Below are positions 1-64,000 of a stretch of DNA of 64,000 nt, piece after piece; position 1 is the stretch's first letter; each line of letters begins with the position of its first letter. A program made the position numbers and the translations under genes. The notes beneath the pieces were generated by a model, which was not told the origin of the DNA, made no database searches, and worked only from the letters and a program-made list of their open reading frames with translations. The stretch covers positions 2,728,001 to 2,792,000 of the forward strand of contig NZ_CP094467.1 of assembly GCF_023347235.1 (NCBI RefSeq), written 5' to 3'. The stretch is from Faecalibacterium sp. I4-1-79 (lineage in GTDB: Bacteria; Bacillota; Clostridia; Oscillospirales; Ruminococcaceae).

Positions 1-826
1 GCTTGCCGTCGGCGGTCTTTTCCTTGGGCAGGGGGATCACGTCGCCGCCCAGGTCAACACCGTACAACTCGCCCTTCTTGATCAGGGTGCCGTCCAGAAA
101 GTTCATCTGAGGGCTGCCGATAAAGCCTGCAACGAACATATTGCAGGGCATATCGTACAGGTTCTGCGGGGTATCGACCTGCTGGATGATGCCATCCTTC
201 ATAACCACGATACGGTCGCCCATGGTCATAGCCTCGGTCTGGTCGTGGGTAACGTAGATGAAGGTGGTAGCCAGCTTCTTGTGCAGCTTGATGATCTCGG
301 TGCGCATGGAGGTACGCAGCTTAGCATCCAGGTTGGACAGAGGCTCGTCCAGCAGGAAGACTGCCGGGTTACGAACCATTGCACGGCCCAGAGCAACACG
401 CTGACGCTGACCACCGGACAGAGCCTTGGGCTTGCGATCCAGCAGGTGCTCGATCTCCAGGATCTTAGCAGCCTCGTGCACGCGCTTGTCGATCTCGTCC
501 TTCGGGGTCTTGCGCAGCTCCAGACCGAAAGCGATGTTCTTGTAAACGGTCATGTGGGGGTACAGAGCGTAGCTTTGGAACACCATGGCGATATCACGAT
601 CCTTCGGGGGAACGTCATTGATCAGACGGCCGCCGATGTACATCTCGCCCTTGGAGATTTCCTCCAGACCGGCGATCATACGCAGGGTGGTGGACTTGCC
701 GCAGCCAGAGGGGCCGACGAAGATGATGAACTCCTTATCCTGGATCTCCAGGTTGAAGTCGGTAACAGACGGGGCAGTTGCGCCCGGATAGATCTTGTAG
801 ATGTGCTGGCAGCTAATGGAAGCCAT
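1..826 (-). CDS. msmX: Sugar ABC transporter ATP-binding protein, MsmX/UgpC type (3' end cut by window)
   Basis: This is the ATPase that powers carbohydrate ABC importers at the inner face of the membrane. About 275 residues are visible and the C-terminus runs off the left edge. Reading inward from the ATG at 826, a Walker A motif GPSGCGKST lies near residues 38-46, followed by the signature [15 protein letters not shown], a Walker [13 protein letters not shown] and the switch motif THDQTEAM. The segment [12 protein letters not shown] starts the regulatory domain typical of MsmK/UgpC proteins. A GGAGG at 836-840 fixes the start. No permease or binding-protein gene is adjacent on the visible side, so it may be a shared ATPase serving several importers; this is inference. 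It is divergent from an AraC regulator. Confidence 0.93.
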
Positions 827-858
827 AATCGTTATCCTCCGTAAAATATTTGATGTTT

Positions 859-894
859 CACGCCCTTGACGGCGTGTTGTTTCGTTGGTACTAT
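859..894. promoter_or_regulatory. Divergent control region with inverted repeat and araC-type promoter
   Basis: A perfect inverted repeat CACGCC-N6-GGCGTG lies at 859-876. It overlaps a plus-strand promoter candidate TTGACG (866-871), 17 bases, TACTAT (889-894); an alternative -10, TATAAT, lies at 892-897. The repeat sits between the divergent ABC ATPase and AraC genes and is a candidate operator for the AraC protein; binding is inferred. Confidence 0.45.
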
Positions 895-951
895 AATAAC
901 AGATAATTTTGTGATATAAAATAGCATTTTATTGATTAGAGGTGTCAGATA

Positions 952-1797
952 TTGCTGTTTGACTGGAACACCATCGCCGCACCGGCTGCACTGCTGGACG
1001 TGCAGCTTTCCGCGCCCCGCACCCTGACCGGCGAGGGGCTGTGGGTCTGCCTTGTTTCCAGCGGCAGATGCACGGCTTCCCTGCCCGGGGCATCGGCTGC
1101 GCCCGCCGGTGCTGTGCTGGTGCTGCCGCCGCAGTCCGCTGCGGCGGGGCACCTGATTTTGAGCCGCGCCCCGCTCACCCTGACCCCGGAGGACAACTGC
1201 CATCTGCTGTGCGTCCAGCTGACCGGGCAGGCCAGTGCGCAGTTTTTAAACGGCCTGCGGGAGCTGCCCTACCTTGCCAAGGGCGAGACCTGCCCCGCCG
1301 CCGCCGAGCTGATGGGGCGGCTTGCCGAGGAAAAGCCCACCCACAGCCGCGCCCGCAGCCAGCTGGTCTTTGCCCTGCTGTGCGAGCTGGCGGATGCCGA
1401 CAGCGCCGCGCCCGCCCTGCCGCCGCTGGTGCAGGCCGCCATTGAGGATATCCGCGCCAACTATGCCGGGCTGTACGGCGTGGAGGAGCTCAGCGAGCGG
1501 CTGGGCGTCTCCAAAAGCCATCTGGTGCGCACCTTTACCGCCGCCGTGGGCGTGCCGCCGGGCAAATACCTGACCACCGTGCGCATCGAGGCTGCGCAGC
1601 GTCTGCTGCTGCACCGGGAGTACACATTGGACGTAGTGGCCAGCCTGTGCGGCTTTTCCGGGGCGAACTACCTGTGCCGGGTATTCAAAAAAGAAACCGG
1701 TCAATCCCCTGCACAATGGCGGGCACTGACCGGTCGCGCCGCACAGGCCGGGCTTACGCCCGAGGAGACCATGCGGGAGCAGGAGATGTATATTTAA
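952..1797 (+). CDS. AraC family transcriptional regulator
   Basis: A 281-residue DNA-binding regulator. The N-terminal 170 residues resemble the cupin-like sensor half of AraC proteins, without a ligand that can be named. The C-terminal AraC/XylS domain holds two helix-turn-helix units: the first around VEELSERLGVSKSHLVRTF and the second around LDVVASLCGFSGANYLCRVF, followed by the usual FKKETGQSPAQWR ending. The start is a TTG preceded by AGAGGTG at 937-943; no better upstream ATG was seen. It is divergent from the sugar-ABC ATPase, which makes control of carbohydrate uptake plausible. Its 3' end overlaps the convergent MATE gene by a few bases, so there is no room for a separate terminator. 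Confidence 0.88.
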   Translation: MLFDWNTIAAPAALLDVQLSAPRTLTGEGLWVCLVSSGRCTASLPGASAAPAGAVLVLPPQSAAAGHLILSRAPLTLTPEDNCHLLCVQLTGQASAQFLNGLRELPYLAKGETCPAAAELMGRLAEEKPTHSRARSQLVFALLCELADADSAAPALPPLVQAAIEDIRANYAGLYGVEELSERLGVSKSHLVRTFTAAVGVPPGKYLTTVRIEAAQRLLLHREYTLDVVASLCGFSGANYLCRVFKKETGQSPAQWRALTGRAAQAGLTPEETMREQEMYI

Positions 1798-3095
1798 GCC
1801 GTCTCGGCCTTTTTTCTGCGCAGCAGAAACAGGGTCAGCAACGCGGTGAGCAGTTCCGAGGCCGGGAAGGCCGCCCATACACCCGACATCCCGAACACCG
1901 CGCTGAGCACCAGCGAGCAGACCACGATGGCTACCATACCCCGGCAGATGGAGGTAACGGAAGCCTCCACCGGGCGGTTCACGGCGCTCAGATAGCCCGC
2001 CGCCATAATGTTGAAGCCCGCAAAGAAGTAGCCCACAAAGTACATCCGCATGCCGGTGTGGGCGTACTGCGCCATCTGCACCGAGTTTTCGCTGTTGAAC
2101 CAGCTTACAAAGGTATCGGTCAGGCCGAACACTGCAGCGTACAGCACCGCAGCCAGCACCAGCACGGTGCCACTGCCCAGCAGCAGCAGCTTCCGCGCCC
2201 CGGCGCGGTCGTTCTGGCCGTAGCAGCAGCTCACCAGCGGCTGTGCGCCCTGCGCCACGCCGTTGAAGATGGCCGTAGCCACCAGTGCAAAGTTTGCCAC
2301 CACGCCGTAGGCTGCTACGCCCACATTGCCTGCCAGACCCAGCAGCAGAAAGTTGAACACCGTGGTGGTCACGCCGGAGGAAAGCTCGCCCACAAAGCCA
2401 GAGATGCCCAGCTGACAGCTCTGCCCCAGCAGTCTTGCCGAGGGCATCTGCCGCACGAATTGCAGGGTGTTCTCCTTTTTAAAGAAGTGGCGGCTGCAAA
2501 TGGCGATGCTGATAATGGGCGAAACCGCCGTTGCCAGCGCCGCACCGGCCAGCCCCAAACCCATGGGGAACATGAAGATATAGTCGAACACCACGTTGAA
2601 CAGACTGCCGCTCAAGGTCGCCACCATGGCAAGGGAGGGGTCTCCGTCGTTGCGGACAAAGGCCGACACGATGTAGTTGCACATAAAAAACGGGGTGAAC
2701 AGCAGAAAAATGCGGGCGTAGGGGATGCCCAGCGCCACGATGCCGACATCACCGCCCATGAGCCGCAGCAGCGCCCCGGGCGCAAAGACACCCGCCAGCA
2801 TCCACGGGATAGACGCCAGTACGGCGCACAGGATGGCGTTGGAGAAATACCGCTGTCCCCGGGCATCGTTCTGCGCCTTGGCAATGGCGTAGCGGGTCGC
2901 CGAACCCAGCGCGATCATGGAGCCAATGGCAAAAATAAAGTTATAAATGGGCAGGCAGAGGTTGAGCAGGGTAACGCCGTCTGTACCGGCGGCCTGTGCA
3001 ATAAAATAGGTGTCGGCCAGAATATAGCACGAGGTTCCCAGCAGACCGAAAATATTCTGCGAGACATATTTAAAGAACTGTTTTGTCAGATCCAT
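1794..3095 (-). CDS. MATE family multidrug/metabolite efflux transporter
   Basis: An integral membrane exporter of 433 residues, a normal length for MATE proteins (around 12 membrane helices), which exchange Na+ or H+ for organic cations. The N-terminus (MDLTKQFFKYVSQNIFG) is followed by the long hydrophobic pattern of this family with the typical NLCLPIYNFIFAIGSMIALG stretch. The reading frame is open 17 codons further upstream, but the ATG at 3095 has a purine-rich AGGGAAAA just before it and begins at the conserved family start. It is convergent with the araC gene, overlapping by three bases at the stop codons. The substrate cannot be told from sequence. Confidence 0.9.
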   Translation of the reverse strand: MDLTKQFFKYVSQNIFGLLGTSCYILADTYFIAQAAGTDGVTLLNLCLPIYNFIFAIGSMIALGSATRYAIAKAQNDARGQRYFSNAILCAVLASIPWMLAGVFAPGALLRLMGGDVGIVALGIPYARIFLLFTPFFMCNYIVSAFVRNDGDPSLAMVATLSGSLFNVVFDYIFMFPMGLGLAGAALATAVSPIISIAICSRHFFKKENTLQFVRQMPSARLLGQSCQLGISGFVGELSSGVTTTVFNFLLLGLAGNVGVAAYGVVANFALVATAIFNGVAQGAQPLVSCCYGQNDRAGARKLLLLGSGTVLVLAAVLYAAVFGLTDTFVSWFNSENSVQMAQYAHTGMRMYFVGYFFAGFNIMAAGYLSAVNRPVEASVTSICRGMVAIVVCSLVLSAVFGMSGVWAAFPASELLTALLTLFLLRRKKAETA

Positions 3096-3201
3096 ACACT
3101 TTTCCCTTTTTTCCCTGTTTTTGCATACGTCTGGAAATTGTAGCATATCTGCCGCTGCAAGTCAACCGCAAAACCCGCCCATTATCGTATAAAAGAAGCA
3201 G

Positions 3202-3253
3202 TTGCGCACAGCGCCCTGCGGGTGTATACTGAACACTGCCGCACCGTGCGGCA
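3202..3253 (+). promoter_or_regulatory. Promoter of the PfkB kinase gene with downstream inverted repeat
   Basis: TTGCGC (3202-3207), a 17-base spacer and TATACT (3225-3230) form a good sigma-A promoter. Directly downstream lies TGCCGCAC-C-GTGCGGCA (3237-3253), an inverted repeat with 8-base arms at the expected start of the transcript. It could be a repressor operator or a 5' hairpin. Confidence 0.6.
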
Positions 3254-3281
3254 CACCTGTATGCAGAAAGGAAGAAGCCCT

Positions 3282-4265
3282 ATGTCCGACAGGATCTTAT
3301 TTTCCATCGGCGAAGCGCTGATTGATATGATCCCCTCCCGGGTGGGGTGCAGCTTTGACGAAGTCCCCGCCTTCAGCCCCCGGGTGGGCGGCGCTCCGGC
3401 CAATGTCTGCGCCGCCGTTGCCCGGCTGGGCGGGCGCAGTGCGCTGCTGAGTCAGCTGGGCGACGACCCCTTTGGCCACAAGATCGCCCGGGCGCTGGCC
3501 GGATGCGGCGTAGAACTTTCCCATCTGGAATTTACCGACAAAGCCAGCACCGCGCTGGCCTTCGTCAGCTTAGCGGAAAACGGCGAGCGCACTTTCAGCT
3601 TCTGCCGCAAACCCTCCGCAGACCTGCTGTATACCCCGGAGCAGATCGACCCGGGCTGGTTCTCGCAGGCATTTGCCCTGCATTTTTGCAGCGTCTCACT
3701 GGTGGACAGTCCCATGCGCTACGCCCATCTGGCTGCCATCACTGCCGCACGGGAGGCGGGAGCCATCCTCAGCTTTGACCCCAACCTCCACTTCCCCCTC
3801 TGGCCGGATCGGGAGCAGCTGCGCCAGACCGTGTGGCAGTTTCTCCCCCTGACCCATATCCTGAAGCTTTCGGACGAGGAGCTGCCCTTTCTCACCGGCA
3901 CGGAGGATATTGAAGCCGCACTGCCCGCGCTCTTTACCGGAGATGTGCAGCTGGTGCTGTACACCTGCGGCAGCAAGAGTGTCCGCGCCTATACCCGCAC
4001 CGCCAGCGCCCGCGCCCGCAGCCCAAAGGTGACGGCGGTGGACACCACCGGCGCGGGGGACGGCTTTATCGGCTCGTTTCTGTGGCAGCTGCAGCGGGAC
4101 GGCGTGACCGCCGCCGAGCTGCCAAAACTTTCCCGCAAGCGCCTGACCGAGTATCTGGCCTTTTCCAGCCGCTTCTGTGCTATCAGCGTGCAGCGCCACG
4201 GCGCGCTCGACAGCTACCCCACCTTGGCACAGATGGAAACGGTATTCCCCCCGCTCCAAGAGTAA
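3282..4265 (+). CDS. PfkB family carbohydrate kinase (fructokinase-like)
   Basis: A cytoplasmic sugar kinase of 327 residues in the ribokinase/PfkB fold. The N-terminal signature is GGAPANVCAAVARLGG, and the C-terminal ATP/anion-hole signature DTTGAGDGFIGSFL carries the catalytic aspartate of GAGD. Overall order and length fit fructokinases best, but 2-keto-3-deoxygluconate kinase or a nucleoside kinase is possible. The ATG at 3282 was chosen over an in-frame ATG at 3222 because AGAAAGGAAG lies just upstream and the upstream ATG falls inside the promoter. A PAP2 gene follows 85 bases later and may be cotranscribed. Confidence 0.87.
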   Translation: MSDRILFSIGEALIDMIPSRVGCSFDEVPAFSPRVGGAPANVCAAVARLGGRSALLSQLGDDPFGHKIARALAGCGVELSHLEFTDKASTALAFVSLAENGERTFSFCRKPSADLLYTPEQIDPGWFSQAFALHFCSVSLVDSPMRYAHLAAITAAREAGAILSFDPNLHFPLWPDREQLRQTVWQFLPLTHILKLSDEELPFLTGTEDIEAALPALFTGDVQLVLYTCGSKSVRAYTRTASARARSPKVTAVDTTGAGDGFIGSFLWQLQRDGVTAAELPKLSRKRLTEYLAFSSRFCAISVQRHGALDSYPTLAQMETVFPPLQE

Positions 4266-4350
4266 TTTACAGTACATTTTGTATTTTTCAACATTTATAT
4301 GCTATATTGTATAAAAAGTCCGCTCTTTCACCACCCAAAAGGAGGAACCC

Positions 4351-4887
4351 ATGCCCTTTGAGTTTGCTTTTCTGGACTGGCTGTACCAGTTCCGCAACCC
4401 GGTAATGAACGCAATTTCCATCTTTTTTGATTACGCCGGTGCTCACGGCGAGATCTGGATCGCCTTCACCCTGCTGCTTCTGCTCTTCCGGCGCACCCGC
4501 AAAGCGGGCTTTGCCATGGCAGTGGCGCTGGTGCTGTACATGGCGGCGGGGCACTTCTTCCTCAAGCCGCTGTTCGCCCGCCCCCGCCCCTGCGATATCA
4601 ACACTTCCATTACCATGCTGGTGGCGCGTCCGCATGGGCACTCCTTCCCCTCCGGGCACACCGCTTCCGGGGTGGCGGCTGCCTACGCGCTCTGGCTGCA
4701 AAACCGGAAGTTGGGCGCGCCCGCGCTGGTGCTGGCAGCCTTTATCGCCTTTACCCGGCTGTACCTCTATGTGCACTTCCCCACCGATGTCCTCGGCGGC
4801 GCAGTGCTGGGCATCGCGCTGGGCACTGCGGCCTCCGCATTTGCAAACTATATGGCGAATCGCAAAAAGAAACAACAAATCGTATAA
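4351..4887 (+). CDS. PAP2 superfamily membrane phosphatase
   Basis: A 178-residue integral membrane phosphatase of the type that dephosphorylates undecaprenyl pyrophosphate or phosphatidylglycerol phosphate. All three catalytic motifs are visible: KPLFARPRP (motif 1), SFPSGHT (motif 2, with the catalytic His) and RLYLYVHFPTDVLGG (motif 3, with the nucleophilic His and the Asp). Four to five hydrophobic helices separate them. The ribosome site AAAGGAGG is at about 4338-4345. The gene ends directly at a terminator shared with the next, convergent gene. Undecaprenyl pyrophosphate recycling is the likeliest role, by family only. Confidence 0.88.
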   Translation: MPFEFAFLDWLYQFRNPVMNAISIFFDYAGAHGEIWIAFTLLLLLFRRTRKAGFAMAVALVLYMAAGHFFLKPLFARPRPCDINTSITMLVARPHGHSFPSGHTASGVAAAYALWLQNRKLGAPALVLAAFIAFTRLYLYVHFPTDVLGGAVLGIALGTAASAFANYMANRKKKQQIV

Positions 4888-4892
4888 GAAAA

Positions 4893-4926
4893 GGTCGCTG
4901 CACGCATTCTGTGCAGCGACCTTTTT
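4893..4926. terminator. Bidirectional intrinsic terminator
   Basis: GGTCGCTGCAC, a seven-base loop and GTGCAGCGACC form a perfect 11-bp stem with T-runs outside. It lies between the convergent PAP2 gene and the hypothetical gene at 4933. Confidence 0.85.
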
Positions 4927-4932
4927 GCTCTA

Positions 4933-5448
4933 TTATTCCTCCGGGAGCTGGCATTTCCGGTTCTGTGCCGGGTTCCAGCACACCAGCTCCAGCCGGCTGT
5001 CCGCAGGCAGGGCGGCGTCCGGCTTTGCCGTCTGCCAGCAGCGCTTGAGCACCGCAGCGGCTCCGGCATCCTCTGCGCCGGGCAGCTCGGTGCACAGCAC
5101 CGTGCCCTGCCAGCCGTTTTCCGTGTACAGGCTCAGCGCGCCCGCCTTGCCGTCCAGAATGGCGGTGATATCCTGTTGCAGCTGCGCGTAGCCCTCGGCG
5201 GTGGCGGCGTACTCGCCGTGCCACTTTTCAAAAAATACCGAGAACTCCCCGCACAGCTCAATGAGCAGATCCTCTGTGCCGGTAGGGCTTTGCACCACCA
5301 GTGCCAGATCCTGCTCTTCCATGTAGTCAAAGTCCGGGTCGTCCCATGTGTGCACGGTGACCTGCTGTCGGCTGAGCAGCATCAGCAGCTCTCCCTGCTT
5401 TTCAGCAGTGTCAAAATCGCCCTGCGGGCTGTTCCAATCTGTGTTCAT
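4933..5448 (-). CDS. Hypothetical protein, 171 residues
   Basis: I do not recognise a family. The protein is soluble and acidic, with no signal peptide or membrane segment. It begins MNTDWNSPQGDFDTAEKQGE and contains a Trp/Asp/Phe-rich stretch (HTWDDPDFDYMEEQD) followed by an alpha/beta-looking region (LALVVQSPTGTEDLLIELCG). The start at 5448 is supported by GGAGG ten bases upstream; an ATG 20 codons further up has no such site. The stop is next to the terminator at 4893-4926. The downstream end of the diguanylate cyclase gene lies just upstream, so the two may form a loose transcription unit. Confidence 0.65.
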   Translation of the reverse strand: MNTDWNSPQGDFDTAEKQGELLMLLSRQQVTVHTWDDPDFDYMEEQDLALVVQSPTGTEDLLIELCGEFSVFFEKWHGEYAATAEGYAQLQQDITAILDGKAGALSLYTENGWQGTVLCTELPGAEDAGAAAVLKRCWQTAKPDAALPADSRLELVCWNPAQNRKCQLPEE

Positions 5449-5504
5449 CGGTGTTCCTCCGTTTTTCTGTTGTACGGGCGGGGTTTTCCCGCTGTATGAT
5501 CTGT

Positions 5505-6620
5505 TCAATCCTTCTCCCCGCTGTCTGCGGGCTTCGCCGCTGCGGCGCTGGCCTTCTGTTCCTTTTTAGCGCAGTAGAGCGCGCGATCGGCGCGGTCCTT
5601 CACTGCGACCACGTCCTCCCCGGAAAAGGCGGCAGAGCCAAGGGAGACCGTCGGCAAAATGGTAAGCGTCTTGCGCCGTTCTGCCAGCAAGCGCTGCAAC
5701 GCCGCTGCACAACGGGCTTCGCTTGCCTCGTCTTTCAGCAGCACGCAAAATTCATCGCCGCCGATACGGTAGCAATAGCCGCAGCGGGCGTAGGCTTTTT
5801 TGATGCAGTCCGCGATCTCGGCAAGGCAGACGTCCCCCTGTAAATGGCCGTAGCGGTCGTTGATCTGCTTGAAGTCATCCACATCGAACACCACCAGCAC
5901 CCCGCCGCTGCGGCGCATCTCGGCGGTGCGGTTCAGGTAGCTGTTCTGGTCCAAAAGTCCGGTCAGCGCGTCCAGCTGGTTCCACATCTCGCTGCAATAG
6001 ATATAATACAGCACCGACAGCAACGTGACGCACAGCCATGTGACGTGCAGCGCCGGCAGCGCGATCTGGATCACGGTCTCCGCGCCCAGAAACAGGGTCA
6101 GCGGGTAGATCAGCGTGCGGCTGCGGTTCTGAAAGACCGCCGCCGTGCGCACCGTAGCCACCATAAGGTACAGCATGGAGGCATAATACATGATGACATA
6201 AATGAAGAAGTACCCACCCCGGGCGTAGAGGTTTTCCGCACTCACCGAGAACACCGGCCCATAGGGCAGCGTTGCCGCCAGAAAAAGCAGATACGCGCCC
6301 TCGCAGCACACTGCCGCCTTGAACCCGCGCCGGATGATGGTTTTTTTGTCCAGCACATACACAAGGCACAGCGCCACCGCCGGTGTCAGCCCGAAGCCCA
6401 GATAGTTAGACAAAATATTCAGCCAGCGGTAGCCCGGCGGTGCGCCGTCCACCACGATGGTGATGACTTCCAGCACCGAGATGCACGCAATGAGCGCATA
6501 GGCCAGAAAGAACCCGCGCTTCTGCTTTTTATTCAAAGATTCGCTCAGCTTTGTAAGAAAGCACATAAAGCCAAGCACGAAAAGATCAATGGTCGTTAAA
6601 ATAAAAAAATATCTATCCAT
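5505..6620 (-). CDS. Membrane-anchored GGDEF (diguanylate cyclase) protein
   Basis: A 371-residue protein predicted to make cyclic di-GMP from two GTP at the membrane. Residues 1 to about 200 form six or seven hydrophobic helices with no recognisable ligand domain. The C-terminal half is a GGDEF domain beginning DALTGLLDQNSYLNR, with metal-binding FDVDDFKQINDRYGH and the intact active-site loop RIGGDEF. The RxxD inhibitory site usually found just upstream is not present (RCGY instead), so product inhibition may be absent. It ends 6 bases downstream of the methyltransferase gene's stop side and is probably cotranscribed with that gene at 6627. No EAL or PilZ protein was seen in the window. Confidence 0.9.
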   Translation of the reverse strand: MDRYFFILTTIDLFVLGFMCFLTKLSESLNKKQKRGFFLAYALIACISVLEVITIVVDGAPPGYRWLNILSNYLGFGLTPAVALCLVYVLDKKTIIRRGFKAAVCCEGAYLLFLAATLPYGPVFSVSAENLYARGGYFFIYVIMYYASMLYLMVATVRTAAVFQNRSRTLIYPLTLFLGAETVIQIALPALHVTWLCVTLLSVLYYIYCSEMWNQLDALTGLLDQNSYLNRTAEMRRSGGVLVVFDVDDFKQINDRYGHLQGDVCLAEIADCIKKAYARCGYCYRIGGDEFCVLLKDEASEARCAAALQRLLAERRKTLTILPTVSLGSAAFSGEDVVAVKDRADRALYCAKKEQKASAAAAKPADSGEKD

Positions 6621-6626
6621 TGCAAA

Positions 6627-7796
6627 TTATCTCACTCTGCGCGCTGATGCCTTTGATAAGGCGCAGACAACCTCGATATGCTCCGTATGTGGGAACATAT
6701 CCACCGGGGTAAAGCCCTCGGCCTTATAGCCCAGCTTTGTCAGGGTGGCAAGGTCGCGGGCGAGGGTGACGGGATTACAGCTGACGTAGACCACCCGCTT
6801 CGGAGCCATACGCGCCACGCTGGCAAGAAATTCCGGGGTGGAGCCTTCGCGCGGGGGGTCCATAAAGATCACATCTGCCTTCTCCCCTGCTGCGGCGGCT
6901 TCGCGGATCCAGCGGGTGGCGTCGGCGGCAAAGAAGCGGGCGTTCTTTACGCCGTTGTGTCTTGCATTGCCAATGGCATCCTGCACGGCGTCCCGGTTCA
7001 GCTCCACGCCCACCACCTGCTTTGCATGGTCGGCGGCGGTCAGGCCGATGGTGCCGATGCCGCAGTAGGCGTCCAGCACCACCTCCTTGCCGGTCAGCTT
7101 TGCAGCTTCCACCGCAAGGCCGTACAGCACTTCGGTCTGGGTGTGGTTGATTTGATAAAAGCTGCGCGGGCTGATGGCGTAGGTCTTGCCGCAGAGGGTG
7201 TCCAGAATGAACCCCTTGCCGTACAGCACCTTTTCCGCCTCGCCCAGCACCACGCTGGTCTTGCGGCTGTTCACGTTCTGCACCACGGTGGTCACGGTCA
7301 CGCCGCGCTGCGCGGTTTCCGCCAGCAGCGCCTTTACAAAGTTCTTTGCGCCCGGCAGCACCGGTTGCGCCGTCACCAGCACTACCATCACCTGCCCGGT
7401 GGCTACGCCCCGCCGCAGCAGGCAGTGGCGCACAAGGCCGGTGCCCTTGTCCTCGTCGTAGGGCTGGTAGCGGCAGGCGTTGGCGGCAGCCCGCACCGCC
7501 TGCATGGTCTTGTCCAGCACCTCGTCCTGCAGCAGACAGCTTTCCACCGGCAGCACCTTATGGCTGTTTGCCGCGTAGATGCCGGAGGTCAGTTTTCCAC
7601 CCCAGCCGGGAGCGAAGGTGGAGATCACCTTATTGCGATAGTGGTAGGGCTGCTCCATGCCCCGGATGGGGTGCACCGGGCCGTATTTGCCCACAAGAGC
7701 ACGCACTTTTTCTTCCTTCTGTTTCAGCTGCGCGGCATAATCCAGCCCCAGCAGGGGGCAGCCGCCGCAGTTTTTGGCACGCAGTTTGCAATCCAT
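6627..7796 (-). CDS. 23S rRNA uracil-C5 methyltransferase (RlmD/RlmCD/TrmA family)
   Basis: A SAM-dependent RNA m5U methyltransferase of 389 residues. The N-terminus holds the iron-sulfur cysteine cluster (CKLRAKNCGGCPLLG), with the fourth Cys in VESCLLQ. The methyltransferase domain shows LDAYCGIGTIGL (SAM binding), IFMDPPREG and the catalytic Cys in VYVSCNPVTLARD. The TRAM RNA-binding domain that precedes the cluster in RlmD is missing, so the protein starts directly at the cluster, as in short clostridial members. Target uracil (747, 1939 or tRNA U54) cannot be decided. Six bases separate it from the GGDEF gene downstream. Confidence 0.88.
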   Translation of the reverse strand: MDCKLRAKNCGGCPLLGLDYAAQLKQKEEKVRALVGKYGPVHPIRGMEQPYHYRNKVISTFAPGWGGKLTSGIYAANSHKVLPVESCLLQDEVLDKTMQAVRAAANACRYQPYDEDKGTGLVRHCLLRRGVATGQVMVVLVTAQPVLPGAKNFVKALLAETAQRGVTVTTVVQNVNSRKTSVVLGEAEKVLYGKGFILDTLCGKTYAISPRSFYQINHTQTEVLYGLAVEAAKLTGKEVVLDAYCGIGTIGLTAADHAKQVVGVELNRDAVQDAIGNARHNGVKNARFFAADATRWIREAAAAGEKADVIFMDPPREGSTPEFLASVARMAPKRVVYVSCNPVTLARDLATLTKLGYKAEGFTPVDMFPHTEHIEVVCALSKASARRVR

Positions 7797-7910
7797 GGCA
7801 GTTTCTTCCTTTATATAACAGATACTCTCTTTTCAGGATATCACAGGGCGGGGTGGATTGCAACTGCAAGGCGGGGCGATTTTTACAGTTTTCTTTTTTA
7901 CCGCCGGGGC

Positions 7911-7939
7911 TTTACTTTCCCGCGATGATTTGCCATAAT
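7911..7939 (+). promoter_or_regulatory. Promoter of the ROK kinase gene
   Basis: TTTACT (7911-7916), a 17-base spacer and CATAAT (7934-7939) precede the gene by 37 bases, with GGGAGGGC as ribosome site. Confidence 0.5.
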
Positions 7940-7976
7940 AGGGACAGAAAACGACCGTTTACGGGAGGGCAACAAG

Positions 7977-8897
7977 ATGAAGATCATGGTTTTTGATGTA
8001 GGCGGCACCGAGATCAAATACTCGGTCATGGACGAGCAGATGCACCGCACGGACAGCGGCGCGGTGCCCACGCCGCAGGATACGCAGGCGCAGTTTCTGG
8101 ATGCAGTCTACCGGCTGTATGCGCCCCATAAGGACGAGGTAACCGGCATTGCCATGGCGCTGCCGGGCTTTGTGGATAACCGCACCGGCTATGTGTCCAA
8201 CGGCGGGGCGCTGCTGTACAACACCGCCACCCCGGTGGGGCAGCTGCTGGCAGAAAAGTGCGGCTGTCCTGTCATACTGGAAAACGACGGCAAGGCCGCC
8301 GCCATGGCAGAGCTGGCAAACGGCGCGCTGAAAGGCTGCTGCAACGCTGCGGTGTTCATCATCGGCACCGGCGTGGGCGGCGGCATTATTGCCAACGGGC
8401 AGCTGGTGCGCGGGGTGCACTTTACCGCCGGGGAGTACAGCTTTGTCAACACCAACGCCGAGGCGTGGGACGCCCCGGACCAGAACATGGCCTGCCAGTG
8501 CAGCACCAGCAACCTGCTTAAATGGTACCGCGCCCGCAAGGCGCTGCCGGAGGACGCCCCGCTGAACGGACGCAGCTTTTTTGCCGCCGCCAACGCCGGA
8601 GAGCCGGAAGCCTTAGAGGTGCTGCGGCGGTTCTGCCACGCGGTGGCGGTGCAGATCTACAACCTGACCGTTCTGCTGGATGTGGAAAAGGTGGCCATCG
8701 GCGGCGGCATCAGCAAGCAGCCCCTGCTGCTGGAAAGCCTGCGCAGCGCCTACGATGGGCTGTACGCCTCCCGGGCGGGACAGGCCTACATGGAGGGCTT
8801 GCCCCGCTGCCAGATCGTGCCCTGCGCCTTCAGCAGTGAGGCCAATCAGGTAGGCGTCGCCGCTGCATATTTTGAAGCTATGCAGAAAAAATGTTGA
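7977..8897 (+). CDS. ROK family sugar kinase/regulator-like protein
   Basis: A 306-residue cytoplasmic ROK protein, probably a glucokinase or N-acetylmannosamine kinase. The phosphate-binding start is VFDVGGTEIKYS, the catalytic Asp lies in ILENDGKAAAMAEL and the family signature is around VFIIGTGVGGGIIANGQLVRG. The usual zinc motif with three cysteines is degenerate (MACQCSTSNLL), keeping only part of the CxCG pattern. There is no N-terminal helix-turn-helix, so it is an enzyme rather than a repressor of the NagC type. It is flanked by its own promoter and a strong terminator and stands as a single-gene unit. Confidence 0.87.
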   Translation: MKIMVFDVGGTEIKYSVMDEQMHRTDSGAVPTPQDTQAQFLDAVYRLYAPHKDEVTGIAMALPGFVDNRTGYVSNGGALLYNTATPVGQLLAEKCGCPVILENDGKAAAMAELANGALKGCCNAAVFIIGTGVGGGIIANGQLVRGVHFTAGEYSFVNTNAEAWDAPDQNMACQCSTSNLLKWYRARKALPEDAPLNGRSFFAAANAGEPEALEVLRRFCHAVAVQIYNLTVLLDVEKVAIGGGISKQPLLLESLRSAYDGLYASRAGQAYMEGLPRCQIVPCAFSSEANQVGVAAAYFEAMQKKC

Positions 8898-8985
8898 TTT
8901 TCAGCCGGTTTCATGGTACTATATCTGCCGTGCGCTGCAAATGGCAAAAAAGCAGCTGCGGGTCTAATATTTTCTTTATAAAAAT

Positions 8986-9021
8986 GCAGAGCCGGACAGC
9001 CCGCGGGCTGTCCGGCTCTGC
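8986..9021. terminator. Perfect 16-bp hairpin between ROK kinase and folC
   Basis: GCAGAGCCGGACAGCC, loop CGCG and the exact complementary arm form a 16-4-16 hairpin. It lies between the convergent ROK and folC genes and can terminate both. It has the same arm and loop length as the dispersed hairpin family described below but lacks the TTTTTCAC tail. Confidence 0.75.
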
Positions 9022-9050
9022 TTGTATTCAAAAATATTTTTTCTGCATCG

Positions 9051-10322
9051 TTACGCATTCAGGCGGGCAAACGCCTGCCGGACATCGCCGGAGAAATACA
9101 GCGTACCCAGTGCGCACACCGGGCCTTCGCCGCCCAGTTCTTCTGCGCGTGCCACACCGGCCTCGATGCTGTCCGCAGCCTCGGCAGTGCAGCCGTAGGC
9201 ACGGATATGCTCCGCCAGCGTCTGCGCCGGCATGGCGCGGGGGTTGTGCGCCGTCACGGTCACGAACCGCTCGGCCAGCGGTGCCAGCAGCGCCAGCATC
9301 TCGTCCACATCCTTGTCTGCCATAATGCTGACCAGAAAGACGAATTTCTGCCCGGGGAAGCGGTCTTTCAGGCTCTGCACCGTGGCGCGCATCCCGTGGG
9401 CATTGTGACTGCCGTCCAGCACAAAGGCAGGGCTGTGGCGCAGCAGCTCAAAGCGCCCGGGCCAGCTTACCTGCTCCAGTCCGGTGCGGATGGCGCTTTC
9501 CGGGATGTTCCAGCCCTGCTGCCGCAGCACCCGCAGGGCGGTGATAGCCAGTGCGGCGTTGCGGGGCTGATAGCTGCCGATGAGCGGCAGCCGCACCCCG
9601 TCCAGCCCGTCAAAGCTGAAGGTAACTGCATCCAGATCCCCGCCGGTGATTTGCAGCTTTGCAAAATCCACCTCAGTAAAGGGGGCGCTGTGCTCTGCCG
9701 CCACCCGGCGCAGCACGGCGTCTGCCTCCGGTGCGCCGCCGTAGCTCACCACCGGACAGCCCGGCTTGATGATGCCCGCCTTGGCAGCGGCGATATCTGC
9801 CAGCGTGGGGCCCAGCTCCTTGACGTGGTCCATGCCCAGTGCGGTGATCACCGCGCAGGCAGGCTTTTCGATAACATTGGTGGAATCCAGCGTGCCGCCA
9901 AGCCCCACCTCCAGCACCACGATATCGCACTGCTGCTGCGCAAAATAGAGCATCCCCAGTGCGGTGATGATCTCGAACTCGGTGGGCACATCCTCCATGG
10001 CATCGGCGGCAGGCTTTACCTGCTCCACCAGCTTTACCAGCGCCTCGTCCGGGATCTGCTGCCCGTTGATCTGGATGCGCTCGTTGAACCGGTTGATGAA
10101 GGGCGAGGTATACAGTCCCACCCGGTAACCGGCGGCTTGCAGGCAGGAAGCCAGCATTGCCGCCGTGCTGCCCTTGCCGTTGGTCCCCGCCACATGGACG
10201 AATTGCAGCTTTTTGTGCGGGTCGCCCAGTGCAGCCAGAAGGGTGCGGGTGCGGGTAAGCCCGGGCTTATGCCCCGCCCACTGCACCGCATGGATGTATT
10301 CCATTGCCTGTTCGTAGTTCAT
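9051..10322 (-). CDS. folC: Folylpolyglutamate synthase / dihydrofolate synthase
   Basis: A 423-residue Mur-ligase-type enzyme that adds glutamate to folates (and dihydropteroate, if bifunctional), trapping them in the cell. The P-loop is in HVAGTNGKGSTAAML near residues 43-57, the folate/Mg loop follows with SPFINRFNERIQING, and the Mur-ligase C-terminal domain contains LDGSHNAHG and DKDVDEML. Length and motif order match FolC. It lies downstream of folT on the same strand, but about 500 bases of repeat sequence separate them, so it may no longer be read from the folT riboswitch promoter. Confidence 0.93.
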   Translation of the reverse strand: MNYEQAMEYIHAVQWAGHKPGLTRTRTLLAALGDPHKKLQFVHVAGTNGKGSTAAMLASCLQAAGYRVGLYTSPFINRFNERIQINGQQIPDEALVKLVEQVKPAADAMEDVPTEFEIITALGMLYFAQQQCDIVVLEVGLGGTLDSTNVIEKPACAVITALGMDHVKELGPTLADIAAAKAGIIKPGCPVVSYGGAPEADAVLRRVAAEHSAPFTEVDFAKLQITGGDLDAVTFSFDGLDGVRLPLIGSYQPRNAALAITALRVLRQQGWNIPESAIRTGLEQVSWPGRFELLRHSPAFVLDGSHNAHGMRATVQSLKDRFPGQKFVFLVSIMADKDVDEMLALLAPLAERFVTVTAHNPRAMPAQTLAEHIRAYGCTAEAADSIEAGVARAEELGGEGPVCALGTLYFSGDVRQAFARLNA

Positions 10323-10407
10323 AGATACTGCCTCGATTCAAGATCACGATTTAGAATGCGCTCCGCTTCGCTCTGCGCAAAAATAGCGGAAAGAAGATTT
10401 TTAATTT

Positions 10408-10443
10408 GGGGTTCTGAAAAGCCTGCGGGCTTTTCAGAACCCC
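10408..10443 (+). repeat. 16-4-16 hairpin family member H1
   Basis: The arm GGGGTTCTGAAAAGCC, loop TGCG and its exact complement are followed by TTTTTCACAGGAGGGG. Both flanking genes are on the minus strand, so here the element is not placed as a terminator for either. Confidence 0.9.
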
Positions 10444-10525
10444 TTTTTCACAGGAGGGGTCGTAACGGGAAACGGCATTTGCAGCACCGCTTTCTGCGAA
10501 AGCGCGGCGCTGCGGGCGAGCGCTT

Positions 10526-10800
10526 GCTCCCCCTCGGGGGAGCTGTCGCGTAGCGACTGAGGGTTTTTTAATGGAGAAGCGAAAAAAGCGTTAAAGCGAT
10601 AGCGCCGACTGGCGCAGCGCTAGCTTTTTTGTGCTTCGACTTCTTCTTTAGGATTGTTAAGGGCGTGTAGCCCTTGACCCGTTGCGGGGTGGGTGGAGTT
10701 CAGAGGTAGGGAGGGGGGAGTCGGAACACCCCTCCCTGCCTCTGGCCCAGCGGAGCGTCCCTGCACACTGACGGCAAGCAGAAAGTTACCCCTCGGAGCG
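10526..10800 (-). repeat. Long dispersed repeat, copy A
   Basis: About 275 bases, near-identical to 36145-36420 in the same orientation. Both copies lie immediately after the stop codon of a minus-strand membrane-protein gene. They include the motif CCCCCTCGGGGGAG, a hairpin ending in TTTTTT at 10582-10630 and a run of GGGAGGGGGGAG. Confidence 0.9.
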
Positions 10801-10828
10801 TAGTGCATCTCCCGGCTGAGAGAATCTC

Positions 10829-11341
10829 TTACTTCTTTGCCAGCTTCATCAGGCTGCGGTTTTCCAGCAGGATGCGCAGCAGCACAACGTTCACGGCGCT
10901 CAGGATGAGGGCATTGGGGATGCGCACCGCCAGCGTTGCCCACGGGTAGCCGTAAAACAGACGCAGCGCCAGCGAGGTGATGACCATAGAGCCCACAAAA
11001 TGCCCCAGCAGCACGCTGGCTGCAAGCCGCAAATTTGTGGAAAGGCTGCTCAGCTTCTGCCACGCAAAGCCCGCCACTAAGCCGATGGCACCCGCACCCA
11101 GCGTGATGAGCGGGTTGATGGCGTAGCCCGCCAGCACACCGCCGATGATATCGGCCACTGCGCCCACCGCAAAGCCTGCGCCGGGGCCAAACACCACCGC
11201 CGCCAGCAGCACCGGCAGGCTGCCCAGATTGAACCGGACGAAGCCGGTGGAGATGCTGAGCACACGGCTGAACACAATGCTCATAGCCACCAGCAAAGCC
11301 AGCATGGTCAGGGTACGCACCGAAGTTTTTTTGTCGTTCAT
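10829..11341 (-). CDS. folT: Folate ECF transporter substrate-binding S component
   Basis: A 171-residue integral membrane protein that captures folate for an energy-coupling-factor importer; the shared EcfA/EcfT module must be elsewhere. It has six hydrophobic helices with the S-component pattern FNLGSLPVLLAAVVFGPGAGFAVGAVADIIGG. The true start is the ATG at 11341 with AGGAGG upstream. The frame runs 49 codons further up, but those overlap the riboswitch terminator. The tetrahydrofolate riboswitch in its leader and folC downstream identify folate as the substrate with good confidence. Confidence 0.9.
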   Translation of the reverse strand: MNDKKTSVRTLTMLALLVAMSIVFSRVLSISTGFVRFNLGSLPVLLAAVVFGPGAGFAVGAVADIIGGVLAGYAINPLITLGAGAIGLVAGFAWQKLSSLSTNLRLAASVLLGHFVGSMVITSLALRLFYGYPWATLAVRIPNALILSAVNVVLLRILLENRSLMKLAKK

Positions 11342-11381
11342 TGTAGTTGTCCTCCTTAAAAAGGAACAGCAGGCAGGACGC

Positions 11382-11422
11382 AAAAACGCCCTCCCCTGTG
11401 ACAGACCGCACAAAGGAGGGCG
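11382..11422 (-). terminator. Riboswitch expression-platform terminator upstream of folT
   Basis: On the minus strand CGCCCTCCTTTGTG pairs with CACAGGGGAGGGCG and is followed by TTTTTG. It stands between the tetrahydrofolate aptamer and the folT ribosome site, where folate binding would end transcription. Confidence 0.85.
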
Positions 11423-11485
11423 TGAATTCCAACAACATTCACTTCCGGGCAAAAACCGCAGACGGCTCTCGCCTGCACCCAAGTC

Positions 11486-11590
11486 CATGCAGCAGCGGGA
11501 TGCAGACCCTGCACCGCGGTCAATACCTTCGTCCGCAGCACAACTCCCCGTTGATGCGGCACTTAACGCGCAGGGTCTTACTCTGTTGAT
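11486..11590 (-). promoter_or_regulatory. Tetrahydrofolate (THF) riboswitch aptamer
   Basis: The minus strand reads AGAGTAAGACCCTGCGCGTTAAGTG near the 5' end (stem written in part) and GGTGCAGGGTCTGCATCCCGC near the 3' end. These match the conserved cores of the THF riboswitch (GCGUUAAGUG, and GGUGnn...GCAUCC) and pair with each other through GACCCTGC/GCAGGGTC. Its place before folT, with a terminator downstream, is the classic arrangement. Confidence 0.9.
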
Positions 11591-11596
11591 GATGCC

Positions 11597-11625
11597 ATTA
11601 TAATCCTTTTTTTACCGCACTGCAA
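11597..11625 (-). promoter_or_regulatory. Promoter of the folT riboswitch transcript
   Basis: On the minus strand TTGCAG (11620-11625), exactly 17 bases and TATAAT (11597-11602) precede the aptamer by about 8 bases. Confidence 0.8.
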
Positions 11626-11789
11626 GCGCTCAAACAGACATCTTTGCCAAAGGGTCGTTTTTATTTTTGGCAGTGTTGTATAAACGTAGGACTTTTACCC
11701 GCCTGCCTCCCTCTTTTCTTTTGGTGCAGAACGTGGTAAGATGAACACAAGATACCAAAGGGGAAACTGCCCCGGAAAGGAAATTTTCC

Positions 11790-13484
11790 ATGAAATTCAG
11801 CGAAATGACCTATACCCGCCCGGACATCAACGCCCTGCTGGCACGGTGCAAGCAGCTGGCCGCCAAGGCCGCCGATGCGCAGGACGGCGACGCCCTCATT
11901 CAGGTGTACTACGAGCAGAGCCGCGCCTTTGCGGACTACACCACCGCCTCCCAGCTGGCCAACATCCACTACACCTGCGACACCCGCGATGCCTACTGGA
12001 AGGCTGAGCAGGACTTTTTTGATGCCAACGGCCCCGCTGTGACCAACGCCAGTGTGGAGATCAGCCGGGCATTTCTGGCAAACCCCTATGTGGATGCCCT
12101 TACCGAGCACTTTGGCACCACCTGCGTAGCCGGTATGAAGAACGCTGTGCTGGGCATGGACGACCGCACCGTGGAATTGCAGCAGGAGTTCAACGCGCTG
12201 GTCAGCCAGTACCAGCAGATCTACGGCGGCGCACTGGTGGAGCTGGACGGCAAGCAGCTGACCATCCCCCAGCTGGGCCCCTACAAGGAGGATCTGGACC
12301 CCGCCGTGCGCCGCGCCGCCTACGAAGCCGAGGCCGGGTACTTTGACGCCCACCGGGACGAGCTGGACGCATTGTACACCAAGATCGTCAAGAACCTGAA
12401 TCAGCAGGCCAAGGTGCTGGGCTACAAGGATTACAGCGAGCTTTCCTATGTGCGCATGAACCGCATCGGCTACGGACAGGCCGAGATTCAGGCGTTCCGG
12501 GATCAGGTTGCCCGGGACGTTGTGCCCGAGCTGCAAAAAGTGATGGCCATGCGCGCCAAGCGCACCGGCATCACCCACCCCACCTTTACCGACCTGCCCA
12601 TCATCTTCAAGGACGGCAATCCCAAGCCCATCCCGGGCTATCAGGCACGCATGGACGCCGCCCGCACCATGTACCACGAGCTGAGCCCCGAGACTGCCGA
12701 GTTCATCGACTTTATGCAGGACAACGAGCTGTTCGACGTGGAAAGCCGCCCCGGCAAGATGTCCGGCGGCTACATGACCAGCCTGCCCAGCTACAAAGCA
12801 CCCTTCATCTTTGCCAACTGGAACGACACCTCCGGCGATGTGGACGTGCTGACCCACGAGTGCGGCCACGCCTTTGAGGGCTATGTGGCCGAGCGCGACC
12901 CCAACGTGCCTGCCGATCTGGAATGCCCCGCCATGGAAAGCGCCGAGATACACTCCATGGCCATGGAGTTCCTCACCGCGCCGTGGCACCACCTGCTGTT
13001 CGGCAAGGACACCGAGAAGTACGCCCTGCTGCACGCCGAGGACAGCTTTGTGTTCCTTGCCTACGGCTGCGCCGTGGACGAGTTCCAGCATATCATGTAT
13101 CAGAACCCCGACCTGACCCCCGACCAGCGCAACGCCGAGTGGCTCAAGCTGGAAAAGAAGTACCGCCCGTGGATCGATTTTGACAACCTGCCCTTCTATG
13201 GCCGCGGTGCCGGTTGGCAGCGCCAGCTGCACATCTACGAGTGCCCCTTCTACTATATCGACTACTGCCTGTCCACCATGGCAGCCTTGCAGTTCTTCCT
13301 GCTGAGCCTTGACGACCACAAGGACGCATGGGAGCGCTACCTCAAACTGGTGCGCCGCGCCGGTCTTGCCAGCTACACCGAGCTGCTGCAGACCGCCGGG
13401 CTGAAGGTACCCTTTGAGGAAGGCAGCATCAAGGGCATTGCCCAGCAGATGACCCGCTGGCTGGAAGAGCATCAGGTGGGCTAA
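11790..13484 (+). CDS. Oligoendopeptidase F family zinc peptidase (M3)
   Basis: A 564-residue cytoplasmic M3 metallopeptidase that cuts short peptides. The zinc motif HECGH is at residues 356-360 and the third ligand region MESAEIHSMAMEF lies about 30 residues later, as the family requires. A Tyr/Gly-rich substrate segment (NLPFYGRGAGWQRQLH) is present near residue 475. Length matches clostridial PepF. The ATG at 11790 has GGAAAGGAAA upstream. It stands alone between the divergent folT leader and a secreted-protein gene with its own promoter. No signal peptide is present, so peptide recycling inside the cell is the likely role. Confidence 0.92.
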   Translation: MKFSEMTYTRPDINALLARCKQLAAKAADAQDGDALIQVYYEQSRAFADYTTASQLANIHYTCDTRDAYWKAEQDFFDANGPAVTNASVEISRAFLANPYVDALTEHFGTTCVAGMKNAVLGMDDRTVELQQEFNALVSQYQQIYGGALVELDGKQLTIPQLGPYKEDLDPAVRRAAYEAEAGYFDAHRDELDALYTKIVKNLNQQAKVLGYKDYSELSYVRMNRIGYGQAEIQAFRDQVARDVVPELQKVMAMRAKRTGITHPTFTDLPIIFKDGNPKPIPGYQARMDAARTMYHELSPETAEFIDFMQDNELFDVESRPGKMSGGYMTSLPSYKAPFIFANWNDTSGDVDVLTHECGHAFEGYVAERDPNVPADLECPAMESAEIHSMAMEFLTAPWHHLLFGKDTEKYALLHAEDSFVFLAYGCAVDEFQHIMYQNPDLTPDQRNAEWLKLEKKYRPWIDFDNLPFYGRGAGWQRQLHIYECPFYYIDYCLSTMAALQFFLLSLDDHKDAWERYLKLVRRAGLASYTELLQTAGLKVPFEEGSIKGIAQQMTRWLEEHQVG

Positions 13485-13537
13485 AGACAAGCGAAAGGCG
13501 TTTCGTGACTGCGGCAGGGCGTTTCGTGTCAGTTTTC

Positions 13538-13565
13538 TTGCTTTTCCGCCGGGCTGCGGTATACT
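13538..13565 (+). promoter_or_regulatory. Promoter of the secreted protein gene at 13611
   Basis: TTGCTT (13538-13543), a 16-base spacer and TATACT (13560-13565) lie 45 bases before the start codon. Confidence 0.6.
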
Positions 13566-13610
13566 GAAACCAGCATCATCCCCTTCGAGAATGGAAAGGA
13601 GTACCGACTT

Positions 13611-14279
13611 ATGAGATCTTCCCGTTTGTTCCGGCGCGTCATCGCCGGTCTGTGCGCTGCCGCCATGCTGTGCAGCGGCATGGCCGCTTCGGCTGCTGCG
13701 CCCGCACTGCCCGCCGCCCCCGCTGCGGTGGAAGCCACCAACGCCGCCCCCAGCGATGCCGAACTCAAGACCGCTTTTTCCAAGTTCACCATCACCTACG
13801 ACGAGGAGGCCGGCGGCTGGGATTTTTCCTCTCCGCAGGAGCAGGCCAGCATGGATAAAAAGTCCTGCGGGCTGTACCCCTATATGTTCTTGCAGGACGA
13901 TAGCATTGCCTTTAATATGATCCTGACCTATGTGGGCAGCAAAAAGCTGGACATCAAAACGGTCAACGTATCTGCTGATGACGAGCTGTACACCTTTACC
14001 TGTGACGAGGAGTACGGCGGCGGCTACGATCAGGATCTGGGCTGCTGGTTCGATCTGGAGCTATTCCAGCTGAGTGACGAGGAGGTCAGCCTGCTGAGCG
14101 AGTGGTTGAACGCCAAGAGCGTCACCGCCGTATTCGTTGGCCGGGACGGCACCACCCAGAGCTATGCCCTGACCAAGGAGAACCGCACCGCCATTCAGGA
14201 GATGGTCACCGCCTACAACCTGATGCTCTCCTCCACCGTGGAGCAGTGTGAGCCCATCCTGACCAGTCTGGCAAAGTAA
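13611..14279 (+). CDS. Secreted hypothetical protein, 222 residues
   Basis: I do not recognise a family. The first 28 residues (MRSSRLFRRVIAGLCAAAML...) form a clear Sec signal peptide with an AxA cleavage site near ASAAAP, followed by an Ala/Pro-rich linker to about residue 45. The mature part is acidic, with FTITYDEEAGGWDFS and DDSIAFNMILTYVGSKKLDIKTVNVSADDELYTF, suggesting a small beta-rich domain, and a helical C-terminus. No cysteine lipobox is present, so release or wall association is likely. AAAGGAG precedes the ATG. Its own promoter lies upstream. Confidence 0.8.
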   Translation: MRSSRLFRRVIAGLCAAAMLCSGMAASAAAPALPAAPAAVEATNAAPSDAELKTAFSKFTITYDEEAGGWDFSSPQEQASMDKKSCGLYPYMFLQDDSIAFNMILTYVGSKKLDIKTVNVSADDELYTFTCDEEYGGGYDQDLGCWFDLELFQLSDEEVSLLSEWLNAKSVTAVFVGRDGTTQSYALTKENRTAIQEMVTAYNLMLSSTVEQCEPILTSLAK

Positions 14280-14360
14280 CTGCATTTCCAGAGTCCCCGG
14301 AGCGTCTGCGGATGCTCCGGGTTCTTTTTTGCGAAATTTCAATTTTTTTGCAAAAAATGC

Positions 14361-14389
14361 TTGCCAAACCAGCAAAGCTGTGCTATACT
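14361..14389 (+). promoter_or_regulatory. tRNA-Thr promoter
   Basis: TTGCCA (14361-14366), 17 bases and TATACT (14384-14389) precede the tRNA by 16 bases. Confidence 0.75.
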
Positions 14390-14405
14390 AATTGAGCTGT
14401 GATGT

Positions 14406-14481
<76 letters not shown>

Positions 14482-14486
14482 GCTTA

Positions 14487-14522
14487 ACCGCCCCGAAGTC
14501 TTAGGACTTCGGGGCGGTTTTC
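14487..14522 (+). terminator. tRNA-Thr terminator
   Basis: CCGCCCCGAAGTC, loop TTAG, GACTTCGGGGCGG and TTTT. A closely similar hairpin follows the second tRNA-Thr at 54886-54912. Confidence 0.9.
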
Positions 14523-14581
14523 GTTTTCCTTTCAGCCGCATTGCAAAGAAATACCGCCGCACAGCTGTGCGGCGGTATTTT

Positions 14582-15433
14582 TCATTCTTCCTCGTCGGGG
14601 ATATTCTCTGCATCCAGCAGATACTCGGTCTCGGTCTGCTGTTCCATCTGCTGCTCTGTCCAGTCCAGCTGCACAGCGCCGCTCAGGTCCAGCGAATAGT
14701 CCTCGGTATACAGCAGACTACCGGTGTTCAGGCTGCTTTCCGCCGGGCTGCGGGCATCCCATGCAAAGTGCAGATTTTCCGGCGGCACGGTGCACTGCTT
14801 TGCCAGTGCGGTCAAAGTGTAGCAATCCCGGGCAAAGGCAGCGGCGCTGTCGTAAGGGCCGAACAGCTCCACGGTCAAGGTCAGGTAGACATCCCCGGCG
14901 GGCAGGGCGGCGGCCTGCTGCAAGGTTTCGGTCTGCGGGCCGCTCAGGAACATTCTGCCGCTGATATCCCGGATGGCAATATCCTGCGCATCCTGCTTGC
15001 AGGCGGTGTACAATTCGTCAATGGCCTGCGTACTCAGCCGGTTCATGACTTGCTGTTTTTCGGGTGTCAGCTCGTCAAACATCACGGGCAGCATCGCCAT
15101 GCAAAAGCAGCCCGCCATCAGCACCAGACAGACCAGCACGGACACAAAATCGTACTTCCAGCGGCCGGGGCGGGCGGCAAAGAAGAGCACCTCGCATCCC
15201 AGCAGAACCAGCGCCACCGCCGGGGCAATTTTCAGGGTCAGCTGCACATCAAAGCCCGGCACGAAGAAATACAGCAGGAAGAACACGCCCGCCGCAATGA
15301 GACACGCGCCCAAGGTCAGGCTGCCCACCCGGCGCAGGGGCTTTTCAGCGGGTCGTTTTTCTGCCGGTTTCTGCTCCGGCGCGGGCGCACTGCCCGGCTG
15401 TGCCGTCAAAGGGGTCTTATTCTGCTCGGTCAT
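14582..15433 (-). CDS. Hypothetical membrane protein of the sigma/anti-sigma operon
   Basis: About 283 residues of unknown function. A Pro/Ala/Lys-rich cytoplasmic N-terminus (to about residue 38) is followed by three hydrophobic helices to about residue 120. After these comes a soluble alpha/beta domain of 160 residues (ending YLLDAENIPDEEE), probably outside the cell. The ATG at 15433 was chosen because GGAGG lies six bases before it, while the ATG two codons upstream touches that site. It overlaps the preceding gene's 3' end, so the two are translationally coupled. The last gene of a four-gene operon led by a sigma factor; it may be an envelope sensor or effector, by position only. Confidence 0.75.
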   Translation of the reverse strand: MTEQNKTPLTAQPGSAPAPEQKPAEKRPAEKPLRRVGSLTLGACLIAAGVFFLLYFFVPGFDVQLTLKIAPAVALVLLGCEVLFFAARPGRWKYDFVSVLVCLVLMAGCFCMAMLPVMFDELTPEKQQVMNRLSTQAIDELYTACKQDAQDIAIRDISGRMFLSGPQTETLQQAAALPAGDVYLTLTVELFGPYDSAAAFARDCYTLTALAKQCTVPPENLHFAWDARSPAESSLNTGSLLYTEDYSLDLSGAVQLDWTEQQMEQQTETEYLLDAENIPDEEE

Positions 15434-16142
15434 CGTCATCCTCCGCAGGGGTTTCGTTCTGTTCTGCGTCGGTCACCGGCTCCCCCAGCAGTGCCGAAAG
15501 CTCCGGCATGGCAAAATGGGCGTCCGTGTCCGCGGTGTCCGCGGCATCCTCTGCATCCTCTGCCTGCGGCGCAGCCGTGTAGGCGTGGAAGTCCTCGGGT
15601 TCCTCCTCGGGGGGCTGCTTGCCCTTTTTGTTTTTCGGGCCGCGCACCAGCCACATACCGCACACGATCAGCGCCACGCAGACCACGATCTGCGGCAGGG
15701 CATCCAGCATCAGGTAGATGGCGCGGAAAACCGGGTTATCCTGTCCCCAGCGCCACATCACATCGCCCAGCACCCGCATGATGATATTGTTGTAGAACAC
15801 GATGGCGCCCAGCGCGATGAGCCCCCAGCCCACCAGCTTGTGGCTTTCGCCCATGAACTGGGTCATGCGGGCATCGTGCCAATTAAAGTGCACCAGATAA
15901 TCGTCCTCCGGGGCTTTTTCTGCCGCCAGCTGCGCGCGGAGGTTCAAGGTATCGAAAAAGCTGTACATATACACAACGATGCAGCCGACTACCAGTGCGT
16001 CCAGCCCCGTGGTGCTGCCTAGGATAATGAACAGGCAGAACATGGTGATGAGCGAGAGCCCCCGCTTCATATAGCCCTGATACATCTGCCCCGCACCGGG
16101 GATGCAGGCAAACAGCAGGGTCAGGATCCCGTTTTTCTTCAT
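15417..16142 (-). CDS. Hypothetical multi-pass membrane protein (TM2-like start)
   Basis: About 241 residues. The N-terminus GILTLLFACIPGAGQMYQGYMKRG resembles the TM2-type double helix with its PGxGQxYxG turn. Further helices follow around residues 30-60, 105-130 and 155-180. The C-terminal 65 residues are cytoplasmic and strongly acidic (EEEPEDFH, ending PAEDDDDRAE). The ATG at 16142 has GAGGG nine bases upstream; an ATG five codons earlier has none. It follows the anti-sigma gene by 11 bases and overlaps the next gene. Function unknown; the operon suggests a role in the same signalling pathway. Confidence 0.75.
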   Translation of the reverse strand: MKKNGILTLLFACIPGAGQMYQGYMKRGLSLITMFCLFIILGSTTGLDALVVGCIVVYMYSFFDTLNLRAQLAAEKAPEDDYLVHFNWHDARMTQFMGESHKLVGWGLIALGAIVFYNNIIMRVLGDVMWRWGQDNPVFRAIYLMLDALPQIVVCVALIVCGMWLVRGPKNKKGKQPPEEEPEDFHAYTAAPQAEDAEDAADTADTDAHFAMPELSALLGEPVTDAEQNETPAEDDDDRAE

Positions 16143-16153
16143 AATCAGTTCCC

Positions 16154-16675
16154 TCATTTCTCAGTGGTGTCTGCACTGCGGTGCAAAAGCGCATCCAGTG
16201 CATCGGATAGTTTTTCGGTCAGCTGTTTTTTATCCTCTATGGGCTTGCCCAGCGGAGCGGTGGATTGCTGCGGCGCTTTGTCATTCACCGGCTTGCCCAG
16301 CAGCTCCGGTTCGGTCTGCTGGGTGGTCTGCGGCAGCCATGTATTCAGCTGCTGCCCGGTGTGCAAGATCTGTTCCAGCGTACCGGTGCGCCACAGCGTC
16401 AGCGCCAGCACGGCGGCTACGGTGGCCACAGCGGCGCGTCCCCATGTGTTCTGCATCAGCCGTATCCAGATGGTGCCCATCACCGCGCCCCGGGCGGAGC
16501 GCGGCGGCTGCTCCAGCACATCGTCGGTCAGCAGAGCGGTGTAGCGGTCCATGCAGCGGTCGCAGTAGGCAAGGTGCTCGGCGGCTTCCAGCCGCTGCGT
16601 TTCGTCCAATTGTCCACCGACCAGTGCCTGTAAGCCTTCCTCGCTCAGACAGCCTTTTACGTCAAACAGTTCCAT
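16154..16675 (-). CDS. Zinc-finger anti-sigma factor
   Basis: A 173-residue single-pass membrane protein predicted to hold the cognate ECF sigma factor inactive. The cytoplasmic N-terminus carries the ZAS motif as HLAYCDRCMDRY (HxxxCxxC) around residues 35-46. One membrane helix lies near residues 88-106 (AAVATVAAVLALTLW), and the outer C-terminal part is polar and low in complexity (QQTEPELLGKPVNDKAPQQ). Its start at 16675 has AAAGGAGG and overlaps the sigma gene by 14 bases, so the two are translated together, as is usual for such pairs. Confidence 0.88.
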   Translation of the reverse strand: MELFDVKGCLSEEGLQALVGGQLDETQRLEAAEHLAYCDRCMDRYTALLTDDVLEQPPRSARGAVMGTIWIRLMQNTWGRAAVATVAAVLALTLWRTGTLEQILHTGQQLNTWLPQTTQQTEPELLGKPVNDKAPQQSTAPLGKPIEDKKQLTEKLSDALDALLHRSADTTEK

Positions 16676-17207
16676 GTACGCTCCTCCTTTCACAGGGTAT
16701 GCGGTCGTTTTGCAAGATCTGCTGCGCCAGCATCTTTTTGGCGCGGTAGACCTGCGCTTCCACCGTTTTGGGCGGTCGGCCGCACAGTCTTGCAGCTTCG
16801 GCCATGGTGTGCTGCTCCAGCAGCACCAGACGGCAGGGCGTACAGTAGGGCTCGCGCAGGTTTAAGATCATCCCGGTAAGCTCCTCCTCGCCCAGCGCAT
16901 CCAGCACCTGCTGTTCCGGCTGCATACCGGGCGGCGCGCCCTCCAGTGCCAGCACCTCGTCGCCGGGGGTGTTCATCTTGCGCACCCATGCGCTGCGCAG
17001 ATAGTCTTTGGCTTTGTTGGCCGCGATCCGCGCCAGCCATTGCTTTTCAAAGCCGGGCGGGCAGCGGTCGATGGCCCGCCACGCCGCCAGAAAGGTCTCC
17101 TGCGTCAGATCCTGCGCTTCCTGTACATCCGGTACCAGCTGGTGGCAGACCGTGTACACGAGCGCCTGATATTTCTGCACCATCGTGCTGAATTCCTGTG
17201 TTGTCAA
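16662..17207 (-). CDS. ECF-type RNA polymerase sigma factor
   Basis: An extracytoplasmic-function sigma factor of about 181 residues. Region 2 is visible as MVQKYQALVYTVCHQLV...DLTQETFLAAWRAI, and region 4 as LREPYCTPCRLVLLEQHTMAEAARLCGRPPKTVEAQVYRAKK, the DNA-binding helix-turn-helix. The start is uncertain: a TTG at 17207 with AAAGGAGG 12 bases upstream fits best, and the open frame extends to 17393 without a ribosome site. It leads the operon with the zinc-finger anti-sigma factor and two membrane proteins, and is divergent from birA. The stress it senses is not evident. Confidence 0.88.
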   Translation of the reverse strand: MTTQEFSTMVQKYQALVYTVCHQLVPDVQEAQDLTQETFLAAWRAIDRCPPGFEKQWLARIAANKAKDYLRSAWVRKMNTPGDEVLALEGAPPGMQPEQQVLDALGEEELTGMILNLREPYCTPCRLVLLEQHTMAEAARLCGRPPKTVEAQVYRAKKMLAQQILQNDRIPCERRSVHGTV

Positions 17208-17379
17208 CGCGCTGCACGGCCTCCTTTCCGGTCTTGGATGCGCTGCTCTGCGCCGCCCTTCTGTCTTTAATACGAGAGAGCGGCGGCAGTTCCTGCAAAA
17301 AACTAAAATATTTTCAAACTTTTTCTTCTTCCACAGATATGGTACAATAGCAGTATAGCACACAGGGAGGATTTTCGCC

Positions 17380-18342
17380 ATGGCTTCTACCACCCGTCAG
17401 GCGCTTTTACAGGCGCTGAGCGCCGCCGAGGGCGCGTATATTTCCGGCCAGCAGCTGGCGCAGCAACTGGGCGTCAGCCGCGCTGCCGTGCACAAGGCGG
17501 CGGCGGCGCTTACCGCGCAGGGCTATGCGCTGGAAGCCGTCTCCCGCCGGGGGTACCGCCTGCTGGGCGGCGACCCCTTCTGCACCGAGGCGGTAGGCCC
17601 CTACCCCGCCCCGGTGCAGCTGTACGACACGCTGGAAAGCACCAACCGCACCGCAAAGCTGCTGGCGCTGGAAGGCGCTGCCCACGGCACGCTGGTGCTG
17701 GCGGGCGGGCAGACCGCCGGGCGCGGGCGTCTGGGACGCAGCTTTGCCAGCCCGGCGGGCAAGGGAGTGTACTGCTCGGTAGTGCTGCGCCCACCGCTGC
17801 CTGCCGCCAACGCCCAGACCGCCACCATCGGCGCAGCAGTGGCGGTGTGCCGGGCGGTGCAGGCGCTGTGCGGGGTAGAGCTTGCCATCAAGTGGGTGAA
17901 CGACCTGTACTATAAGGGCAAAAAGGTGTGCGGCATTTTGACCGAAGCCGGCACCGACCTTGAAAGCGGCCAGCTGGAATGGCTGGTGGTGGGCATCGGG
18001 CTGAACCTGACCGCCACGGCAGAGGACTTTCCCCCGGAGCTGACCGCCAAAGCAGGCAGCTTATACCCCGGCGGCCCTGCCCCGGTAAGCCGTGCGGCGC
18101 TGGCGGGTGCCATCGGGCGGGAGCTGTTGGCGCTCTGCCCGGGCTTTGCCTGTCTGGACGAGTACCGCGCCCGCTGCTTTGTGCCCGGCCATTGGGTGAC
18201 CGTGTGCACCGGCACCGAGACCTATGCCGCGCAGGCGCTTTCCATTGACGATGCCGGGCGGCTGGTGGTGCAGCGGGAGGGCGGGCGCACCGAGGCGCTG
18301 CGCTGCGGCGAGGTGACCATCCGCCCCACCAAGACGGAATAA
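17380..18342 (+). CDS. birA: Bifunctional biotin-protein ligase / biotin repressor
   Basis: A 320-residue protein that activates biotin with ATP and transfers it to carrier domains of biotin enzymes. The N-terminal winged helix (QQLAQQLGVSRAAVHKAAAAL near residues 24-44) suggests it also represses biotin genes. The ligase core shows GGQTAGRGRLGRSF near residues 107-120 and IKWVNDLYYKGKKVCGILTEA. The small C-terminal SH3-like domain (DDAGRLVVQREGG) completes the type II form. GGGAGG precedes the ATG. No biotin synthesis or uptake gene is in the window, so its regulatory targets are elsewhere. Confidence 0.94.
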   Translation: MASTTRQALLQALSAAEGAYISGQQLAQQLGVSRAAVHKAAAALTAQGYALEAVSRRGYRLLGGDPFCTEAVGPYPAPVQLYDTLESTNRTAKLLALEGAAHGTLVLAGGQTAGRGRLGRSFASPAGKGVYCSVVLRPPLPAANAQTATIGAAVAVCRAVQALCGVELAIKWVNDLYYKGKKVCGILTEAGTDLESGQLEWLVVGIGLNLTATAEDFPPELTAKAGSLYPGGPAPVSRAALAGAIGRELLALCPGFACLDEYRARCFVPGHWVTVCTGTETYAAQALSIDDAGRLVVQREGGRTEALRCGEVTIRPTKTE

Positions 18343-18416
18343 ACGGGAAAGAGAACGATTTGAATGCCCTCCGCGTTGCTCTGGGCATGATTTAAGGAAA
18401 ATTTATTTTAGATTTC

Positions 18417-18452
18417 GGCAGAACGGAACGCCTGCGGGCGTTCCGTTCTGCC
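18417..18452 (+). repeat. 16-4-16 hairpin family member H2
   Basis: The arm GGCAGAACGGAACGCC, loop TGCG and its exact complement are followed by ATTTTCACGAGAAGGG. It lies just downstream of birA and can serve as its terminator. Confidence 0.9.
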
Positions 18453-18566
18453 ATTTTCACGAGAAGGGTCGTAATGGTAAACTGCATTTGCAGCGCCGCT
18501 TCCTTCGGAAGCGCGGCGCTGCGGAGTGCGTTACCGTTTGCCTTCTCGGCCCCTCCTGTGAAAAAA

Positions 18567-18600
18567 GCGTTTGGAGCGCTCCGCAGAGCGCGACAAACGC
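18567..18600 (-). repeat. Hairpin family member H3 (inverted)
   Basis: On the minus strand GCGTTTGTCGCGCTC, loop TGCG and GAGCGCTCCAAACGC form a 15-base-arm hairpin with two central mismatches, followed by TTTTTTCACAGGAGGGG. It is the least regular member of the family. Confidence 0.8.
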
Positions 18601-18680
18601 GAAATTAAAAATAATTATTCCGCTGAAGATGCCCAAAGCGCAAGCGGAGGGCACTCCCAATCATTTTCATTCAGGATACA

Positions 18681-18715
18681 AAAAGCCCGCCGGGCATTGC
18701 AGCACGGCGGGCTTT
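18681..18715 (-). terminator. Terminator of the rnf operon
   Basis: AAAGCCCGCCG and CGGCGGGCTTT form an 11-bp stem around a 12-base loop, ending in T's on the minus strand just after rnfB. Confidence 0.85.
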
Positions 18716-18725
18716 GGTTTACAGT

Positions 18726-19625
18726 TTACTCTGCCTTGGTCTCGGGCTTTGCCTCAGCCTTGGTCTCCGGCTTTGCTGCGGGAGCAGCAGCGGGAGCGGC
18801 GGGCTTCACCACGGGCTTCGGGGGATTGGGGTCGTCCTTCAGCGGGAACAGGATGATGTGCTTGGGGCACTTCTGGGCGCACATACCGCAGCCCTTGCAC
18901 TTGTCGTAATCAACGCGTGCCACGCCGTCCACAACATGGATGGCGTCGAACTTACAGGTGCGCTCGCACATGCCGCAGGCAATGCAGGAAGTGGTGCACA
19001 GCTTGTTGGCCACAGCACCCTTATCCTTGTTGGAGCACATGACCACCGGCTTGCGGGGGCCGGCAGCGTCGATCATGATCACCTGCTTGGGGCAGATGTT
19101 GGCACAGGCACCACAGCCGGTGCACTTGTCCTTGTCCACCTTTGCCACACCGTCTACGATGTGGATGGCGTCGAACTTACACACCTTGGTGCAGTCGCCC
19201 AGACCAATGCAGGCGAAGGAGCAGGTCTTGGGGCCGCCGTACAGAGCTGCCGCAGCAGCACAGGTCTGGATGCCCTTGTAGTCGTAGGCGGGCTTGCAGT
19301 GCTCGGAGCTGCCCTGACACTGCACAACAGCCTTCTTCTCTACGGCGCTTGCCTCGCCGCCCATGATCTTGGCAATAGCAGCGGCAGCCTTGGGGCCGCC
19401 GGGTGCGCACTTGTCGCAGGGCACGCCGTCCAGAACAACAGCCTTTGCGTAGTCGGAACAGCCGGCGTAGCCGCAGCCGCCGCAGTTTGCGCCGGCCAGA
19501 CAGGCAGAAACTTCCTCAATGCGGGGGTCTTCCTCCACCGCCATGAACTTTGCGGCAGCCACCAGAACGATGGCACCCACAGCGCCCACGATGGTGCACA
19601 GGATAACAGCAGATACAATATTCAT
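18726..19625 (-). CDS. rnfB: Rnf complex subunit RnfB (iron-sulfur ferredoxin-docking subunit)
   Basis: A 299-residue subunit thought to receive electrons from ferredoxin. An N-terminal membrane helix (VILCTIVGAVGAIVLVAAAKF) is followed by the four-Cys domain ANCGGCGYAGCSDY...CDKC and then ferredoxin-type clusters CIGLGDCTKVC, CTGCGACANICP, CIACGMCERTC and CKGCGMCAQKCP. Two of these sit in a clear internal duplication (KFDAIHIVDGVAKVD and KFDAIHVVDGVARVD). The last 35 residues are an Ala/Pro/Lys tail with repeated KPETKAE, absent from most RnfB proteins. It is the last gene of rnfCDGEAB, followed by a terminator. Confidence 0.96.
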   Translation of the reverse strand: MNIVSAVILCTIVGAVGAIVLVAAAKFMAVEEDPRIEEVSACLAGANCGGCGYAGCSDYAKAVVLDGVPCDKCAPGGPKAAAAIAKIMGGEASAVEKKAVVQCQGSSEHCKPAYDYKGIQTCAAAAALYGGPKTCSFACIGLGDCTKVCKFDAIHIVDGVAKVDKDKCTGCGACANICPKQVIMIDAAGPRKPVVMCSNKDKGAVANKLCTTSCIACGMCERTCKFDAIHVVDGVARVDYDKCKGCGMCAQKCPKHIILFPLKDDPNPPKPVVKPAAPAAAPAAKPETKAEAKPETKAE

Positions 19626-19640
19626 AGTCCTGTTCCTCCC

Positions 19641-20273
19641 TTACAGCGTAACATTGAACAGGTTTTCGACGATGCCGCCGAAGCCCATGAAGGACAGGCT
19701 GGTGATTGCAGCTGCGATCAGGGTGATGGGCAGGCCCTTGAAGGGTGCCGGGGGATCGCAGGCTTCCACGCGCTTACGCACGCCGCTGAACATGACCATG
19801 GCCAGCATAAAGCCGCAGCCTGCGCCGATGGCGCAGATCAGAGCCTCGATGTAGGCGTAGCCGAAGCCGTGTGCAGCCACATCTGCGCCGTAGTCGCCCA
19901 CGACCAGAATGGTAACGGCCAGCACGCAGCAGTTGGTGGTGATCAGGGGCAGATAAACGCCCAGCGAGTTATACAGTGCAACGATGTACTTCTTGAGGAA
20001 GATCTCGATGAACTGCACCAGCACGGCGATGACCAGAATGAACACGATGGTCTGCAGGTAGCTCAGACCAGCCGGGTCCAGAATGAAGATCTGGATGGGG
20101 AAGGTAACGGCCGTTGCCATGAACATGACGAAGATGACAGCACCGGACATACCAACAGCGGAATCCAGCTTTTTGGAAACGCCCAGGAACGGGCAGATAC
20201 CGTAGAACTTCACCAGCACATAGTTGTTGACAAGGATCATGCTGAAGAAGATCGCAGCGAGTTTGACGAGCAT
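19641..20273 (-). CDS. rnfA: Rnf complex subunit RnfA
   Basis: A 210-residue integral membrane subunit, six helices, homologous to RnfE/NqrE, which helps carry electrons across the membrane during ion pumping. The conserved start MLVKLAAIFFSMILVNNYVL and FYGICPFLGVSKK (with the Cys of the membrane FeS site) are present. Length equals that of other RnfA proteins. It begins one base after the rnfE stop and ends 15 bases before rnfB. Confidence 0.96.
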   Translation of the reverse strand: MLVKLAAIFFSMILVNNYVLVKFYGICPFLGVSKKLDSAVGMSGAVIFVMFMATAVTFPIQIFILDPAGLSYLQTIVFILVIAVLVQFIEIFLKKYIVALYNSLGVYLPLITTNCCVLAVTILVVGDYGADVAAHGFGYAYIEALICAIGAGCGFMLAMVMFSGVRKRVEACDPPAPFKGLPITLIAAAITSLSFMGFGGIVENLFNVTL

Positions 20274-20274
20274 C

Positions 20275-20940
20275 TTATTCCGCCTCCTTCTTCAGATTGT
20301 CAAGATCACAGCAGCTCTTGCGCTCGATGCGGGCGTCCAGCTTGCCTTCCAGCCACACACAGCCGGCCATCAACAGGCCAAAGCAGAAGAATGCACCGGG
20401 AGCCTGCGTCATGATGGACACCTTGGCAACGCCTTCCGGAATGATCTGGAAGCCCAGCCAGGTGCCGCTGCCCAGGATCTCACGGATGGAGGCCATCAGG
20501 GTAGCGGTGAGGGTGTAGCCGAGGCCCATGCCCACGCCGTCCAGTGCGGAATCCACCACATTGTTCTTGCAGGCGAACATCTCGGCACGGCCCAGAATGA
20601 TACAGTTGACAACGATCAGGGGCAAAAACACGCCCAGAGCGTTGTACAGGCTTTCCATGTAGGCCTGCATGAACATCTGCACGATGGTCACAAAGCCTGC
20701 AATGATAACGATGTAGCAGGGCAGATGCACCTTGCCGGGGATGACTTTCCGCAGCAGGGAGATCATGATATTGGAGCACACCAGCACGAAGGTGAAGGCG
20801 GCGCCCATGCCCAGTGCGCTGGAAACTGCCGTGGTAACGGCCAGAATGGAGCAGGTGCCCAGAACCAGACGCAGAACAGGGTTTTCTTTGATGATGCCGT
20901 TGGTAAGGATGCTTACCTTGGACTTATTTTCTTGTGCCAT
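20275..20940 (-). CDS. rnfE: Rnf complex subunit RnfE
   Basis: A 221-residue six-helix membrane subunit paired with RnfA in the pseudosymmetric core of the complex. The start region FTNGIIKENPVLRLVLGTCSILAVTT is diagnostic (here LTNGIIKENPVLRL), and NCIILGRAEMFACKNN carries the conserved Cys. The C-terminal 25 residues (KLDARIERKSCCDLDNLKKEAE) form a charged cytoplasmic tail. AGGAGG precedes the start, and the gene is tightly packed between rnfG and rnfA. Confidence 0.96.
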   Translation of the reverse strand: MAQENKSKVSILTNGIIKENPVLRLVLGTCSILAVTTAVSSALGMGAAFTFVLVCSNIMISLLRKVIPGKVHLPCYIVIIAGFVTIVQMFMQAYMESLYNALGVFLPLIVVNCIILGRAEMFACKNNVVDSALDGVGMGLGYTLTATLMASIREILGSGTWLGFQIIPEGVAKVSIMTQAPGAFFCFGLLMAGCVWLEGKLDARIERKSCCDLDNLKKEAE

Positions 20941-20957
20941 TTCTTACCAACCTCCTT

Positions 20958-21512
20958 TTATGCCAGCTCGTTGAAGCAGTTGATACAATCATTGATGGCA
21001 GCAAACAGAGCGGTGGACGAAATGGTTGCGCCACTGTACGCATCGAAATCCTGATTCATCACAATGTTCTTGGTGCCGTCCATGCCGTTGAACTGTGCCA
21101 GGAAGTCATCGGTGGACACATTGGAGCCGATGCCCTTGGTCTGGGTAGAAGCATCCACCCAGATACCGGTCTCGGCACCGTTGGCGTCGAAGCCCATGAT
21201 GACGGTCAGGATGCCGCCGTCAAAGCCCTTTTCTTCGGCCTTGATGGCAATGCCGCCATCGGGAGCCTTTACCACGCCGGTAACGTTGGCGGTGGTGTAG
21301 TCGGTCACTTCCTCCAGCGTAGCTGCGTCCGAAACAGAGGGCATCACGCTGACATAAGCAGCCAGCGTGGTGCGGCGGGTGTTCTCCTTGATAACGGGAG
21401 CGGTCATGCCGTTCACCAGAGCCAGCAGCAGGCTGACGATCAGAGAGATGACGGTCAGCACAACAATGGGCTTACCGGTGGTTTCCCAGCTGGAATTTGC
21501 AGTCTTACTCAT
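20958..21512 (-). CDS. rnfG: Rnf complex subunit RnfG (covalent FMN subunit)
   Basis: A 184-residue subunit with one N-terminal membrane helix (VVLTVISLIVSLLLALVNGMT) and an outer FMN-binding domain. The flavinylation motif is YSGATISSTAL near residues 158-168, where a Thr carries FMN. The flavin transferase ApbE that would load it is not in the window. It overlaps rnfD by four bases (ATGA). Confidence 0.95.
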   Translation of the reverse strand: MSKTANSSWETTGKPIVVLTVISLIVSLLLALVNGMTAPVIKENTRRTTLAAYVSVMPSVSDAATLEEVTDYTTANVTGVVKAPDGGIAIKAEEKGFDGGILTVIMGFDANGAETGIWVDASTQTKGIGSNVSTDDFLAQFNGMDGTKNIVMNQDFDAYSGATISSTALFAAINDCINCFNELA

Positions 21513-22468
21513 TTGCCAGCACCCTCCTTCGCTTTCTTTGCAGGCTTCACATAGCCATACGGGGTCTGACGAGTCAGATCATTGATGTACGGGACCCACA
21601 GGTTCATGAACAGCAGTGCGAAGGACACGCCCTCGGTGTAGCTGCCCCAGTAGCGGATGGCAAAGGTAACAATGCCAAGGCAAACGCCGTATACCAGCTT
21701 ACCCTTCAGGGTAAAGGGGCTGGTAACGTAGTCGGTAGCCATGAACACAGCGCCGAACAGCAGGCCGCCGCTCAGCACGGCAACCAGTGCGCTGTGCAGA
21801 TCTCTGGTAGCGATCAGGTAGAACACGAACACGCTGCCAACGTAGGAAGCCGGGATGGCGATGCTGATGGTCTTGGTAGCCACCAGATAGATCAGACCCA
21901 GCACGATAGCCAGTGCACAGGTCTCGCCCAGCACACCGCCGTGGATGCCCATGAACAGGTCCAGCAGGCTCAGCTTGGAGGGATCTGCCACAGCCAGCGG
22001 GGTAGCCTTGGACAGCTGATCCACCGCTGCATCCGGGAACACCCACTTATTCATGGAGCCGGCAAAGCTGACAAACAGCACGATACGGCCCACCAGAGCG
22101 GGGTTTGCAAAGTTCATGCCAATGCCGCCGAACAGCTGCTTGACAACGATGATAGCCACCAGATCGCCGATGATCAGCTGACCGATGGGCATACCCACGG
22201 GCACGTTCATGGCCAGAATGATGCCGGTGACCACAGCGGACAGGTCGCTGATGGGGTTTGCACGCTTCAGCAGCTTGCAGTACAGCCACTCAAAGGCCAC
22301 ACAGGCCACCACGGAAACGGCGGTGACCAGCAGGGCGCGCACGCCGAAAATGATCGCAGAGGCAACCACGCAGGGGCACAGTGCAACGATCACGTTAGCC
22401 ATCAGGCTTTGGGTGGTCTCGTCACTGCGGACGTGCGGGGAAGCCGAAACAATAAGCTTCGTATCCAT
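21509..22468 (-). CDS. rnfD: Rnf complex subunit RnfD
   Basis: A 319-residue subunit with about nine or ten membrane helices and, in known complexes, a covalently bound FMN on a Thr. The expected site appears as FMATDYVTSPFTLKGKL near residue 255. ETTQSLMANVIVALCPCV at the N-terminus and the C-terminal FALLFMNLWVPYINDL are typical. It shares one base with the rnfC stop and overlaps rnfG. Confidence 0.95.
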   Translation of the reverse strand: MDTKLIVSASPHVRSDETTQSLMANVIVALCPCVVASAIIFGVRALLVTAVSVVACVAFEWLYCKLLKRANPISDLSAVVTGIILAMNVPVGMPIGQLIIGDLVAIIVVKQLFGGIGMNFANPALVGRIVLFVSFAGSMNKWVFPDAAVDQLSKATPLAVADPSKLSLLDLFMGIHGGVLGETCALAIVLGLIYLVATKTISIAIPASYVGSVFVFYLIATRDLHSALVAVLSGGLLFGAVFMATDYVTSPFTLKGKLVYGVCLGIVTFAIRYWGSYTEGVSFALLFMNLWVPYINDLTRQTPYGYVKPAKKAKEGAGK

Positions 22469-23802
22469 TACTTATTGCCTCCTTTTTTGATTTCGCCAAG
22501 ATAGAAGGCCTTGGCCAGACTCATCATCTGGGTAACCGGGCGCTTTGCCGGGCAGACGAAGGAGCAGCTGCCGCAGTTGAAGCAGTAGTCAGCGTGCAGC
22601 TTGCCCAGCTCCTGCACATCGCGGGCGGCGTAGGCCTGATTGACCTCCACGGGCTCCAGACCCATGGGGCAGTACTCCACGCAGCGGCCGCAGCGGATGC
22701 AGGGGTTGACCTGTGCGGGCTGTGCAGCTGCCTTGCTCAGCAGGATCAGACCGGAAGTGGTCTTGGTGGTGGGGTAGGAAAGGTTCTCCACAGCGGGGCC
22801 CATCATGGCACCGCCGGCAACCACCTTGCCCAGCTCGCCCTTAACGCCCACATAGTCCAGAATGTCCTGATAAGCGGTGCCCACGGGCACAACGACGTTC
22901 TGGGGCTTTGCGCAGGCATCGCCGTCCACGGTGATGGTACGCTGGACCACCGGCATACCGGTAGCCAGATACTTGCCCAGCGTGGAAACGCTGGTCACGT
23001 TCATCACGATAGCGCCTGCATCGGCGGGCAGACCGCCGTGGGGCACCTCGCGGCCGAGGCACTTCTCGATCAAAATCAGCTCTGCGCCGGTGCCGTAGAC
23101 ACTGGGCAGGGGCTTTACCTCGATAGCGCTGTCGTCCTTGGTCTTTTTGCACAGCAGGTCGATACACTCGGGCTTGTTGTTCTCAATACCAATGATGCAC
23201 TTGGGAATGCCGGTGTACTTCAGCACAGCCTTGATGCCGCGGATGATATCATCGCTGCACTCCAGCATCTCCTGCGTGTCGCTGGTCAGCCACACCTCGC
23301 ACTCGGAGGCGTTGATCAGTAAAGTATCCACCGACTGCTTGGGCTGCAGCTTCACATCGGTGGGGAAGCCTGCGCCGCCCAGACCGACCAGACCGCACTC
23401 GCGCACGGCAGCAAGGAAGCTTGCCTTATCGGTAACTTCCGGTGCCTTGACAGCCGGGTCTACGGTCTGCTTGCCATCGGTATTGATGACAACAGAATCG
23501 CACATACGGCCATTGGACAGACGGAAGGGCTCCACTGCAGCTACCGTACCGGAAACGCTGGAGTGGATGTTTGCGGAGACAAAGCCGCCCGCCTCACCGA
23601 TCTTGGTGCCGACGAACACTTCATCGCCTTTTTTCACCAGTGCCTTGGCGGGTGCGCCAATGTGCTGGCTCATAAGGATGCGTACCTGCGCGGGCAGAGG
23701 CATCGGGATAGGTTTGCTTGCAGCAGTTGCCTTGTCATGCGGCGTATGCGCGCCAAGCGCCGCACGTTTCAGCTTGTTCAACATGGATTTCAAATCCCCC
23801 AT
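22468..23802 (-). CDS. rnfC: Rnf complex subunit RnfC (NADH-binding, FeS)
   Basis: A cytoplasmic subunit of about 444 residues that passes electrons to NAD+. It holds the FMN/NADH-binding Gly-rich segment GLVGLGGAGFPTDVKL, the SLBB-like middle and two ferredoxin motifs, CIRCGRCVEYCP and CFNCGSCSFVCP. Three starts are possible: 23841, 23802 and 23784. The ATG at 23784 has GGGGGA ten bases upstream and may be the true one; 23802 is used here. It is the first gene of the operon, with a promoter at 23874-23901. Confidence 0.94.
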   Translation of the reverse strand: MGDLKSMLNKLKRAALGAHTPHDKATAASKPIPMPLPAQVRILMSQHIGAPAKALVKKGDEVFVGTKIGEAGGFVSANIHSSVSGTVAAVEPFRLSNGRMCDSVVINTDGKQTVDPAVKAPEVTDKASFLAAVRECGLVGLGGAGFPTDVKLQPKQSVDTLLINASECEVWLTSDTQEMLECSDDIIRGIKAVLKYTGIPKCIIGIENNKPECIDLLCKKTKDDSAIEVKPLPSVYGTGAELILIEKCLGREVPHGGLPADAGAIVMNVTSVSTLGKYLATGMPVVQRTITVDGDACAKPQNVVVPVGTAYQDILDYVGVKGELGKVVAGGAMMGPAVENLSYPTTKTTSGLILLSKAAAQPAQVNPCIRCGRCVEYCPMGLEPVEVNQAYAARDVQELGKLHADYCFNCGSCSFVCPAKRPVTQMMSLAKAFYLGEIKKGGNK

Positions 23803-23873
23803 TCTGCTTGAATTGCCATCCCCTCGCCCATGCAGGCGCACTGGTACAGGGACAGCAGCTGCTTAACACACTT

Positions 23874-23901
23874 ATTGTATCATTTTGGCGCGGGAAGTCA
23901 A
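23874..23901 (-). promoter_or_regulatory. Promoter of the rnf operon
   Basis: On the minus strand TTGACT (23896-23901), 16 bases and TACAAT (23874-23879) lie about 70 bases before rnfC. Confidence 0.8.
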
Positions 23902-23956
23902 CGACATCACGGCTCAAATGATGAATTTTCCTGAACTTTCTTATTCGTTTTCGCAA

Positions 23957-23972
23957 ATTAGTTTTAACTAAC
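23957..23972 (-). promoter_or_regulatory. GTTAG-N6-CTAAT operator-like site upstream of rnf
   Basis: On the minus strand GTTAG, TTAAAA, CTAAT. The site is centred about 66 bases upstream of the -35 box. Two matching sites lie upstream of pflB at 48096-48111 and 48434-48449. The position suggests an activator or a distal repressor site. Confidence 0.5.
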
Positions 23973-24046
23973 TACCGTATTTTTCTTTTTGTTCTCCCCT
24001 ACGGAAATCAATTTTCCTTTAAAGGCTTCCCCCGGAAGGGACAGAT

Positions 24047-24114
24047 TCTCCCCGCGCCGGGGAGAAATGTCACCGCAGGTGACAAAGAGGGGAACAGCTG
24101 TCACCGCAGGTGAC
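24047..24114. repeat. Short hairpin-rich intergenic repeat
   Basis: TCTCCCCGCGCCGGGGAGA is followed by two exact copies of GTCACCGCAGGTGAC (24069-24083 and 24100-24114), each a small palindrome. Nothing coding is seen in 23803-24261 apart from the rnf promoter. Confidence 0.7.
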
Positions 24115-24261
24115 TGATGAGGGCGCAGGGCAGCAGCATTTTGCCTTAAATCTCCCCTTCTGCCGTTTGCCTTTGCTGCGGGAATATGCTATACTATACC
24201 TAACATGACAGGCGGAACGTCCCCCGCTCCGCTCCCGAACTTCACAAGGAGGCACCAAACC

Positions 24262-24387
24262 ATGAAAGTTCTCAAAGCTCTGCTCGCCGTCCTCACCACA
24301 CTGGCTGTCGCCCTGACCGCCATTCTGCTGTTCTGGCAGGATAAAAGCGCTCCGCGCTATATCAAGATCTACGAAAACGAGCAGTAA
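24262..24387 (+). CDS. Small single-pass membrane protein, 41 residues
   Basis: An ORF of 41 codons starting MKVLKALLAVLTTLAVAL, with one predicted membrane helix (residues 3-23) and a charged tail DKSAPRYIKIYENEQ. Support comes from a strong AAGGAGG ten bases before the ATG, a TATACT-type -10 at about 24190, and a terminator directly after the stop. The function is unknown. The upstream in-frame ATG at 24205 has no ribosome site. Confidence 0.7.
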   Translation: MKVLKALLAVLTTLAVALTAILLFWQDKSAPRYIKIYENEQ

Positions 24388-24406
24388 TTATTTCTTGCAA
24401 AAACAG

Positions 24407-24448
24407 CACCCCGGCCAAGCGGTAAAATCGCCCGGCCGGGGTGTTTTT
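24407..24448. terminator. Bidirectional terminator
   Basis: CACCCCGGCC and GGCCGGGGTG enclose a 17-base loop, with TTTTT on the plus side and a matching A-run on the other. It serves the 41-residue gene and the convergent lipoprotein gene at 24474. Confidence 0.85.
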
Positions 24449-24473
24449 GCGTTGTCGCTTTATTATTACAGTC

Positions 24474-25016
24474 TTACTTTGTACCAACAAAAACGATTGC
24501 AAAGGTCAGATCTTCCTTCGTAATTACGGTCACAGCGCACATATTACCCTCTTGGGTTGCCAGCGGATAATAATTTCCGTTCTTATCTGTTCCTGCAAAG
24601 TAATTTCTGCCATTTGCTTTTACATTATCAAAGGCCGCAACATTCACTTTCAGCATTTTGCCTTTGCTGACGCCACTCGGCAGTTCCTTAGATACTTCAT
24701 CGTATTTCTGCTTTGCCGCATCCAAAGCTGCTTTGTTTTCAGCCGTCTTGTTCTGGTCGTATGCTCTCCATGCAAACTGCCAGTTGGTGTAAGCATTTGC
24801 ATACTCCGTCAGCTTCACAGAGTATTCTTCGTCAAAAGGAACTTCTTTTTTGCCAGCTGCAACACGCGCTTCGTTCAGCGCTGCCGCGATTTCTTTTCCT
24901 TTATTGATATCCGGCTGGGTCAGCGGCTCTGCCGGTGTACCGCCGCAAGCGGTGAGCATGGTCAGTGCCAGCACCGCAGCCAGCGTAAGCGCAACCAGTT
25001 TTTTGATACATTTCAT
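24474..25016 (-). CDS. Small lipoprotein 1 of a four-gene cluster
   Basis: A 180-residue predicted lipoprotein with signal peptide MKCIKKLVALTLAAVLALTML and lipobox LTAC (Cys24). The mature part has a helical segment (DINKGKEIAAALNEARVAAGKKEV, then a Gln/Lys/Ala-rich stretch) and a beta-type C-terminus that ends in hydrophobic LTFAIVFVGTK. The ALNEAR...ANAYTNW pattern weakly recalls CAP/SCP domains. GGAGGG precedes the ATG. It lies with three other lipoproteins of similar size and layout on the same strand. Function unknown. Confidence 0.75.
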   Translation of the reverse strand: MKCIKKLVALTLAAVLALTMLTACGGTPAEPLTQPDINKGKEIAAALNEARVAAGKKEVPFDEEYSVKLTEYANAYTNWQFAWRAYDQNKTAENKAALDAAKQKYDEVSKELPSGVSKGKMLKVNVAAFDNVKANGRNYFAGTDKNGNYYPLATQEGNMCAVTVITKEDLTFAIVFVGTK

Positions 25017-25121
25017 AGGTTTTGCCCTCCTGTAAATAATAAAATACCCCGGCAGACCATGCAGTCTGCCATAAAAGCAGTGTAAACCCGCAGGCGGCGG
25101 CTGTCAATGCACGAACCACAC

Positions 25122-25152
25122 AAAAACGCCGCCGACTTTCCGTCAGCGGCGT
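25122..25152 (-). terminator. Terminator after lipoprotein 2
   Basis: On the minus strand ACGCCGCTGAC, GGAAA, GTCGGCGGCGT and TTTT lie just after the stop at 25163. Confidence 0.85.
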
Positions 25153-25162
25153 TTGCGCATAT

Positions 25163-25756
25163 TCAGTAGGTCATCACGACCACCATAATGGGGTATTTAT
25201 CCTTTGTTTTTTCGTCGGTGTTCTGCACAACGCCCACGCCCACAAGGGTAGCTTCCTTACTCTTGACCAGTGCATTGTTGCGTTCTGCGCTCACGCCCTC
25301 TGTCTTGTCTGCCCACGTTTTGAACCATTTCGCATCCGGGTAAGCGCCCTGCAGTGCGCCAAAACCGATCGATGCTTTTTCGCCCACCTTCTTGTTGCGG
25401 ACTTTTGCACAGGCATCAATATAATCCGTGTTGGTACTCGGATTCTTGCCGTACTTGCCATTGACGCCATCCAGCTGCACCTGTGCCATCTCCTTGGCGA
25501 ACGCACAGGCCTGCTCGTTCAGTTCCAGCGGGGTGTTATTGCCGTAGTCCTTGCGCACTGTGTTCAGTGCTTCCACCACTGCGGCCTTCTTCTGCGCCTC
25601 GGTCTTTTCGTCGGTGGGGTCTTTACCGGTCTCACTGCTGCCCGGCTTATCCGGCGCATCCGGCGCGGAAGGGCCGGAGGGCCCGCAGGCTGCTAAAAGC
25701 AGCAGCGCCATTGCAGCTGCAAGAGCCGCTGCCGTCCATCGTTTCCAAAGCTTCAT
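25163..25756 (-). CDS. Small lipoprotein 2, CAP/SCP-like
   Basis: A 197-residue lipoprotein, lipobox LAAC (Cys24), then a Pro/Ser/Glu/Asp linker to about residue 55. The rest looks like a divergent CAP (SCP/PR-1) domain: VVEALNTVRKDYGNNTPLELNEQACAFAKEMA matches the usual first helices, and VGVGVVQN...YPIMVVVMTY matches the closing strands. The His residues of classical CAP proteins are not seen. It is the clearest CAP candidate of the cluster. Function unknown; surface exposure is likely. Confidence 0.75.
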   Translation of the reverse strand: MKLWKRWTAAALAAAMALLLLAACGPSGPSAPDAPDKPGSSETGKDPTDEKTEAQKKAAVVEALNTVRKDYGNNTPLELNEQACAFAKEMAQVQLDGVNGKYGKNPSTNTDYIDACAKVRNKKVGEKASIGFGALQGAYPDAKWFKTWADKTEGVSAERNNALVKSKEATLVGVGVVQNTDEKTKDKYPIMVVVMTY

Positions 25757-25954
25757 CTGTGGTCCCTCGCTTTCTTCTTATGGGAGCGCGTTGCTCTCCA
25801 GTTTCATCTTACCCTCTGCTGCGGTGCGCTGTCAATGGGCAGATGCGCCAAACTTTGCCGGAAAGTTTCGGCAAAGCGTGCAAAAGCAGGAACATTTTAA
25901 AATAGCTTCCGCGTGCGTTCCAGCCATATTCAGTGGAAAATTTATTTTTTATTC

Positions 25955-25990
25955 GCAATTCTGGAAAATCCGCGAATTTTCCAGAATTGC
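25955..25990 (+). repeat. 16-4-16 hairpin family member H4
   Basis: The arm GCAATTCTGGAAAATC, loop CGCG and AATTTTCCAGAATTGC (one mismatch at the loop) are followed by CTTTTCACAGGG. The upstream part of the element (25890-25950) is degenerate. Both neighbouring genes are on the minus strand. Confidence 0.85.
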
Positions 25991-26012
25991 CTTTTCACAG
26001 GGTTCTGCACGC

Positions 26013-26046
26013 AAAAAGGCTGCCGCACAGCCTGTGTGCGGCAGCC
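26013..26046 (-). terminator. Terminator after lipoprotein 3
   Basis: On the minus strand GGCTGCCGCACA and TGTGCGGCAGCC pair around a short loop and are followed by TTTTT. Similar hairpins lie at 27374-27406 and 37692-37728. Confidence 0.85.
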
Positions 26047-26057
26047 CGGGGTGCGCA

Positions 26058-26603
26058 TCAAATTTTGCTCGGAGTAGTCTTAGTGTAGGTGAGCAGGATC
26101 AGGATATAGTTCTCATCGCCGATCTTGTGCGTAGCTGCGCCGATCTCGACCTTATTGTCACCGGGGTCGAACGCGCCGGTGCCGGGGCGCACAAACCGGT
26201 AGAGGCCCGCGGCCTCCATCATCCGCTGCGTCTTCAGGAATTCGCCCACCACGCCGCTGCTCTTGATCTGAACGTTAACGATCGGGTTGAACATGCAGGG
26301 CGTTTTTTCGAGGTCGATCCCGGCTGCCTTTATAACAGCAGGATCCAGCAGCAGATCTTCGGCATCCTTGCCGTTGTTTGCCTCCTGCGCGGCGGCCGTA
26401 TCGGCGGCTGCCAACAGCGCTGCTGCCATTTCATCTGCCTTTTTGGTGTGGGTCACAGTTTCGTTTACGTCTGTTAAATTATCGATCGTTATTTTCAGCA
26501 GCTCGTCCTGCACGGCGTAGCTATTGCCGCCGCCGCAGCCTGCCATCGTTAATGCCAGTGCAGCAGCCAGCACGGCGGCTGCCAATTTTTTGAACAGTTT
26601 CAT
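26058..26603 (-). CDS. Small lipoprotein 3
   Basis: A 181-residue lipoprotein: signal MKLFKKLAAAVLAAALALTM and lipobox AGC (Cys23). Its signal peptide is nearly the same as that of lipoprotein 4, pointing to duplication. The mature domain begins with a helical part (DELLKITIDNLTDVNETVTHTKKADEMAAALL) and closes with VEIGAATHKIGDENYILILLTYTK, similar in outline to the ends of lipoproteins 2 and 4. The ATG at 26603 has AAGGAGGAAA upstream; an earlier in-frame ATG lacks this. Function unknown. Confidence 0.75.
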   Translation of the reverse strand: MKLFKKLAAAVLAAALALTMAGCGGGNSYAVQDELLKITIDNLTDVNETVTHTKKADEMAAALLAAADTAAAQEANNGKDAEDLLLDPAVIKAAGIDLEKTPCMFNPIVNVQIKSSGVVGEFLKTQRMMEAAGLYRFVRPGTGAFDPGDNKVEIGAATHKIGDENYILILLTYTKTTPSKI

Positions 26604-26722
26604 CGTTTCCTCCTTGCCGCAGCCTGCAATAAGTCTGCCGGGGCAGCTGCTGCAGGCCGCATCTTGTAAATATACCGTTCCGGTCTTGGGCATCCGTAAG
26701 GGCTGTCACAGCCCGGACGCTC

Positions 26723-27226
26723 TTATTTCATGAGCATAAGCACCCAGTTCTCGCCGTCAAGCGTGCCGATGGCAAGACCAAACTCATATTTGCTTCCGAT
26801 GTGAGGATCGCCGATTGCAAGATCAGCATCCCGCCGAAGCTGCTCTGCAAGACTAAAAGGCTTAAGCTGATTCATGGTATTGCTGATGTAACTCGGAATG
26901 TACACCAAGGAGACCTTATAAGCATCCTTTTCCGGGTCAATGCCGAACTTTTGCAGGAACGTCCCATCATCCAGCAGCTCCTGCAGATCCGGCCAATCTG
27001 CGCCTTCGTCCAAAGCAGCGATCTCGTTATTATACTCTGTCAGCAGTTTTGCCGCCAAGGCATCCAGGTCCTTGCTGTTCGTGGCCTGCTTGCCCATCAT
27101 AACAGCATCATCCGAGACAGCATTCTTGACCTGCTGGGCAAGGTCTGTCTTGGCACCACAGCCCACCATCATCAGTGCCAGAGCCGCCACCAGTACGGCA
27201 GCTGCCAGTTTCTTGAACCATTTCAT
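26723..27226 (-). CDS. Small lipoprotein 4
   Basis: A 167-residue lipoprotein: signal MKWFKKLAAAVLVAALALMM, lipobox VGC (Cys23). The mature part is helical and acidic (DLDALAAKLLTEYNNEIAALDEG), then ends with FGLAIGTLDGENWVLMLMK, parallel to IGAATHKIGDENYILILL in lipoprotein 3. It is the first gene of the four in the direction of transcription, but intergenic hairpins suggest each gene is its own unit. Function unknown. Confidence 0.75.
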   Translation of the reverse strand: MKWFKKLAAAVLVAALALMMVGCGAKTDLAQQVKNAVSDDAVMMGKQATNSKDLDALAAKLLTEYNNEIAALDEGADWPDLQELLDDGTFLQKFGIDPEKDAYKVSLVYIPSYISNTMNQLKPFSLAEQLRRDADLAIGDPHIGSKYEFGLAIGTLDGENWVLMLMK

Positions 27227-27373
27227 GCTTCATGCCTCCTTCTTTGTCAGACATTATCCTATGCGGCCCGGACATTTCCCAAGCCTGCTTTATTTCATTG
27301 TACCGTTACTTTTGCATTTTTGTCAATGCACAGATGCTCTAAAGTTTTTCCAAAAAATTTCAGCAACTCGCGC

Positions 27374-27406
27374 AAAAAAGGCTGCCGCACAGTCTGTGCA
27401 GCAGCC
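27374..27406 (-). terminator. Terminator after the DUF5662 gene
   Basis: On the minus strand GGCTGCTGCACAG and TGTGCGGCAGCC pair, followed by TTTTTT. Confidence 0.8.
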
Positions 27407-27414
27407 TTTCGGGC

Positions 27415-27951
27415 TTAGTAATCGTTTTCGCAGCCAAGCAGGAATTTCATGTAGGCAAAGGTGCGCTCCCGTCCGAGATCCCGCACCATGCACAGCAGCT
27501 TTTCCAGCAGCGCCCGGGTCTCCGGGTGCATCAGGTAGTGATCCTTGCTGCGCTGGTAGTACTCCCACGCGGAGGCATCAGTGTACTTATCGCCCAGATA
27601 GATCTGGCTTGCCGCCACCCGGTCGCACACCATCTCGCAGACGTACCGCAGGGGGATCTTCATGCCGGTCAGGCCGGTCTTGGTGGTGCTGTAATCGATC
27701 CAGTATTCCAGATGATGCTTGTTGCGCCCCTTGTGGTGCAGCCACGCCGAGGTGTAGCCCTTGGCTGCGCGCTCGGCCTCGTTGGGGCTATGGTCACCCT
27801 GATAATAGATGCACCCGGGGATGAACTCGGTGGGGCTGTACTTGCTCAGGTCGTGGGCAAGGCCCTGCTCATACAGTCCGCATTCAAAGCAGTATTTCAT
27901 CACCAGCAGCTTGTGCCGGGTGATGGTCTCGAAATGGCCCTTGATGTTCAT
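27415..27951 (-). CDS. DUF5662 family protein
   Basis: A 178-residue soluble protein whose pattern I associate with DUF5662, a family of unknown function common in gut Firmicutes. His/Asp-rich segments look like a metal site: GLAHDLSKYSPTEF near residues 30-43 and LHHKGRNKHHLEYW near 71-84, with DHYLMHPETR later. The HD pairs recall HD-type hydrolases, but the family has no proven reaction to my knowledge. GGAGGG lies upstream of the ATG. It follows the glycosyltransferase gene by five bases, so it is the last gene of the glycan export operon. Confidence 0.75.
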   Translation of the reverse strand: MNIKGHFETITRHKLLVMKYCFECGLYEQGLAHDLSKYSPTEFIPGCIYYQGDHSPNEAERAAKGYTSAWLHHKGRNKHHLEYWIDYSTTKTGLTGMKIPLRYVCEMVCDRVAASQIYLGDKYTDASAWEYYQRSKDHYLMHPETRALLEKLLCMVRDLGRERTFAYMKFLLGCENDY

Positions 27952-27955
27952 GCTG

Positions 27956-29833
27956 TTATTCCCTCCACTGCACCGTAATGCGTCCCTCTTTCAGCCCGCG
28001 CAGATCATCGCTTTCAGAAAAATCCTCCCGGTCCATGGTCAGGTTGGGGTTGTAGTAGGGGTCATGCAGGATGTTCGCCTTGCCGTGCACCTCGTACAGA
28101 CGCTGCTGCTCGGCGGCAAAGCGCCGTGCCTTTACCGGGTCTTTCTCGTCCCCGCCGCGGCTCTTGCTCTCGTAGTGGGTCAGCTGGGCGTAGGGCGTCC
28201 ACGCAATGCGATAGCCCGCATCCCGCACCCGCAGACAGAAGTCCACATCGTTGAAGGCCACCGCAAAGGCTTCGTCCAGCCCTTTTACCTCGTCCCACAC
28301 ACTGGTCTTTACCAGCAGACAGGCACCGGTCACAGCGGAAAAGTCCTGCACCGTGGCGGTGCGGAACATATAGCCGCTGCCGCCGGCCTTTTTGTACTTG
28401 TGGCTGTGTCCCGCGTAGCCCCCCAGCCCGGTGATGACGCCCGCGTGCTGGATGGTCTCGTCCGGGTAAAAGAGCATGGCACCGCACACGGCCGCCCCGC
28501 CGGGGTGGGCGCATTGGCGCAGAAGTTCAGTGAGCCAGTCGCTGCTGCGCACCTCCACATCGTTGTTCAGCAGCAGCAGATACTCGCCGGTGGCGTACTT
28601 GCGGCCAAAGTTGTTGATGCCGGAAAAGTTGAAGCCCTTTTTCGGGTAGGTGACCACCCGCAGACCGTCATAGCGCTGCTGCGCCTTTTTATAGTAGGCA
28701 AAGGTGGCGGGGTCGGTGGAATTGTTCTCCACCACGATGACCTCAAAGTGCTCCCATGCGGTCTTTGTCCAGATGCTGTGCAGGCATTTTTCCAAGTCCT
28801 CGGTGTGGTCCTTGTTGGGGATAAGGATGCTTACCTTCGGTTCGCCCACGATGTCCCACTTCACCCGGTAGGTGCTGGGGAACAGGCCGTCCTCCACCGT
28901 GCCGGTGCGCCCGGTGCGGGTCAGGTGGTCTGCCAGCGCCTTTTTGGCTGCTGCCGCAACGTATGGCTTGGCGTCTGCACCGCCGGAGGTAGACCCCGCG
29001 TGCACCCGCCAGTAGTAGAGCACCTGCGGCACATGGGCAGCACCGCCGGTCTTTTCCAACAGCCGCAGGAACAGATCATGATCCTGACTGCCGTCGCATT
29101 CCGGGCGTTCGCCGCCCAGCTGCTCCCACAGCGCTTTTTGGAACACCGCCAGATGGCAGATGTAGTTGCAGCACAGCAGGTAGTCCGGGGCGTAGTCCGG
29201 CTTGAAGTGCGCCACCATAGGGCGGCGGATGCTCTTGGTGAACAGTGCTTCATCGCTGTACAGAAAACCGTCCGGCTCGCCGCGCTGCCGCAGCTGTAAG
29301 ATGGCCTTGCCCATGGTGTACAGGGCATGAGGTGCCAGAATGTCGTCGTGGTCAGCCAGCGCCAGATACTCCCCTGTCGCCAGCTGCGCGGCGGCGTTGG
29401 TGTTGGCCGCAATGCCCTGATTTTCGATCTTTTTGTATACGATCTGTTGATTCTTTTGCTGATATTCCTTTACGATCCGCTCCACGTCCCCGTGGGCGGC
29501 GTCCGAAGCATCGGCAAGGCAGAGCTGCCCGTTGGGCGCGGTCTGCCCCACGAAGGAATCCAGAAATTCCCGCAGGTACTTTTCCGGGGTATTATACAGC
29601 GGGGTCAGCACCGAGATGGTGGGCAGGCCGCAGTCTGCCGCCGTTTTTCCCGCCATCTCTGCGCGCTGGGCTTCCAGCACCTTTTTGGCGGGCAGGTAGC
29701 GCGCACGCTTGCCGAAGCAGCGGCGCTTGACAAAGCCCGCGCCGCGTTTGACCATGGTGGACAGACCCTCGTCCTTTGTCAGCTGCACGGCGTAGCCGAC
29801 CAGCTCCTTGGCGCGTTTCAACCGTACATTCAT
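27956..29833 (-). CDS. Two-domain GT2 family glycosyltransferase
   Basis: A 625-residue cytoplasmic enzyme that should build a surface polysaccharide from nucleotide sugars. Two GT-A domains are visible. The first (from about residue 75) starts ISVLTPLYNTPEKYLREFL with metal motif ALADHDD. The second (from about 330) starts VSILIPNKDHTEDLEKCL with LLLNNDVE, followed by GACLLVKTSVWDEVKGLDE. Fused GT2 pairs of this kind are found in rhamnan and O-antigen gene groups. It sits in a tight operon after the ABC-2 exporter genes and RfbC, so a rhamnose-containing glycan is a fair guess. Confidence 0.9.
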   Translation of the reverse strand: MNVRLKRAKELVGYAVQLTKDEGLSTMVKRGAGFVKRRCFGKRARYLPAKKVLEAQRAEMAGKTAADCGLPTISVLTPLYNTPEKYLREFLDSFVGQTAPNGQLCLADASDAAHGDVERIVKEYQQKNQQIVYKKIENQGIAANTNAAAQLATGEYLALADHDDILAPHALYTMGKAILQLRQRGEPDGFLYSDEALFTKSIRRPMVAHFKPDYAPDYLLCCNYICHLAVFQKALWEQLGGERPECDGSQDHDLFLRLLEKTGGAAHVPQVLYYWRVHAGSTSGGADAKPYVAAAAKKALADHLTRTGRTGTVEDGLFPSTYRVKWDIVGEPKVSILIPNKDHTEDLEKCLHSIWTKTAWEHFEVIVVENNSTDPATFAYYKKAQQRYDGLRVVTYPKKGFNFSGINNFGRKYATGEYLLLLNNDVEVRSSDWLTELLRQCAHPGGAAVCGAMLFYPDETIQHAGVITGLGGYAGHSHKYKKAGGSGYMFRTATVQDFSAVTGACLLVKTSVWDEVKGLDEAFAVAFNDVDFCLRVRDAGYRIAWTPYAQLTHYESKSRGGDEKDPVKARRFAAEQQRLYEVHGKANILHDPYYNPNLTMDREDFSESDDLRGLKEGRITVQWRE

Positions 29834-29834
29834 A

Positions 29835-30578
<744 letters not shown>

Positions 30579-30590
30579 TGTTCTCCCTCC

Positions 30591-31400
30591 TTAAATGTGC
30601 AGCACAAAGCGGTCCTGCGTTTTGCGGAACACCTGCAGCCCCACCACCATGGACACTACGGCGCATACACCGCAGACAAGGAACATATTCCAATCCAGCG
30701 GGATGCCCCACATCACCGTGCGGCGGAAGCCCGTGATATACCAGTACATGGGGTTCAGCTTGATGATCTGCTGCATATTGAAGCCGCCGATGGAAAAGGT
30801 CATCTGGGTGGGGTCGTAGAAGATGGCGGAGAAATACAGCAGCGCGGTGACGAACACGCTCCAGATATGCATGATATCCCGGAAGAACACCGTAGCCGCC
30901 GCTAAGAACATACTGACCCCGAGGCTGAAGAAGAACAACGTCACCAGCGGGTACAGCGCCTCAAAAATGGTCAGGTGGAAAGGCGCACCGGTAAAGATCA
31001 TGACCAGCAGCAGTGCCACAAAGCTGAAGATGCAGTTCACCATGGCAAAGCAGCACTTTTCCAGCGGGAAGATATACTTGGGGATATACACCTTTTTCAG
31101 CAGCGGGGCGGCGCTGAGCACGCTGCTCATGCTGGTGGAGGTAGCCTCGTTGAAGAAGTTGAACAGCAGCTGACCGCACATCAGAAAGACGGCAAAGTTG
31201 TCGATGCCGCTGCCCCGCATATCCATCAGGCTGCTGAACACCGCCCAGTACACAAGGCACATCAGCAGCGGGTTCAGCACGCTCCACACCACGCCCAGCA
31301 CGCTGCGGCGGTACTTCAGCTTGAAATCACGGCTTACAAGGTTCCACAGCAGATAGCGGTAGCGCCAGAAGCCGTTCCACATTGCTTTGAGTTTTGCCAC
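30591..31400 (-). CDS. Polysaccharide ABC-2 exporter permease (Wzm/TagG type)
   Basis: A 269-residue inner-membrane protein with six helices, the channel partner of the ATPase downstream. The N-terminal amphipathic stretch LVSRDFKLKYRRSVLGVVWSVLNPL is the hallmark of Wzm/TagG/RfbA-type permeases. Twelve bases separate it from the ATPase gene and six from rfbC upstream, so the four genes form one operon. Confidence 0.93.
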   Translation of the reverse strand: MAKLKAMWNGFWRYRYLLWNLVSRDFKLKYRRSVLGVVWSVLNPLLMCLVYWAVFSSLMDMRGSGIDNFAVFLMCGQLLFNFFNEATSTSMSSVLSAAPLLKKVYIPKYIFPLEKCCFAMVNCIFSFVALLLVMIFTGAPFHLTIFEALYPLVTLFFFSLGVSMFLAAATVFFRDIMHIWSVFVTALLYFSAIFYDPTQMTFSIGGFNMQQIIKLNPMYWYITGFRRTVMWGIPLDWNMFLVCGVCAVVSMVVGLQVFRKTQDRFVLHI

Positions 31401-31406
31401 GGGCGA

Positions 31407-31973
31407 TCACCACTTTTCAAAATACTCGAACTTCTGGGCGGCAAAGGGCTCGTGCAGCTTGTCCTTTGCGCTGGTCTTGTGCTCGCAGCCGCAGTCCGGC
31501 CACTGCACGTTGACGGTGGGGTCGTCGTAGGGGATGCCGCCCTCGCTGGTGGGGTCGTACACATCGGTGCACTTATAGCAGAACTCTGCCACATCGCTCA
31601 GCACCAGAAAACCGTGGGCAAAGCCCTCCGGGATATAGAACATCTTCTTGTTGTCCTCGGAAAGGGTCACGCCCACCCACTTGCCAAAGGTAGCGCTGTG
31701 GGGGCGGCAGTCCACGGCTACGTCATACACCTCGCCCTTGGTCACGCGCACCAGCTTGCCCTGGGTGTGGTTCTTCTGGAAGTGCAGCCCGCGCAGCACG
31801 CCCCGGGTGGAGCGGCTCTGGTTGTCCTGCACAAATTCCTTGTCGATGCCAGCCTCTGCAAACTGATCCTTCTGGTAGGTCTCCATAAAATAACCGCGGT
31901 CGTCGCCGAACACCTGCGGCTCAATGACCACCACGCCGGGGATCTCGGTCTGCGTAAAAATAAACTTACCCAT
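31407..31973 (-). CDS. rfbC: dTDP-4-dehydrorhamnose 3,5-epimerase
   Basis: A 188-residue cupin enzyme of the dTDP-L-rhamnose pathway. Typical segments are visible: TEIPGVVVIEPQVFGDDRGYFMET, the catalytic His in VLRGLHFQ, and VYDVAVDCRPHSATFGKWVGV with FAHGFLVLSD. The other three pathway genes (rfbA, B, D) are not in the window. It is the first gene of the glycan-export operon, which supports rhamnose as a component of the exported polymer. Confidence 0.94.
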   Translation of the reverse strand: MGKFIFTQTEIPGVVVIEPQVFGDDRGYFMETYQKDQFAEAGIDKEFVQDNQSRSTRGVLRGLHFQKNHTQGKLVRVTKGEVYDVAVDCRPHSATFGKWVGVTLSEDNKKMFYIPEGFAHGFLVLSDVAEFCYKCTDVYDPTSEGGIPYDDPTVNVQWPDCGCEHKTSAKDKLHEPFAAQKFEYFEKW

Positions 31974-32042
31974 GATATTGTACCTCTCTTTTTTTCTGAA
32001 AGCTTTTTCTTTATCTGGAAAAGTCTGGTTTAAAACAGGCTT

Positions 32043-33374
32043 TTACGCTTTGTTGCGGCGCTTTGCCGTTTTGCGGCGTTTTTTCAGGCGTGCATGCAGC
32101 CGTAGCACCAGCACCGTGACCACCGCCGCACCCACGGTGCAGCCCACTGAGATGCCCGCCAGCAGCCATGCGCTGCTGCCCGGCTCCACGTCTCTGGCGG
32201 CTTCCAGCGTTGTGCCGGTGCTCTGCTCCAGCAGCTCCGCCAGACCGGTGATCTCGGCTTTTACCCGCACGCTGGTGCTCTCCTGCTTTGTGCCGCCGTT
32301 CAGGGTGTACACCGCATACACGGCAGGCTCTGCGCCCAGCAGATACTGTTCCGGCAGTTCCAAGTCCACGGTCACATCCTGTGCGGATAAGCCCTCGGCC
32401 AGCAGCAGCTTCACCCCGGGGTCGGCCACAGTAACGGTGCCAAGGCTCTGCCCACCGCCTGCCACTGCCAGCTGTGCGGTGACCGTGCCGCCGGGCAGCT
32501 GGGTGTAGTTTTTATAGGTAGCAAAGGCGTAGTCCAGCAGGGTGCGCATATCGTTATATTTATCAGTGCTCAACTGGCTTTGCATGGTCACACAGATCAG
32601 CCGTACCCCATCCTGCTCTGCCAGGCAGACATAGCTGTACCGGGCGGTGTTGGTGTAGCCCAGCTTAGAGCCCAGCACGCTGTCGATGTGGTAGCGGCTG
32701 GAACCGATGCGGATCTTATCCTGCTGGGAGAAGTAACGGGTCACCGGCTGGATGTTGGTGGGCTGCATGGTGTACATCTGGTTGCGGGTGAACACCTCCT
32801 CAAACCCGGGCTGCTGCAGCGCCCAGCGCAGGATCTGCGCCATATCGTAGCAGCTGGTGTAGTGGTCCTCACCGCTGATGCCGTGGGGGTTTGAAAAGTG
32901 GGTGTGGGCAAGGCCAAGCTCCTCCACCTGTGCATTCATAGCCGCCACGCCGTCCGCGATGGTGCCGCCGCCGAAATATTCCGCCAGCAGGTTGGCGCCA
33001 TCGTTGGCGCTGGCCATCTGGGTGGCGTACAGCGCATCCACCAAGGGGACTTCTTCCCCCTCCAGCAGGGCGATATGGCTGGAATCCGTGCCCGCCAGCG
33101 AGTAGACATCCTCGTGGGTCACGGTCAGCTTTACGTCATCCCAGTCTCCCTGCGCCTTTTCGCAGGCAAGGCCAAGGGTCATCACCTTGGTAATGGAGGC
33201 CGGGTGCAGCTCCTCGTCCATATTCTGCTGCGCCAGCACAAGGCCGGTATCCGCATCCACGATGCAGTATGCCCGGGTATTGGCCAGCGCCGGGCCGGCT
33301 GCTGCCGCGCCGGGCACCAGTACAGCACCTATCAAAAGCAGCACAGTGCACAGTGCTGCGGTAAATTTTTTCAT
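32043..33374 (-). CDS. D-alanyl-D-alanine carboxypeptidase (S11, DacF/PBP5-like)
   Basis: A 443-residue exported enzyme that trims the terminal D-Ala from peptidoglycan stem peptides. A signal peptide covers residues 1-25. The active-site SxxK is in HPASITKVMT (near residue 57-66), and SxN is in ASANDGANLL. The third motif KTG reads KLG in LGSKLGYTN, a substitution also seen in sporulation-type members. A C-terminal membrane helix (AWLLAGISVGCTVGAAVVTVLVLRL) and basic tail anchor it, instead of the usual amphipathic helix. It is next to the dipicolinate synthase genes. Confidence 0.9.
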   Translation of the reverse strand: MKKFTAALCTVLLLIGAVLVPGAAAAGPALANTRAYCIVDADTGLVLAQQNMDEELHPASITKVMTLGLACEKAQGDWDDVKLTVTHEDVYSLAGTDSSHIALLEGEEVPLVDALYATQMASANDGANLLAEYFGGGTIADGVAAMNAQVEELGLAHTHFSNPHGISGEDHYTSCYDMAQILRWALQQPGFEEVFTRNQMYTMQPTNIQPVTRYFSQQDKIRIGSSRYHIDSVLGSKLGYTNTARYSYVCLAEQDGVRLICVTMQSQLSTDKYNDMRTLLDYAFATYKNYTQLPGGTVTAQLAVAGGGQSLGTVTVADPGVKLLLAEGLSAQDVTVDLELPEQYLLGAEPAVYAVYTLNGGTKQESTSVRVKAEITGLAELLEQSTGTTLEAARDVEPGSSAWLLAGISVGCTVGAAVVTVLVLRLHARLKKRRKTAKRRNKA

Positions 33375-33455
33375 CTGGTATACTCCGCTTGTCAGTTTTG
33401 TGCCAGTAAGGCATCATTTGGAGTATACCACATTTTTTCCCCGCTGAAAAGAGAT

Positions 33456-34049
33456 TTACGCATTCCTTTGCCCCAGCAGCACCGGCTGCAGCTGCTCGCC
33501 CCGCAAAGCGGCTTCCACGGCGGCGGGCAGCAGGGCAAGGTCCGCCTTCAGGCTCTGGGGCTTGGCAAAGGGGTCGTCCTGCCCGTAGGGCACAAAGTAA
33601 TAGTGCTTGCGCTGGCATAGCCGTGCCATGTTTTCCCCGGAAGCGCCAAGGCCGTCGTTGGTGGAAACTGCCAGCACCACCGGGCTGCCCACCCGCAGCA
33701 GGCTTTTGGCAGCAAGGGTCACCGGCGTATCCGAAAGCCCCGCCGCCAGCCGCGCCAGCGTTGCGCCGGTGCAGGGGGCGACCACCAGCGCCTGCGCCAG
33801 CCGCCGGGGGCCCAGCGGCTCCACCGCCTGCAAGGTGTCCAGCACCGGTTGCCCGGTAACGGCCTGCAACCGCTGCCGCCAGCTTTCCCCCGTGCCAAAC
33901 CGGGTATCCAGCTGTGCGGCAAAGCTCATAACGGGCAGCAGCGTCCAGCCCTGTGCCGTCAGCGCCTGCGCCGCGCCCAAGGCATCCTCCAGCGTACAAA
34001 AGCTGCCGCATACCGCAAAGGCAAGACAGCCCTTTTTCTCTGTGGTCAT
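33456..34049 (-). CDS. dpaB: Dipicolinate synthase subunit B (SpoVFB-like flavoprotein)
   Basis: A 197-residue protein of the flavoprotein fold that works with DpaA to oxidise dihydrodipicolinate to dipicolinic acid, the calcium chelator of spore cores. The family pattern is clear: LAFAVCGSFCTLEDAL, VVAPCTGATLARLAAGLSDTPVTLA and STNDGLGASGENMARL, then YYFVPYGQDDPFAKPQS. The ATG at 34049 overlaps the dpaA stop (ATGA), so the two are coupled. In spore formers this pair is expressed in the mother cell. No other sporulation gene was found in the window. Confidence 0.9.
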   Translation of the reverse strand: MTTEKKGCLAFAVCGSFCTLEDALGAAQALTAQGWTLLPVMSFAAQLDTRFGTGESWRQRLQAVTGQPVLDTLQAVEPLGPRRLAQALVVAPCTGATLARLAAGLSDTPVTLAAKSLLRVGSPVVLAVSTNDGLGASGENMARLCQRKHYYFVPYGQDDPFAKPQSLKADLALLPAAVEAALRGEQLQPVLLGQRNA

Positions 34050-34840
34050 ACCTTTCCCTCCCGCTCCTGCAAAATAGTCTGCACCGTGCGTGCCAGCGCC
34101 TCCCCTGCCGTTTCCGGTGCCCAGACTGTCGGCAGGCTCAGCGCGTGCAGTGCCGTGTGCCCCAGCCGCCGGGCGGCAGCAAAGTCTGTGCCGCCGGGCT
34201 TTGAGGCCAGATCCACGATCAGACACCCCTTCGGCAGCGCCGCCAGCACTTGCGCCGTCAGCACCGGCGCGGGGATGGTGTTCACCACCGTATCAAAGGC
34301 GGCAGCTGCTGCGGCAAGCTCTGTCAGCGGCACCGCCCGCAGCCCAAGCTCCTCCGCCATCGCTCGCTGCACCGGGCGGCGTGCCGCCACGGTCACCCGC
34401 GCGCCCAACGCCGCCAGACGCACCGCCAGCGCCCGCCCCACCGGGCCAAAACCCAGCACCAGCACCGCCGCGCCCCACAGGGTACGGCTGCGCCGTTCCA
34501 GCAGAATGCCGATGCAGCCCTCAGCGGTGGGGATGGCGTTATACACGGTCAGCTCCGGGCGGGCAAAGTAGTCCACCAGCTCCACCCCCGCCGCCCGGGC
34601 GATGGTCCTTGCGCTGTCCGTCACCTTACCGCCCAGCGCCAGTGCCCCGGGCTTTGCCGCGCCCAGCAACTGCGCCAGCGGCAGACCGGGCTGTTCCAGC
34701 GGGAGCGGCAGCAGGATGTAGTCTGCCTGCGGCAGCTGCTGCACGCCGCCTACCATATACCCTGCCCGCGCCAGTGCACGCCCTGCCGCCGCCTGCCGGG
34801 CATCACTGCCCACCACCGCAAACCGCTTTGTCTGCTTCAT
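34046..34840 (-). CDS. dpaA: Dipicolinate synthase subunit A (SpoVFA-like)
   Basis: A 264-residue NAD(P)-binding subunit of dipicolinate synthase. The N-terminal part reads RFAVVGSDARQAAAGRALARAGY. The conserved YNAIPTAEGCIGILLER precedes the Rossmann motif VLVLGFGPVGRALAVRLAALGARV, and DLASKPGGTDFAAARRLG follows. It is some 25-30 residues shorter than the Bacillus protein. It is the first gene of dpaAB; an open question is why a probably non-sporulating lineage keeps it. Confidence 0.9.
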   Translation of the reverse strand: MKQTKRFAVVGSDARQAAAGRALARAGYMVGGVQQLPQADYILLPLPLEQPGLPLAQLLGAAKPGALALGGKVTDSARTIARAAGVELVDYFARPELTVYNAIPTAEGCIGILLERRSRTLWGAAVLVLGFGPVGRALAVRLAALGARVTVAARRPVQRAMAEELGLRAVPLTELAAAAAAFDTVVNTIPAPVLTAQVLAALPKGCLIVDLASKPGGTDFAAARRLGHTALHALSLPTVWAPETAGEALARTVQTILQEREGKV

Positions 34841-34930
34841 GCCGTCATCTCCCCTTTTCCGCTGTGCGCCATCCTATGCGGGCGGGCAGAAATGCGTGCG
34901 GGGAAGCCTTGCGGCACCGCCTGCAAAAAC

Positions 34931-34966
34931 GGGGTACAGAAACGCCCGCAGGCGTTTCTGTACCCC
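34931..34966 (-). repeat. 16-4-16 hairpin family member H5
   Basis: On the minus strand GGGGTACAGAAACGCC, loop TGCG and the exact complement, followed by GTTTTTGCAGG. It lies 24 bases after the DUF896 stop codon and is positioned as its terminator. Confidence 0.88.
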
Positions 34967-34989
34967 GAAATCAAACGATTCTTCCGCTC

Positions 34990-35214
34990 TCAGCTGCGCT
35001 CCCCGGTCAGGTCGGTGCGGCGGGTCACCTTGTGGATGGTGCCGTCCGGCTCCTGAATGGACGTGCGCTCCAGCTGGCTGCGCAGGCTGGCCTTGATGTC
35101 GGCCAGATACTCCTGCCGCAGCGCCTGCTGCTCGGCTTTTTCGGCCTCGGTCAGGCCGGTGGTCTTGCTCTTTTTGGCCAGCGCATTGATGCGGGCGATT
35201 TTTTCTTCCGTCAT
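34990..35214 (-). CDS. DUF896 family small protein (YnzC-like)
   Basis: A 74-residue helical, charged protein with the family core KIARINALAKKSKTTGLTEAEKAEQQALRQEYLADI. Members such as B. subtilis YnzC are small two-helix proteins of unsettled function, one relative being linked to the SOS response. GGAGG is found upstream of the ATG. It is divergent from queH, with a 75-base gap between the two starts. Confidence 0.88.
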   Translation of the reverse strand: MTEEKIARINALAKKSKTTGLTEAEKAEQQALRQEYLADIKASLRSQLERTSIQEPDGTIHKVTRRTDLTGERS

Positions 35215-35288
35215 GGGGGAACCTCCTGTATTTCATCGTAAAATATGCTATAATGTAGGCAAGACCATTATAGCAAAGGATGATACCA

Positions 35289-35909
35289 ATGGCAACACAA
35301 CGCAACTATGCCCAGCAGATGGACGCCGTGCTGGCGGGGCTTGGCGATACCCGCCCGCGGCTTTTGCTCCACGCCTGCTGCGGCCCCTGTTCCAGTGCTG
35401 TGCTGGAACAGCTGTGCCGGTATTTTGAGATCACGGTGCTGTACTATAACCCCAACACATGGCCAGCGGCAGAGTACTACCGCCGGGGCGAGGAGCTGCA
35501 AAAGTTTGTAGCAGCCGCCCACCCGCTGGGGGTGACCGTGGTGGAGGACAGTTACGACCCGCAGCAGTTCTACACCGCCGTAGCCGGGCTGGAAAACGAG
35601 CCGGAGCGCGGCAGCCGCTGCACCGTCTGCTACCGGCTGCGGATGCGCCGCGCGGCGCAGTACGCCCGGGACAACGGCTTTGACTGGTTCACCACCACCC
35701 TGTCCATCAGCCCCCACAAGGACGCCGTACGCATCAACGCCATCGGGCAGGAGCTGGAGGCAGAGTTCGGAGTAAAGCACCTGCCCTCGGACTTCAAAAA
35801 GCACAACGGCTACCTGCGCAGCCTGCAGCTTTCGGAGCAGTACGGCCTGTACCGGCAGGACTACTGCGGCTGCGAGTTCAGCGCCAAAGCAAGAGGCATT
35901 GAAGGATAA
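35289..35909 (+). CDS. queH: Epoxyqueuosine reductase QueH
   Basis: A 206-residue enzyme of the last step of queuosine synthesis, reducing epoxyqueuosine in tRNA. It carries the paired cysteines in LLLHACCGPCSSAVLEQL, YYNPN, RCTVCYRLRMRRAA, the segment TTTLSISPHKD and the C-terminal QDYCGCEFS, all expected FeS or metal ligands. The ATG at 35289 (AAAGGA eight bases upstream) is preferred to the ATG at 35280, which overlaps the ribosome site. A TATAAT at about 35249 may be its -10 box. No other queuosine gene is in the window. Confidence 0.92.
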   Translation: MATQRNYAQQMDAVLAGLGDTRPRLLLHACCGPCSSAVLEQLCRYFEITVLYYNPNTWPAAEYYRRGEELQKFVAAAHPLGVTVVEDSYDPQQFYTAVAGLENEPERGSRCTVCYRLRMRRAAQYARDNGFDWFTTTLSISPHKDAVRINAIGQELEAEFGVKHLPSDFKKHNGYLRSLQLSEQYGLYRQDYCGCEFSAKARGIEG

Positions 35910-35977
35910 CGCAAAACGATTTGAAATATCCTCCGCTGCGCTTTGGATATTATCAGCGGAACTATTATTTATAATTT

Positions 35978-36013
35978 GTCCCCCGGGAAAATCTGCGGAT
36001 TTTCCCGGGGGAC
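35978..36013 (+). repeat. 16-4-16 hairpin family member H6
   Basis: GTCCCCCGGGAAAATC, loop TGCG and the exact complement are followed by TTTTTCACGAGTGGGG. It lies 68 bases after the queH stop in the sense direction. Confidence 0.9.
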
Positions 36014-36144
36014 TTTTTCACGAGTGGGGATTGGAACGAACTCCCTCAGTCAAAACCTGACGGTTTTGACAGCTCCCTCTGGGAGGGAGCCTTTGGCATG
36101 GCGGCACTGTTTCTGGCTGAAGCGCAAAGCTTGCGGGCGTACCC

Positions 36145-36420
36145 GCTCCCCCTCGGGGGAGCTGTCGCGCAGCGACTGAGGGGCTTTTAATGGAGAAGCG
36201 AAAAAAGCGTTAAAGCGATAGCGCCGACTGGCGCAGCGCTAGCTTTTTTGTGCTTCGACTTCTTCTTTAGGTTTGTTAAGGGCGTGCAGCCCTTGACCCG
36301 TTGCGGGGTGGGTGGAGTCCAGAGGTAGGGAGGGGGGAGTCGGAACACCCCTCCCTGCCTCTGGCCCAGCGGAGCGTCCCTGCGCGCTAAAGGCAAGCTG
36401 GAACTTCCCCTGCGGAGCAT
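36145..36420 (-). repeat. Long dispersed repeat, copy B
   Basis: Near-identical to 10526-10800, with a handful of substitutions. It lies directly after the stop codon of the minus-strand MFS gene, as copy A does after folT. Confidence 0.9.
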
Positions 36421-36465
36421 CTTCTAAATCGTCCCCGCTCCCGGCATTGCCGCGCCAGCGGCACA

Positions 36466-37605
36466 TCATTCCTCCGGCAGCTTTGCCACCAGCAGGGTAA
36501 AGACCACCAGCCCCACGCAGGGCACGATGTTGGAAGCCATACCGGCGGCAAGCCCCGCACGCTCGGCCACGATACCGATGACCCACGGCATCAGGATGGC
36601 ACCGCTGGAGGCTACAGGCAGCATGATGCCCATGCTGGTCACGCTGGTCATGCGTCCCGCGCTGGCCACGGCGGTGGGGTTCAGCCCGGACATGGAGATG
36701 GCAAAGGCGAACAGCAGCGCAATGGCTGCGCCCTGCGTGTGCGCCATGACCAGCAGCACATAGAACACAGTGCACAGCACGCTCATGCCCACCATGGCCT
36801 TGCGGGGATTTTTTAAGGGGAACACAAAGGCGATGAGCAGCCGTCCCACCAGCGTAGCGCCCCACATCACGGTGACGGTGTAGGCCGCCAGCGTGCCCGC
36901 AATGATGCCGCTGCCTTTGAAGTAGGTCACCATCCAGCCGTTGACGCTCTGCTCGGCAGCGTTCTGAAAAAACAGCAGACCGGTCAGCAGCCAGAAGCGG
37001 GCAGAGCGCAGAAAGCTCCAGTCGATGGCTTGCTTCTCGGCACTGCTTTTGCTCTTTCCGCCGCGCAGCGGGGTAAAGACGTATACCAGCCAGAGCAAAA
37101 GACCCATGGCCGCCAGCAGAAAGACCGCCAGCTCGGTGCTTACCCGGGCTGCTGCCGCAATGAGGAAGGGGCACAGTAATGCGCCGCATGCGTAGCAGCT
37201 GTGCATCAGGTTCATGCCCCGGGTGCGGTCGGCGGAATGATCGCTGACCAGAATGGTGCAGGTATTGATCACGCTGCCCTTAGCGATGCCCACCACAAAA
37301 AAGGCCGCTGCCAGCAGCGCCACTGCGCCGGTCAGCCCCATGACGGCGTAGCCCACCGCATAGCCGATGGTCAGCAGCAGCACACTGCGTTTCATGCCCA
37401 GCGCACTGGGCAGCATGCCCATCAGCAGCCCCGCCAGCAGGTTGCCCACGCTCATCAGGGAGAGCAGTGTACCGGTCATGCCGTAGGCAAAGCCGTAGCG
37501 CTCCTGCAGCAGGCTGACCACCACACCTGCGCTGATGGCGCAGATGCCGCTGAAGAAAAAGGTCGCAAAGCCCGCATTGCGCAGGCGCGTGTTCTGTTGT
37601 TCCAT
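36466..37605 (-). CDS. MFS family transporter
   Basis: A 379-residue major facilitator permease with about 12 helices. The start MEQQNTRLRNAGFATFFFSGICAISAGVV is followed by the typical cytoplasmic loop region MGMLPSALGMKRSVLLLTIGYAVGYAVMGLTG. The pattern resembles the sugar or drug MFS branch found in gut Firmicutes; no substrate can be assigned. It lies downstream of the adenylation/carrier operon on the same strand but a terminator at 37692-37728 and an ATG with its own GGAG site separate them. It could export that operon's product, by position only. Confidence 0.86.
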   Translation of the reverse strand: MEQQNTRLRNAGFATFFFSGICAISAGVVVSLLQERYGFAYGMTGTLLSLMSVGNLLAGLLMGMLPSALGMKRSVLLLTIGYAVGYAVMGLTGAVALLAAAFFVVGIAKGSVINTCTILVSDHSADRTRGMNLMHSCYACGALLCPFLIAAAARVSTELAVFLLAAMGLLLWLVYVFTPLRGGKSKSSAEKQAIDWSFLRSARFWLLTGLLFFQNAAEQSVNGWMVTYFKGSGIIAGTLAAYTVTVMWGATLVGRLLIAFVFPLKNPRKAMVGMSVLCTVFYVLLVMAHTQGAAIALLFAFAISMSGLNPTAVASAGRMTSVTSMGIMLPVASSGAILMPWVIGIVAERAGLAAGMASNIVPCVGLVVFTLLVAKLPEE

Positions 37606-37691
37606 GGTGTTCCTCTCCTTGCGGAAATATCCTTTCTCTATTTAACCATATTTTCGCATCTTTGCAACCGGATTTTCTTACAAAAAGCAGC

Positions 37692-37728
37692 AAAAGGGCT
37701 GCCGCACAAAACGTGCGGCAGCCCTTTT
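37692..37728. terminator. Bidirectional terminator after the condensation-domain gene
   Basis: AAAAGGGCTGCCGCAC, a short loop and GTGCGGCAGCCCTTTT form a strong stem flanked by A and T runs. It ends the biosynthetic operon read from the right. Confidence 0.85.
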
Positions 37729-37748
37729 GCTTTTATAATATGTATTTC

Positions 37749-38957
37749 TCAGTCCAGATCTTCCGCTTCCAGCACCGCAACACCTTCGTTTTCAAAGGTC
37801 TTGCGGAGGATATCGGCCAGACCCGGGTTGGGTGCCTTGTTGTGGATGCACAGGATGATCTTTCCGTTCAGGCTGGCGGCTTCCACACCCACGGATGCGC
37901 CATCCGGCGGCACCCAGACACCAAAATCTGTGGTGTACTGTGCCAGCTCCGGGGTGGCGGGCATCAGCGGGTTGCCCAGATAGCTGAGCCAGAAATCCGA
38001 AATGATGCCGCCAATGTACTCGCCCATCTGGAACACCCGCTGCTTGATGCGCAGGGGGGCTTTTTGCTGGTCCACCTTGTACACCCAGCCCATCTGCTCG
38101 GTCATGCGGCGGCGCTTGGACTGCGGCTGCAGATCCCGCTTGATATCTGCATCGATGTCAGATACAAGATCCGCAAGACGGGTCTTTGCCTGCAGCTGCA
38201 CTGTATGCTCAAAGCTGCATACGCAGTTGTACAGCGCATGCGGCACACCGGCCACATCGCGGGTATCAGAAGAGTAGGAATACTGGATCTTCTCCTTGCC
38301 CAGATACTCCCGCATGGCCATGCACAGCAGACTCATCAGGGCGCTTACCGGCTTTGCGTTGTTTTCCAGTGCTTTTTCCACAAGGCTCTGCTTGCTCAGG
38401 CACACCCGGGTGCGGCGCAGCGCACCCTCGTAGGTCTGCACCACGTCCCGCCGGATGGCATCGCTCCCGCACTCCACGGGTGGATACTCTGCCAGCATGG
38501 CCTGCATATCGTAGGGCGGGTCGCACACGATCTGCTGCACCGCAAAGGATGTGCCGTAACGCAGGTTGCAGTACTGCTCCAGAATGCTGGTGAACAGGGG
38601 CGATACCCCGTGGCCGTCCAGTAGGAAGTGGTGCCAGTCAAAATAAACGGTATCCCCTTCGCAGCTGATGCAGAACAGATAGCCGTTCGTCTGTTCCGGG
38701 ATATTGCGCATGGTGCTGCCGTGGTACACAAGGCAGGGCTCCGTGTTGGGCTCCAGCCACATCTCCCGCTTTTCCTGCACCAGACGCTGGGTATAATAAG
38801 GCGCACTTGCCAAGGCCGCTGTCAGTGCCCGCTGCAAAAGGGCGTTGTCCACCGCATCCCGCAGCGAGAACTGGTACCGGCACTGGACTTTTTCCCGACG
38901 AAAAAAATACATGACACCCTGAAAGTTATATTCCGTCGAGCGCTGTTGTGTTTCCAT
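37749..38957 (-). CDS. Stand-alone condensation-domain acyltransferase (HHxxxDG)
   Basis: A 402-residue protein of the condensation/alcohol-acyltransferase fold, which joins an acyl chain held on a carrier protein to an amine or alcohol. The catalytic motif is WHHFLLDGHG, with HHxxxDG at residues 109-115. The rest fits the two-lobed CoA-acyltransferase fold, ending in DFGVWVPPDGASVGVEAASLNGKIILCIHN, the usual latch strand region. No adenylation or carrier domain is fused. It follows the free carrier protein by six bases and two adenylating enzymes, so it probably performs the release or coupling step of that pathway. The acceptor is unknown. Confidence 0.85.
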   Translation of the reverse strand: METQQRSTEYNFQGVMYFFRREKVQCRYQFSLRDAVDNALLQRALTAALASAPYYTQRLVQEKREMWLEPNTEPCLVYHGSTMRNIPEQTNGYLFCISCEGDTVYFDWHHFLLDGHGVSPLFTSILEQYCNLRYGTSFAVQQIVCDPPYDMQAMLAEYPPVECGSDAIRRDVVQTYEGALRRTRVCLSKQSLVEKALENNAKPVSALMSLLCMAMREYLGKEKIQYSYSSDTRDVAGVPHALYNCVCSFEHTVQLQAKTRLADLVSDIDADIKRDLQPQSKRRRMTEQMGWVYKVDQQKAPLRIKQRVFQMGEYIGGIISDFWLSYLGNPLMPATPELAQYTTDFGVWVPPDGASVGVEAASLNGKIILCIHNKAPNPGLADILRKTFENEGVAVLEAEDLD

Positions 38958-38963
38958 TGGTTT

Positions 38964-39206
38964 TTACCCCACGTTTGCTGCCAGATAATCCACCAGATCA
39001 CCCATGGTGACAAAGTTGCGCAGCTCCTTTTCCGGGATGCGCAGACCAAAGGTCTCCTCAAGATCTGCCACAATGGTCAGGATCTCCATAGAGGACAGAT
39101 CCAGATCGTCCATCAGGACGCTGCTTTCGGTCACATCCTCCGGCGATACCTCTGCGACGTCCTCCAGAATAGCCGTGATCTGAGAAATGATTTCTGCACG
39201 TTCCAT
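38964..39206 (-). CDS. Free acyl carrier protein
   Basis: An 80-residue carrier protein with a four-helix outline. The phosphopantetheine site is the Ser in LDLSSME near residues 36-42 (second Ser by alignment with LGLDSLD of housekeeping ACP). It is very acidic, as carriers are. It is not the fatty-acid ACP by context: it lies between the condensation-domain gene and two adenylating-enzyme genes in one operon. No phosphopantetheinyl transferase is in the window. Confidence 0.9.
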   Translation of the reverse strand: MERAEIISQITAILEDVAEVSPEDVTESSVLMDDLDLSSMEILTIVADLEETFGLRIPEKELRNFVTMGDLVDYLAANVG

Positions 39207-39233
39207 CGTATTATGCTTCCTTTCTGTTGCGTT

Positions 39234-40712
39234 TTACTTGCGCACCAGCTTGCCTGCGCCGTTGCGGGGCAGCGGTGTTTCGCTGAACTCCATCACGCCG
39301 ATGCGCTTGTACAGCGGGACGGTGCGGTTCATCTGGGCAACAAAGTCACGCACGGTCTGCTGGTGCTCCTTTTCACAGTATACCACAACACCTATCTTTT
39401 TGCCCAGTTCTTTTACGATACATTCCTGTACGGCGGGACATTTTTCTACCATGCCCTCCAGCTCCTCGGGGCTGATGTTCTCGCCGCTGTCCAGAATGAT
39501 CAGGTTCTTCTTGCGTCCGGTGATGTAATAGTAACCGTCCTCGTCCACCCGGGCAAGGTCGCCGGTATGTACCCAGCCGTCCTTGTCGATGACCTCTGCG
39601 GTGCCCTCCGGGTCCTTATAGTAGCCCATCATCACGCAGTCGCCGCGCATGCACAGCTCGCCGTCCGGCTCGATCTTGTAGTCCATGTACTCGCTGCCCT
39701 GACCCACGGCACCAATATGCTTTTCGTCCTGTGCAAAGTTGATGATACCCGCGCCGCAGGTCTCGGTAGCGCCGTAGCACTGGATGACGAACATCCCGTT
39801 GTGCACCATATCCAGCAGTACCTGCGGGTCAAACATGGCAGAGGAGCCGATAGGCACCCACAGATCGCCCAGACGGTCGCGGTGGCCGCGCATCACGTCC
39901 TTGTGCAGGGCGTTCATGATCATCGGCACCACAGACATGATCTGGCTGGGCATCTTCTGGATATCGCGGTAGAAGTTGCGGATATCGTTGCCCAGGTTCA
40001 GCGGCCAGCCCATAACGGTGGTGGAGAACAGGTCGATGAAAGCGCCCAGATGGAACATAGGCAGCACCATGTAGTGGCCGGGCAGGGGCTTTGTCAGATC
40101 GATCTTGTCTGCCAGCTGTGCAGAGATGGCCCACAGCACATGACCTGCGCTGAACAGGTTGCGCTCGCTCATCATAACACCCTTGCTCAGGCCGGTGGTG
40201 CCGGAGGTGAACATCAGCACCATCAGGTCATCGTGACCGATGGGGTGCAGCTCGGCTGCCGGCTCATAGCTGCGGAAGCCGTCCATGGGACGCAGCAGGC
40301 TGCCATAGGCGGCTTCCAGCTGTGCCTTGTTGCCGTAGTCCTCGCCGTCGGTCAGGATGGCGGCGGGTTCTACCAGCTCCAGTTCGTAGGACAGCTCCGC
40401 CCAGCTCTTGCGCTGGTTCATCGGCACCAGCACGCAGCCTGCCATGATCGCGCCAAAGGTGTTTACCACATATTCGTAGCTGTTCTTGCTCAGCAGACAG
40501 ATCTTTTTGCCCTTCACATCCGGGATGGTGCTCTGCAGGCAGGTGACCGTCCGGCGGACATCCTGTGCCAGCTCCTTAAAAAGGACGGTGGTCACCGTGT
40601 CGGTCTCCTCGGTGTAGTAACGGAAGGCCACGCGCTCGGGAAATTTCTTTTCCATGCCCTGCGTAATGGCACCGTACATCGTGCTCACGAATTTTTCCAT
40701 TGTAGGCTCCAT
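39234..40712 (-). CDS. Acyl-adenylating enzyme 1 (AMP-dependent synthetase/ligase)
   Basis: A 492-residue ANL-superfamily enzyme that activates a carboxylic acid with ATP and loads it on a thiol, here probably the neighbouring carrier. The P-loop is MFTSGTTGLSKGVMM, then YGATETCGAGI, the hinge HTGDLARVDEDGYYYITGRKKNLI, and the C-terminal catalytic Lys in PLPRNGAGKLVRK. Pairs of motifs fit fatty-acyl or aryl ligases more than amino-acid A domains, but the substrate is not certain. It is clearly a tandem paralogue of the next gene: the last 100 residues are almost the same. Confidence 0.9.
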   Translation of the reverse strand: MEPTMEKFVSTMYGAITQGMEKKFPERVAFRYYTEETDTVTTVLFKELAQDVRRTVTCLQSTIPDVKGKKICLLSKNSYEYVVNTFGAIMAGCVLVPMNQRKSWAELSYELELVEPAAILTDGEDYGNKAQLEAAYGSLLRPMDGFRSYEPAAELHPIGHDDLMVLMFTSGTTGLSKGVMMSERNLFSAGHVLWAISAQLADKIDLTKPLPGHYMVLPMFHLGAFIDLFSTTVMGWPLNLGNDIRNFYRDIQKMPSQIMSVVPMIMNALHKDVMRGHRDRLGDLWVPIGSSAMFDPQVLLDMVHNGMFVIQCYGATETCGAGIINFAQDEKHIGAVGQGSEYMDYKIEPDGELCMRGDCVMMGYYKDPEGTAEVIDKDGWVHTGDLARVDEDGYYYITGRKKNLIILDSGENISPEELEGMVEKCPAVQECIVKELGKKIGVVVYCEKEHQQTVRDFVAQMNRTVPLYKRIGVMEFSETPLPRNGAGKLVRK

Positions 40713-40738
40713 CCTGTTTTGTTCTGTTTGTTTTATCC

Positions 40739-42190
40739 TCAGCGTACCAGCTTGCCCGTGGCATTGCGGGGCAGCGGAGTTTCGCTGAACTCCACCACAC
40801 CGATGCGCTTATACAGCGGCAGGGTACGGTTCATCTCGGTGATATGCTCCTGCACAGTCTGCTGCTTGTCCTGCGGGCAGTACACCACAGCGCCGATCTT
40901 TTTGCCCATTTCCTTCACGACACATTCCTGCACGGCGGGGCATTTTTCCACAAGACCCTCCAACTCCTCGGGGCTGATGTTCTCGCCGCTGTCCAGAATG
41001 ATCAGGTTCTTCTTGCGGCCAGTCAGGTACATATAGCTGTCCTCTTCCAGCCGGGCGATGTCGCCGGTGTGGAACCAGTCGTCCTTGTCGATGACCTCAG
41101 CCGTGGCCTCGGGGTCCTTATAGTAGCCCAGCATGATGGGGGTGCCGCGCATGCACAGCTCGCCATCGTCCAGCTTATACTCGCAGCTGTTGTCCACATG
41201 GCCCACGCTGGTCAGGTGCTTTTCCTCCTGGGAGGAGTTCCAGGCACCATCGCCGCAGGTCTCGGTCATGCCGTACATCTGGGCAATAAAGAAGCCCTTG
41301 TCCATCAGGTCCTTGAGCATCTGGGGGTCGAACATGGCTGCGCCGCAGGTCAGGACGCACAGGCCATTCAGGCGGTCGCGGCGGCCCTTCATCACATCCT
41401 TATACAGGCTCTTCAGCAGCACCGGCACCACAGCCATCACCTCGCTGTGCATCGCGCCGATATCGCGGTAGAAATACTTGAGGTCGTTGCACAGGTTGAT
41501 GCAGTGGCCGGTAATGCTCCAGGATACCAGGCTGGTCATGGCCGAGATGTGGAACATGGGCAGCGCGGACAGTGAGCAGAACTTATCGGTGTCCCAGCCG
41601 GTCGCCTTGCGCACATCATCAAACGGATTCAGGAAGGCGGGCATGGCCGCAAACAGGTTCTTCTGGCTCAGCATAACGCCCTTGCTGCGGCCGGTGGTGC
41701 CGGAGGTAAACATGATAAAGGCCATCGCGGCAAGATCTTCCACTTCCTTTACATCCTGTGCGGGGGCAAAGGCGGTAAAGGCATCCATCGGCTCCAGCTT
41801 TGCACTGTAGGCATCCGCCAGGGCAGGCTCCCACTGCAGATACTCACCGTCCTGCAGCACACAGACCGGCTCCACCAGATCCAGCTCGTACTGGATCTCG
41901 TCCCAGTTCTTGCCCATATTCAGCGGCACTGCCACACCGCCCGCCAGCACAGTGCCGTACATACAGATGACGTAGTGGTAGCTGTTGCGGGCCAGGATCG
42001 CGACCCGCTGCCCCTTGACATCCCCTGCCTTACTGCGCAGGAAGCTGACGAACCTGCGCAGATCCTGAGCATACTGGCGGTAGTACACCTCCGTTACGCC
42101 CCGTTTTGCCTCGTCATAATACCGGATTGCCACGCGGTCCGCATAGATCGTTTCCATATTACAAAGTGACTGATACAGCGATGTGACCAT
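40739..42190 (-). CDS. Acyl-adenylating enzyme 2 (AMP-dependent synthetase/ligase)
   Basis: A 483-residue paralogue of the enzyme downstream, with P-loop MFTSGTTGRSKGVMLSQ, YGMTETCGDGAW, the hinge HTGDIARLEEDSYMYLTGRKKNLI and catalytic Lys in PLPRNATGKLVR. Differences concentrate in the middle, substrate-binding part, so the two probably activate different acids. The ATG at 42190 has GGGAGGG upstream; the frame is open for 42 more codons, but these overlap the promoter at 42274-42302. It is the first gene of the operon. Confidence 0.9.
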   Translation of the reverse strand: MVTSLYQSLCNMETIYADRVAIRYYDEAKRGVTEVYYRQYAQDLRRFVSFLRSKAGDVKGQRVAILARNSYHYVICMYGTVLAGGVAVPLNMGKNWDEIQYELDLVEPVCVLQDGEYLQWEPALADAYSAKLEPMDAFTAFAPAQDVKEVEDLAAMAFIMFTSGTTGRSKGVMLSQKNLFAAMPAFLNPFDDVRKATGWDTDKFCSLSALPMFHISAMTSLVSWSITGHCINLCNDLKYFYRDIGAMHSEVMAVVPVLLKSLYKDVMKGRRDRLNGLCVLTCGAAMFDPQMLKDLMDKGFFIAQMYGMTETCGDGAWNSSQEEKHLTSVGHVDNSCEYKLDDGELCMRGTPIMLGYYKDPEATAEVIDKDDWFHTGDIARLEEDSYMYLTGRKKNLIILDSGENISPEELEGLVEKCPAVQECVVKEMGKKIGAVVYCPQDKQQTVQEHITEMNRTLPLYKRIGVVEFSETPLPRNATGKLVR

Positions 42191-42273
42191 AATTTTACCC
42201 TCCCGAAGCATTTTGTCCTGCCCAGTGTCCGGCTCCGTCCTTCGGGGCGCAGCCCGGGCGCTCAACTGTGCCC

Positions 42274-42302
42274 AGTATACAATATCTTCCAGTGCAATGC
42301 AA
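42274..42302 (-). promoter_or_regulatory. Promoter of the adenylation/carrier/condensation operon
   Basis: On the minus strand TTGCAT (42297-42302), 17 bases and TATACT (42274-42279), 84 bases before the start codon. Confidence 0.8.
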
Positions 42303-42463
42303 TACTTCTGCAACATTTAATTTCCAGCATTGACAATTTTTACTTGCATATCTTTTGGTGCGGTTCGGCCAAATTCTACCTTTCGTTGCAATCTGTCCGT
42401 TCCTGTGCTACAATTTTTAGCGCAAAATACCAGTTCCGGTATGATGCGGACTGCAAAACAAAA

Positions 42464-42492
42464 TTGACAGTCTCTATAAAAAGCATTATACT
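42464..42492 (+). promoter_or_regulatory. Promoter of the membrane acyltransferase gene
   Basis: TTGACA (42464-42469), exactly 17 bases and TATACT (42487-42492). A leader of about 95 bases precedes the ATG at 42593. The remainder of 42191-42592 is AT-rich and holds only the two divergent promoters. Confidence 0.88.
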
Positions 42493-42592
42493 AGCCATAT
42501 ATCATGACAATGCTGTATAAAAATCGATCGTTTGCGCCGTATCCGGCTTTTTTCTTGAGGGGTATTGGTCCGGCGCAGGGAAGGAATCTTTC

Positions 42593-43708
42593 ATGGAAAC
42601 AACCAAGCCCCGCACTGTCAGCTCCATCGGGATGTTTGATATGCTCAAGGGCGCAGGGATGCTGGCCATCGTGCTGGGGCACACTGCGGAGCTTTATCCG
42701 CTTCAGTTGTCGAACGGCCTGTCGCTGACCGCCTTTTTGGTCTTTGTCTACCGCGAAACGCTGATGGCGGCCTTTTTCATCGCCAGCGGCTACGGCTTCC
42801 GCAAGCGCTCCATCGGCAAGTGCATCCACCAGCAGCTCAAAAGCCTGCTCAAGCCCTTTTGCTACACCGCGTTCTTCACCACGGTGCTGCATTTTATCAT
42901 TCATTATAAGACTTTTCACTACCTGCCCGGCTCCCTGAGCGAGAGCATCAAGGTGGCGGGCGGTTTTCTGCTGGGTCTGCCCCATACGGCTACCTACTTC
43001 GGGCAGGAGTTCTTTTCCTGCGGGCCCATGTGGTATCTGCTGGCGCTGCTGATGGGCTGGATCGCGCTGGACGTTATCCTGAACATCTTTCCGGAGCGGT
43101 ACATCCCGTGGGCGGTGGGCGGCTGCGCCCTGCTGGGCTGGGGTGCCAGCCTTGTATGGGAGCTGCCCTTCTGCCTGATTCAAGGCGCGGTGATCACGCC
43201 GTACCTGTACCTTGGTTACCTTGCCAAGCGTCAGCACTGGCTGGATCAGCCCTTGTCCCGCCGGATGTCCTGCATCCTGTGGGCTGCCGTTCTGCTGGTC
43301 CCGGTGGCTGCCTTTGCCACCGGCATCACCGACTGTGTATCCATGGCAGAGTGGACCTTAGGCCCCATCAGCATCCTGCTGGACGGCCTTGCCGGCCTGC
43401 TGTTCGTCCGGCTGTTTTTGCGGCTGAACCGGCACCGGAATGCGCTGGTAAGCTTTTTTGAGGCCATTGGCCGCCGCTCCCTGTACATCTTCTGCATACA
43501 TACCGTAGAGCTTACCGCTATTCCGTGGTATCTGTTCGCGGCGAAATACGCCGACCGCCCTGTTTTGGGCATCTGCCTGCAATATGTCCTTTCGCTGGGC
43601 TCCATCTGGCTTGTCTGTGCCCTGCTGCAACGGCGGCGGGATCTGGTCATCAAGCTGTTCCCCGCCCGGCGGCACACCCCGCAGGTACACTACACCCCAC
43701 GGCACTGA
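42593..43708 (+). CDS. Acyltransferase family 3 membrane protein
   Basis: A 371-residue integral membrane protein with about ten helices, of the family that acetylates or acylates surface glycans and lipids. The start region FDMLKGAGMLAIVLGHTAELYP has the usual catalytic His near residue 28, and MAAFFIASGYGFRKR is the conserved Ser/Gly-Tyr-Phe loop. The C-terminal IGRRSLYIFCIHTVELT is also typical. It is divergent from the adenylation operon with a perfect sigma-A promoter and leads toward a glycosyltransferase pair, so it could act on the glycan or on the carrier product. Confidence 0.86.
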   Translation: METTKPRTVSSIGMFDMLKGAGMLAIVLGHTAELYPLQLSNGLSLTAFLVFVYRETLMAAFFIASGYGFRKRSIGKCIHQQLKSLLKPFCYTAFFTTVLHFIIHYKTFHYLPGSLSESIKVAGGFLLGLPHTATYFGQEFFSCGPMWYLLALLMGWIALDVILNIFPERYIPWAVGGCALLGWGASLVWELPFCLIQGAVITPYLYLGYLAKRQHWLDQPLSRRMSCILWAAVLLVPVAAFATGITDCVSMAEWTLGPISILLDGLAGLLFVRLFLRLNRHRNALVSFFEAIGRRSLYIFCIHTVELTAIPWYLFAAKYADRPVLGICLQYVLSLGSIWLVCALLQRRRDLVIKLFPARRHTPQVHYTPRH

Positions 43709-43773
43709 TATTCTGAATGTTCCGGCTGCGGCGGCGCAGCCGATCTTAGGATAAGGAAGAGGAGGATCCCGTT

Positions 43774-44568
43774 ATGAACCACGATGCCCCCGTGACCCCT
43801 GCTGCCCTGCAGGCGCACATTGCCGAGCTGGAGCAGCAGCTCAAGCTTTCGGACGAGGGTGTTTCCCAGCTGGCGCAGCGGTGTCTGGAGCTGGAGCAGC
43901 AGCTGCTGACCTGCCAGACCGAGCTTTCCAGGCACAGCGCCGAGGCCGAAAACATCACTCTTACCCTGCCGCAGCTGTTCTACGACACCGGCAGCGGCTT
44001 TTCGCCCCGGGAATGCCTGATTGCCACCGAGGATGTCTACAACGAGCTGACCCATGAGGTGTCGGTCACCTTTATTCTGCCGGAGGACGCCCGCGCCGTC
44101 CGGCTGGACCCTGGCGAACTGGCCTGCTGCATCACTGACCTTGCCATTTCGGACGAACGCATCAGCTTTCAGCCGGTCAACGGCCTTGTATTGCAGGAGG
44201 ACAGCCTGCTGTTCTTAGATGTAGACCCCAACCTTGCACTGCACTGCACCACCGGCTTTGGTGCCGGCATGAAGTTTGCGGTGAACTATCACTACTACCC
44301 GCTGGGACGTTTTCTGCACGAGCAGCCCGGCAAATCTCTGCTGCGGGCGCTGAACGACCTGAAGCTGAAAAACGCCACCGCCGCGCAGGAAGCAGCCGAG
44401 GTATTGCAGGCCAGCCGCGCCGAGTGTATGCGGCTGAACCAGCAGCTGCTGACCCTGCAGGGCATCCAGCACGAATATCAGGTCTCGCTGGAAAATATGC
44501 GCGCCAGCAGCAGCTGGCGGCTGACCGCCCCGCTGCGCAAGCTGCTGACCCTGCTGCGCGGCCACTGA
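43774..44568 (+). CDS. Coiled-coil protein of the glycosyltransferase group
   Basis: A 264-residue protein of unknown function. Residues 10-55 and 190-240 are Leu/Glu/Gln heptad-rich (IAELEQQLKLSDEGVSQLAQRC and EVLQASRAECMRLNQQLLTLQ), flanking a beta-type central domain (FILPEDARAVRLDPGELACC). The end, SSSWRLTAPLRKLLTLLRG, is a tail often found on proteins encoded with surface-glycan glycosyltransferases and may contact the membrane. GGAGGA precedes the ATG. The next gene, a GT4 enzyme, starts 34 bases later. Confidence 0.75.
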   Translation: MNHDAPVTPAALQAHIAELEQQLKLSDEGVSQLAQRCLELEQQLLTCQTELSRHSAEAENITLTLPQLFYDTGSGFSPRECLIATEDVYNELTHEVSVTFILPEDARAVRLDPGELACCITDLAISDERISFQPVNGLVLQEDSLLFLDVDPNLALHCTTGFGAGMKFAVNYHYYPLGRFLHEQPGKSLLRALNDLKLKNATAAQEAAEVLQASRAECMRLNQQLLTLQGIQHEYQVSLENMRASSSWRLTAPLRKLLTLLRGH

Positions 44569-44602
44569 GCCCGCCCGATATTCTGCCCGGAGGAGTTGGA
44601 TC

Positions 44603-46207
44603 ATGTACACCAGTTACAGTACCCTGCAGCGCAAGCAATTGTCCAAGCAGGTCTATACCGATACCCAGAGCACCTATCTTCTGGTCTACGCGCCGGGGCG
44701 TCACAAGGCGCTGGAAACGGCGCTGCAAAACCAGCTGCACCGCAAGTTCCGTCTGGTGACCCGGCTGGAGGGCGAGCTGACCCCCGCTGTGGCCGGGGTG
44801 CTGCTGGTAAGCGAGGATGTGGAGTGCACCCCCACCGCCCTGACCTATTTTGCCGCCGCCCTGCGGGAGGGCGCAGACCTTGCGGTCTGCGACGCCGCCT
44901 TTGGCTTTGACGGCGCTACCGCCCTGTACCTGAGCACTCAGCACCTGCCGGGCAGCCGCTGCGCCATGGTGTCCCGCGCATTGCTGGACGAGGTACGCGC
45001 CGCCGCCCGGGGCAGGGACAGCGTTACCGAGCTGCTGCGTCTGGCCCATGCCATGGCGCAGCACAGCTGCCGCATCCCGCAGGCACTGCTGCACTTCCGC
45101 CGGGAGCTGTGCGCCGACGACGTGTTCTCCGCCAAGGGACGCCGTGCGCTGATCCTGAGCCACGAGCTGACCATGACCGGCGCGCCCATCGTGCTGGTAA
45201 GCGCCGTGCCGGTGCTGCGCAACCTTGGCTTTGAGGTGGTGGTGCTGGGGCCGGCGGACGAAGGCTCGCTGCCGCTGTTTCTGGATGCCGGGGCCGCTGT
45301 GGTCACCCGCCCGGACTGCGTTACTTCCAGCGCCCTGTGGGGGCTGGCCACCAGCGCAGACCTTGTGCTGGCCAACACAGTGGTGGAAGCGCCGGTGGTA
45401 AACACCCTGAACGGCTCCTTTGTGCCAGTGCTGTGGTGGCTGCACGATGCCTTTGCGGGCTACCCCTTCATCTCTCACAGCATCCCAAAGGCGCTGGGCA
45501 AAAATATCCACGTCTGCGCCGTAGGCTCCCACGCCACCGCCGCCATGCACTCCGTCCGACCGGATTTTGAAATCGAGCAGCTGATCTACGGTCTGCCGGA
45601 CTACGCCGCCGAGCAGTTTCCTCGCTATGACATCAGCTTTGCCGGAGGGCGTCCCCTCTTTGTAACGGTAGGCTCGCTGGAGCACCGCAAGGGTCCGGAT
45701 ATCTTCTGCAATGCCATCCGGCTGCTGCCCTCTGCGGTGCGGGAAAAAGCCGTTTTCCTCTTTGTGGGCAAAGCCGCCGACAAGGGAATGTACAACGCCG
45801 TGGACAGTCTGGTGCGGGACTATCCCCAGACCGTTTTCTACCGCAAGCGGCTGGAGCGCCCGGAGGTCAAATCCCTGATGGAGCAGTGCAACTGCGTGGT
45901 GTGTGCCTCTCGCGACGACCCCATGCCCACCTTCGTCACCGAGGGTCTGATCTTCGGCAAGCCCTCTATCGTATCGGAGCACACCGGCACCGCCGGGCTT
46001 GTGACCGAAGGCGTGGACGGTTTCCTCTACAAGGACGACGACCCGCAGCAGCTGGCCGATAAGCTGACTTGGGCCATTGAGCACCCGGAAGCGCTGGCCG
46101 CCATGCACGACAGCTGCCGCCGCCTGTACGAGCAGCAGTTCTCCAACGAATCCTATGTAGCCACCCTGACAAGGCTGGTAAAAGAGCTGACGGACGGGGA
46201 AGAATAA
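44603..46207 (+). CDS. GT4 family glycosyltransferase with N-terminal extension
   Basis: A 534-residue enzyme. The last 360 residues are a GT-B glycosyltransferase: ILSHELTMTGAPIVLVSAVPVLRNLGFEV opens the acceptor lobe, and FVTVGSLEHRKGPDIFCNAI with CVVCASRDDPMPTFVTEGLIFGKPSIVS (the E-x7-E region) forms the donor lobe. The first 170 residues are an extra domain resembling a GT-A-like fold without a clear metal motif (VAGVLLVSEDVECTPTALTY). Ribosome site GGAGGAG. Sugar specificity unknown. Confidence 0.87.
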   Translation: MYTSYSTLQRKQLSKQVYTDTQSTYLLVYAPGRHKALETALQNQLHRKFRLVTRLEGELTPAVAGVLLVSEDVECTPTALTYFAAALREGADLAVCDAAFGFDGATALYLSTQHLPGSRCAMVSRALLDEVRAAARGRDSVTELLRLAHAMAQHSCRIPQALLHFRRELCADDVFSAKGRRALILSHELTMTGAPIVLVSAVPVLRNLGFEVVVLGPADEGSLPLFLDAGAAVVTRPDCVTSSALWGLATSADLVLANTVVEAPVVNTLNGSFVPVLWWLHDAFAGYPFISHSIPKALGKNIHVCAVGSHATAAMHSVRPDFEIEQLIYGLPDYAAEQFPRYDISFAGGRPLFVTVGSLEHRKGPDIFCNAIRLLPSAVREKAVFLFVGKAADKGMYNAVDSLVRDYPQTVFYRKRLERPEVKSLMEQCNCVVCASRDDPMPTFVTEGLIFGKPSIVSEHTGTAGLVTEGVDGFLYKDDDPQQLADKLTWAIEHPEALAAMHDSCRRLYEQQFSNESYVATLTRLVKELTDGEE

Positions 46208-46216
46208 CGAAAAAAC

Positions 46217-46254
46217 AATGCCGGACAGCTGCACGCTGCCCGGCATTGCTTTTT
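46217..46254 (+). terminator. Terminator after the GT4 gene
   Basis: AATGCCGGACAGC and GCTGCCCGGCATT (one mismatch) followed by GCTTTTTCAC. It shares the TTTTTCAC tail with the dispersed hairpin family but has 13-base arms. Confidence 0.8.
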
Positions 46255-46394
46255 CACAATCTTTGCATTTTATCAAATCCCCCAAATTGCAAAACAAAGT
46301 TCCGCTTCCGTTCACAAAGGGCGGCGGGAGATGTGCTATACTGGTCACAGAATTTCCGGTTAAAAGCATCCATACCGAAAGGAGTTTTGTTTCC

Positions 46395-47432
46395 ATGAGC
46401 CAAGCCGCCGCGCAGCAGCCCTCCCGCAAAAAGACTGTGATCTCTCTGCTGGTGCTGCTGGCACTTACCTGCATCATCGTGTTCATTTTTAAGGATCACT
46501 GGGTCGAGATCACCACGGCGCTGGCGCAGCTGTCGGTGTGGCAGGTGCTGGCGGTTCTGGCGGTCGGCATCAGCTACCCCCTGCTGGAAGGGTGCGTGGC
46601 GTGGGTCATCGTGCGCAGCCGTCTGCCGCAGTTCAAGCTGTGGCAAGGGTTAGATGTGGGCTGGTGCGGCACCTTTGGCAACGTGGTCACGCTGGGTGCC
46701 GGTGCGGTACCGGTGCAGCTGTACTACCTGCACAAGGCCGGGCTGTCACTGGGTCCCGGCGCAGGGCTGATGACGCTGGAATACGTTTTCCATAAGACCA
46801 CCGTGCTGCTGTACGCCACCGTGATGCTGCTGTTACAGCATCGCTGGCTTTCCGCCAACACCACCGGTGTCATGCGCTATCTGCCCATGGCATACGCTGT
46901 GGTAGCGGTGATTATTGTGGCGCTGGTGCTGCTGTGTGTTTCGCCGCTGGTGCAGAGCCTCGCCCGCTGGCTGCTGGGCTTTCTGCCCAAGACCGAAAAG
47001 TGGCAGCAGCGCCGCGCCGACTGGCTGGAACAGCTGGAGGTGCTGGGCACCGAGAGCCGCCGCCTGCTGGCAGATAAGCCCCGCTGCCTGAAGATTTTTG
47101 CCCTGCAGGCGCTCAAGCTGTTCGGGCTGTTCTGCCTGCCCTACCTGTGCATCCGTTTCATGGGGCTTTCCCCGCTGGGCTTCTGGCAAGTGCAGCTGCT
47201 CACCAGCCTGATGCTCTTCGTCTCCAACGCCCTGCCCAATGTAGCCGGGATGGGCTCGATCGAAACCGCCTTTCTGCTGGTGTTCGGCAGCTTTCTGGAG
47301 CAGGGCGAGGCGATGAGCGTGCTGATGCTCTACCGCATCGCCAGCTATTATGTAGTATTTGCCGCCAGTGCCGTGGGCTTCTTCATCGCCCAGCGGCATC
47401 TTGTCCAAATGGAGCCGCCAAAGGAGGGGTGA
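46395..47432 (+). CDS. Lysylphosphatidylglycerol synthase TM / UPF0104 family membrane protein
   Basis: A 345-residue protein with about eight helices matching the flippase-like half of MprF without the catalytic aminoacyl-transferase half. Visible family features are YPLLEGCVAWVIVRSRL, GWCGTFGNVVTLGAGAVPVQLYYLHKAG and LPNVAGMGSIETAFLLVFGSF. The ATG at 46395 with AAAGGAG upstream is preferred to a frame extension of 59 codons through the terminator. Relatives occur beside glycosyltransferases and may move lipid-linked sugars. The gene after it starts four bases past its stop. Confidence 0.88.
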   Translation: MSQAAAQQPSRKKTVISLLVLLALTCIIVFIFKDHWVEITTALAQLSVWQVLAVLAVGISYPLLEGCVAWVIVRSRLPQFKLWQGLDVGWCGTFGNVVTLGAGAVPVQLYYLHKAGLSLGPGAGLMTLEYVFHKTTVLLYATVMLLLQHRWLSANTTGVMRYLPMAYAVVAVIIVALVLLCVSPLVQSLARWLLGFLPKTEKWQQRRADWLEQLEVLGTESRRLLADKPRCLKIFALQALKLFGLFCLPYLCIRFMGLSPLGFWQVQLLTSLMLFVSNALPNVAGMGSIETAFLLVFGSFLEQGEAMSVLMLYRIASYYVVFAASAVGFFIAQRHLVQMEPPKEG

Positions 47433-47436
47433 GCAG

Positions 47437-47895
47437 ATGAAAAGCTTCCACATTCCCCGCACCGCTTTATTTTTTATCCTGTTTGCACTGGCAGCTTTTG
47501 CGGTGCTATACCATCCCATCGACCTGAAAGCACTGGTACGCGCCAGCTCGCAGGGCACGCTCCGCACCGAGGAAGTGGCGCATTTTGGCAGCACAAACGA
47601 CATGGACTATCACCTCCTCTCCATGGACAGCGAAGCGTTCCAACAAACGGCAGAATTGCTTTCCACCGTCTCCTGCCGCAAAAAGTTGAATCAGAACTAT
47701 TCTTCCTACACCCACGATACCTTTCCGGTGCAGTCAGTCACTGTCAGCTTTTATGACGATGCCGAAAATCAGAAGTTTCTGTTGACGGTATATTCTGACG
47801 GCGTGTGCATCCTGAACAGCGCCTATGTCAGCGTAAAATACCCCGGCGGCGGCGCAGCGCAGCTGTATGAACAGCTGGCGGGGATGGGGCAGTAA
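47437..47895 (+). CDS. Hypothetical membrane-anchored protein, 152 residues
   Basis: No family recognised. One N-terminal helix (ALFFILFALAAFAVLYH) acts as an anchor or signal, followed by about 125 residues with a beta-rich look, including TFPVQSVTVSFYDDAENQKFLLTVYSDGVCILNS. AAAGGAGG is present eight to ten bases before the ATG. It is coupled to the flippase-like gene and followed by a terminator, so it is the last gene of that unit. Confidence 0.75.
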   Translation: MKSFHIPRTALFFILFALAAFAVLYHPIDLKALVRASSQGTLRTEEVAHFGSTNDMDYHLLSMDSEAFQQTAELLSTVSCRKKLNQNYSSYTHDTFPVQSVTVSFYDDAENQKFLLTVYSDGVCILNSAYVSVKYPGGGAAQLYEQLAGMGQ

Positions 47896-47905
47896 AAACA
47901 AAAAT

Positions 47906-47943
47906 CGGGGCACTCAGGTGGTCAAGCTGAGTGTCCCGTTTTT
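47906..47943 (+). terminator. Terminator after the 47437 gene
   Basis: CGGGGCACTCAG and CTGAGTGTCCCG enclose a nine-base loop, then TTTTTG. Confidence 0.88.
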
Positions 47944-48092
47944 GTTTTCTTTGCGTCGGCTGTGGTACCAAACACAGCCGGTGCCGCGCCGGAAGCAGCA
48001 GAGCAAACCGTGCTGTCGCTTCCCGTAGAAAAGAGAAAGGAATGGAGGAATGGAGCGGAGCGCTTGCAGACGCTCCTTTTTTCTGGTGCAAC

Positions 48093-48114
48093 GTGGTTAG
48101 AATTAGCTAACCAC
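48093..48114 (+). promoter_or_regulatory. Palindromic operator-like site far upstream of pflB
   Basis: GTGGTTAG, AATTAG, CTAACCAC: a perfect inverted repeat with 8-base arms, about 190 bases upstream of the pflB -10 box. A weaker copy (GTTAG-TCTTGT-CAACC) is at 48142-48157. The core GTTAG-N6-CTAAC matches the site upstream of rnfC. Confidence 0.55.
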
Positions 48115-48270
48115 CGCTGCGAGAACAGGATACCACAGTCAGTTAGTCTTGTCAACCCTTAATTTGCAAATTTTTTCGCAAAGTTGCTGCGCCGCCGGGG
48201 TTTCGGCGTTTTTTCTACATTCTGCCCAAAGAACAGCCTTTCCGCTGGAAGAAAACCCACTTGTTTTCTA

Positions 48271-48299
48271 TTGCTTTTTAAAACGGTTCTTGCTATTAT
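48271..48299 (+). promoter_or_regulatory. pflB promoter
   Basis: TTGCTT (48271-48276), 17 bases and TATTAT (48294-48299), giving a leader of about 170 bases. Nothing coding is seen in 47896-48474. Confidence 0.7.
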
Positions 48300-48432
48300 A
48301 GTAACGCAAGATTTTGTGGGCAGGTTTTTATTTTTGTCTACACCTTGTAGTAAGGGCTGCCGCAGACGGCAGCGCAAGACCGTTTCGCCCCCAGAAAACC
48401 GCCCAGACAGAGCGGTTTTTCAAAGGCTCATT

Positions 48433-48450
48433 AGTTAGAAAACGCTAACT
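48433..48450 (+). promoter_or_regulatory. Palindromic operator-like site in the pflB leader
   Basis: AGTTAG, AAAACG, CTAACT within CATTA...TAATG, 25 bases before the start codon. It has the same GTTAG-N6-CTAAC core as the sites at 48093 and 23957. Confidence 0.55.
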
Positions 48451-48474
48451 GCGTAATGGAGCAAGGAGGTTCCA

Positions 48475-50727
48475 ATGATCCAGTTTGAACAGTGGGAAGG
48501 CTTTGAAGGCCGCATCTGGAAGGAAGAGGTCAATGTGCGTGACTTCATCCAGAAGAACTACACCCCCTATGACGGCGATGAAAGCTTTCTGGCCGGCCCC
48601 ACCGAGGCTACCGATAAGCTTTGGGGTGCTTTGCAGCAGCTGCAAAAGGCCGAGCGCGCCAAGGGCGGCGTGCTGGATATGGAGACCGAGGTGGTCAGCA
48701 GCCTGACCTCCTACGGCCCCGGCTATATTGACGAAAGCCTGAAGGATCTGGAGCAGATCGTTGGCTTACAGACCGACAAGCCCCTCAAGCGCGCCTTTAT
48801 GCCCTACGGCGGCATCAAGATGGCAGAGCAGGCCTGCACCACCTACGGCTACCAGCCCTCTGCCGAGCTGCACAAGATCTTTACCGACTACACCCGCACC
48901 CACAATCAGGCCGTGTTCGATGCCTACACCCCCGAGATGAAGAAGGCACGCCACACCCACATCATCACCGGTCTGCCGGACACCTATGGCCGCGGCCGCA
49001 TCGTGGGCGACTACCGCCGCGTTGCCCTGTACGGCATTGACGCCCTGATCCAGTTCAAGCAGGAGGATCTTGCTAACTGCGGCGACGGCACCATGACCGA
49101 TGACGTCATCCGTCTGCGCGAGGAGATCGCCCGCCAGATCAGCGCCCTGAAGGGCATGAAGAAGATGGCCGAGGCCTACGGCTACGACATCTCCCAGCCC
49201 GCCAAGGACGCCAAGGAAGCCTGCCAGTGGCTGTACTTCGGCTATCTGGCCGCCATCAAGACCCAGAACGGCGCCGCCATGAGCGTGGGCCGCATCTCCA
49301 CCTTCCTTGACATTTATATCCAGCGCGATCTGGACAAGGGCGTCCTGACCGAAAGTCAGGCACAGGAGCTTATCGACCACATGGTCATGAAGTTCCGCAT
49401 GGTCAAGTTTGCCCGCATCCCCAGCTACAACCAGCTGTTCTCCGGCGACCCCGTGTGGGCAACGCTGGAGGTGGGCGGCATCGGCATGGACGGCCGCAGC
49501 ATGGTCACCAAGAACTGCTACCGCTTCCTGCACACGCTGGAGAACATGGGCCCCGCACCGGAGCCCAACCTGACCGTGCTGTACTCCTCTGCCCTGCCCG
49601 AGGCCTTTAAGAAATACGCCGCCAAGGTGTCCGTCAACACCAGCAGCGTCCAGTACGAGAACGACGATGTGATGAAGCCCGTCTGGGGCGACGATTACTC
49701 CATCTGCTGCTGCGTGTCTGCCACCCAGACCGGCAAGGAGATGCAGTTCTTCGGCGCACGCGCCAACCTTGCCAAGTGCCTGCTGTACGCCATCAACGGC
49801 GGCGTGGACGAGAAGAGCCACGAGCAGTGCGGCCCCAACTATGCCCCCATCACCAGCGAGTACCTGACCTATGACGAGGTTCTGCCCAAGTATGTGCAGA
49901 TGCTGGACTGGCTGGCCGGGCTGTACGTCAACGTGCTGAACCTCATCCAGTATATGCACGACAAGTACTACTACGAGGAAGCCGAGATGGCACTCATCGA
50001 CACCGATGTGCGCCGCACCTTTGCCACCGGCATTGCAGGCTTCTCCCACGTGATCGACTCCCTGAGCGCCATCAAGTACGCCAAGGTGAAGGTGGTGCGC
50101 GATGAAAACGGTCTTGCCACCGGCTTTGAGATCGAGGGCGACTTCCCCAAGTACGGCAACGATGACGACCGTGCCGACGAGATCGGCGTGTGGCTGCTCA
50201 AGACCTTCCTTGAGATGATCAAGAAGCGCCACACCTACCGCAACTCCGAGGCTACCACCTCCATCCTGACCATCACCTCCAACGTGGTGTACGGCAAGTA
50301 CACCGGCGCTCTGCCGGATGGCCGCGCCGCCTTTACCCCGTTTGCACCCGGCGCTACCCCCAGCTACGGTGCAGAGCAGAACGGCCTGCTGGCCTCGCTG
50401 AACTCTGTGGCAAAGCTGCCCTACCACTGGGCACTGGACGGCATCTCCAACACCCAGACCATCAACCCCGAGGCACTGGGTCACAGCGAGGGCGAGCGCG
50501 TGGAGAATCTGGTGCAGGTGCTGGACGGCTACTTTGATCAGGGCGCACACCACCTGAACGTGAACGTCTTTGGCAAGGAGAAGCTGCTGGACGCCATGGA
50601 GCACCCCGAAAAGGAAGAGTACGCCAACTTTACCATCCGCGTTTCCGGCTACGCCGTCAAGTTCATCGACCTGACCCGTGAGCAGCAGCTGGACGTGCTG
50701 GCCCGTACCTGCCATGGCGCTCTGTAA
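48475..50727 (+). CDS. pflB: Pyruvate formate-lyase
   Basis: A 750-residue glycyl-radical enzyme that turns pyruvate and CoA into acetyl-CoA and formate. The active-site cysteine pair is C412-C413 in [19 protein letters not shown], followed by the invariant [17 protein letters not shown]. The radical Gly is near residue 725 in [10 protein letters not shown]. The length is close to E. coli PflB (760). The strong codon bias toward preferred GC codons suggests high expression. AGGAGG lies before the ATG, and the activase gene overlaps its 3' end by 14 bases. Confidence 0.97.
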
Positions 50728-51466
50728 GACCCTTGGGTACGTCCACTCGCTGGAATCCTTCGGCTCGGTGGACGGCCCCGGCGTGCGCTTCGTGGTGTTT
50801 TTGCAGGGGTGTGCCCTGCGGTGCAAGTACTGCCACAACCCCGAAACATGGGCAGAGGGCGGCGAGGCGTGGACGGCAGAAGCGCTGTTCCAGCGGGTAT
50901 ACCGCTACCGCAACTACTGGGGCAAAAAGGGCGGCATCACGGTCAGCGGCGGCGAGCCGCTGCGGCAGCTGGACTTTTTGACCGAGTTCTTCACGCTGGC
51001 GCGTGCCAAGGGCGTGCACACGGCGCTGGACACCGCCGGGCAGCCCTTCCGCCCGGACGACCCGGCGTATCTTGCCGCATTTGACCGTCTGATGGCTAAC
51101 ACCAGTCTGGTGATCTTAGACCTCAAGGAGATCGACCCGGAGCGCCACCGGCAGCTTACCGGCAAGGACAACGCCAACATTCTTGCCATGGCGCGGCACA
51201 TCTCCGACCTCGGCATCCCGCTGTGGATCCGGCACGTCCTCGTGCCCGGTCTGACCGACGACGAGGAGGGGCTGCGCCAAACGGCTGACTTTATCCGCAG
51301 CCTGAAAACGGTGCAGCGGGTGGAGGTGCTGCCCTACCACACCTTAGGGCTGTTCAAGTGGCAGAAACTGGGCATTCCCTACCCCCTGCCGGACGCTGTA
51401 CCGCCCACGGCAGAGCAGGTAAAGCGGGCAGAAGAACTGCTGGAAGTAAGCCGCTATCCCAGGTAA
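50714..51466 (+). CDS. pflA: Pyruvate formate-lyase activating enzyme
   Basis: A 250-residue radical-SAM enzyme that installs the glycyl radical on PflB. The cluster motif is [15 protein letters not shown] (CxxxCxxC) near residues 32-46, and [16 protein letters not shown] is the SAM-binding GGE segment. The DALLDIK-like DLKEID segment is also present. The ATG at 50714 overlaps pflB by 14 bases, so translation is coupled. A 16-4-16 hairpin follows its stop codon by 23 bases. Confidence 0.96.
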
Positions 51467-51489
51467 AGAGGAAAGCATCTTTTTGATTT

Positions 51490-51525
51490 GAAATTCAGCC
51501 AAGCCTACAGGCTTGGCTGAATTTC
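51490..51525 (+). repeat. 16-4-16 hairpin family member H7
   Basis: GAAATTCAGCCAAGCC, loop TACA and the exact complement are followed by ATTTTCACAGG. It is preceded by TTTTTGATTT and lies just after pflA in the sense direction. Confidence 0.88.
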
Positions 51526-51547
51526 ATTTTCACAGGTTTGTTCTGCC

Positions 51548-51576
51548 TTGACTTCCCTGTGCGGCACCGCTATAAT
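51548..51576 (+). promoter_or_regulatory. cysS promoter
   Basis: TTGACT (51548-51553), 17 bases and TATAAT (51571-51576), just upstream of the T-box leader. Confidence 0.85.
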
Positions 51577-51584
51577 AAAGGGGT

Positions 51585-51849
51585 AAAAGGATAAATGCGT
51601 TTATCCGGGCAGAGTAGCGCCGCACACCGTCTGCGCAGAGAGAACAGGCCACTGGCTGGAAGCCTGTTCGCAGACCGCCGCGCAAAGTGCGCCCGGACAG
51701 CACGCGGCGGGAACCCCGTGGGGAAGTATCGCCGTGCGGTGCGCCGCCGTTACCGGCTTTGAGCGACAAACAGAAGTGGAACCGCGATTTTGATTTAAAA
51801 CCGCCTTCGGAGTTGTGCCTTGTGCACTGCTCCGGGGGCGTTTTGTTTT
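51585..51849 (+). promoter_or_regulatory. T-box riboswitch (cysteine) upstream of cysS
   Basis: A leader with an 18-base starting hairpin, a Stem I closed by TCCGGGC/GCCCGGA with an AGAGTAG bulge, and the T-box core GTGGAACCGCG at 51776-51786. A candidate Cys specifier UGC lies at 51688-51690 on the 3' side of Stem I. The terminator stem runs from CGCC (51802) to GGCG (51840) with TTTTGTTTT behind. Uncharged tRNA-Cys should favour the antiterminator and read-through into cysS. The exact specifier is a prediction. Confidence 0.88.
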
Positions 51850-51884
51850 GCGGCTTCTGTTTGGAACAAAAAGGAGAATTGACC

Positions 51885-53282
51885 ATGCAGATCTTCAACA
51901 CCCTGACCCGACAGAAGGAAGAATTTGTGCCGCAGGTGCCCGGCGAGTACCGCATCTACGTCTGCGGCCCTACTGTGTACAACTATATCCACATCGGCAA
52001 CGCACGCCCGCTGATCGTGTTCGACACCCTGCGCCGCTATCTGGAATACCGGGGCAACAAGGTGATCTACGTTTCCAACATCACCGATATCGATGACAAG
52101 CTCATCAAGAAGGGACAGGAAGAGGGCACCTCCATGAAGGAGGTGGCACAGCGCTTTGAGGCCGAGTACCTGAAGGATGCCGCTGGGCTGAACTGCGAAA
52201 AGCCCACCGTGCAGCCCCGCGCTACCGAGCACATCCCGCAAATCCTCGATATCGTCAAGGATCTGATCGACTCCGGCCACGCCTACGTTGCCAAAAACGG
52301 CGATGTGTACTTCCGGGTGAAGAGCGACCCCGGCTACGGCAAGCTGAGCCACCTGAATCTGGACGATTTGGAAAGCGGCAACCGCGAGCTGCGCAGCCGC
52401 ATGGAGGACGACCTGAAGGAGGACCCCGCCGACTTTGCCGTCTGGAAGGCAGCAAAGCCCGGTGAGCCCGCATGGGAAAGCCCCTACGGCATGGGCCGCC
52501 CGGGCTGGCACATCGAGTGCAGCGCCATGAGCCGCACCCATCTGGGCAAGACCATCGACCTGCACTGCGGCGGTCAGGATCTGATCTTCCCCCACCACGA
52601 AAACGAGATCGCCCAGAGCGAGTGCGCCAACGGCTGTGAGTTTGCCCGCTACTGGATGCACAACGGCTTCATCAACGTGGACAACCAGAAAATGTCCAAG
52701 AGCCTGCACAACTTCTTTACCGTGCGGGATGTGGCAAACCTCTACGGCTACGAGCCCATCCGCTACTTCATGCTGACCGCCGGCTACCGGATGCCCCTGA
52801 ACTACACCGTAGACCTCATCGAGAGCTGCAAGAACAGTCTGGAGCGCCTGTACACCTGCCGCGAGAATCTGGACTTTGCCCTGAGCAAAACCGACTTCGG
52901 CACCGACGAGACCCTGAAGGAAAAGGCCGCCGAGGCACGCACTAAGTTCTGCACCGCCATGGACGACGACCTGAACACCCCGGATGCGCTGGCTGCCGTG
53001 TTTGATCTGGTCAAGGAGATCAACACTCTGTCCGCTGCTTCCAGCAAGGCTGCACTGGAGACCGCTGCCGCCGCCTTTGACGAGATCACCGGCGTGCTGG
53101 GTCTGCTGTACAACCGCAAGAAGGACGAGGTGCCCGCCGAGGTGACCGAGCTGGTGGAGAAGCGTGCTGCCGCCAAAAAGGCCAAGGACTGGGCCACCGC
53201 CGATGCCATCCGCGCACAGCTGACCGAACTGGGCTGGGCTGTGAAGGACACCGCACAGGGTCCCCAGCTGAGCAAGCTGTAA
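51885..53282 (+). CDS. cysS: Cysteinyl-tRNA synthetase
   Basis: A 465-residue class I synthetase. The zinc Cys and HIGH box are in YVCGPTVYNYIHIGNARP (HIGN at 36-39), other zinc ligands in GWHIECSAM and PHHENEIAQSE, and KMSKS at 269-273. The C-terminal helical domain ends with ADAIRAQLTELGWAVKDT, typical of CysS. AAGGAG lies before the ATG at 51885; the longer open frame upstream runs through the T-box. Expression is controlled by the T-box leader. Confidence 0.97.
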   Translation: MQIFNTLTRQKEEFVPQVPGEYRIYVCGPTVYNYIHIGNARPLIVFDTLRRYLEYRGNKVIYVSNITDIDDKLIKKGQEEGTSMKEVAQRFEAEYLKDAAGLNCEKPTVQPRATEHIPQILDIVKDLIDSGHAYVAKNGDVYFRVKSDPGYGKLSHLNLDDLESGNRELRSRMEDDLKEDPADFAVWKAAKPGEPAWESPYGMGRPGWHIECSAMSRTHLGKTIDLHCGGQDLIFPHHENEIAQSECANGCEFARYWMHNGFINVDNQKMSKSLHNFFTVRDVANLYGYEPIRYFMLTAGYRMPLNYTVDLIESCKNSLERLYTCRENLDFALSKTDFGTDETLKEKAAEARTKFCTAMDDDLNTPDALAAVFDLVKEINTLSAASSKAALETAAAAFDEITGVLGLLYNRKKDEVPAEVTELVEKRAAAKKAKDWATADAIRAQLTELGWAVKDTAQGPQLSKL

Positions 53283-53315
53283 GGCCTGCCGCTAAGGAAA
53301 ACTATTTTAAAATTT

Positions 53316-53351
53316 GGGACACCGGAGCGTCTGCGAACGCTCCGGTGTCCC
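53316..53351 (+). repeat. 16-4-16 hairpin family member H8
   Basis: GGGACACCGGAGCGTC, loop TGCG and AACGCTCCGGTGTCCC (one loop-side mismatch) are followed by TTTTTCACGGGAGGGG. The element ends at 53387-53393 with AAATCGT, the inverse of the ACGATTT that opens other members. It follows cysS by 33 bases. Confidence 0.9.
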
Positions 53352-53407
53352 TTTTTCACGGGAGGGGCGCACGCGGCGGGCATTTCAAATCGTCTGGCAT
53401 AACCAGC

Positions 53408-53444
53408 AAAAGCCCCGCAGGGCGGTATGCTCTGCGGGGCTTTT
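53408..53444. terminator. Bidirectional terminator between cysS and the alcohol dehydrogenase
   Basis: AAAAGCCCCGCAG and CTGCGGGGCTTTT pair around an 11-base loop. Confidence 0.85.
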
Positions 53445-53478
53445 GACGCTAGGGGAGGTGTACTAAGGAAAGGACGGA

Positions 53479-54696
53479 TCAGAAATCCACCTCAGTATCG
53501 TAGTAGCAGCACTTGAGCAGCTTCTCCATCTCCTCCTGACTGGGCTGGCGGGGGTTGGAGCCGGTGCAGGCGTCGGCGATGGCGTTCTTGGCGATCTCGG
53601 GCAGACGCTCGAGGAACACTTCCTCCGGCACAAAGCCCTGCTCGGTGGGGTAGGAGTCCGGACCGTAGTGCTGGATGCAGTGGGGGATGTTCAGCGCATC
53701 GTTCATGCCGCGCAGGTACTCGATAAGCAGCTTGACCTTTTCGTCATCGTTTGCGCCGCCCAGCTTCATCTCGTCTGCGATGACGCCGTAGCGCTTCTTG
53801 GCCTCGGGGTCCTTGGCGTTGAAGGCGATGACCTTGGGCAGGTACATGGCGTTGGCCGCGCCGTGGATGATGTGTGCGCCGTAGTCTGCAAAGGCAGCGC
53901 CGGTCTTGTGTGCCATGGAGTGCACGATGCCCAGCAGTGCGTTGGAGAAGGCCATACCGGCAAGGCACTGGGCGTTGTGCATGGAGTCGCGCTTGGACAT
54001 ATCGCCGTTGTAGCTGTCCACCAGATCGCCTTGGATCATGCGGATGGCGAAGATAGCCAGCGGATCGGTGTAGTCGCAGTGTGCGGTGGAAACATAAGCC
54101 TCCACAGCGTGAGTCATGGCGTCCATACCGGTGTGGGCAACCAGCTTCTTGGGCATGGTCTCAGCCAGATCGGGGTCAACGATGGCCACGTCCGGGGTGA
54201 TTTCAAAGTCTGCGATGGGGTACTTGATGCCCTTCTGGTAGTCGGTGATAATGGAGAAAGCGGTCACCTCGGTGGCAGTGCCGGAGGTGGAGGAAATGGC
54301 GCAGAAGTGTGCCTTGCGGCGCAGCGGCGGGATGCCGAACACCTTGCACATCTCCTCAAAGGTGATCTCGGGGTACTCGTACTTGATCCACATGGCCTTG
54401 GCTGCATCGATGGGAGAGCCGCCGCCCATGGCGATGATCCAGTCGGGCTCAAACTTCAGCATGGCCTCGGCGCCGCGCATGACGGTCTCCACGGAAGGAT
54501 CGGGTTCGATACCCTCGAACAGCTCCACTTCCATGCCGGCTTCCTTCAGGTACTCCACCGCACGATCCAAAAAGCCGAAGCGTTTCATGGAGCCGCCGCC
54601 GACGCAGATCATTGCCTTTTTGCCGGTAAAGGACTTCAGTGCCTCCAGAGCGCCCTTGCCATGGTACAGATCACGGGGCAAAGTAAAACGAGCCAT
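53479..54696 (-). CDS. Iron-containing (class III) alcohol dehydrogenase
   Basis: A 405-residue NAD(P)H-dependent alcohol dehydrogenase, butanol/1,3-propanediol type. The nucleotide-binding GGGS motifs are CVGGGSMKRFG and AMGGGSPIDAAKAMW, and the metal ligands lie in HTGMDAMTHAVEAYVS, GIVHSMAHKTGA and HGAANAMYLP. The ATG at 54696 with GGAGG is preferred to one ten codons upstream. The promoter overlaps a Rex-like operator, so it should be switched on when NADH is high, disposing of reducing power as an alcohol. Confidence 0.94.
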   Translation of the reverse strand: MARFTLPRDLYHGKGALEALKSFTGKKAMICVGGGSMKRFGFLDRAVEYLKEAGMEVELFEGIEPDPSVETVMRGAEAMLKFEPDWIIAMGGGSPIDAAKAMWIKYEYPEITFEEMCKVFGIPPLRRKAHFCAISSTSGTATEVTAFSIITDYQKGIKYPIADFEITPDVAIVDPDLAETMPKKLVAHTGMDAMTHAVEAYVSTAHCDYTDPLAIFAIRMIQGDLVDSYNGDMSKRDSMHNAQCLAGMAFSNALLGIVHSMAHKTGAAFADYGAHIIHGAANAMYLPKVIAFNAKDPEAKKRYGVIADEMKLGGANDDEKVKLLIEYLRGMNDALNIPHCIQHYGPDSYPTEQGFVPEEVFLERLPEIAKNAIADACTGSNPRQPSQEEMEKLLKCCYYDTEVDF

Positions 54697-54756
54697 AATA
54701 CAAAACCTCCAAAAATAGTACGGCACACACAGCGCTGTGCCGTATTTTTATTTATT

Positions 54757-54791
54757 ATGTTAATTATATAACAATTCGGAGGCAGCTTCAA
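54757..54791 (-). promoter_or_regulatory. Alcohol dehydrogenase promoter with overlapping Rex-like operator
   Basis: On the minus strand TTGAAG (54786-54791), 17 bases and TATAAT (54763-54768). The palindrome TTGTTATATAATTAACAT (54757-54774) covers the -10 box and agrees with the Rex consensus TTGTTAANNNNTTAACAA in all but two defined positions. A leader hairpin TACGGCACA..TGTGCCGTA lies between promoter and start codon. Confidence 0.8.
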
Positions 54792-54885
54792 TTGACGTAG
54801 CGGAAGAAAAAGTCGTTCTATTTTGGGCGGTTTCCACAAGCAGTAGGATGCAACAAGCCCTCTGCCCTGAAAAAGCGCAAAAAAA

Positions 54886-54912
54886 CACCCCGAAGTCCTA
54901 AAACTTCGAGGT
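54886..54912 (-). terminator. Terminator of the tRNA-Asp/tRNA-Thr unit
   Basis: On the minus strand CACCTCGAAG, a short loop and CTTCGGGGTG followed by TTTTTTT. It resembles the terminator of the other tRNA-Thr gene. Confidence 0.88.
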
Positions 54913-54920
54913 GCTTGCCT

Positions 54921-54997
<77 letters not shown>

Positions 54998-55000
54998 AAA

Positions 55001-55077
55001 TGGCGACCCGGATCGGGCTCGAACCGACGACCCCCAGCGTGACAGGCTGGTGCTCTAACCAACTGAGCTACCGGGCC
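55001..55077 (-). tRNA. tRNA-Asp (anticodon GTC)
   Basis: A 77-base cloverleaf: acceptor GGCCCGG/CCGGGTC with one G-T pair, anticodon arm CCAGC-CTGTCAC-GCTGG, T-loop GTTCGAG, encoded CCA. Confidence 0.97.
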
Positions 55078-55123
55078 ATGATCGCTCAAGTTCGTGCGGC
55101 ATCTTACCGCGGGAACGTGCTCT

Positions 55124-55152
55124 ATTATATCGGAAAGTCGGTCTGTTGTCAA
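55124..55152 (-). promoter_or_regulatory. Promoter of the tRNA-Asp/tRNA-Thr unit
   Basis: A perfect consensus on the minus strand: TTGACA (55147-55152), 17 bases, TATAAT (55124-55129). Confidence 0.92.
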
Positions 55153-55202
55153 GCACAAATTTGCGGAAAATGCAATTTTTTGCAAAAGGGGGTGGAGGAA
55201 CG

Positions 55203-55244
55203 AACTCCCTCAGTCAAAACCTGACGGTTTTGACTGAGGGAGTT
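55203..55244. repeat. 19-bp hairpin repeat between tRNA units
   Basis: AACTCCCTCAGTCAAAACC, loop TGAC and the exact complement. The left arm and loop recur inside element B at about 36033-36070, where the right arm is interrupted. Confidence 0.85.
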
Positions 55245-55250
55245 TTACCA

Positions 55251-55287
55251 AAAAACAAAACGCACAAGTTCCGAAGAACCTGTGCGT
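55251..55287 (-). terminator. tRNA-Trp terminator
   Basis: On the minus strand ACGCACAGGTTC, TTCG, GAACTTGTGCGT followed by TTTGTTTTTT. Confidence 0.9.
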
Positions 55288-55289
55288 CA

Positions 55290-55365
55290 TGGCAGGGGTA
55301 GTAAGTTTCGAACTCACGGCACGCGGTTTTGGAGACCGCTGCTCTACCAGCTGAGCTATACCCCT
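55290..55365 (-). tRNA. tRNA-Trp (anticodon CCA)
   Basis: A 76-base cloverleaf with acceptor AGGGGTA/TACCCCT, anticodon arm GCGGT-CTCCAAA-ACCGC, and encoded CCA. It has its own promoter and terminator. Confidence 0.97.
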
Positions 55366-55390
55366 ATATACATTCGCTGAATGCTTGATT

Positions 55391-55419
55391 ATTATAGCCG
55401 ATGCAAAGGGGAATGTCAA
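55391..55419 (-). promoter_or_regulatory. tRNA-Trp promoter
   Basis: Perfect consensus on the minus strand: TTGACA (55414-55419), 17 bases, TATAAT (55391-55396). Confidence 0.92.
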
Positions 55420-55432
55420 GCCTTATTTTTAC

Positions 55433-55903
55433 TTATTTCTCATTTTTCGTGCCGCCGCAGCTGCAGCAGCTCTCCTGCGCGGCGGAATCCAGCGCAGGCA
55501 GCTGGCTTGCCAGCTGCTCCAGCGTAACGCTGTCGATATACTGGTTGATCACCTCATCCAGCCCCGCCCAGAACGGCAGAGTGAAGCACTGCTCGGACAT
55601 AGGGCACTCATTGGTCACGCTGCCAAGGCACGGAATGGGCGCCACGCTGCCCTCGATGGCGCGCAGGATCTCGCCGGCGGTGTAGTCGGCAGCATCCTTA
55701 GTCAGGCGGTAGCCGCCCTGACTGCCCCGCTCGCTCTTGACCAGCCCTACCCGCGCCAGCGGGGTGACGATCTGCTCCAGATATTTCAGGCTCAGGTTCT
55801 GCCGCTCGCTGATCTCCTTCAGGCTGACGGTGGTGCCCGGCGCATAGCGCGCCAGCTCCGCCATCAGGCGCAGGGCGTAGCGGCTCTTGGTGGAAAATTT
55901 CAT
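55433..55903 (-). CDS. Rrf2/IscR family transcriptional regulator
   Basis: A 156-residue regulator with an N-terminal winged helix (STKSRYALRLMAELARYAPG, VSLKEISERQNLSLKYLEQIVTPLARVGLVKSERG). Three cysteines in PCLGSVTNECPMSEQC near residues 92-107 match the [2Fe-2S] ligands of IscR. A further CCSCGG motif near the C-terminus is unusual. It is divergent from a rhodanese gene and near iscS-iscU, so it probably senses iron-sulfur status or sulfur supply and controls these genes. The ATG at 55903 has GGAGAGG upstream. Confidence 0.9.
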   Translation of the reverse strand: MKFSTKSRYALRLMAELARYAPGTTVSLKEISERQNLSLKYLEQIVTPLARVGLVKSERGSQGGYRLTKDAADYTAGEILRAIEGSVAPIPCLGSVTNECPMSEQCFTLPFWAGLDEVINQYIDSVTLEQLASQLPALDSAAQESCCSCGGTKNEK

Positions 55904-55930
55904 GGTAGTCCTCTCCTTGCTGTATTTCAT

Positions 55931-55999
55931 AGTATAGCACGTTACTCGGATTTTGCAAAGGACAAACCTCTTGTGCAAACAAAAAAGGTCTGCTATCAT
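55931..55999. promoter_or_regulatory. Divergent promoters of the Rrf2 regulator and the rhodanese gene
   Basis: Minus strand: TTGCAA (55953-55958), 16 bases, TATACT (55931-55936). Plus strand: TTGTGC (55971-55976), 17 bases, TATCAT (55994-55999). The short gap would let one regulator control both. Confidence 0.65.
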
Positions 56000-56035
56000 A
56001 GGATGGAACAGAACCTATCTTTGAGGAGTGAGAGT

Positions 56036-56359
56036 ATGACAGAGAAGATCACCGCAGCAGACGCTATCCGTCTGCTGGATTCCGGCAAGGCTGTCGCCGT
56101 AGATGTGCGCGAGCCGGACGAATACGCCGTGGGGCACATCCCCGGGGCAAAGCTGCTGCCGCTGGGGCAGGTCATCGACCGTGCCGCCGAGGTGCTGCCG
56201 GACAAAAACGCCCTGTGGCTGGTGTACTGCCGCACCGGCCGCCGCAGCGCCGATGCCGTGCAAAAGCTGGAAAGCCTTGGCTACACCAACCTGCGGGACC
56301 TTGGCGGCATTTTAAGCTGGCCCTACGAGATCGAGGGTGATTTTGAGGGGCATTTCTAA
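56036..56359 (+). CDS. Rhodanese-like sulfurtransferase
   Basis: A 107-residue single-domain rhodanese, a carrier of persulfide sulfur. The fold markers VAVDVREPDEYAVGHIPGAKLLPL and the active-site loop YCRTGRRSADAV with Cys near residue 74 are clear. GAGGAG precedes the ATG; the longer open frame upstream covers the divergent Rrf2 gene. It may feed sulfur to the IscS/IscU system encoded next to it. Confidence 0.92.
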   Translation: MTEKITAADAIRLLDSGKAVAVDVREPDEYAVGHIPGAKLLPLGQVIDRAAEVLPDKNALWLVYCRTGRRSADAVQKLESLGYTNLRDLGGILSWPYEIEGDFEGHF

Positions 56360-56410
56360 GGTTATATACTTTATAAAAAGCAAAAACCATACCAGAAAGG
56401 AAACCATGCC

Positions 56411-56851
56411 ATGTCGTTCCATGCAAAAGAGTTCGCGGGCAGCCACTGCGGCTGCCGTTACCAGCAGGATTACCGCCCTACCTTAGGGCGGGACGGCAAA
56501 AAGGAATCCGGCACGCTGGAGGTCATCAAGTTCTACTACGATGGCGCTATCCGCTTTGAGCAGCACTGCTACGGCGAGGCTGCCACCTTTGTGTTCGGCG
56601 TGTGGGCGTCCGGCATGGATGAGGACGGCACGCTGCACTGGGTGCTGCCGGACCGCCGCAAGAGCTACTACGACGAAAGCTATCTGCCCAAAAAGCTGGA
56701 CCGGGTGGACGAAGCCGGAAACTTGTACTTTGACGGCGGCATCTTTCCGTGGAAGCTGGCGGACGACTTTGCCGAGGATAAGCGCTGGGGCTACCCCAAG
56801 TGGAAGGTGTTACTGGGAAAACTGACCGGAAAGGGCAAAAAAGGTGACTGA
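56411..56851 (+). CDS. Hypothetical protein, 146 residues
   Basis: No family recognised. It is a soluble protein with an N-terminal CGC motif (GSHCGCRYQQDYRP), many aromatic residues and a beta-type pattern (LEVIKFYYDGAIRFEQHCYGEAATFVFGVW). The end is Lys-rich (WKVLLGKLTGKGKKGD). AGAAAGGAAA lies before the ATG. It stands between the rhodanese and iscS genes and may belong to the same unit, so a link with sulfur or cluster metabolism is possible. Confidence 0.7.
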   Translation: MSFHAKEFAGSHCGCRYQQDYRPTLGRDGKKESGTLEVIKFYYDGAIRFEQHCYGEAATFVFGVWASGMDEDGTLHWVLPDRRKSYYDESYLPKKLDRVDEAGNLYFDGGIFPWKLADDFAEDKRWGYPKWKVLLGKLTGKGKKGD

Positions 56852-56874
56852 ATCACGAAAATCCAGTATTCATA

Positions 56875-56904
56875 TTGACATACTAGGGAATGATATGGTA
56901 TAAC
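56875..56904 (+). promoter_or_regulatory. Promoter of iscS-iscU
   Basis: TTGACA (56875-56880), 18 bases and TATAAC (56899-56904), 80 bases before the start codon. Confidence 0.65.
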
Positions 56905-56984
56905 TTATCCGTTGAAAGGATTCCGCATCTGCACAGGGCATTTAAGGCTCCCGCAGACGCGTTCAATAAGAAAGGATCATTCCT

Positions 56985-58202
56985 ATGGAAAACATGGAAA
57001 AAGTGGTTTATCTGGATAATGCTGCCACCACTCCCTGTGCTCCCGAGGCACTGGAAATGATGGTCAAAGCCCTGAGCGGTGCCTGCGGCAACCCCAGCAG
57101 CCATTACAGCATCGGCTACGAGGCAAAGGAATTTGTAGATACCGGCCGCGCACAGGTGGCAAAGGCCATCAATGCAAGTCCGGCTGAGCTCTTCTTTACC
57201 AGCTGCGGCTCCGAGGCCGACAACTGGGCGGTGAAGGGCACTGCCTTTACCAAGGCACGCCAGAACAAAAAGCACCTCATCACCAGCGCTTTTGAGCACC
57301 ACGCCATCATGCACAGCATGGCTGCGCTGGAGCGCATGGGCTTTGAAGTGACCTATATCAAGCCCACCGCCGAGGGCTACATCCGCCCCGAGGACGTGGA
57401 GGCTGCCATCCGTCCCGACACCGCACTGGTCAGCATCATGATGGCCAACAACGAGATCGGCACCATCCAGCCCATCAAGGAGATCGCCGAGATTGCCCAC
57501 AAGCATGGCGTGTGGATGCACACCGATGCGGTGCAGGCTGTGGGTGCCATCCCCGTGGATGTGAAGGAGCTGGGCGTGGATATGCTGTCCATGAGCGCCC
57601 ACAAGTTCAATGGCCCCAAGGGCATGGGTGCACTGTACTGCCGTAAGGGCGTATGGCCCCAGAACTTGATCGATGGCGGCAGTCAGGAGGCCCGCCACCG
57701 TGCAGGCACCGAGAACGTGGCCGGCATTGCTGCCATGGGCAAGGCACTGGAGATCGCCACGGCGCATCTGGATGAGCGCATGGCCCACGAGAGCGAGCTG
57801 CGCGATTACGTCATCGACCGCATCCTCAAGAACATCCCGGAAGCCCGCCTGAACGGCGGCCGCAGTCCCCGTCTGCCCAACAATGTGAACATCAGCTTCC
57901 CGGGTCTGGAGGGCGAGACCATTCTGCTGGATCTGGATATGCACGGCATCTGCGCCTCTACCGGCTCTGCCTGCAACTCCGACAGTCTGGACCCCAGCCA
58001 CGTCCTGCTGAGCATCGGCGTGCCTGAGGAGATCGGCCACGGCTCCATGCGGTTCACCTTTGGCCCGCAGAACACCATGGAAGAAGCAAAATATCTGTGT
58101 GACGTGCTGGAGGAGGTCATCCCCCGCCGCCGCGCTATGAGTTGTATGTGGCTGCAGGGTCAGAACAAGGCCCGCCAGTTCAGCCTGAAGGGAGAACAGT
58201 AA
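56985..58202 (+). CDS. iscS: Cysteine desulfurase
   Basis: A 405-residue PLP enzyme that takes sulfur from cysteine for iron-sulfur cluster assembly. MEKVVYLDNAATTPCAPEAL is the family start, the PLP Lys is in DMLSMSAHKFNGPKGMG, and the catalytic Cys is in GICASTGSACNSDSLDPSHVL. The C-terminal 20 residues (SCMWLQGQNKARQFSLKGEQ) extend beyond most members. It is followed by iscU at two bases, forming the NifS/NifU-type pair usual in Firmicutes. Confidence 0.95.
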   Translation: MENMEKVVYLDNAATTPCAPEALEMMVKALSGACGNPSSHYSIGYEAKEFVDTGRAQVAKAINASPAELFFTSCGSEADNWAVKGTAFTKARQNKKHLITSAFEHHAIMHSMAALERMGFEVTYIKPTAEGYIRPEDVEAAIRPDTALVSIMMANNEIGTIQPIKEIAEIAHKHGVWMHTDAVQAVGAIPVDVKELGVDMLSMSAHKFNGPKGMGALYCRKGVWPQNLIDGGSQEARHRAGTENVAGIAAMGKALEIATAHLDERMAHESELRDYVIDRILKNIPEARLNGGRSPRLPNNVNISFPGLEGETILLDLDMHGICASTGSACNSDSLDPSHVLLSIGVPEEIGHGSMRFTFGPQNTMEEAKYLCDVLEEVIPRRRAMSCMWLQGQNKARQFSLKGEQ

Positions 58203-58204
58203 TT

Positions 58205-58648
58205 ATGGCAAGTATGTATAGTGCCAAGGTCATGGAGCATTTCGCAAATCCGCACAACGTAGGTGAGCTGCCCGATGCAAACGGCGTGGGTGAAGTGGGC
58301 AACCCCAAGTGCGGCGATATCATGCGCATGTACCTGAAAATTGAGAACAATGTGATCGTGGACGTCAAGTTCCTCACCTTTGGCTGCGGCGCAGCCATTG
58401 CCACCAGCAGCATGGCCACCGACCTGATCAAGGGCAAGACCGTGGACGAGGCACTGAAGCTGACCAACAAGGCCGTTGTGGAGGCTCTGGAAGGTCTGCC
58501 CCCGGTCAAGGTGCACTGCTCTGTTCTGGCCGAGCAGGCTGTCAAGGCTGCCCTGTCCGACTACTACCGCCGTCAGGGCATTGATCCGGAACCCATCGTG
58601 GGCAAGCTGGAAGAGGATTGCGAGCACTGCGAGAGCTGCGGCAACTGA
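58205..58648 (+). CDS. iscU: Iron-sulfur cluster scaffold (IscU/NifU N-terminal type)
   Basis: A 147-residue scaffold on which clusters are built. Ligand cysteines are in GNPKCGDIMR, LTFGCGAAIATSS and KVHCSVLAEQA. The C-terminus has an added Cys-rich tail, DCEHCESCGN, as found in anaerobic Firmicutes. The start at 58205 follows the iscS stop directly, so the pair is coupled. Confidence 0.95.
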   Translation: MASMYSAKVMEHFANPHNVGELPDANGVGEVGNPKCGDIMRMYLKIENNVIVDVKFLTFGCGAAIATSSMATDLIKGKTVDEALKLTNKAVVEALEGLPPVKVHCSVLAEQAVKAALSDYYRRQGIDPEPIVGKLEEDCEHCESCGN

Positions 58649-58668
58649 TTCTGACAGTATCCTAAGCA

Positions 58669-58702
58669 AAAAAGGACACCGCTTCGTGCGGTGTCCTTTT
58701 TT
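58669..58702 (+). terminator. Terminator after iscU
   Basis: AAAAGGACACCGC, TTCG, TGCGGTGTCCTTTTTT. Confidence 0.9.
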
Positions 58703-58723
58703 GCGTCCCCACTTGTGAGAAAA

Positions 58724-58759
58724 GGGGTTCAGAAACGCCCGCAGGTGTTTCTGAACCCC
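58724..58759 (-). repeat. 16-4-16 hairpin family member H9
   Basis: On the minus strand GGGGTTCAGAAACACC, loop TGCG and GGCGTTTCTGAACCCC are followed by TTTTCTCACAAGTGGGG. ACGATTTGA precedes it (58768-58774). It lies 26 bases after the MoxR gene stop in the sense direction. Confidence 0.9.
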
Positions 58760-58784
58760 AAAAAATCAAATCGTTTTCCGTGCC

Positions 58785-60323
58785 TTACACCCCGCCGTGG
58801 CGGCGCTGCTCGGCGGCAAGCTCCTGCTGCAAAGCGGCCTTGCGGTGATCCAGCAGCAGATCCTTGTTGTACTTGAAGTACCGTTCGCAGCCGTTTTCGG
58901 TGAGGAACTGGTGGGAAGCGGGGTTCACCGTAAGCTCGGTGACGAATACCACCATCTCCTGACTTTCCGCAAAGGCCTGCTCCATAAAGTCGAAAGCGGC
59001 TTCCAGCGCAGCGGCGGCGGTCTTTTGGGTGGTCTCGCGCTGGTCTGCCAGCGCACGGAACTGACCGCGCAGCAGGTCGAAGGCCTCCTGCGTACCGGCG
59101 GCGTTGGCGCGGCGCAGCTCCCCTTCCCACTGGTGCAGCGCGGCCTGCACCTGCAGACGGTTGGTCAGCTCTGCCTTGCCCAGCAGCCCGGCATCGCGCT
59201 TTTGCTGGGTCTCGGCTTCGTAGTCCTTGATCTGCTGACTGAACAACTCTGCGGAGCCGTCTGGGATATCCTCCGGCAGGGTAGCCAGCGCCTTTTTGGT
59301 CTCCCGCAAAAAGGCGTAGCAGGCATCGGCCACGGCGTCTGCCTGCAAGGAAGCGGTAAAGCGGGTGTCCAGCCCCGCCAGCAGCAGGCTGACAAGGCTG
59401 AGCCGCTCGTCAAAGGGGGCCTGCAGCAGCCGTGCGAACACGGCGGGCTTTGCCTGCCCGGCAAGAATTTCCTCCACGCCGTAGTCGTCCCGGTACTTGT
59501 AGTACAGATCCAGATAAGCCGAGAAGTCCTCGGCGATCTTCGGGTGCTGGATATACTCCCGGATCAGTTCCTCATCTGCCTGCAAGCCCAGCGTTTCGTA
59601 GGTGTCCAGCAGGTTGGAAAGATCCTCCCAGCCGCGGGCGGTGACGAACTGGGTGCCGTCCACGTCCGCGTTGATCTGGTAGAAGTTCTGGGGATGCAGC
59701 TCCAGATAGCTCAGGATGGCGCTGTGGATATGCGCAGCGCGGGCGTAGTCCTTCCACACCGGCAGGTCGGGCTCGATGTCCATGCGGCGCACGCGGTCAA
59801 GGGTAACGATGTCAAAATCCCGGACGGATTTGTTGTACTCCGGCGGGTTGCCTGCCGCCACGATGACCCAGCCCGCAGGCACGGCCTGATTGCCAAAGGT
59901 CTTGCACTGCAAAAATTGCAGCATGGTAGGCGCAAGCGTCTCAGACACGCAGTTGATCTCGTCGATGAACAGAATGCCCTCCGAAAGGCCGGTGGTCTCC
60001 ATTTTGGCATAGATGCTGGCAATGATCTCGCTCATGGTGTATTCGGTCACCGACACGTCCTTATCGCCGTAGTGGCGCTGCCGGATAAAGGGCAGACCCA
60101 CGGCGCTCTGGCGGGTGTGGTGAGTGATGGTGTAGGCCACCAGTGCCACCCCGCACTCCCGGGCCACCTGCTCCATCACCTGCGTTTTGCCAATGCCCGG
60201 AGGGCCCATCAGCAGGATGGGGCGCTGCCGGATGGCTGGAATGGCGTATTCGCCCAGCGCATCCTTGGCAAGGTAAGCTTTTACGGTATGCTCGATCTCT
60301 TCTTTGGCACGTTTGATATTCAT
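58785..60323 (-). CDS. MoxR-type AAA+ ATPase
   Basis: A 512-residue AAA+ protein of the MoxR group, thought to remodel or activate partner proteins. Walker A is LLMGPPGIGKTQVM near residues 37-50, Walker B GILFIDEINCVSETLAPTML, sensor 1 in WVIVAAGNPPEYN and the arginine finger region in TLDRVRRMDI. An extra C-terminal helical part of about 180 residues (rich in Ala/Glu/Gln) is longer than in simple MoxR proteins. It is the last gene of a three-gene operon with a VWA protein, the usual partner. GGGGGAA precedes the ATG at 60323. Confidence 0.92.
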   Translation of the reverse strand: MNIKRAKEEIEHTVKAYLAKDALGEYAIPAIRQRPILLMGPPGIGKTQVMEQVARECGVALVAYTITHHTRQSAVGLPFIRQRHYGDKDVSVTEYTMSEIIASIYAKMETTGLSEGILFIDEINCVSETLAPTMLQFLQCKTFGNQAVPAGWVIVAAGNPPEYNKSVRDFDIVTLDRVRRMDIEPDLPVWKDYARAAHIHSAILSYLELHPQNFYQINADVDGTQFVTARGWEDLSNLLDTYETLGLQADEELIREYIQHPKIAEDFSAYLDLYYKYRDDYGVEEILAGQAKPAVFARLLQAPFDERLSLVSLLLAGLDTRFTASLQADAVADACYAFLRETKKALATLPEDIPDGSAELFSQQIKDYEAETQQKRDAGLLGKAELTNRLQVQAALHQWEGELRRANAAGTQEAFDLLRGQFRALADQRETTQKTAAAALEAAFDFMEQAFAESQEMVVFVTELTVNPASHQFLTENGCERYFKYNKDLLLDHRKAALQQELAAEQRRHGGV

Positions 60324-60340
60324 AATGGTTCCCCCTCTTG

Positions 60341-61771
60341 TCAGGAGTTGTTCAGTTCGCGGTACAGGTCGTCCTCCTCGGCCAGAGCGTCCGCAAGGGC
60401 GCTGGCGGGGCGGGCTGCCGCACCGGTAAATTCTTCTTCGTCCAGTACCACTTTCATCGCCCACGGCGGCACATTGGCATCATCGAACCGCTCCCCCAAA
60501 AACAGGAAGGCGGTATCGTAGCCGGGACGCCGCGCCGGGTAGGTGCCCATGCCGTCGGTGAAGTACAAAAGGCCGCGCAGGTTCGAAAACTTCTTTTCGG
60601 CGCAAAGCTGGTTTACATATTCAAAGGCCGGGCGGAAGTCCGTTCCGCCGCCGCCCCGCAGCTCAAAGTGGTTCATGGCGTGGATGAGTTCGTCCTCGTT
60701 GCGGATGAGGATATCCTGCCGCACGGCGTTGTCGGCCTGAATCAGGTGCAGGTTCATGCGGTGGAAAAAGTTTTCCCGCCCTTTGAGCAGGGTGTAGGTC
60801 TCGGCCAGAAAGGCGCGCACCAGCTCGCCGGAGGTGGAGTAACTGGTATCAATGACCAATGCCAGCTCCTCGATCTTTTTGCTCTCCCGGCTTTCCAGCG
60901 GCTCGATCAGGGGCAGGTTGCCGTACACCGAAAGGCCATAGGTGTAAAAGTTCAGATCAAACTCGTCCGGGTCCAGCTTTACCTCCTCGCGCAGGACGCA
61001 GAACCGGCGCAGAAAGTCCTTGTAGCTGCGGCGGCTGCGGTTGGCGGCTTTCACCTGCTGCTTCAAGGCATCGGTGCCCTCGCCCGCCTCTTTATCCCGC
61101 AGGTCCAGCTCGGTCTGCATCCGCTCCCCAATCTTCTGCCACGTTTTCTGCGGCAGAGGGGTGGGCATCTGCTGGGGCTGCTCCGGGGCATCCTTCGGCC
61201 ACAGGCGGTGGTCATCGGTGACGAATTCCCGCTCCAGCTGCCGCAGCACGCCGGGCGTCTGTCGGGTGAGCCAGCGGTACACCGGCGCTGCCGCCACTAC
61301 CTTTTCCTCAGCGGTGATCTGCCGGTAGGCGTTCTGCCGCACATAGGTCAGCGGACGCGTCACGCTTTTGCGCTGTAAGCTGTCAATGACGTTTTCCACC
61401 GCGATATCACACGCAAGGCTCCACAGCTGCGGCTCGCGGCGGCCTTTCAGCCACAAATGCCGGAATATGCAGTGGAAGATGGTGTGCAGATACAACCGGT
61501 TGAGATATTTCGGGTTCTCCTGATAGAGCTGCAACAGGCGCTGCGGCTGGTAATACAGGGTCTGTCCGTCCGTAGCCAGCACCCGGCAGCGCTCGTCCGG
61601 GGCGGGGGTCAGGGCGCTGAGTGCCATATCCAGAAACCGGAAGTCCAGATACAGCCCGCTGCGCACCACCGCCAGCACCTCGCCGCCCATGCGTGCCTGC
61701 CACTCCTCGTGGGTCTCCGGCCGCTGGGACTGGAAGGGCTTGCGGGGGTCGAAAAATTTTTCCTTTGGCAA
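60341..61771 (-). CDS. DUF2201-type putative metallopeptidase fused to VWA-like domain
   Basis: A protein of about 476 residues. The N-terminal half matches the DUF2201 putative metallopeptidase, with His ligands in LHTIFHCIFRHLW. The C-terminal half is a VWA-like domain with MIDAS motif LALVIDTSYSTSG (DxSxS) and GGGGTDFRPAFEYV. Such proteins act with MoxR ATPases. No ATG fits; a TTG at 61771 with GAGGTG eight bases upstream is the likely start, and another TTG at 61789 overlaps the previous stop. It lies between the leucine-rich-repeat gene and the ATPase gene. Confidence 0.88.
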   Translation of the reverse strand: MPKEKFFDPRKPFQSQRPETHEEWQARMGGEVLAVVRSGLYLDFRFLDMALSALTPAPDERCRVLATDGQTLYYQPQRLLQLYQENPKYLNRLYLHTIFHCIFRHLWLKGRREPQLWSLACDIAVENVIDSLQRKSVTRPLTYVRQNAYRQITAEEKVVAAAPVYRWLTRQTPGVLRQLEREFVTDDHRLWPKDAPEQPQQMPTPLPQKTWQKIGERMQTELDLRDKEAGEGTDALKQQVKAANRSRRSYKDFLRRFCVLREEVKLDPDEFDLNFYTYGLSVYGNLPLIEPLESRESKKIEELALVIDTSYSTSGELVRAFLAETYTLLKGRENFFHRMNLHLIQADNAVRQDILIRNEDELIHAMNHFELRGGGGTDFRPAFEYVNQLCAEKKFSNLRGLLYFTDGMGTYPARRPGYDTAFLFLGERFDDANVPPWAMKVVLDEEEFTGAAARPASALADALAEEDDLYRELNNS

Positions 61772-61785
61772 CGTGTGGTCACCTC

Positions 61786-62886
61786 TCAAAAATCAAAATC
61801 GTACCGCTGCTTTTTGGGCTGGGGGGCATATTTTTTGTGCTCCGCATCTGCCAGCAGGGCGGCAGCGGCGGCGTTCTCTGCCTTGGCGGCAAGGGCGGCA
61901 GCGGACGCAAAAGCGGCTTTATCCAGCACGTCCAGCGCCAGCAGGGCGCGGATGCTGTCGGTATCCTGCGCCTTTAAAAGGCGGGCGAACACCCGGTCGG
62001 TGTTGGCTGCCAGAAACGCCCGGTAGTGCCCGGCGGCAGCTTCGGTCAGCTGCCACGGATACCGCAGGCGGGCAAAGCAGAGCATGGCCATAATGGCGGC
62101 GTCATCGGCGTCGTGCCCCTGCGGGAAGATAGCGTCATATTCTGCCGGGAGGAATTTACTGTCGAGAAAACACTGTCTGTAATGGTATCCCTGCCCGGAA
62201 AAGGTGTGCAGCAGGATGTGGGCGGGGGTCTCCTCGATATCCTCCCAGTAGGCGGGGTACCACAGCGCCGCCAGCGGCGCGGGGGCATCGGCGGGCCAGA
62301 ACTGCGCCTGCACCGCCTCGGTGATGTTGTTTACCAGCGCAAACAGCCCGGTGGGCTGCTCCGGTGCGGCCTGCACCCGCAGGGTCTCCAGCGCAAAGCA
62401 ATTCAGAAACACATCGCTGCCCACGGTAAGTCCCCCGCTGCCCACCGTGAGCAGACGCAGGCTGCGGCAGTTGTAAAAGGCGCAGCTGCCAATGACCTGT
62501 ACACTGTCCGGCAGAGTGGCTTCCTCCAGAAAGCTGCCACACACCGGGTGCAGTTCCTCTTCGTCCGCTGCCGGGGCGTCAAGGTCAAAATCGTACCGGC
62601 GGGCGGGCTTTTGCCCCACCGCCTGCCCAAACGCCCGGGTCAGCCGCACCGTGCCGTCTGCGCTTACTGCGTAGCGGCACAGGGCATCCGGCGCAGGCAG
62701 GCTGCGGGGCTTTTCGGAAAAGCAGTAGTCGCCCAGCTCGGTCAGGGCAAGGCTGCCGCCCTCCGGGGCGGGCACGCTGCCCGGCAGCACCACGCAGGGT
62801 GCTGTGCCATACACCCGCACCAGCCGTCCCGTCTGTGCCGAAAGGGGCAAGATATCCAATATCAGTTCGTTTGCCTGTTCCACCAT
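61786..62886 (-). CDS. Leucine-rich-repeat (BspA-like) protein of the MoxR operon
   Basis: A 366-residue soluble protein with a short BspA-type leucine-rich-repeat region: LPDSVQVIGSCAFYNCRSLRLLTVGSGGLTVGSDVFLNCFALETL around residues 125-170. It lacks a signal peptide, so unlike surface BspA proteins it should be cytoplasmic. A helical C-terminal domain rich in Ala follows (to KKQRYDFDF). GAGGT lies seven bases before the ATG at 62886; another ATG nine codons upstream has a weaker site. As the first gene of the operon it may serve as target or adaptor for the MoxR/VWA pair. Confidence 0.82.
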   Translation of the reverse strand: MVEQANELILDILPLSAQTGRLVRVYGTAPCVVLPGSVPAPEGGSLALTELGDYCFSEKPRSLPAPDALCRYAVSADGTVRLTRAFGQAVGQKPARRYDFDLDAPAADEEELHPVCGSFLEEATLPDSVQVIGSCAFYNCRSLRLLTVGSGGLTVGSDVFLNCFALETLRVQAAPEQPTGLFALVNNITEAVQAQFWPADAPAPLAALWYPAYWEDIEETPAHILLHTFSGQGYHYRQCFLDSKFLPAEYDAIFPQGHDADDAAIMAMLCFARLRYPWQLTEAAAGHYRAFLAANTDRVFARLLKAQDTDSIRALLALDVLDKAAFASAAALAAKAENAAAAALLADAEHKKYAPQPKKQRYDFDF

Positions 62887-63040
62887 GCTGCGACCTCGTT
62901 TTTCTGCATTCATTCAGCTTTCAGTATACCGCGAACAGGGGGTGATTGTCCAGTGCAGAGAAAGATTTGAACGGTTCTGTGCTGACGGGCTGCGGGACCC
63001 GGCAGCGCTGCCAGTATTCCCCTTTTTGTCACAGCCTTGT

Positions 63041-64000
63041 TCAAGTCCTCTGTTCTTCCGGTGCTGCCGAAGGGAAATTGCCGTATAAAACAAAAAAGAC
63101 AGCCATCAAAAGCTGTCTTTTTTGTGGTGCAGTAAAGCAATCCAAATCCGAACCATTTCCCTTTGATGCGGCTTCTGCCGCTTCCCCAAAGGTGACGGTC
63201 TGTGTTCCTTCTTTATAGTTGAAGGTTATCAAAACCTTATCATCATACAGGTAAATCGCATTGATGAAGGTATCCACTAGTGCCTGCCGCTGGTCTTTCA
63301 GGCTCATGTCCAGCTTACGGAACCGCAGCAGCCAAAACCTGATAAATTCTTCGGTCACTTTCGGCTTCGCCAGCTTTTCTTCCGCAATGCGTGCTTCAAG
63401 CTCACGCTTGGTTTCTTCCAGCTGCTCCAACCGCTCCTTGGTGGAGCTGGTCAGGATACCGGCCTGAATCGCATTGAGCATATTCTGGATACCGGATTCT
63501 GCATCCCGGAGCTGCTTTTTATAAAGGGGAATGTTGGTATTCTCCTTGTTTTGCAGTTCCATCACCTTGGCGATGATGGATTCCATAGCGGCATCGTCTT
63601 TCACAAGCTGCATGGTCTGGTTGACCACCAGATCTTCCAGCCACTGTTTGCGGACGGTCTTTTTCTTGCAGCCCTTGTGCTTTTTGGCAGTGGCACATTT
63701 ATAGTAGCGGTGGACTTCACCCGTCCGGCTTGTGCCGCTTTCGCCAAACATCAACGCCCCACAGTAGCCGCAGAACAGCTTGGTGGTGAGCAGGTAGTCA
63801 TCCTCTGCCTTTCTACGGGCAGGGGCTTTTTTGTTTTTGGCGATCTTTTCCTGCACATCGTTGAAAAGCTCTGCGGACACAATGGAGGGAATCGCATCGG
63901 GAATCAAAACATCACGATATTTCAGCTCCCCGATGTAGCGGCGATTGTTCAGCATATGCTGAATGGTGTTGAAGGTCATCAGCCCGCCACGCTGGTTCTT
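63041..64000 (-). CDS. Large serine recombinase, C-terminal part (5' end beyond window)
   Basis: About 320 residues of a site-specific recombinase that moves a prophage or integrative element. The visible parts are the end of the recombinase domain (TFNTIQHMLNNRRYIGELKY), the zinc ribbon KLFCGYCGALMFGES...YYKCATAKKHKGC, and a coiled coil (QLEETKRELEARIAEEKL) with the final beta domain. The catalytic resolvase domain lies beyond the right edge. A terminator-like hairpin (63092-63123) falls inside the last 25 codons, so the annotated C-terminus may be chimeric. The gene reads toward the chromosome, marking the left end of a mobile element. Confidence 0.93.
   Translation of the reverse strand, partial: KNQRGGLMTFNTIQHMLNNRRYIGELKYRDVLIPDAIPSIVSAELFNDVQEKIAKNKKAPARRKAEDDYLLTTKLFCGYCGALMFGESGTSRTGEVHRYYKCATAKKHKGCKKKTVRKQWLEDLVVNQTMQLVKDDAAMESIIAKVMELQNKENTNIPLYKKQLRDAESGIQNMLNAIQAGILTSSTKERLEQLEETKRELEARIAEEKLAKPKVTEEFIRFWLLRFRKLDMSLKDQRQALVDTFINAIYLYDDKVLITFNYKEGTQTVTFGEAAEAASKGNGSDLDCFTAPQKRQLLMAVFFVLYGNFPSAAPEEQRT
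63092..63123. terminator. Bidirectional hairpin inside the recombinase 3' end
   Basis: AAAAAAGACAGC, an eight-base loop and GCTGTCTTTTTT form a classic terminator shape, though it lies within the open frame of the recombinase. Confidence 0.65.

Follow-up and report, generated by a model that had tools for sequence, protein, structure and literature searches.

A genus-typical locus of Faecalibacterium encoding a candidate ACP-dependent acyl-transfer pathway

Genes and promoters of the locus

The window, that is, the whole stretch of 64,000 nucleotides from Faecalibacterium sp. I4-1-79 analysed here, carries two divergent operons. The first lies on the reverse strand and encodes two acyl-adenylating ligases, A1 (483 aa, 40739..42190) and A2 (492 aa, 39234..40712), a free acyl carrier protein of 80 aa (ACP, 38964..39206) and C, a 402-aa stand-alone CAT-fold acyltransferase or condensation-like protein with the motif HHFLLDG (37749..38957). 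The mechanical open reading frame of A1 runs to 42316, but the gene probably starts at 42190; this start was preferred because it aligns with A2 and with relatives, and because the −10 box falls inside the longer frame. An intrinsic terminator hairpin (37689..37731) closes the operon; its 19–20-pair stem and the T runs on both strands agree with the bidirectional terminator claimed in an earlier sequence-only reading of this DNA.

The second operon, on the forward strand, consists of four co-directional genes separated by 65, 34 and 10 bases: AT3, an integral-membrane Acyl_transf_3 protein of 371 aa (42593..43708), a 264-aa protein with no Pfam or NCBIfam match (43774..44568), a GT4-family glycosyltransferase (44603..46207), and an LPG_synthase_TM flippase-like membrane protein (46218..47432). 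AT3 scored 68.9 bits against PF01757 (E 5e-19), above the curated cut-off of 31, which bears out the divergent acyltransferase-3 gene of the earlier reading. The five genes A1, A2, ACP, C and AT3 are real genes under purifying selection, with dN/dS values of 0.00–0.39 in 17 comparisons with four related species, a set that does not cover all five genes for each species.

The AT3 promoter (42464..42492, forward strand; TTGACAG-N8-AAAAGCATTATACT) had been called perfect; it matches at 11 of 12 positions instead, and it is highly conserved in the genus, with 23 invariant positions across an alignment of all 26 genus loci. A possible second promoter of the same operon (42386..42414, forward strand; TTGCAA-17-TACAAT) came from a promoter scan and is partly conserved in an alignment of 15 of the 26 loci. 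For the ligase operon, a consensus promoter had been proposed. Its TATACT −10 box can be read from the sequence, but the −35 box TTGCAT is weak and the site is absent from the promoter-scan list; we describe it as a probable promoter (42274..42302, reverse strand; TTGCAT-17-TATACT). The core of its −10 box, AGTATAC on the opposite strand, is kept in 13 of the 15 loci of that smaller alignment.

Ligases, carrier and transferase

The ligases are paralogous, as first read, with 258 identical residues in 486 aligned columns (53%) and PF00501 matches at E 1e-43 and 2e-51. All 14 aligned genus ligases carry the acyl/aryl ligase signature LPMFH, with no Asp, and PLPR(N/T)xxGKLxR with its catalytic Lys. 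They have His where four other compared ligases show Asp, which we take to be the amino-acid-binding residue; activation of amino acids was rejected on this ground, and both proteins are assigned by their motifs to the acyl/aryl-acid ligase type. The model of A2 (pLDDT 84.0) has FadD13, MenE, luciferase and feruloyl/coumaroyl-CoA ligases as its nearest folds. In their last 94 residues A1 and A2 resemble each other much more closely than in their cores, with identities of 81 versus 46% in the window, 80 versus 45% in L030, 96 versus 49% in L036 and 94 versus 44% in L044, as expected if both proteins serve one ACP. Since L030 is closely related to the window, homogenisation of the C-termini is carried by three lineages; in 11 of 15 A1–A2 pairs C-terminal similarity was about that of between-genome pairs of equal core identity.

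The carrier was likewise read correctly as a free 80-residue protein with a phosphopantetheine Ser: it matches PF00550 (E 1e-9), Ser39 (codon 39090-39092) is placed by alignment, and DDLDLSSME occurs in 26/26 genus loci.

C had been described as a free condensation-domain protein with an intact HHxxxDG motif. The motif stands in the window, but the PF00668 match (E 9e-4, 18.4 bits) stays under the curated cut-off of 30.6, so searches relying on that model would probably miss C, and the first His is present in only four of 26 genus proteins, the others having Phe (11), Tyr (10) or Asp (1). The form xHxxxDGxG is present in all 26, and His110, Asp114 and Gly115 are invariant among 16 aligned genus proteins. 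Fold matches of the C model (pLDDT 87.5) are NRPS condensation domains, AzeD and, as a second kind of match, PapA5 (TM 0.63, 16–17% identity in the structural alignment). By this predicted fold and its xHxxxDG active site, C belongs to the CAT-fold acyltransferase superfamily. Against PDB sequences, the genus C profile returned an unrelated match alone (E 0.18) and the single window sequence McyA alone (E 0.92).

In 26 of the 31 Faecalibacterium genomes searched, AT3 stands in a conserved block with the A genes, ACP and C. A scan of named genomes with the C protein placed 19/19 loci in Faecalibacterium, and the enzyme set has so far been found only in this genus. ACP directly precedes C in 26/26 loci, the window included, and an intact A gene shares their operon in 24; at the locus of L038 the A gene is missing, and L041 has a shortened one only. 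Two A genes are present in 15 of the 26 loci. C is not always kept, since a 99%-complete species (G016) retains AT3, A, ACP and the glycosyltransferase, while C is missing from the locus and no match turned up anywhere in its genome.

Proposed pathway and competing explanations

From the families of these parts, their active-site residues, their genus-wide linkage and purifying selection, we propose that the genus Faecalibacterium has an ACP-dependent acyl-transfer pathway, in which acids are activated, loaded onto ACP and moved by C to a free small amine or alcohol; we put the probability of this reading at about one half. A1 and A2 would each activate a free carboxylic acid, probably fatty or aryl-alkyl, by adenylation. 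As they differ most in the substrate-holding core, they probably take two alternative acids. Both would load their acid onto the thiol of the single dedicated ACP; C, with His110 as base, would then take the acyl group from ACP to the acceptor and release a small N- or O-acylated metabolite, which the AT3 and glycosyltransferase operon might finish or export. What supports AT3 as a component is its linkage and shared presence. The gene anatomy fits the minimal stand-alone line of activation, carrier and transfer with a small acylated product put forward earlier, a proposal that we regard as partly supported. The variant in which two acids are joined on one carrier is unlikely, because A1 and A2 both belong to the acyl/aryl-acid type of ligase and two carboxylic acids would need an amine or alcohol; joining by C was rejected for lack of a nucleophile, and alternative acyl donors on one carrier fit better.

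The main rival, which we consider possible but rather unlikely, is that the island makes an acylated surface glycolipid or glycan, with A, ACP and C supplying an acyl chain and transferring it to a sugar or glycolipid from the glycosyltransferase of the divergent operon; AT3 and the flippase-like protein would acylate and move the product at the membrane. The second half of the island resembles a glycan operon, which favours this explanation, and mycobacterial FadD/Pap/glycosyltransferase sets offer an analogy; PapA5 among the fold matches of C also speaks for it. Among the 25 fetched genus loci, AT3 and the 264-aa gene adjoin the ligase operon in all, the glycosyltransferase in 24 (the other ends at a contig edge) and, next to the latter, the flippase-like gene in 17. 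The glycosyltransferase was found at E <= 1e-40 in one of 148 family genomes (123 genera), the source genome itself. Five genus genomes lack C. One is G016; the other four have no AT3 either, and their glycosyltransferase matches are none or weak (E 4e-5, 8e-4), but two of these four are only 79% and 89% complete. Moreover, AT3 is often paired with a glycosyltransferase for surface glycans, and the pair here may be a mere neighbour; the two halves are separate divergent operons, and no enzyme or anchor for a lipid-linked sugar was identified.

In gut Clostridia, free-standing A/ACP/C trios have been reported as fatty acid amide (FAA) pathways, for example OaaA/OaaACP/OaaC of Coprococcus eutactus, with a structure of OaaC (12KH), in the accessible text of PMC13142362. 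That the locus is a true FAA pathway whose C has diverged fast is highly unlikely. The same three functions are present, and outside the genus the closest relatives of the A ligases lie in FAA-type C/ACP/A trios at 13 of the 15 loci examined, at 27–32% identity (16 relatives were found and 15 examined, G295 being left out). A ligase tree was built from 14 of the 39 A frames of the genus, 12 of the 13 ligases from the trios and 13 further ligases, a fragment among the latter. In it, a branch with support 99/98 parts 12 of these 13 further ligases from the genus and FAA groups. The FAA ligases, however, group without the genus ligases (99/99) and share LPI(H/N)H and the A10 form FxK....KIxR, neither of which the genus ligases have. 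By motif and tree, the genus ligases lie beside, and not inside, the FAA group, as a sister group at best. For A2, the ligases show a slight overlap in their bit-score ranges. The comparison of carriers did not set ACP closer to those of the FAA type than to the rest of the carriers in those genomes.

The transferase separates further. The set of FAA C proteins used here hits OaaC 12KH at 601 bits; the FAA profile was built from 12 of the 13 trio C proteins, and Pfam was run on 7 of the 13. Scores of the genus C profile were 1.7–11.5 bits for 12 FAA C proteins against 61–96 bits for nine stand-alone CAT-fold proteins, on which plain FAA membership was rejected, and the FAA profile gave 3–17 bits for the 26 genus proteins. 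In hhalign, C matched the stand-alone group (alignment A5) over 377 columns (E 2e-40) and the FAA C proteins weakly and partially, over 111 columns (probability 84%, E 8e-6). The members of A5 were collected by means of the same C profile, but FAA C proteins could have turned up as well in that search, which covered 391 genomes of the class. These scores place C outside the FAA clade, in another CAT-fold group. The FAA motif (D/H)HxxxD(S/A/G) is too short to decide: HHFLLDG of the window fits, genus proteins have xHxxxDG with F, Y, H or D at x, and the 13 FAA-type proteins show (D/H)HxxxD(S/A) in 12 and YHxxxDA in L139.

It is highly unlikely that A1 and A2 are just ordinary acyl-CoA ligases, with ACP and C serving something else: CoA ligases and luciferases are their nearest structures by sequence and fold and acyl-CoA ligase models their best NCBIfam matches, but these scores fall far under the cut-offs of the 25 best models listed, the shared operon with ACP and C is kept in nearly all genus loci, and an ACP adjoins 14 of the 15 outside relatives examined.

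Comparison with known systems

The D-alanylation (Dlt) system combines a ligase, a small carrier and a membrane acyltransferase, all of which have counterparts at the Faecalibacterium island. Membership was rejected on the His that replaces the amino-acid-binding Asp; a CAT-fold enzyme is present besides, and no DltB or DltD match was found among the island genes scanned. In the PapA5/FadD sets of mycobacterial lipids, a CAT-fold transferase takes carrier-bound acyl groups and adenylating ligases lie nearby. The island shares both enzyme types, but it has no polyketide synthase, and C is distant from PapA5 in sequence. The stand-alone CAT-fold acyltransferases of Clostridia, which belong to no named family, resemble C over its full length, yet unlike in Faecalibacterium their loci contain no A or ACP relative in the 8–13 kb stretches around them (20 examined).

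The closest likeness is to the FAA pathways, in which free-standing A, ACP and condensation or transfer genes also stand together, the transferase also has a CAT fold in which the second His is constant, and the ligases are the nearest outside relatives found. The differences are that the Faecalibacterium C is 60–100 residues shorter and of another CAT-fold group, that the gene order is A-A-ACP-C rather than C-ACP-A, that many loci have two A genes, and that the AT3 and glycosyltransferase operon is attached, with no such AT3 relative in 15 FAA-like stretches. The statement that this is not a described pathway holds in part: its kind is described (PMC13142362, in its accessible text), but the assembly is not one of the described FAA trios, because its transferase belongs to another CAT-fold group. 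The accessible part of PMC13142362 does not mention Faecalibacterium, and among the literature matches listed no title or abstract opening pointed to the locus, which does not establish its absence from print. NRPS-type clusters with unnamed genes are among the antiSMASH hits in Faecalibacterium in the accessible part of PMC11169845, and the locus may be flagged among them.

Judged from sequence comparison, the pathway resembles the gut FAA pathways but is built from different relatives. We tentatively suggest, at somewhat less than even odds, a separately assembled, genus-typical pathway that pairs FAA-like ligases and a carrier with a C recruited from a different CAT-fold group. With ligase cores that differ from species to species and a coupled AT3/glycosyltransferase operon under an almost invariant promoter, it would yield a hitherto unseen type of acylated metabolite or glycolipid that comes into contact with the host. 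If so, one of the commonest human gut commensals would make such compounds. Products of the FAA pathways in other gut Clostridia are active on human GPCRs, according to the accessible text of PMC13142362, and a conserved relative of the FAA logic in Faecalibacterium provides a concrete four-protein set whose product can be sought.

Genes of the locus and their proposed function

Four genes run together on the minus strand, namely those for the acyl-adenylating ligases A1 (40739-42190; 483 aa from its likely start) and A2 (39234-40712), the free acyl carrier ACP (38964-39206) and the free condensation-like protein C (37749-38957). The gaps between them are 26, 27 and 6 bases, and a strong hairpin (37689-37731) ends the run. 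AT3, an Acyl_transf_3 membrane protein, is encoded head-to-head with them on the plus strand (42593-43708). The sequence-only reading saw these five genes but stopped at AT3, beyond which lie three co-directional genes (gaps of 65, 34 and 10 bases): a 264-aa gene without a match in the Pfam scan, a GT4 glycosyltransferase and an LPG_synthase_TM flippase-like gene. Purifying selection acts on A1, A2, ACP, C and AT3 (dN/dS 0.00-0.39 in 17 comparisons with four related species). Elsewhere in the window, a hairpin of 16 pairs with a T run (35978-36013) lies 3' of a QueH gene, and two adjoining minus-strand frames (33456-34840) may encode dipicolinate synthase subunits; dipicolinate synthase is a spore function and Faecalibacterium is regarded as non-sporing.

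A1 and A2 would form acyl-adenylates and load the acyl group on ACP, from which C would transfer it to a free acceptor. This acceptor may be a small amine, as in fatty acid amide (FAA) pathways, an alcohol, as for PapA5, or a sugar of the adjoining operon. We put the probability that the product is a small acylated metabolite at slightly better than even (about 0.52); an acylated glycolipid is the main alternative and is held less likely.

Conservation of the locus within Faecalibacterium

The window belongs to a genome of 3.23 Mb in a single contig. Alignment of C against named genomes, a scan that covers rather close relatives and may miss records near this genome, gave 19 loci, all from Faecalibacterium and including F. 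prausnitzii, F. longum, F. gallinarum and chicken metagenome bins. Whole-genome searches found C in 26 of 31 genus genomes and, outside the genus, weak matches only, in 3 of 30. AT3 is divergent from the A/ACP/C operon, and C directly preceded by ACP, in all 25 genus loci examined. Two full A genes are present in 15 of the 26 loci (window counted) and one in nine; in locus L041 the single A gene is shortened and chimeric, and locus L038 has none, its 79% complete genome carrying an A fragment on a different contig. Two species have, downstream of C and encoded on the other strand, a distant extra AMP-binding gene with 27-28% identity to A2 (L037, locus turned, 13182-14264; L041, 5950-6801).

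Five genus genomes lack C (G009, G018, G019, G027 and G016). Genome searches of the first four, among which G018 is 89% and G019 79% complete, did not find AT3 and gave weak or no matches for A and for the glycosyltransferase. G016 differs from these four in retaining AT3, A, ACP and the glycosyltransferase; no C-like frame occurs at the expected position in its locus, left of 8074 in L155. Of 148 sampled family genomes (123 genera), one, the window's own, contains the glycosyltransferase at E <= 1e-40. In a species with a 95% identical C (L030), a local rearrangement places the flippase-like gene on the downstream side of C, away from the glycosyltransferase.

The AT3 promoter (42464-42492) reads ATTGACAG-N7-AAAAAGCATTATACT. 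Its 23 specified positions are invariant in 26/26 loci, and the bases flanking it in the spacer are hardly alignable. The G016 promoter differs by one base; once this base is allowed to vary, 27 of the 31 genus genomes contain the pattern exactly, and these are the very genomes in which AT3 was found. The other four lack it at up to two mismatches. One additional copy with two mismatches occurs elsewhere in five genus genomes, and the window's genome contains a single exact copy plus two that deviate at three positions. The pattern was derived from these loci, so its exact match to them is built in, whereas its scarcity in the rest of the genomes does not follow from how it was derived. Because 11 of the 23 invariant bases fall outside the two hexamers, a putative protein-binding site or operator overlapping the promoter is suggested.

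Ligases and carrier

A1 and A2 are 53% identical and are two of the four AMP-binding proteins of their genome; ACP is one of its three PP-binding proteins, and DDLDLSSME is constant in 26/26 carriers of the genus. The predicted structure of A2 (pLDDT 84.0) has as nearest folds FadD13, MenE, luciferases and feruloyl/coumaroyl-CoA ligases. Four other ligases, including one encoded in the window's genome, have the Asp of SFD, a mark of amino-acid activation, at a position that is His in the FAA ligases and in all 14 ligases aligned from the genus.

Where one genome encodes both A1 and A2, the two differ chiefly in the core. Four of 15 such pairs (window, L030, L036 and L044), which represent three lineages because the window and L030 are closely related, are 80-96% alike over the last 94 residues, compared with a mean of 66-67% for between-genome pairs of equal core identity; the other 11 show no such C-terminal excess. 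This likeness may reflect occasional gene conversion of the carrier-facing subdomain, which would fit a single ACP shared by the two ligases.

A class-wide search with A (E <= 1e-60) matched 17 of 291 genomes, including the window's own, and 15 of the 16 outside loci were examined. In 13 of these a small ACP and a 461-500-aa protein precede the ligase; of the other two, L133 is an NRPS-like fusion and L140 a ligase adjoining an ACP, without C. A Pfam scan of seven of these 13 proteins assigned every one to PF00668 (E 6e-29 to 1e-40); 12 of 13 aligned carry (D/H)HxxxD(S/A) and one YHxxxDA. We name these C/ACP/A trios FAA-type because a profile of 12 of their C proteins matches PDB 12KH (601 bits), which is OaaC.

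Identity between the window ligases and 12 trio ligases is 27-32%. In bit score, A1 reaches 171-236 with these and no more than 137 with 13 other ligases; for A2 the figures are 139-216 and no more than 143, and one trio ligase ranks slightly below the best of the others. A tree places the FAA ligases, together with the NRPS-like L133, in one group (99/99) and the genus ligases in a second (78/100); 12 of the 13 others lie beyond a branch with 99/98 support. Several branches of the tree are long, and the software cautions that some joins may be spurious. FAA ligases carry the motifs LPI(H/N)H and FxK....KIxR, whereas genus ligases have neither. The genus ACP profile gives 31-52 bits to 12 of 13 trio carriers, 16 bits to that of L137 and 27-43 bits to five other carriers from the same genomes; these overlapping ranges do not set the trio carriers apart as closer kin.

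The transferase and its relation to FAA pathways

C matches PF00668 below the cut-off, and its AlphaFold model is a CAT fold, whose top Foldseek hits comprise NRPS condensation domains (lowest E 2e-18, TM close to 0.5), PapA5 (TM 0.63) and AzeD (TM 0.70). The intact HHxxxDG motif stressed by the sequence-only reading holds across the genus for the second His, the Asp and the Gly, the only constant motif positions, but not for the first His (4/26).

Relatives of C (E <= 1e-6) occur in 57 of 391 class genomes, own included; the 8-13 kb stretches around the 20 examined among the best hold no A or ACP relative. Scored with the genus C profile, nine proteins of a stand-alone group, Clostridia CAT-fold acyltransferases without a named family, reach 61-96 bits and twelve FAA C proteins 1.7-11.5 bits. 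The 26 C proteins of the genus reach 3-17 bits with an FAA C profile and 110-155 bits with a profile of the stand-alone group, which scores FAA C at 4-13 bits. With hhalign, genus C aligns to the stand-alone group over 377 columns (E 2e-40) and to FAA C over 111 (probability 84%); FAA C and the stand-alone group align over 245 (probability 93.5%). Profiles and hhalign thus separate the C groups, and the transferase therefore comes from a non-FAA branch.

Among the matches listed, titles and abstract openings hold no description of the Faecalibacterium locus. FAA pathways, with OaaA/OaaACP/OaaC of gut Clostridia as reference, are already described (PMC13142362), and we file the locus as a variant of an already known kind of pathway, itself new: the two systems are alike in outline, but the Faecalibacterium transferase belongs to a different branch.
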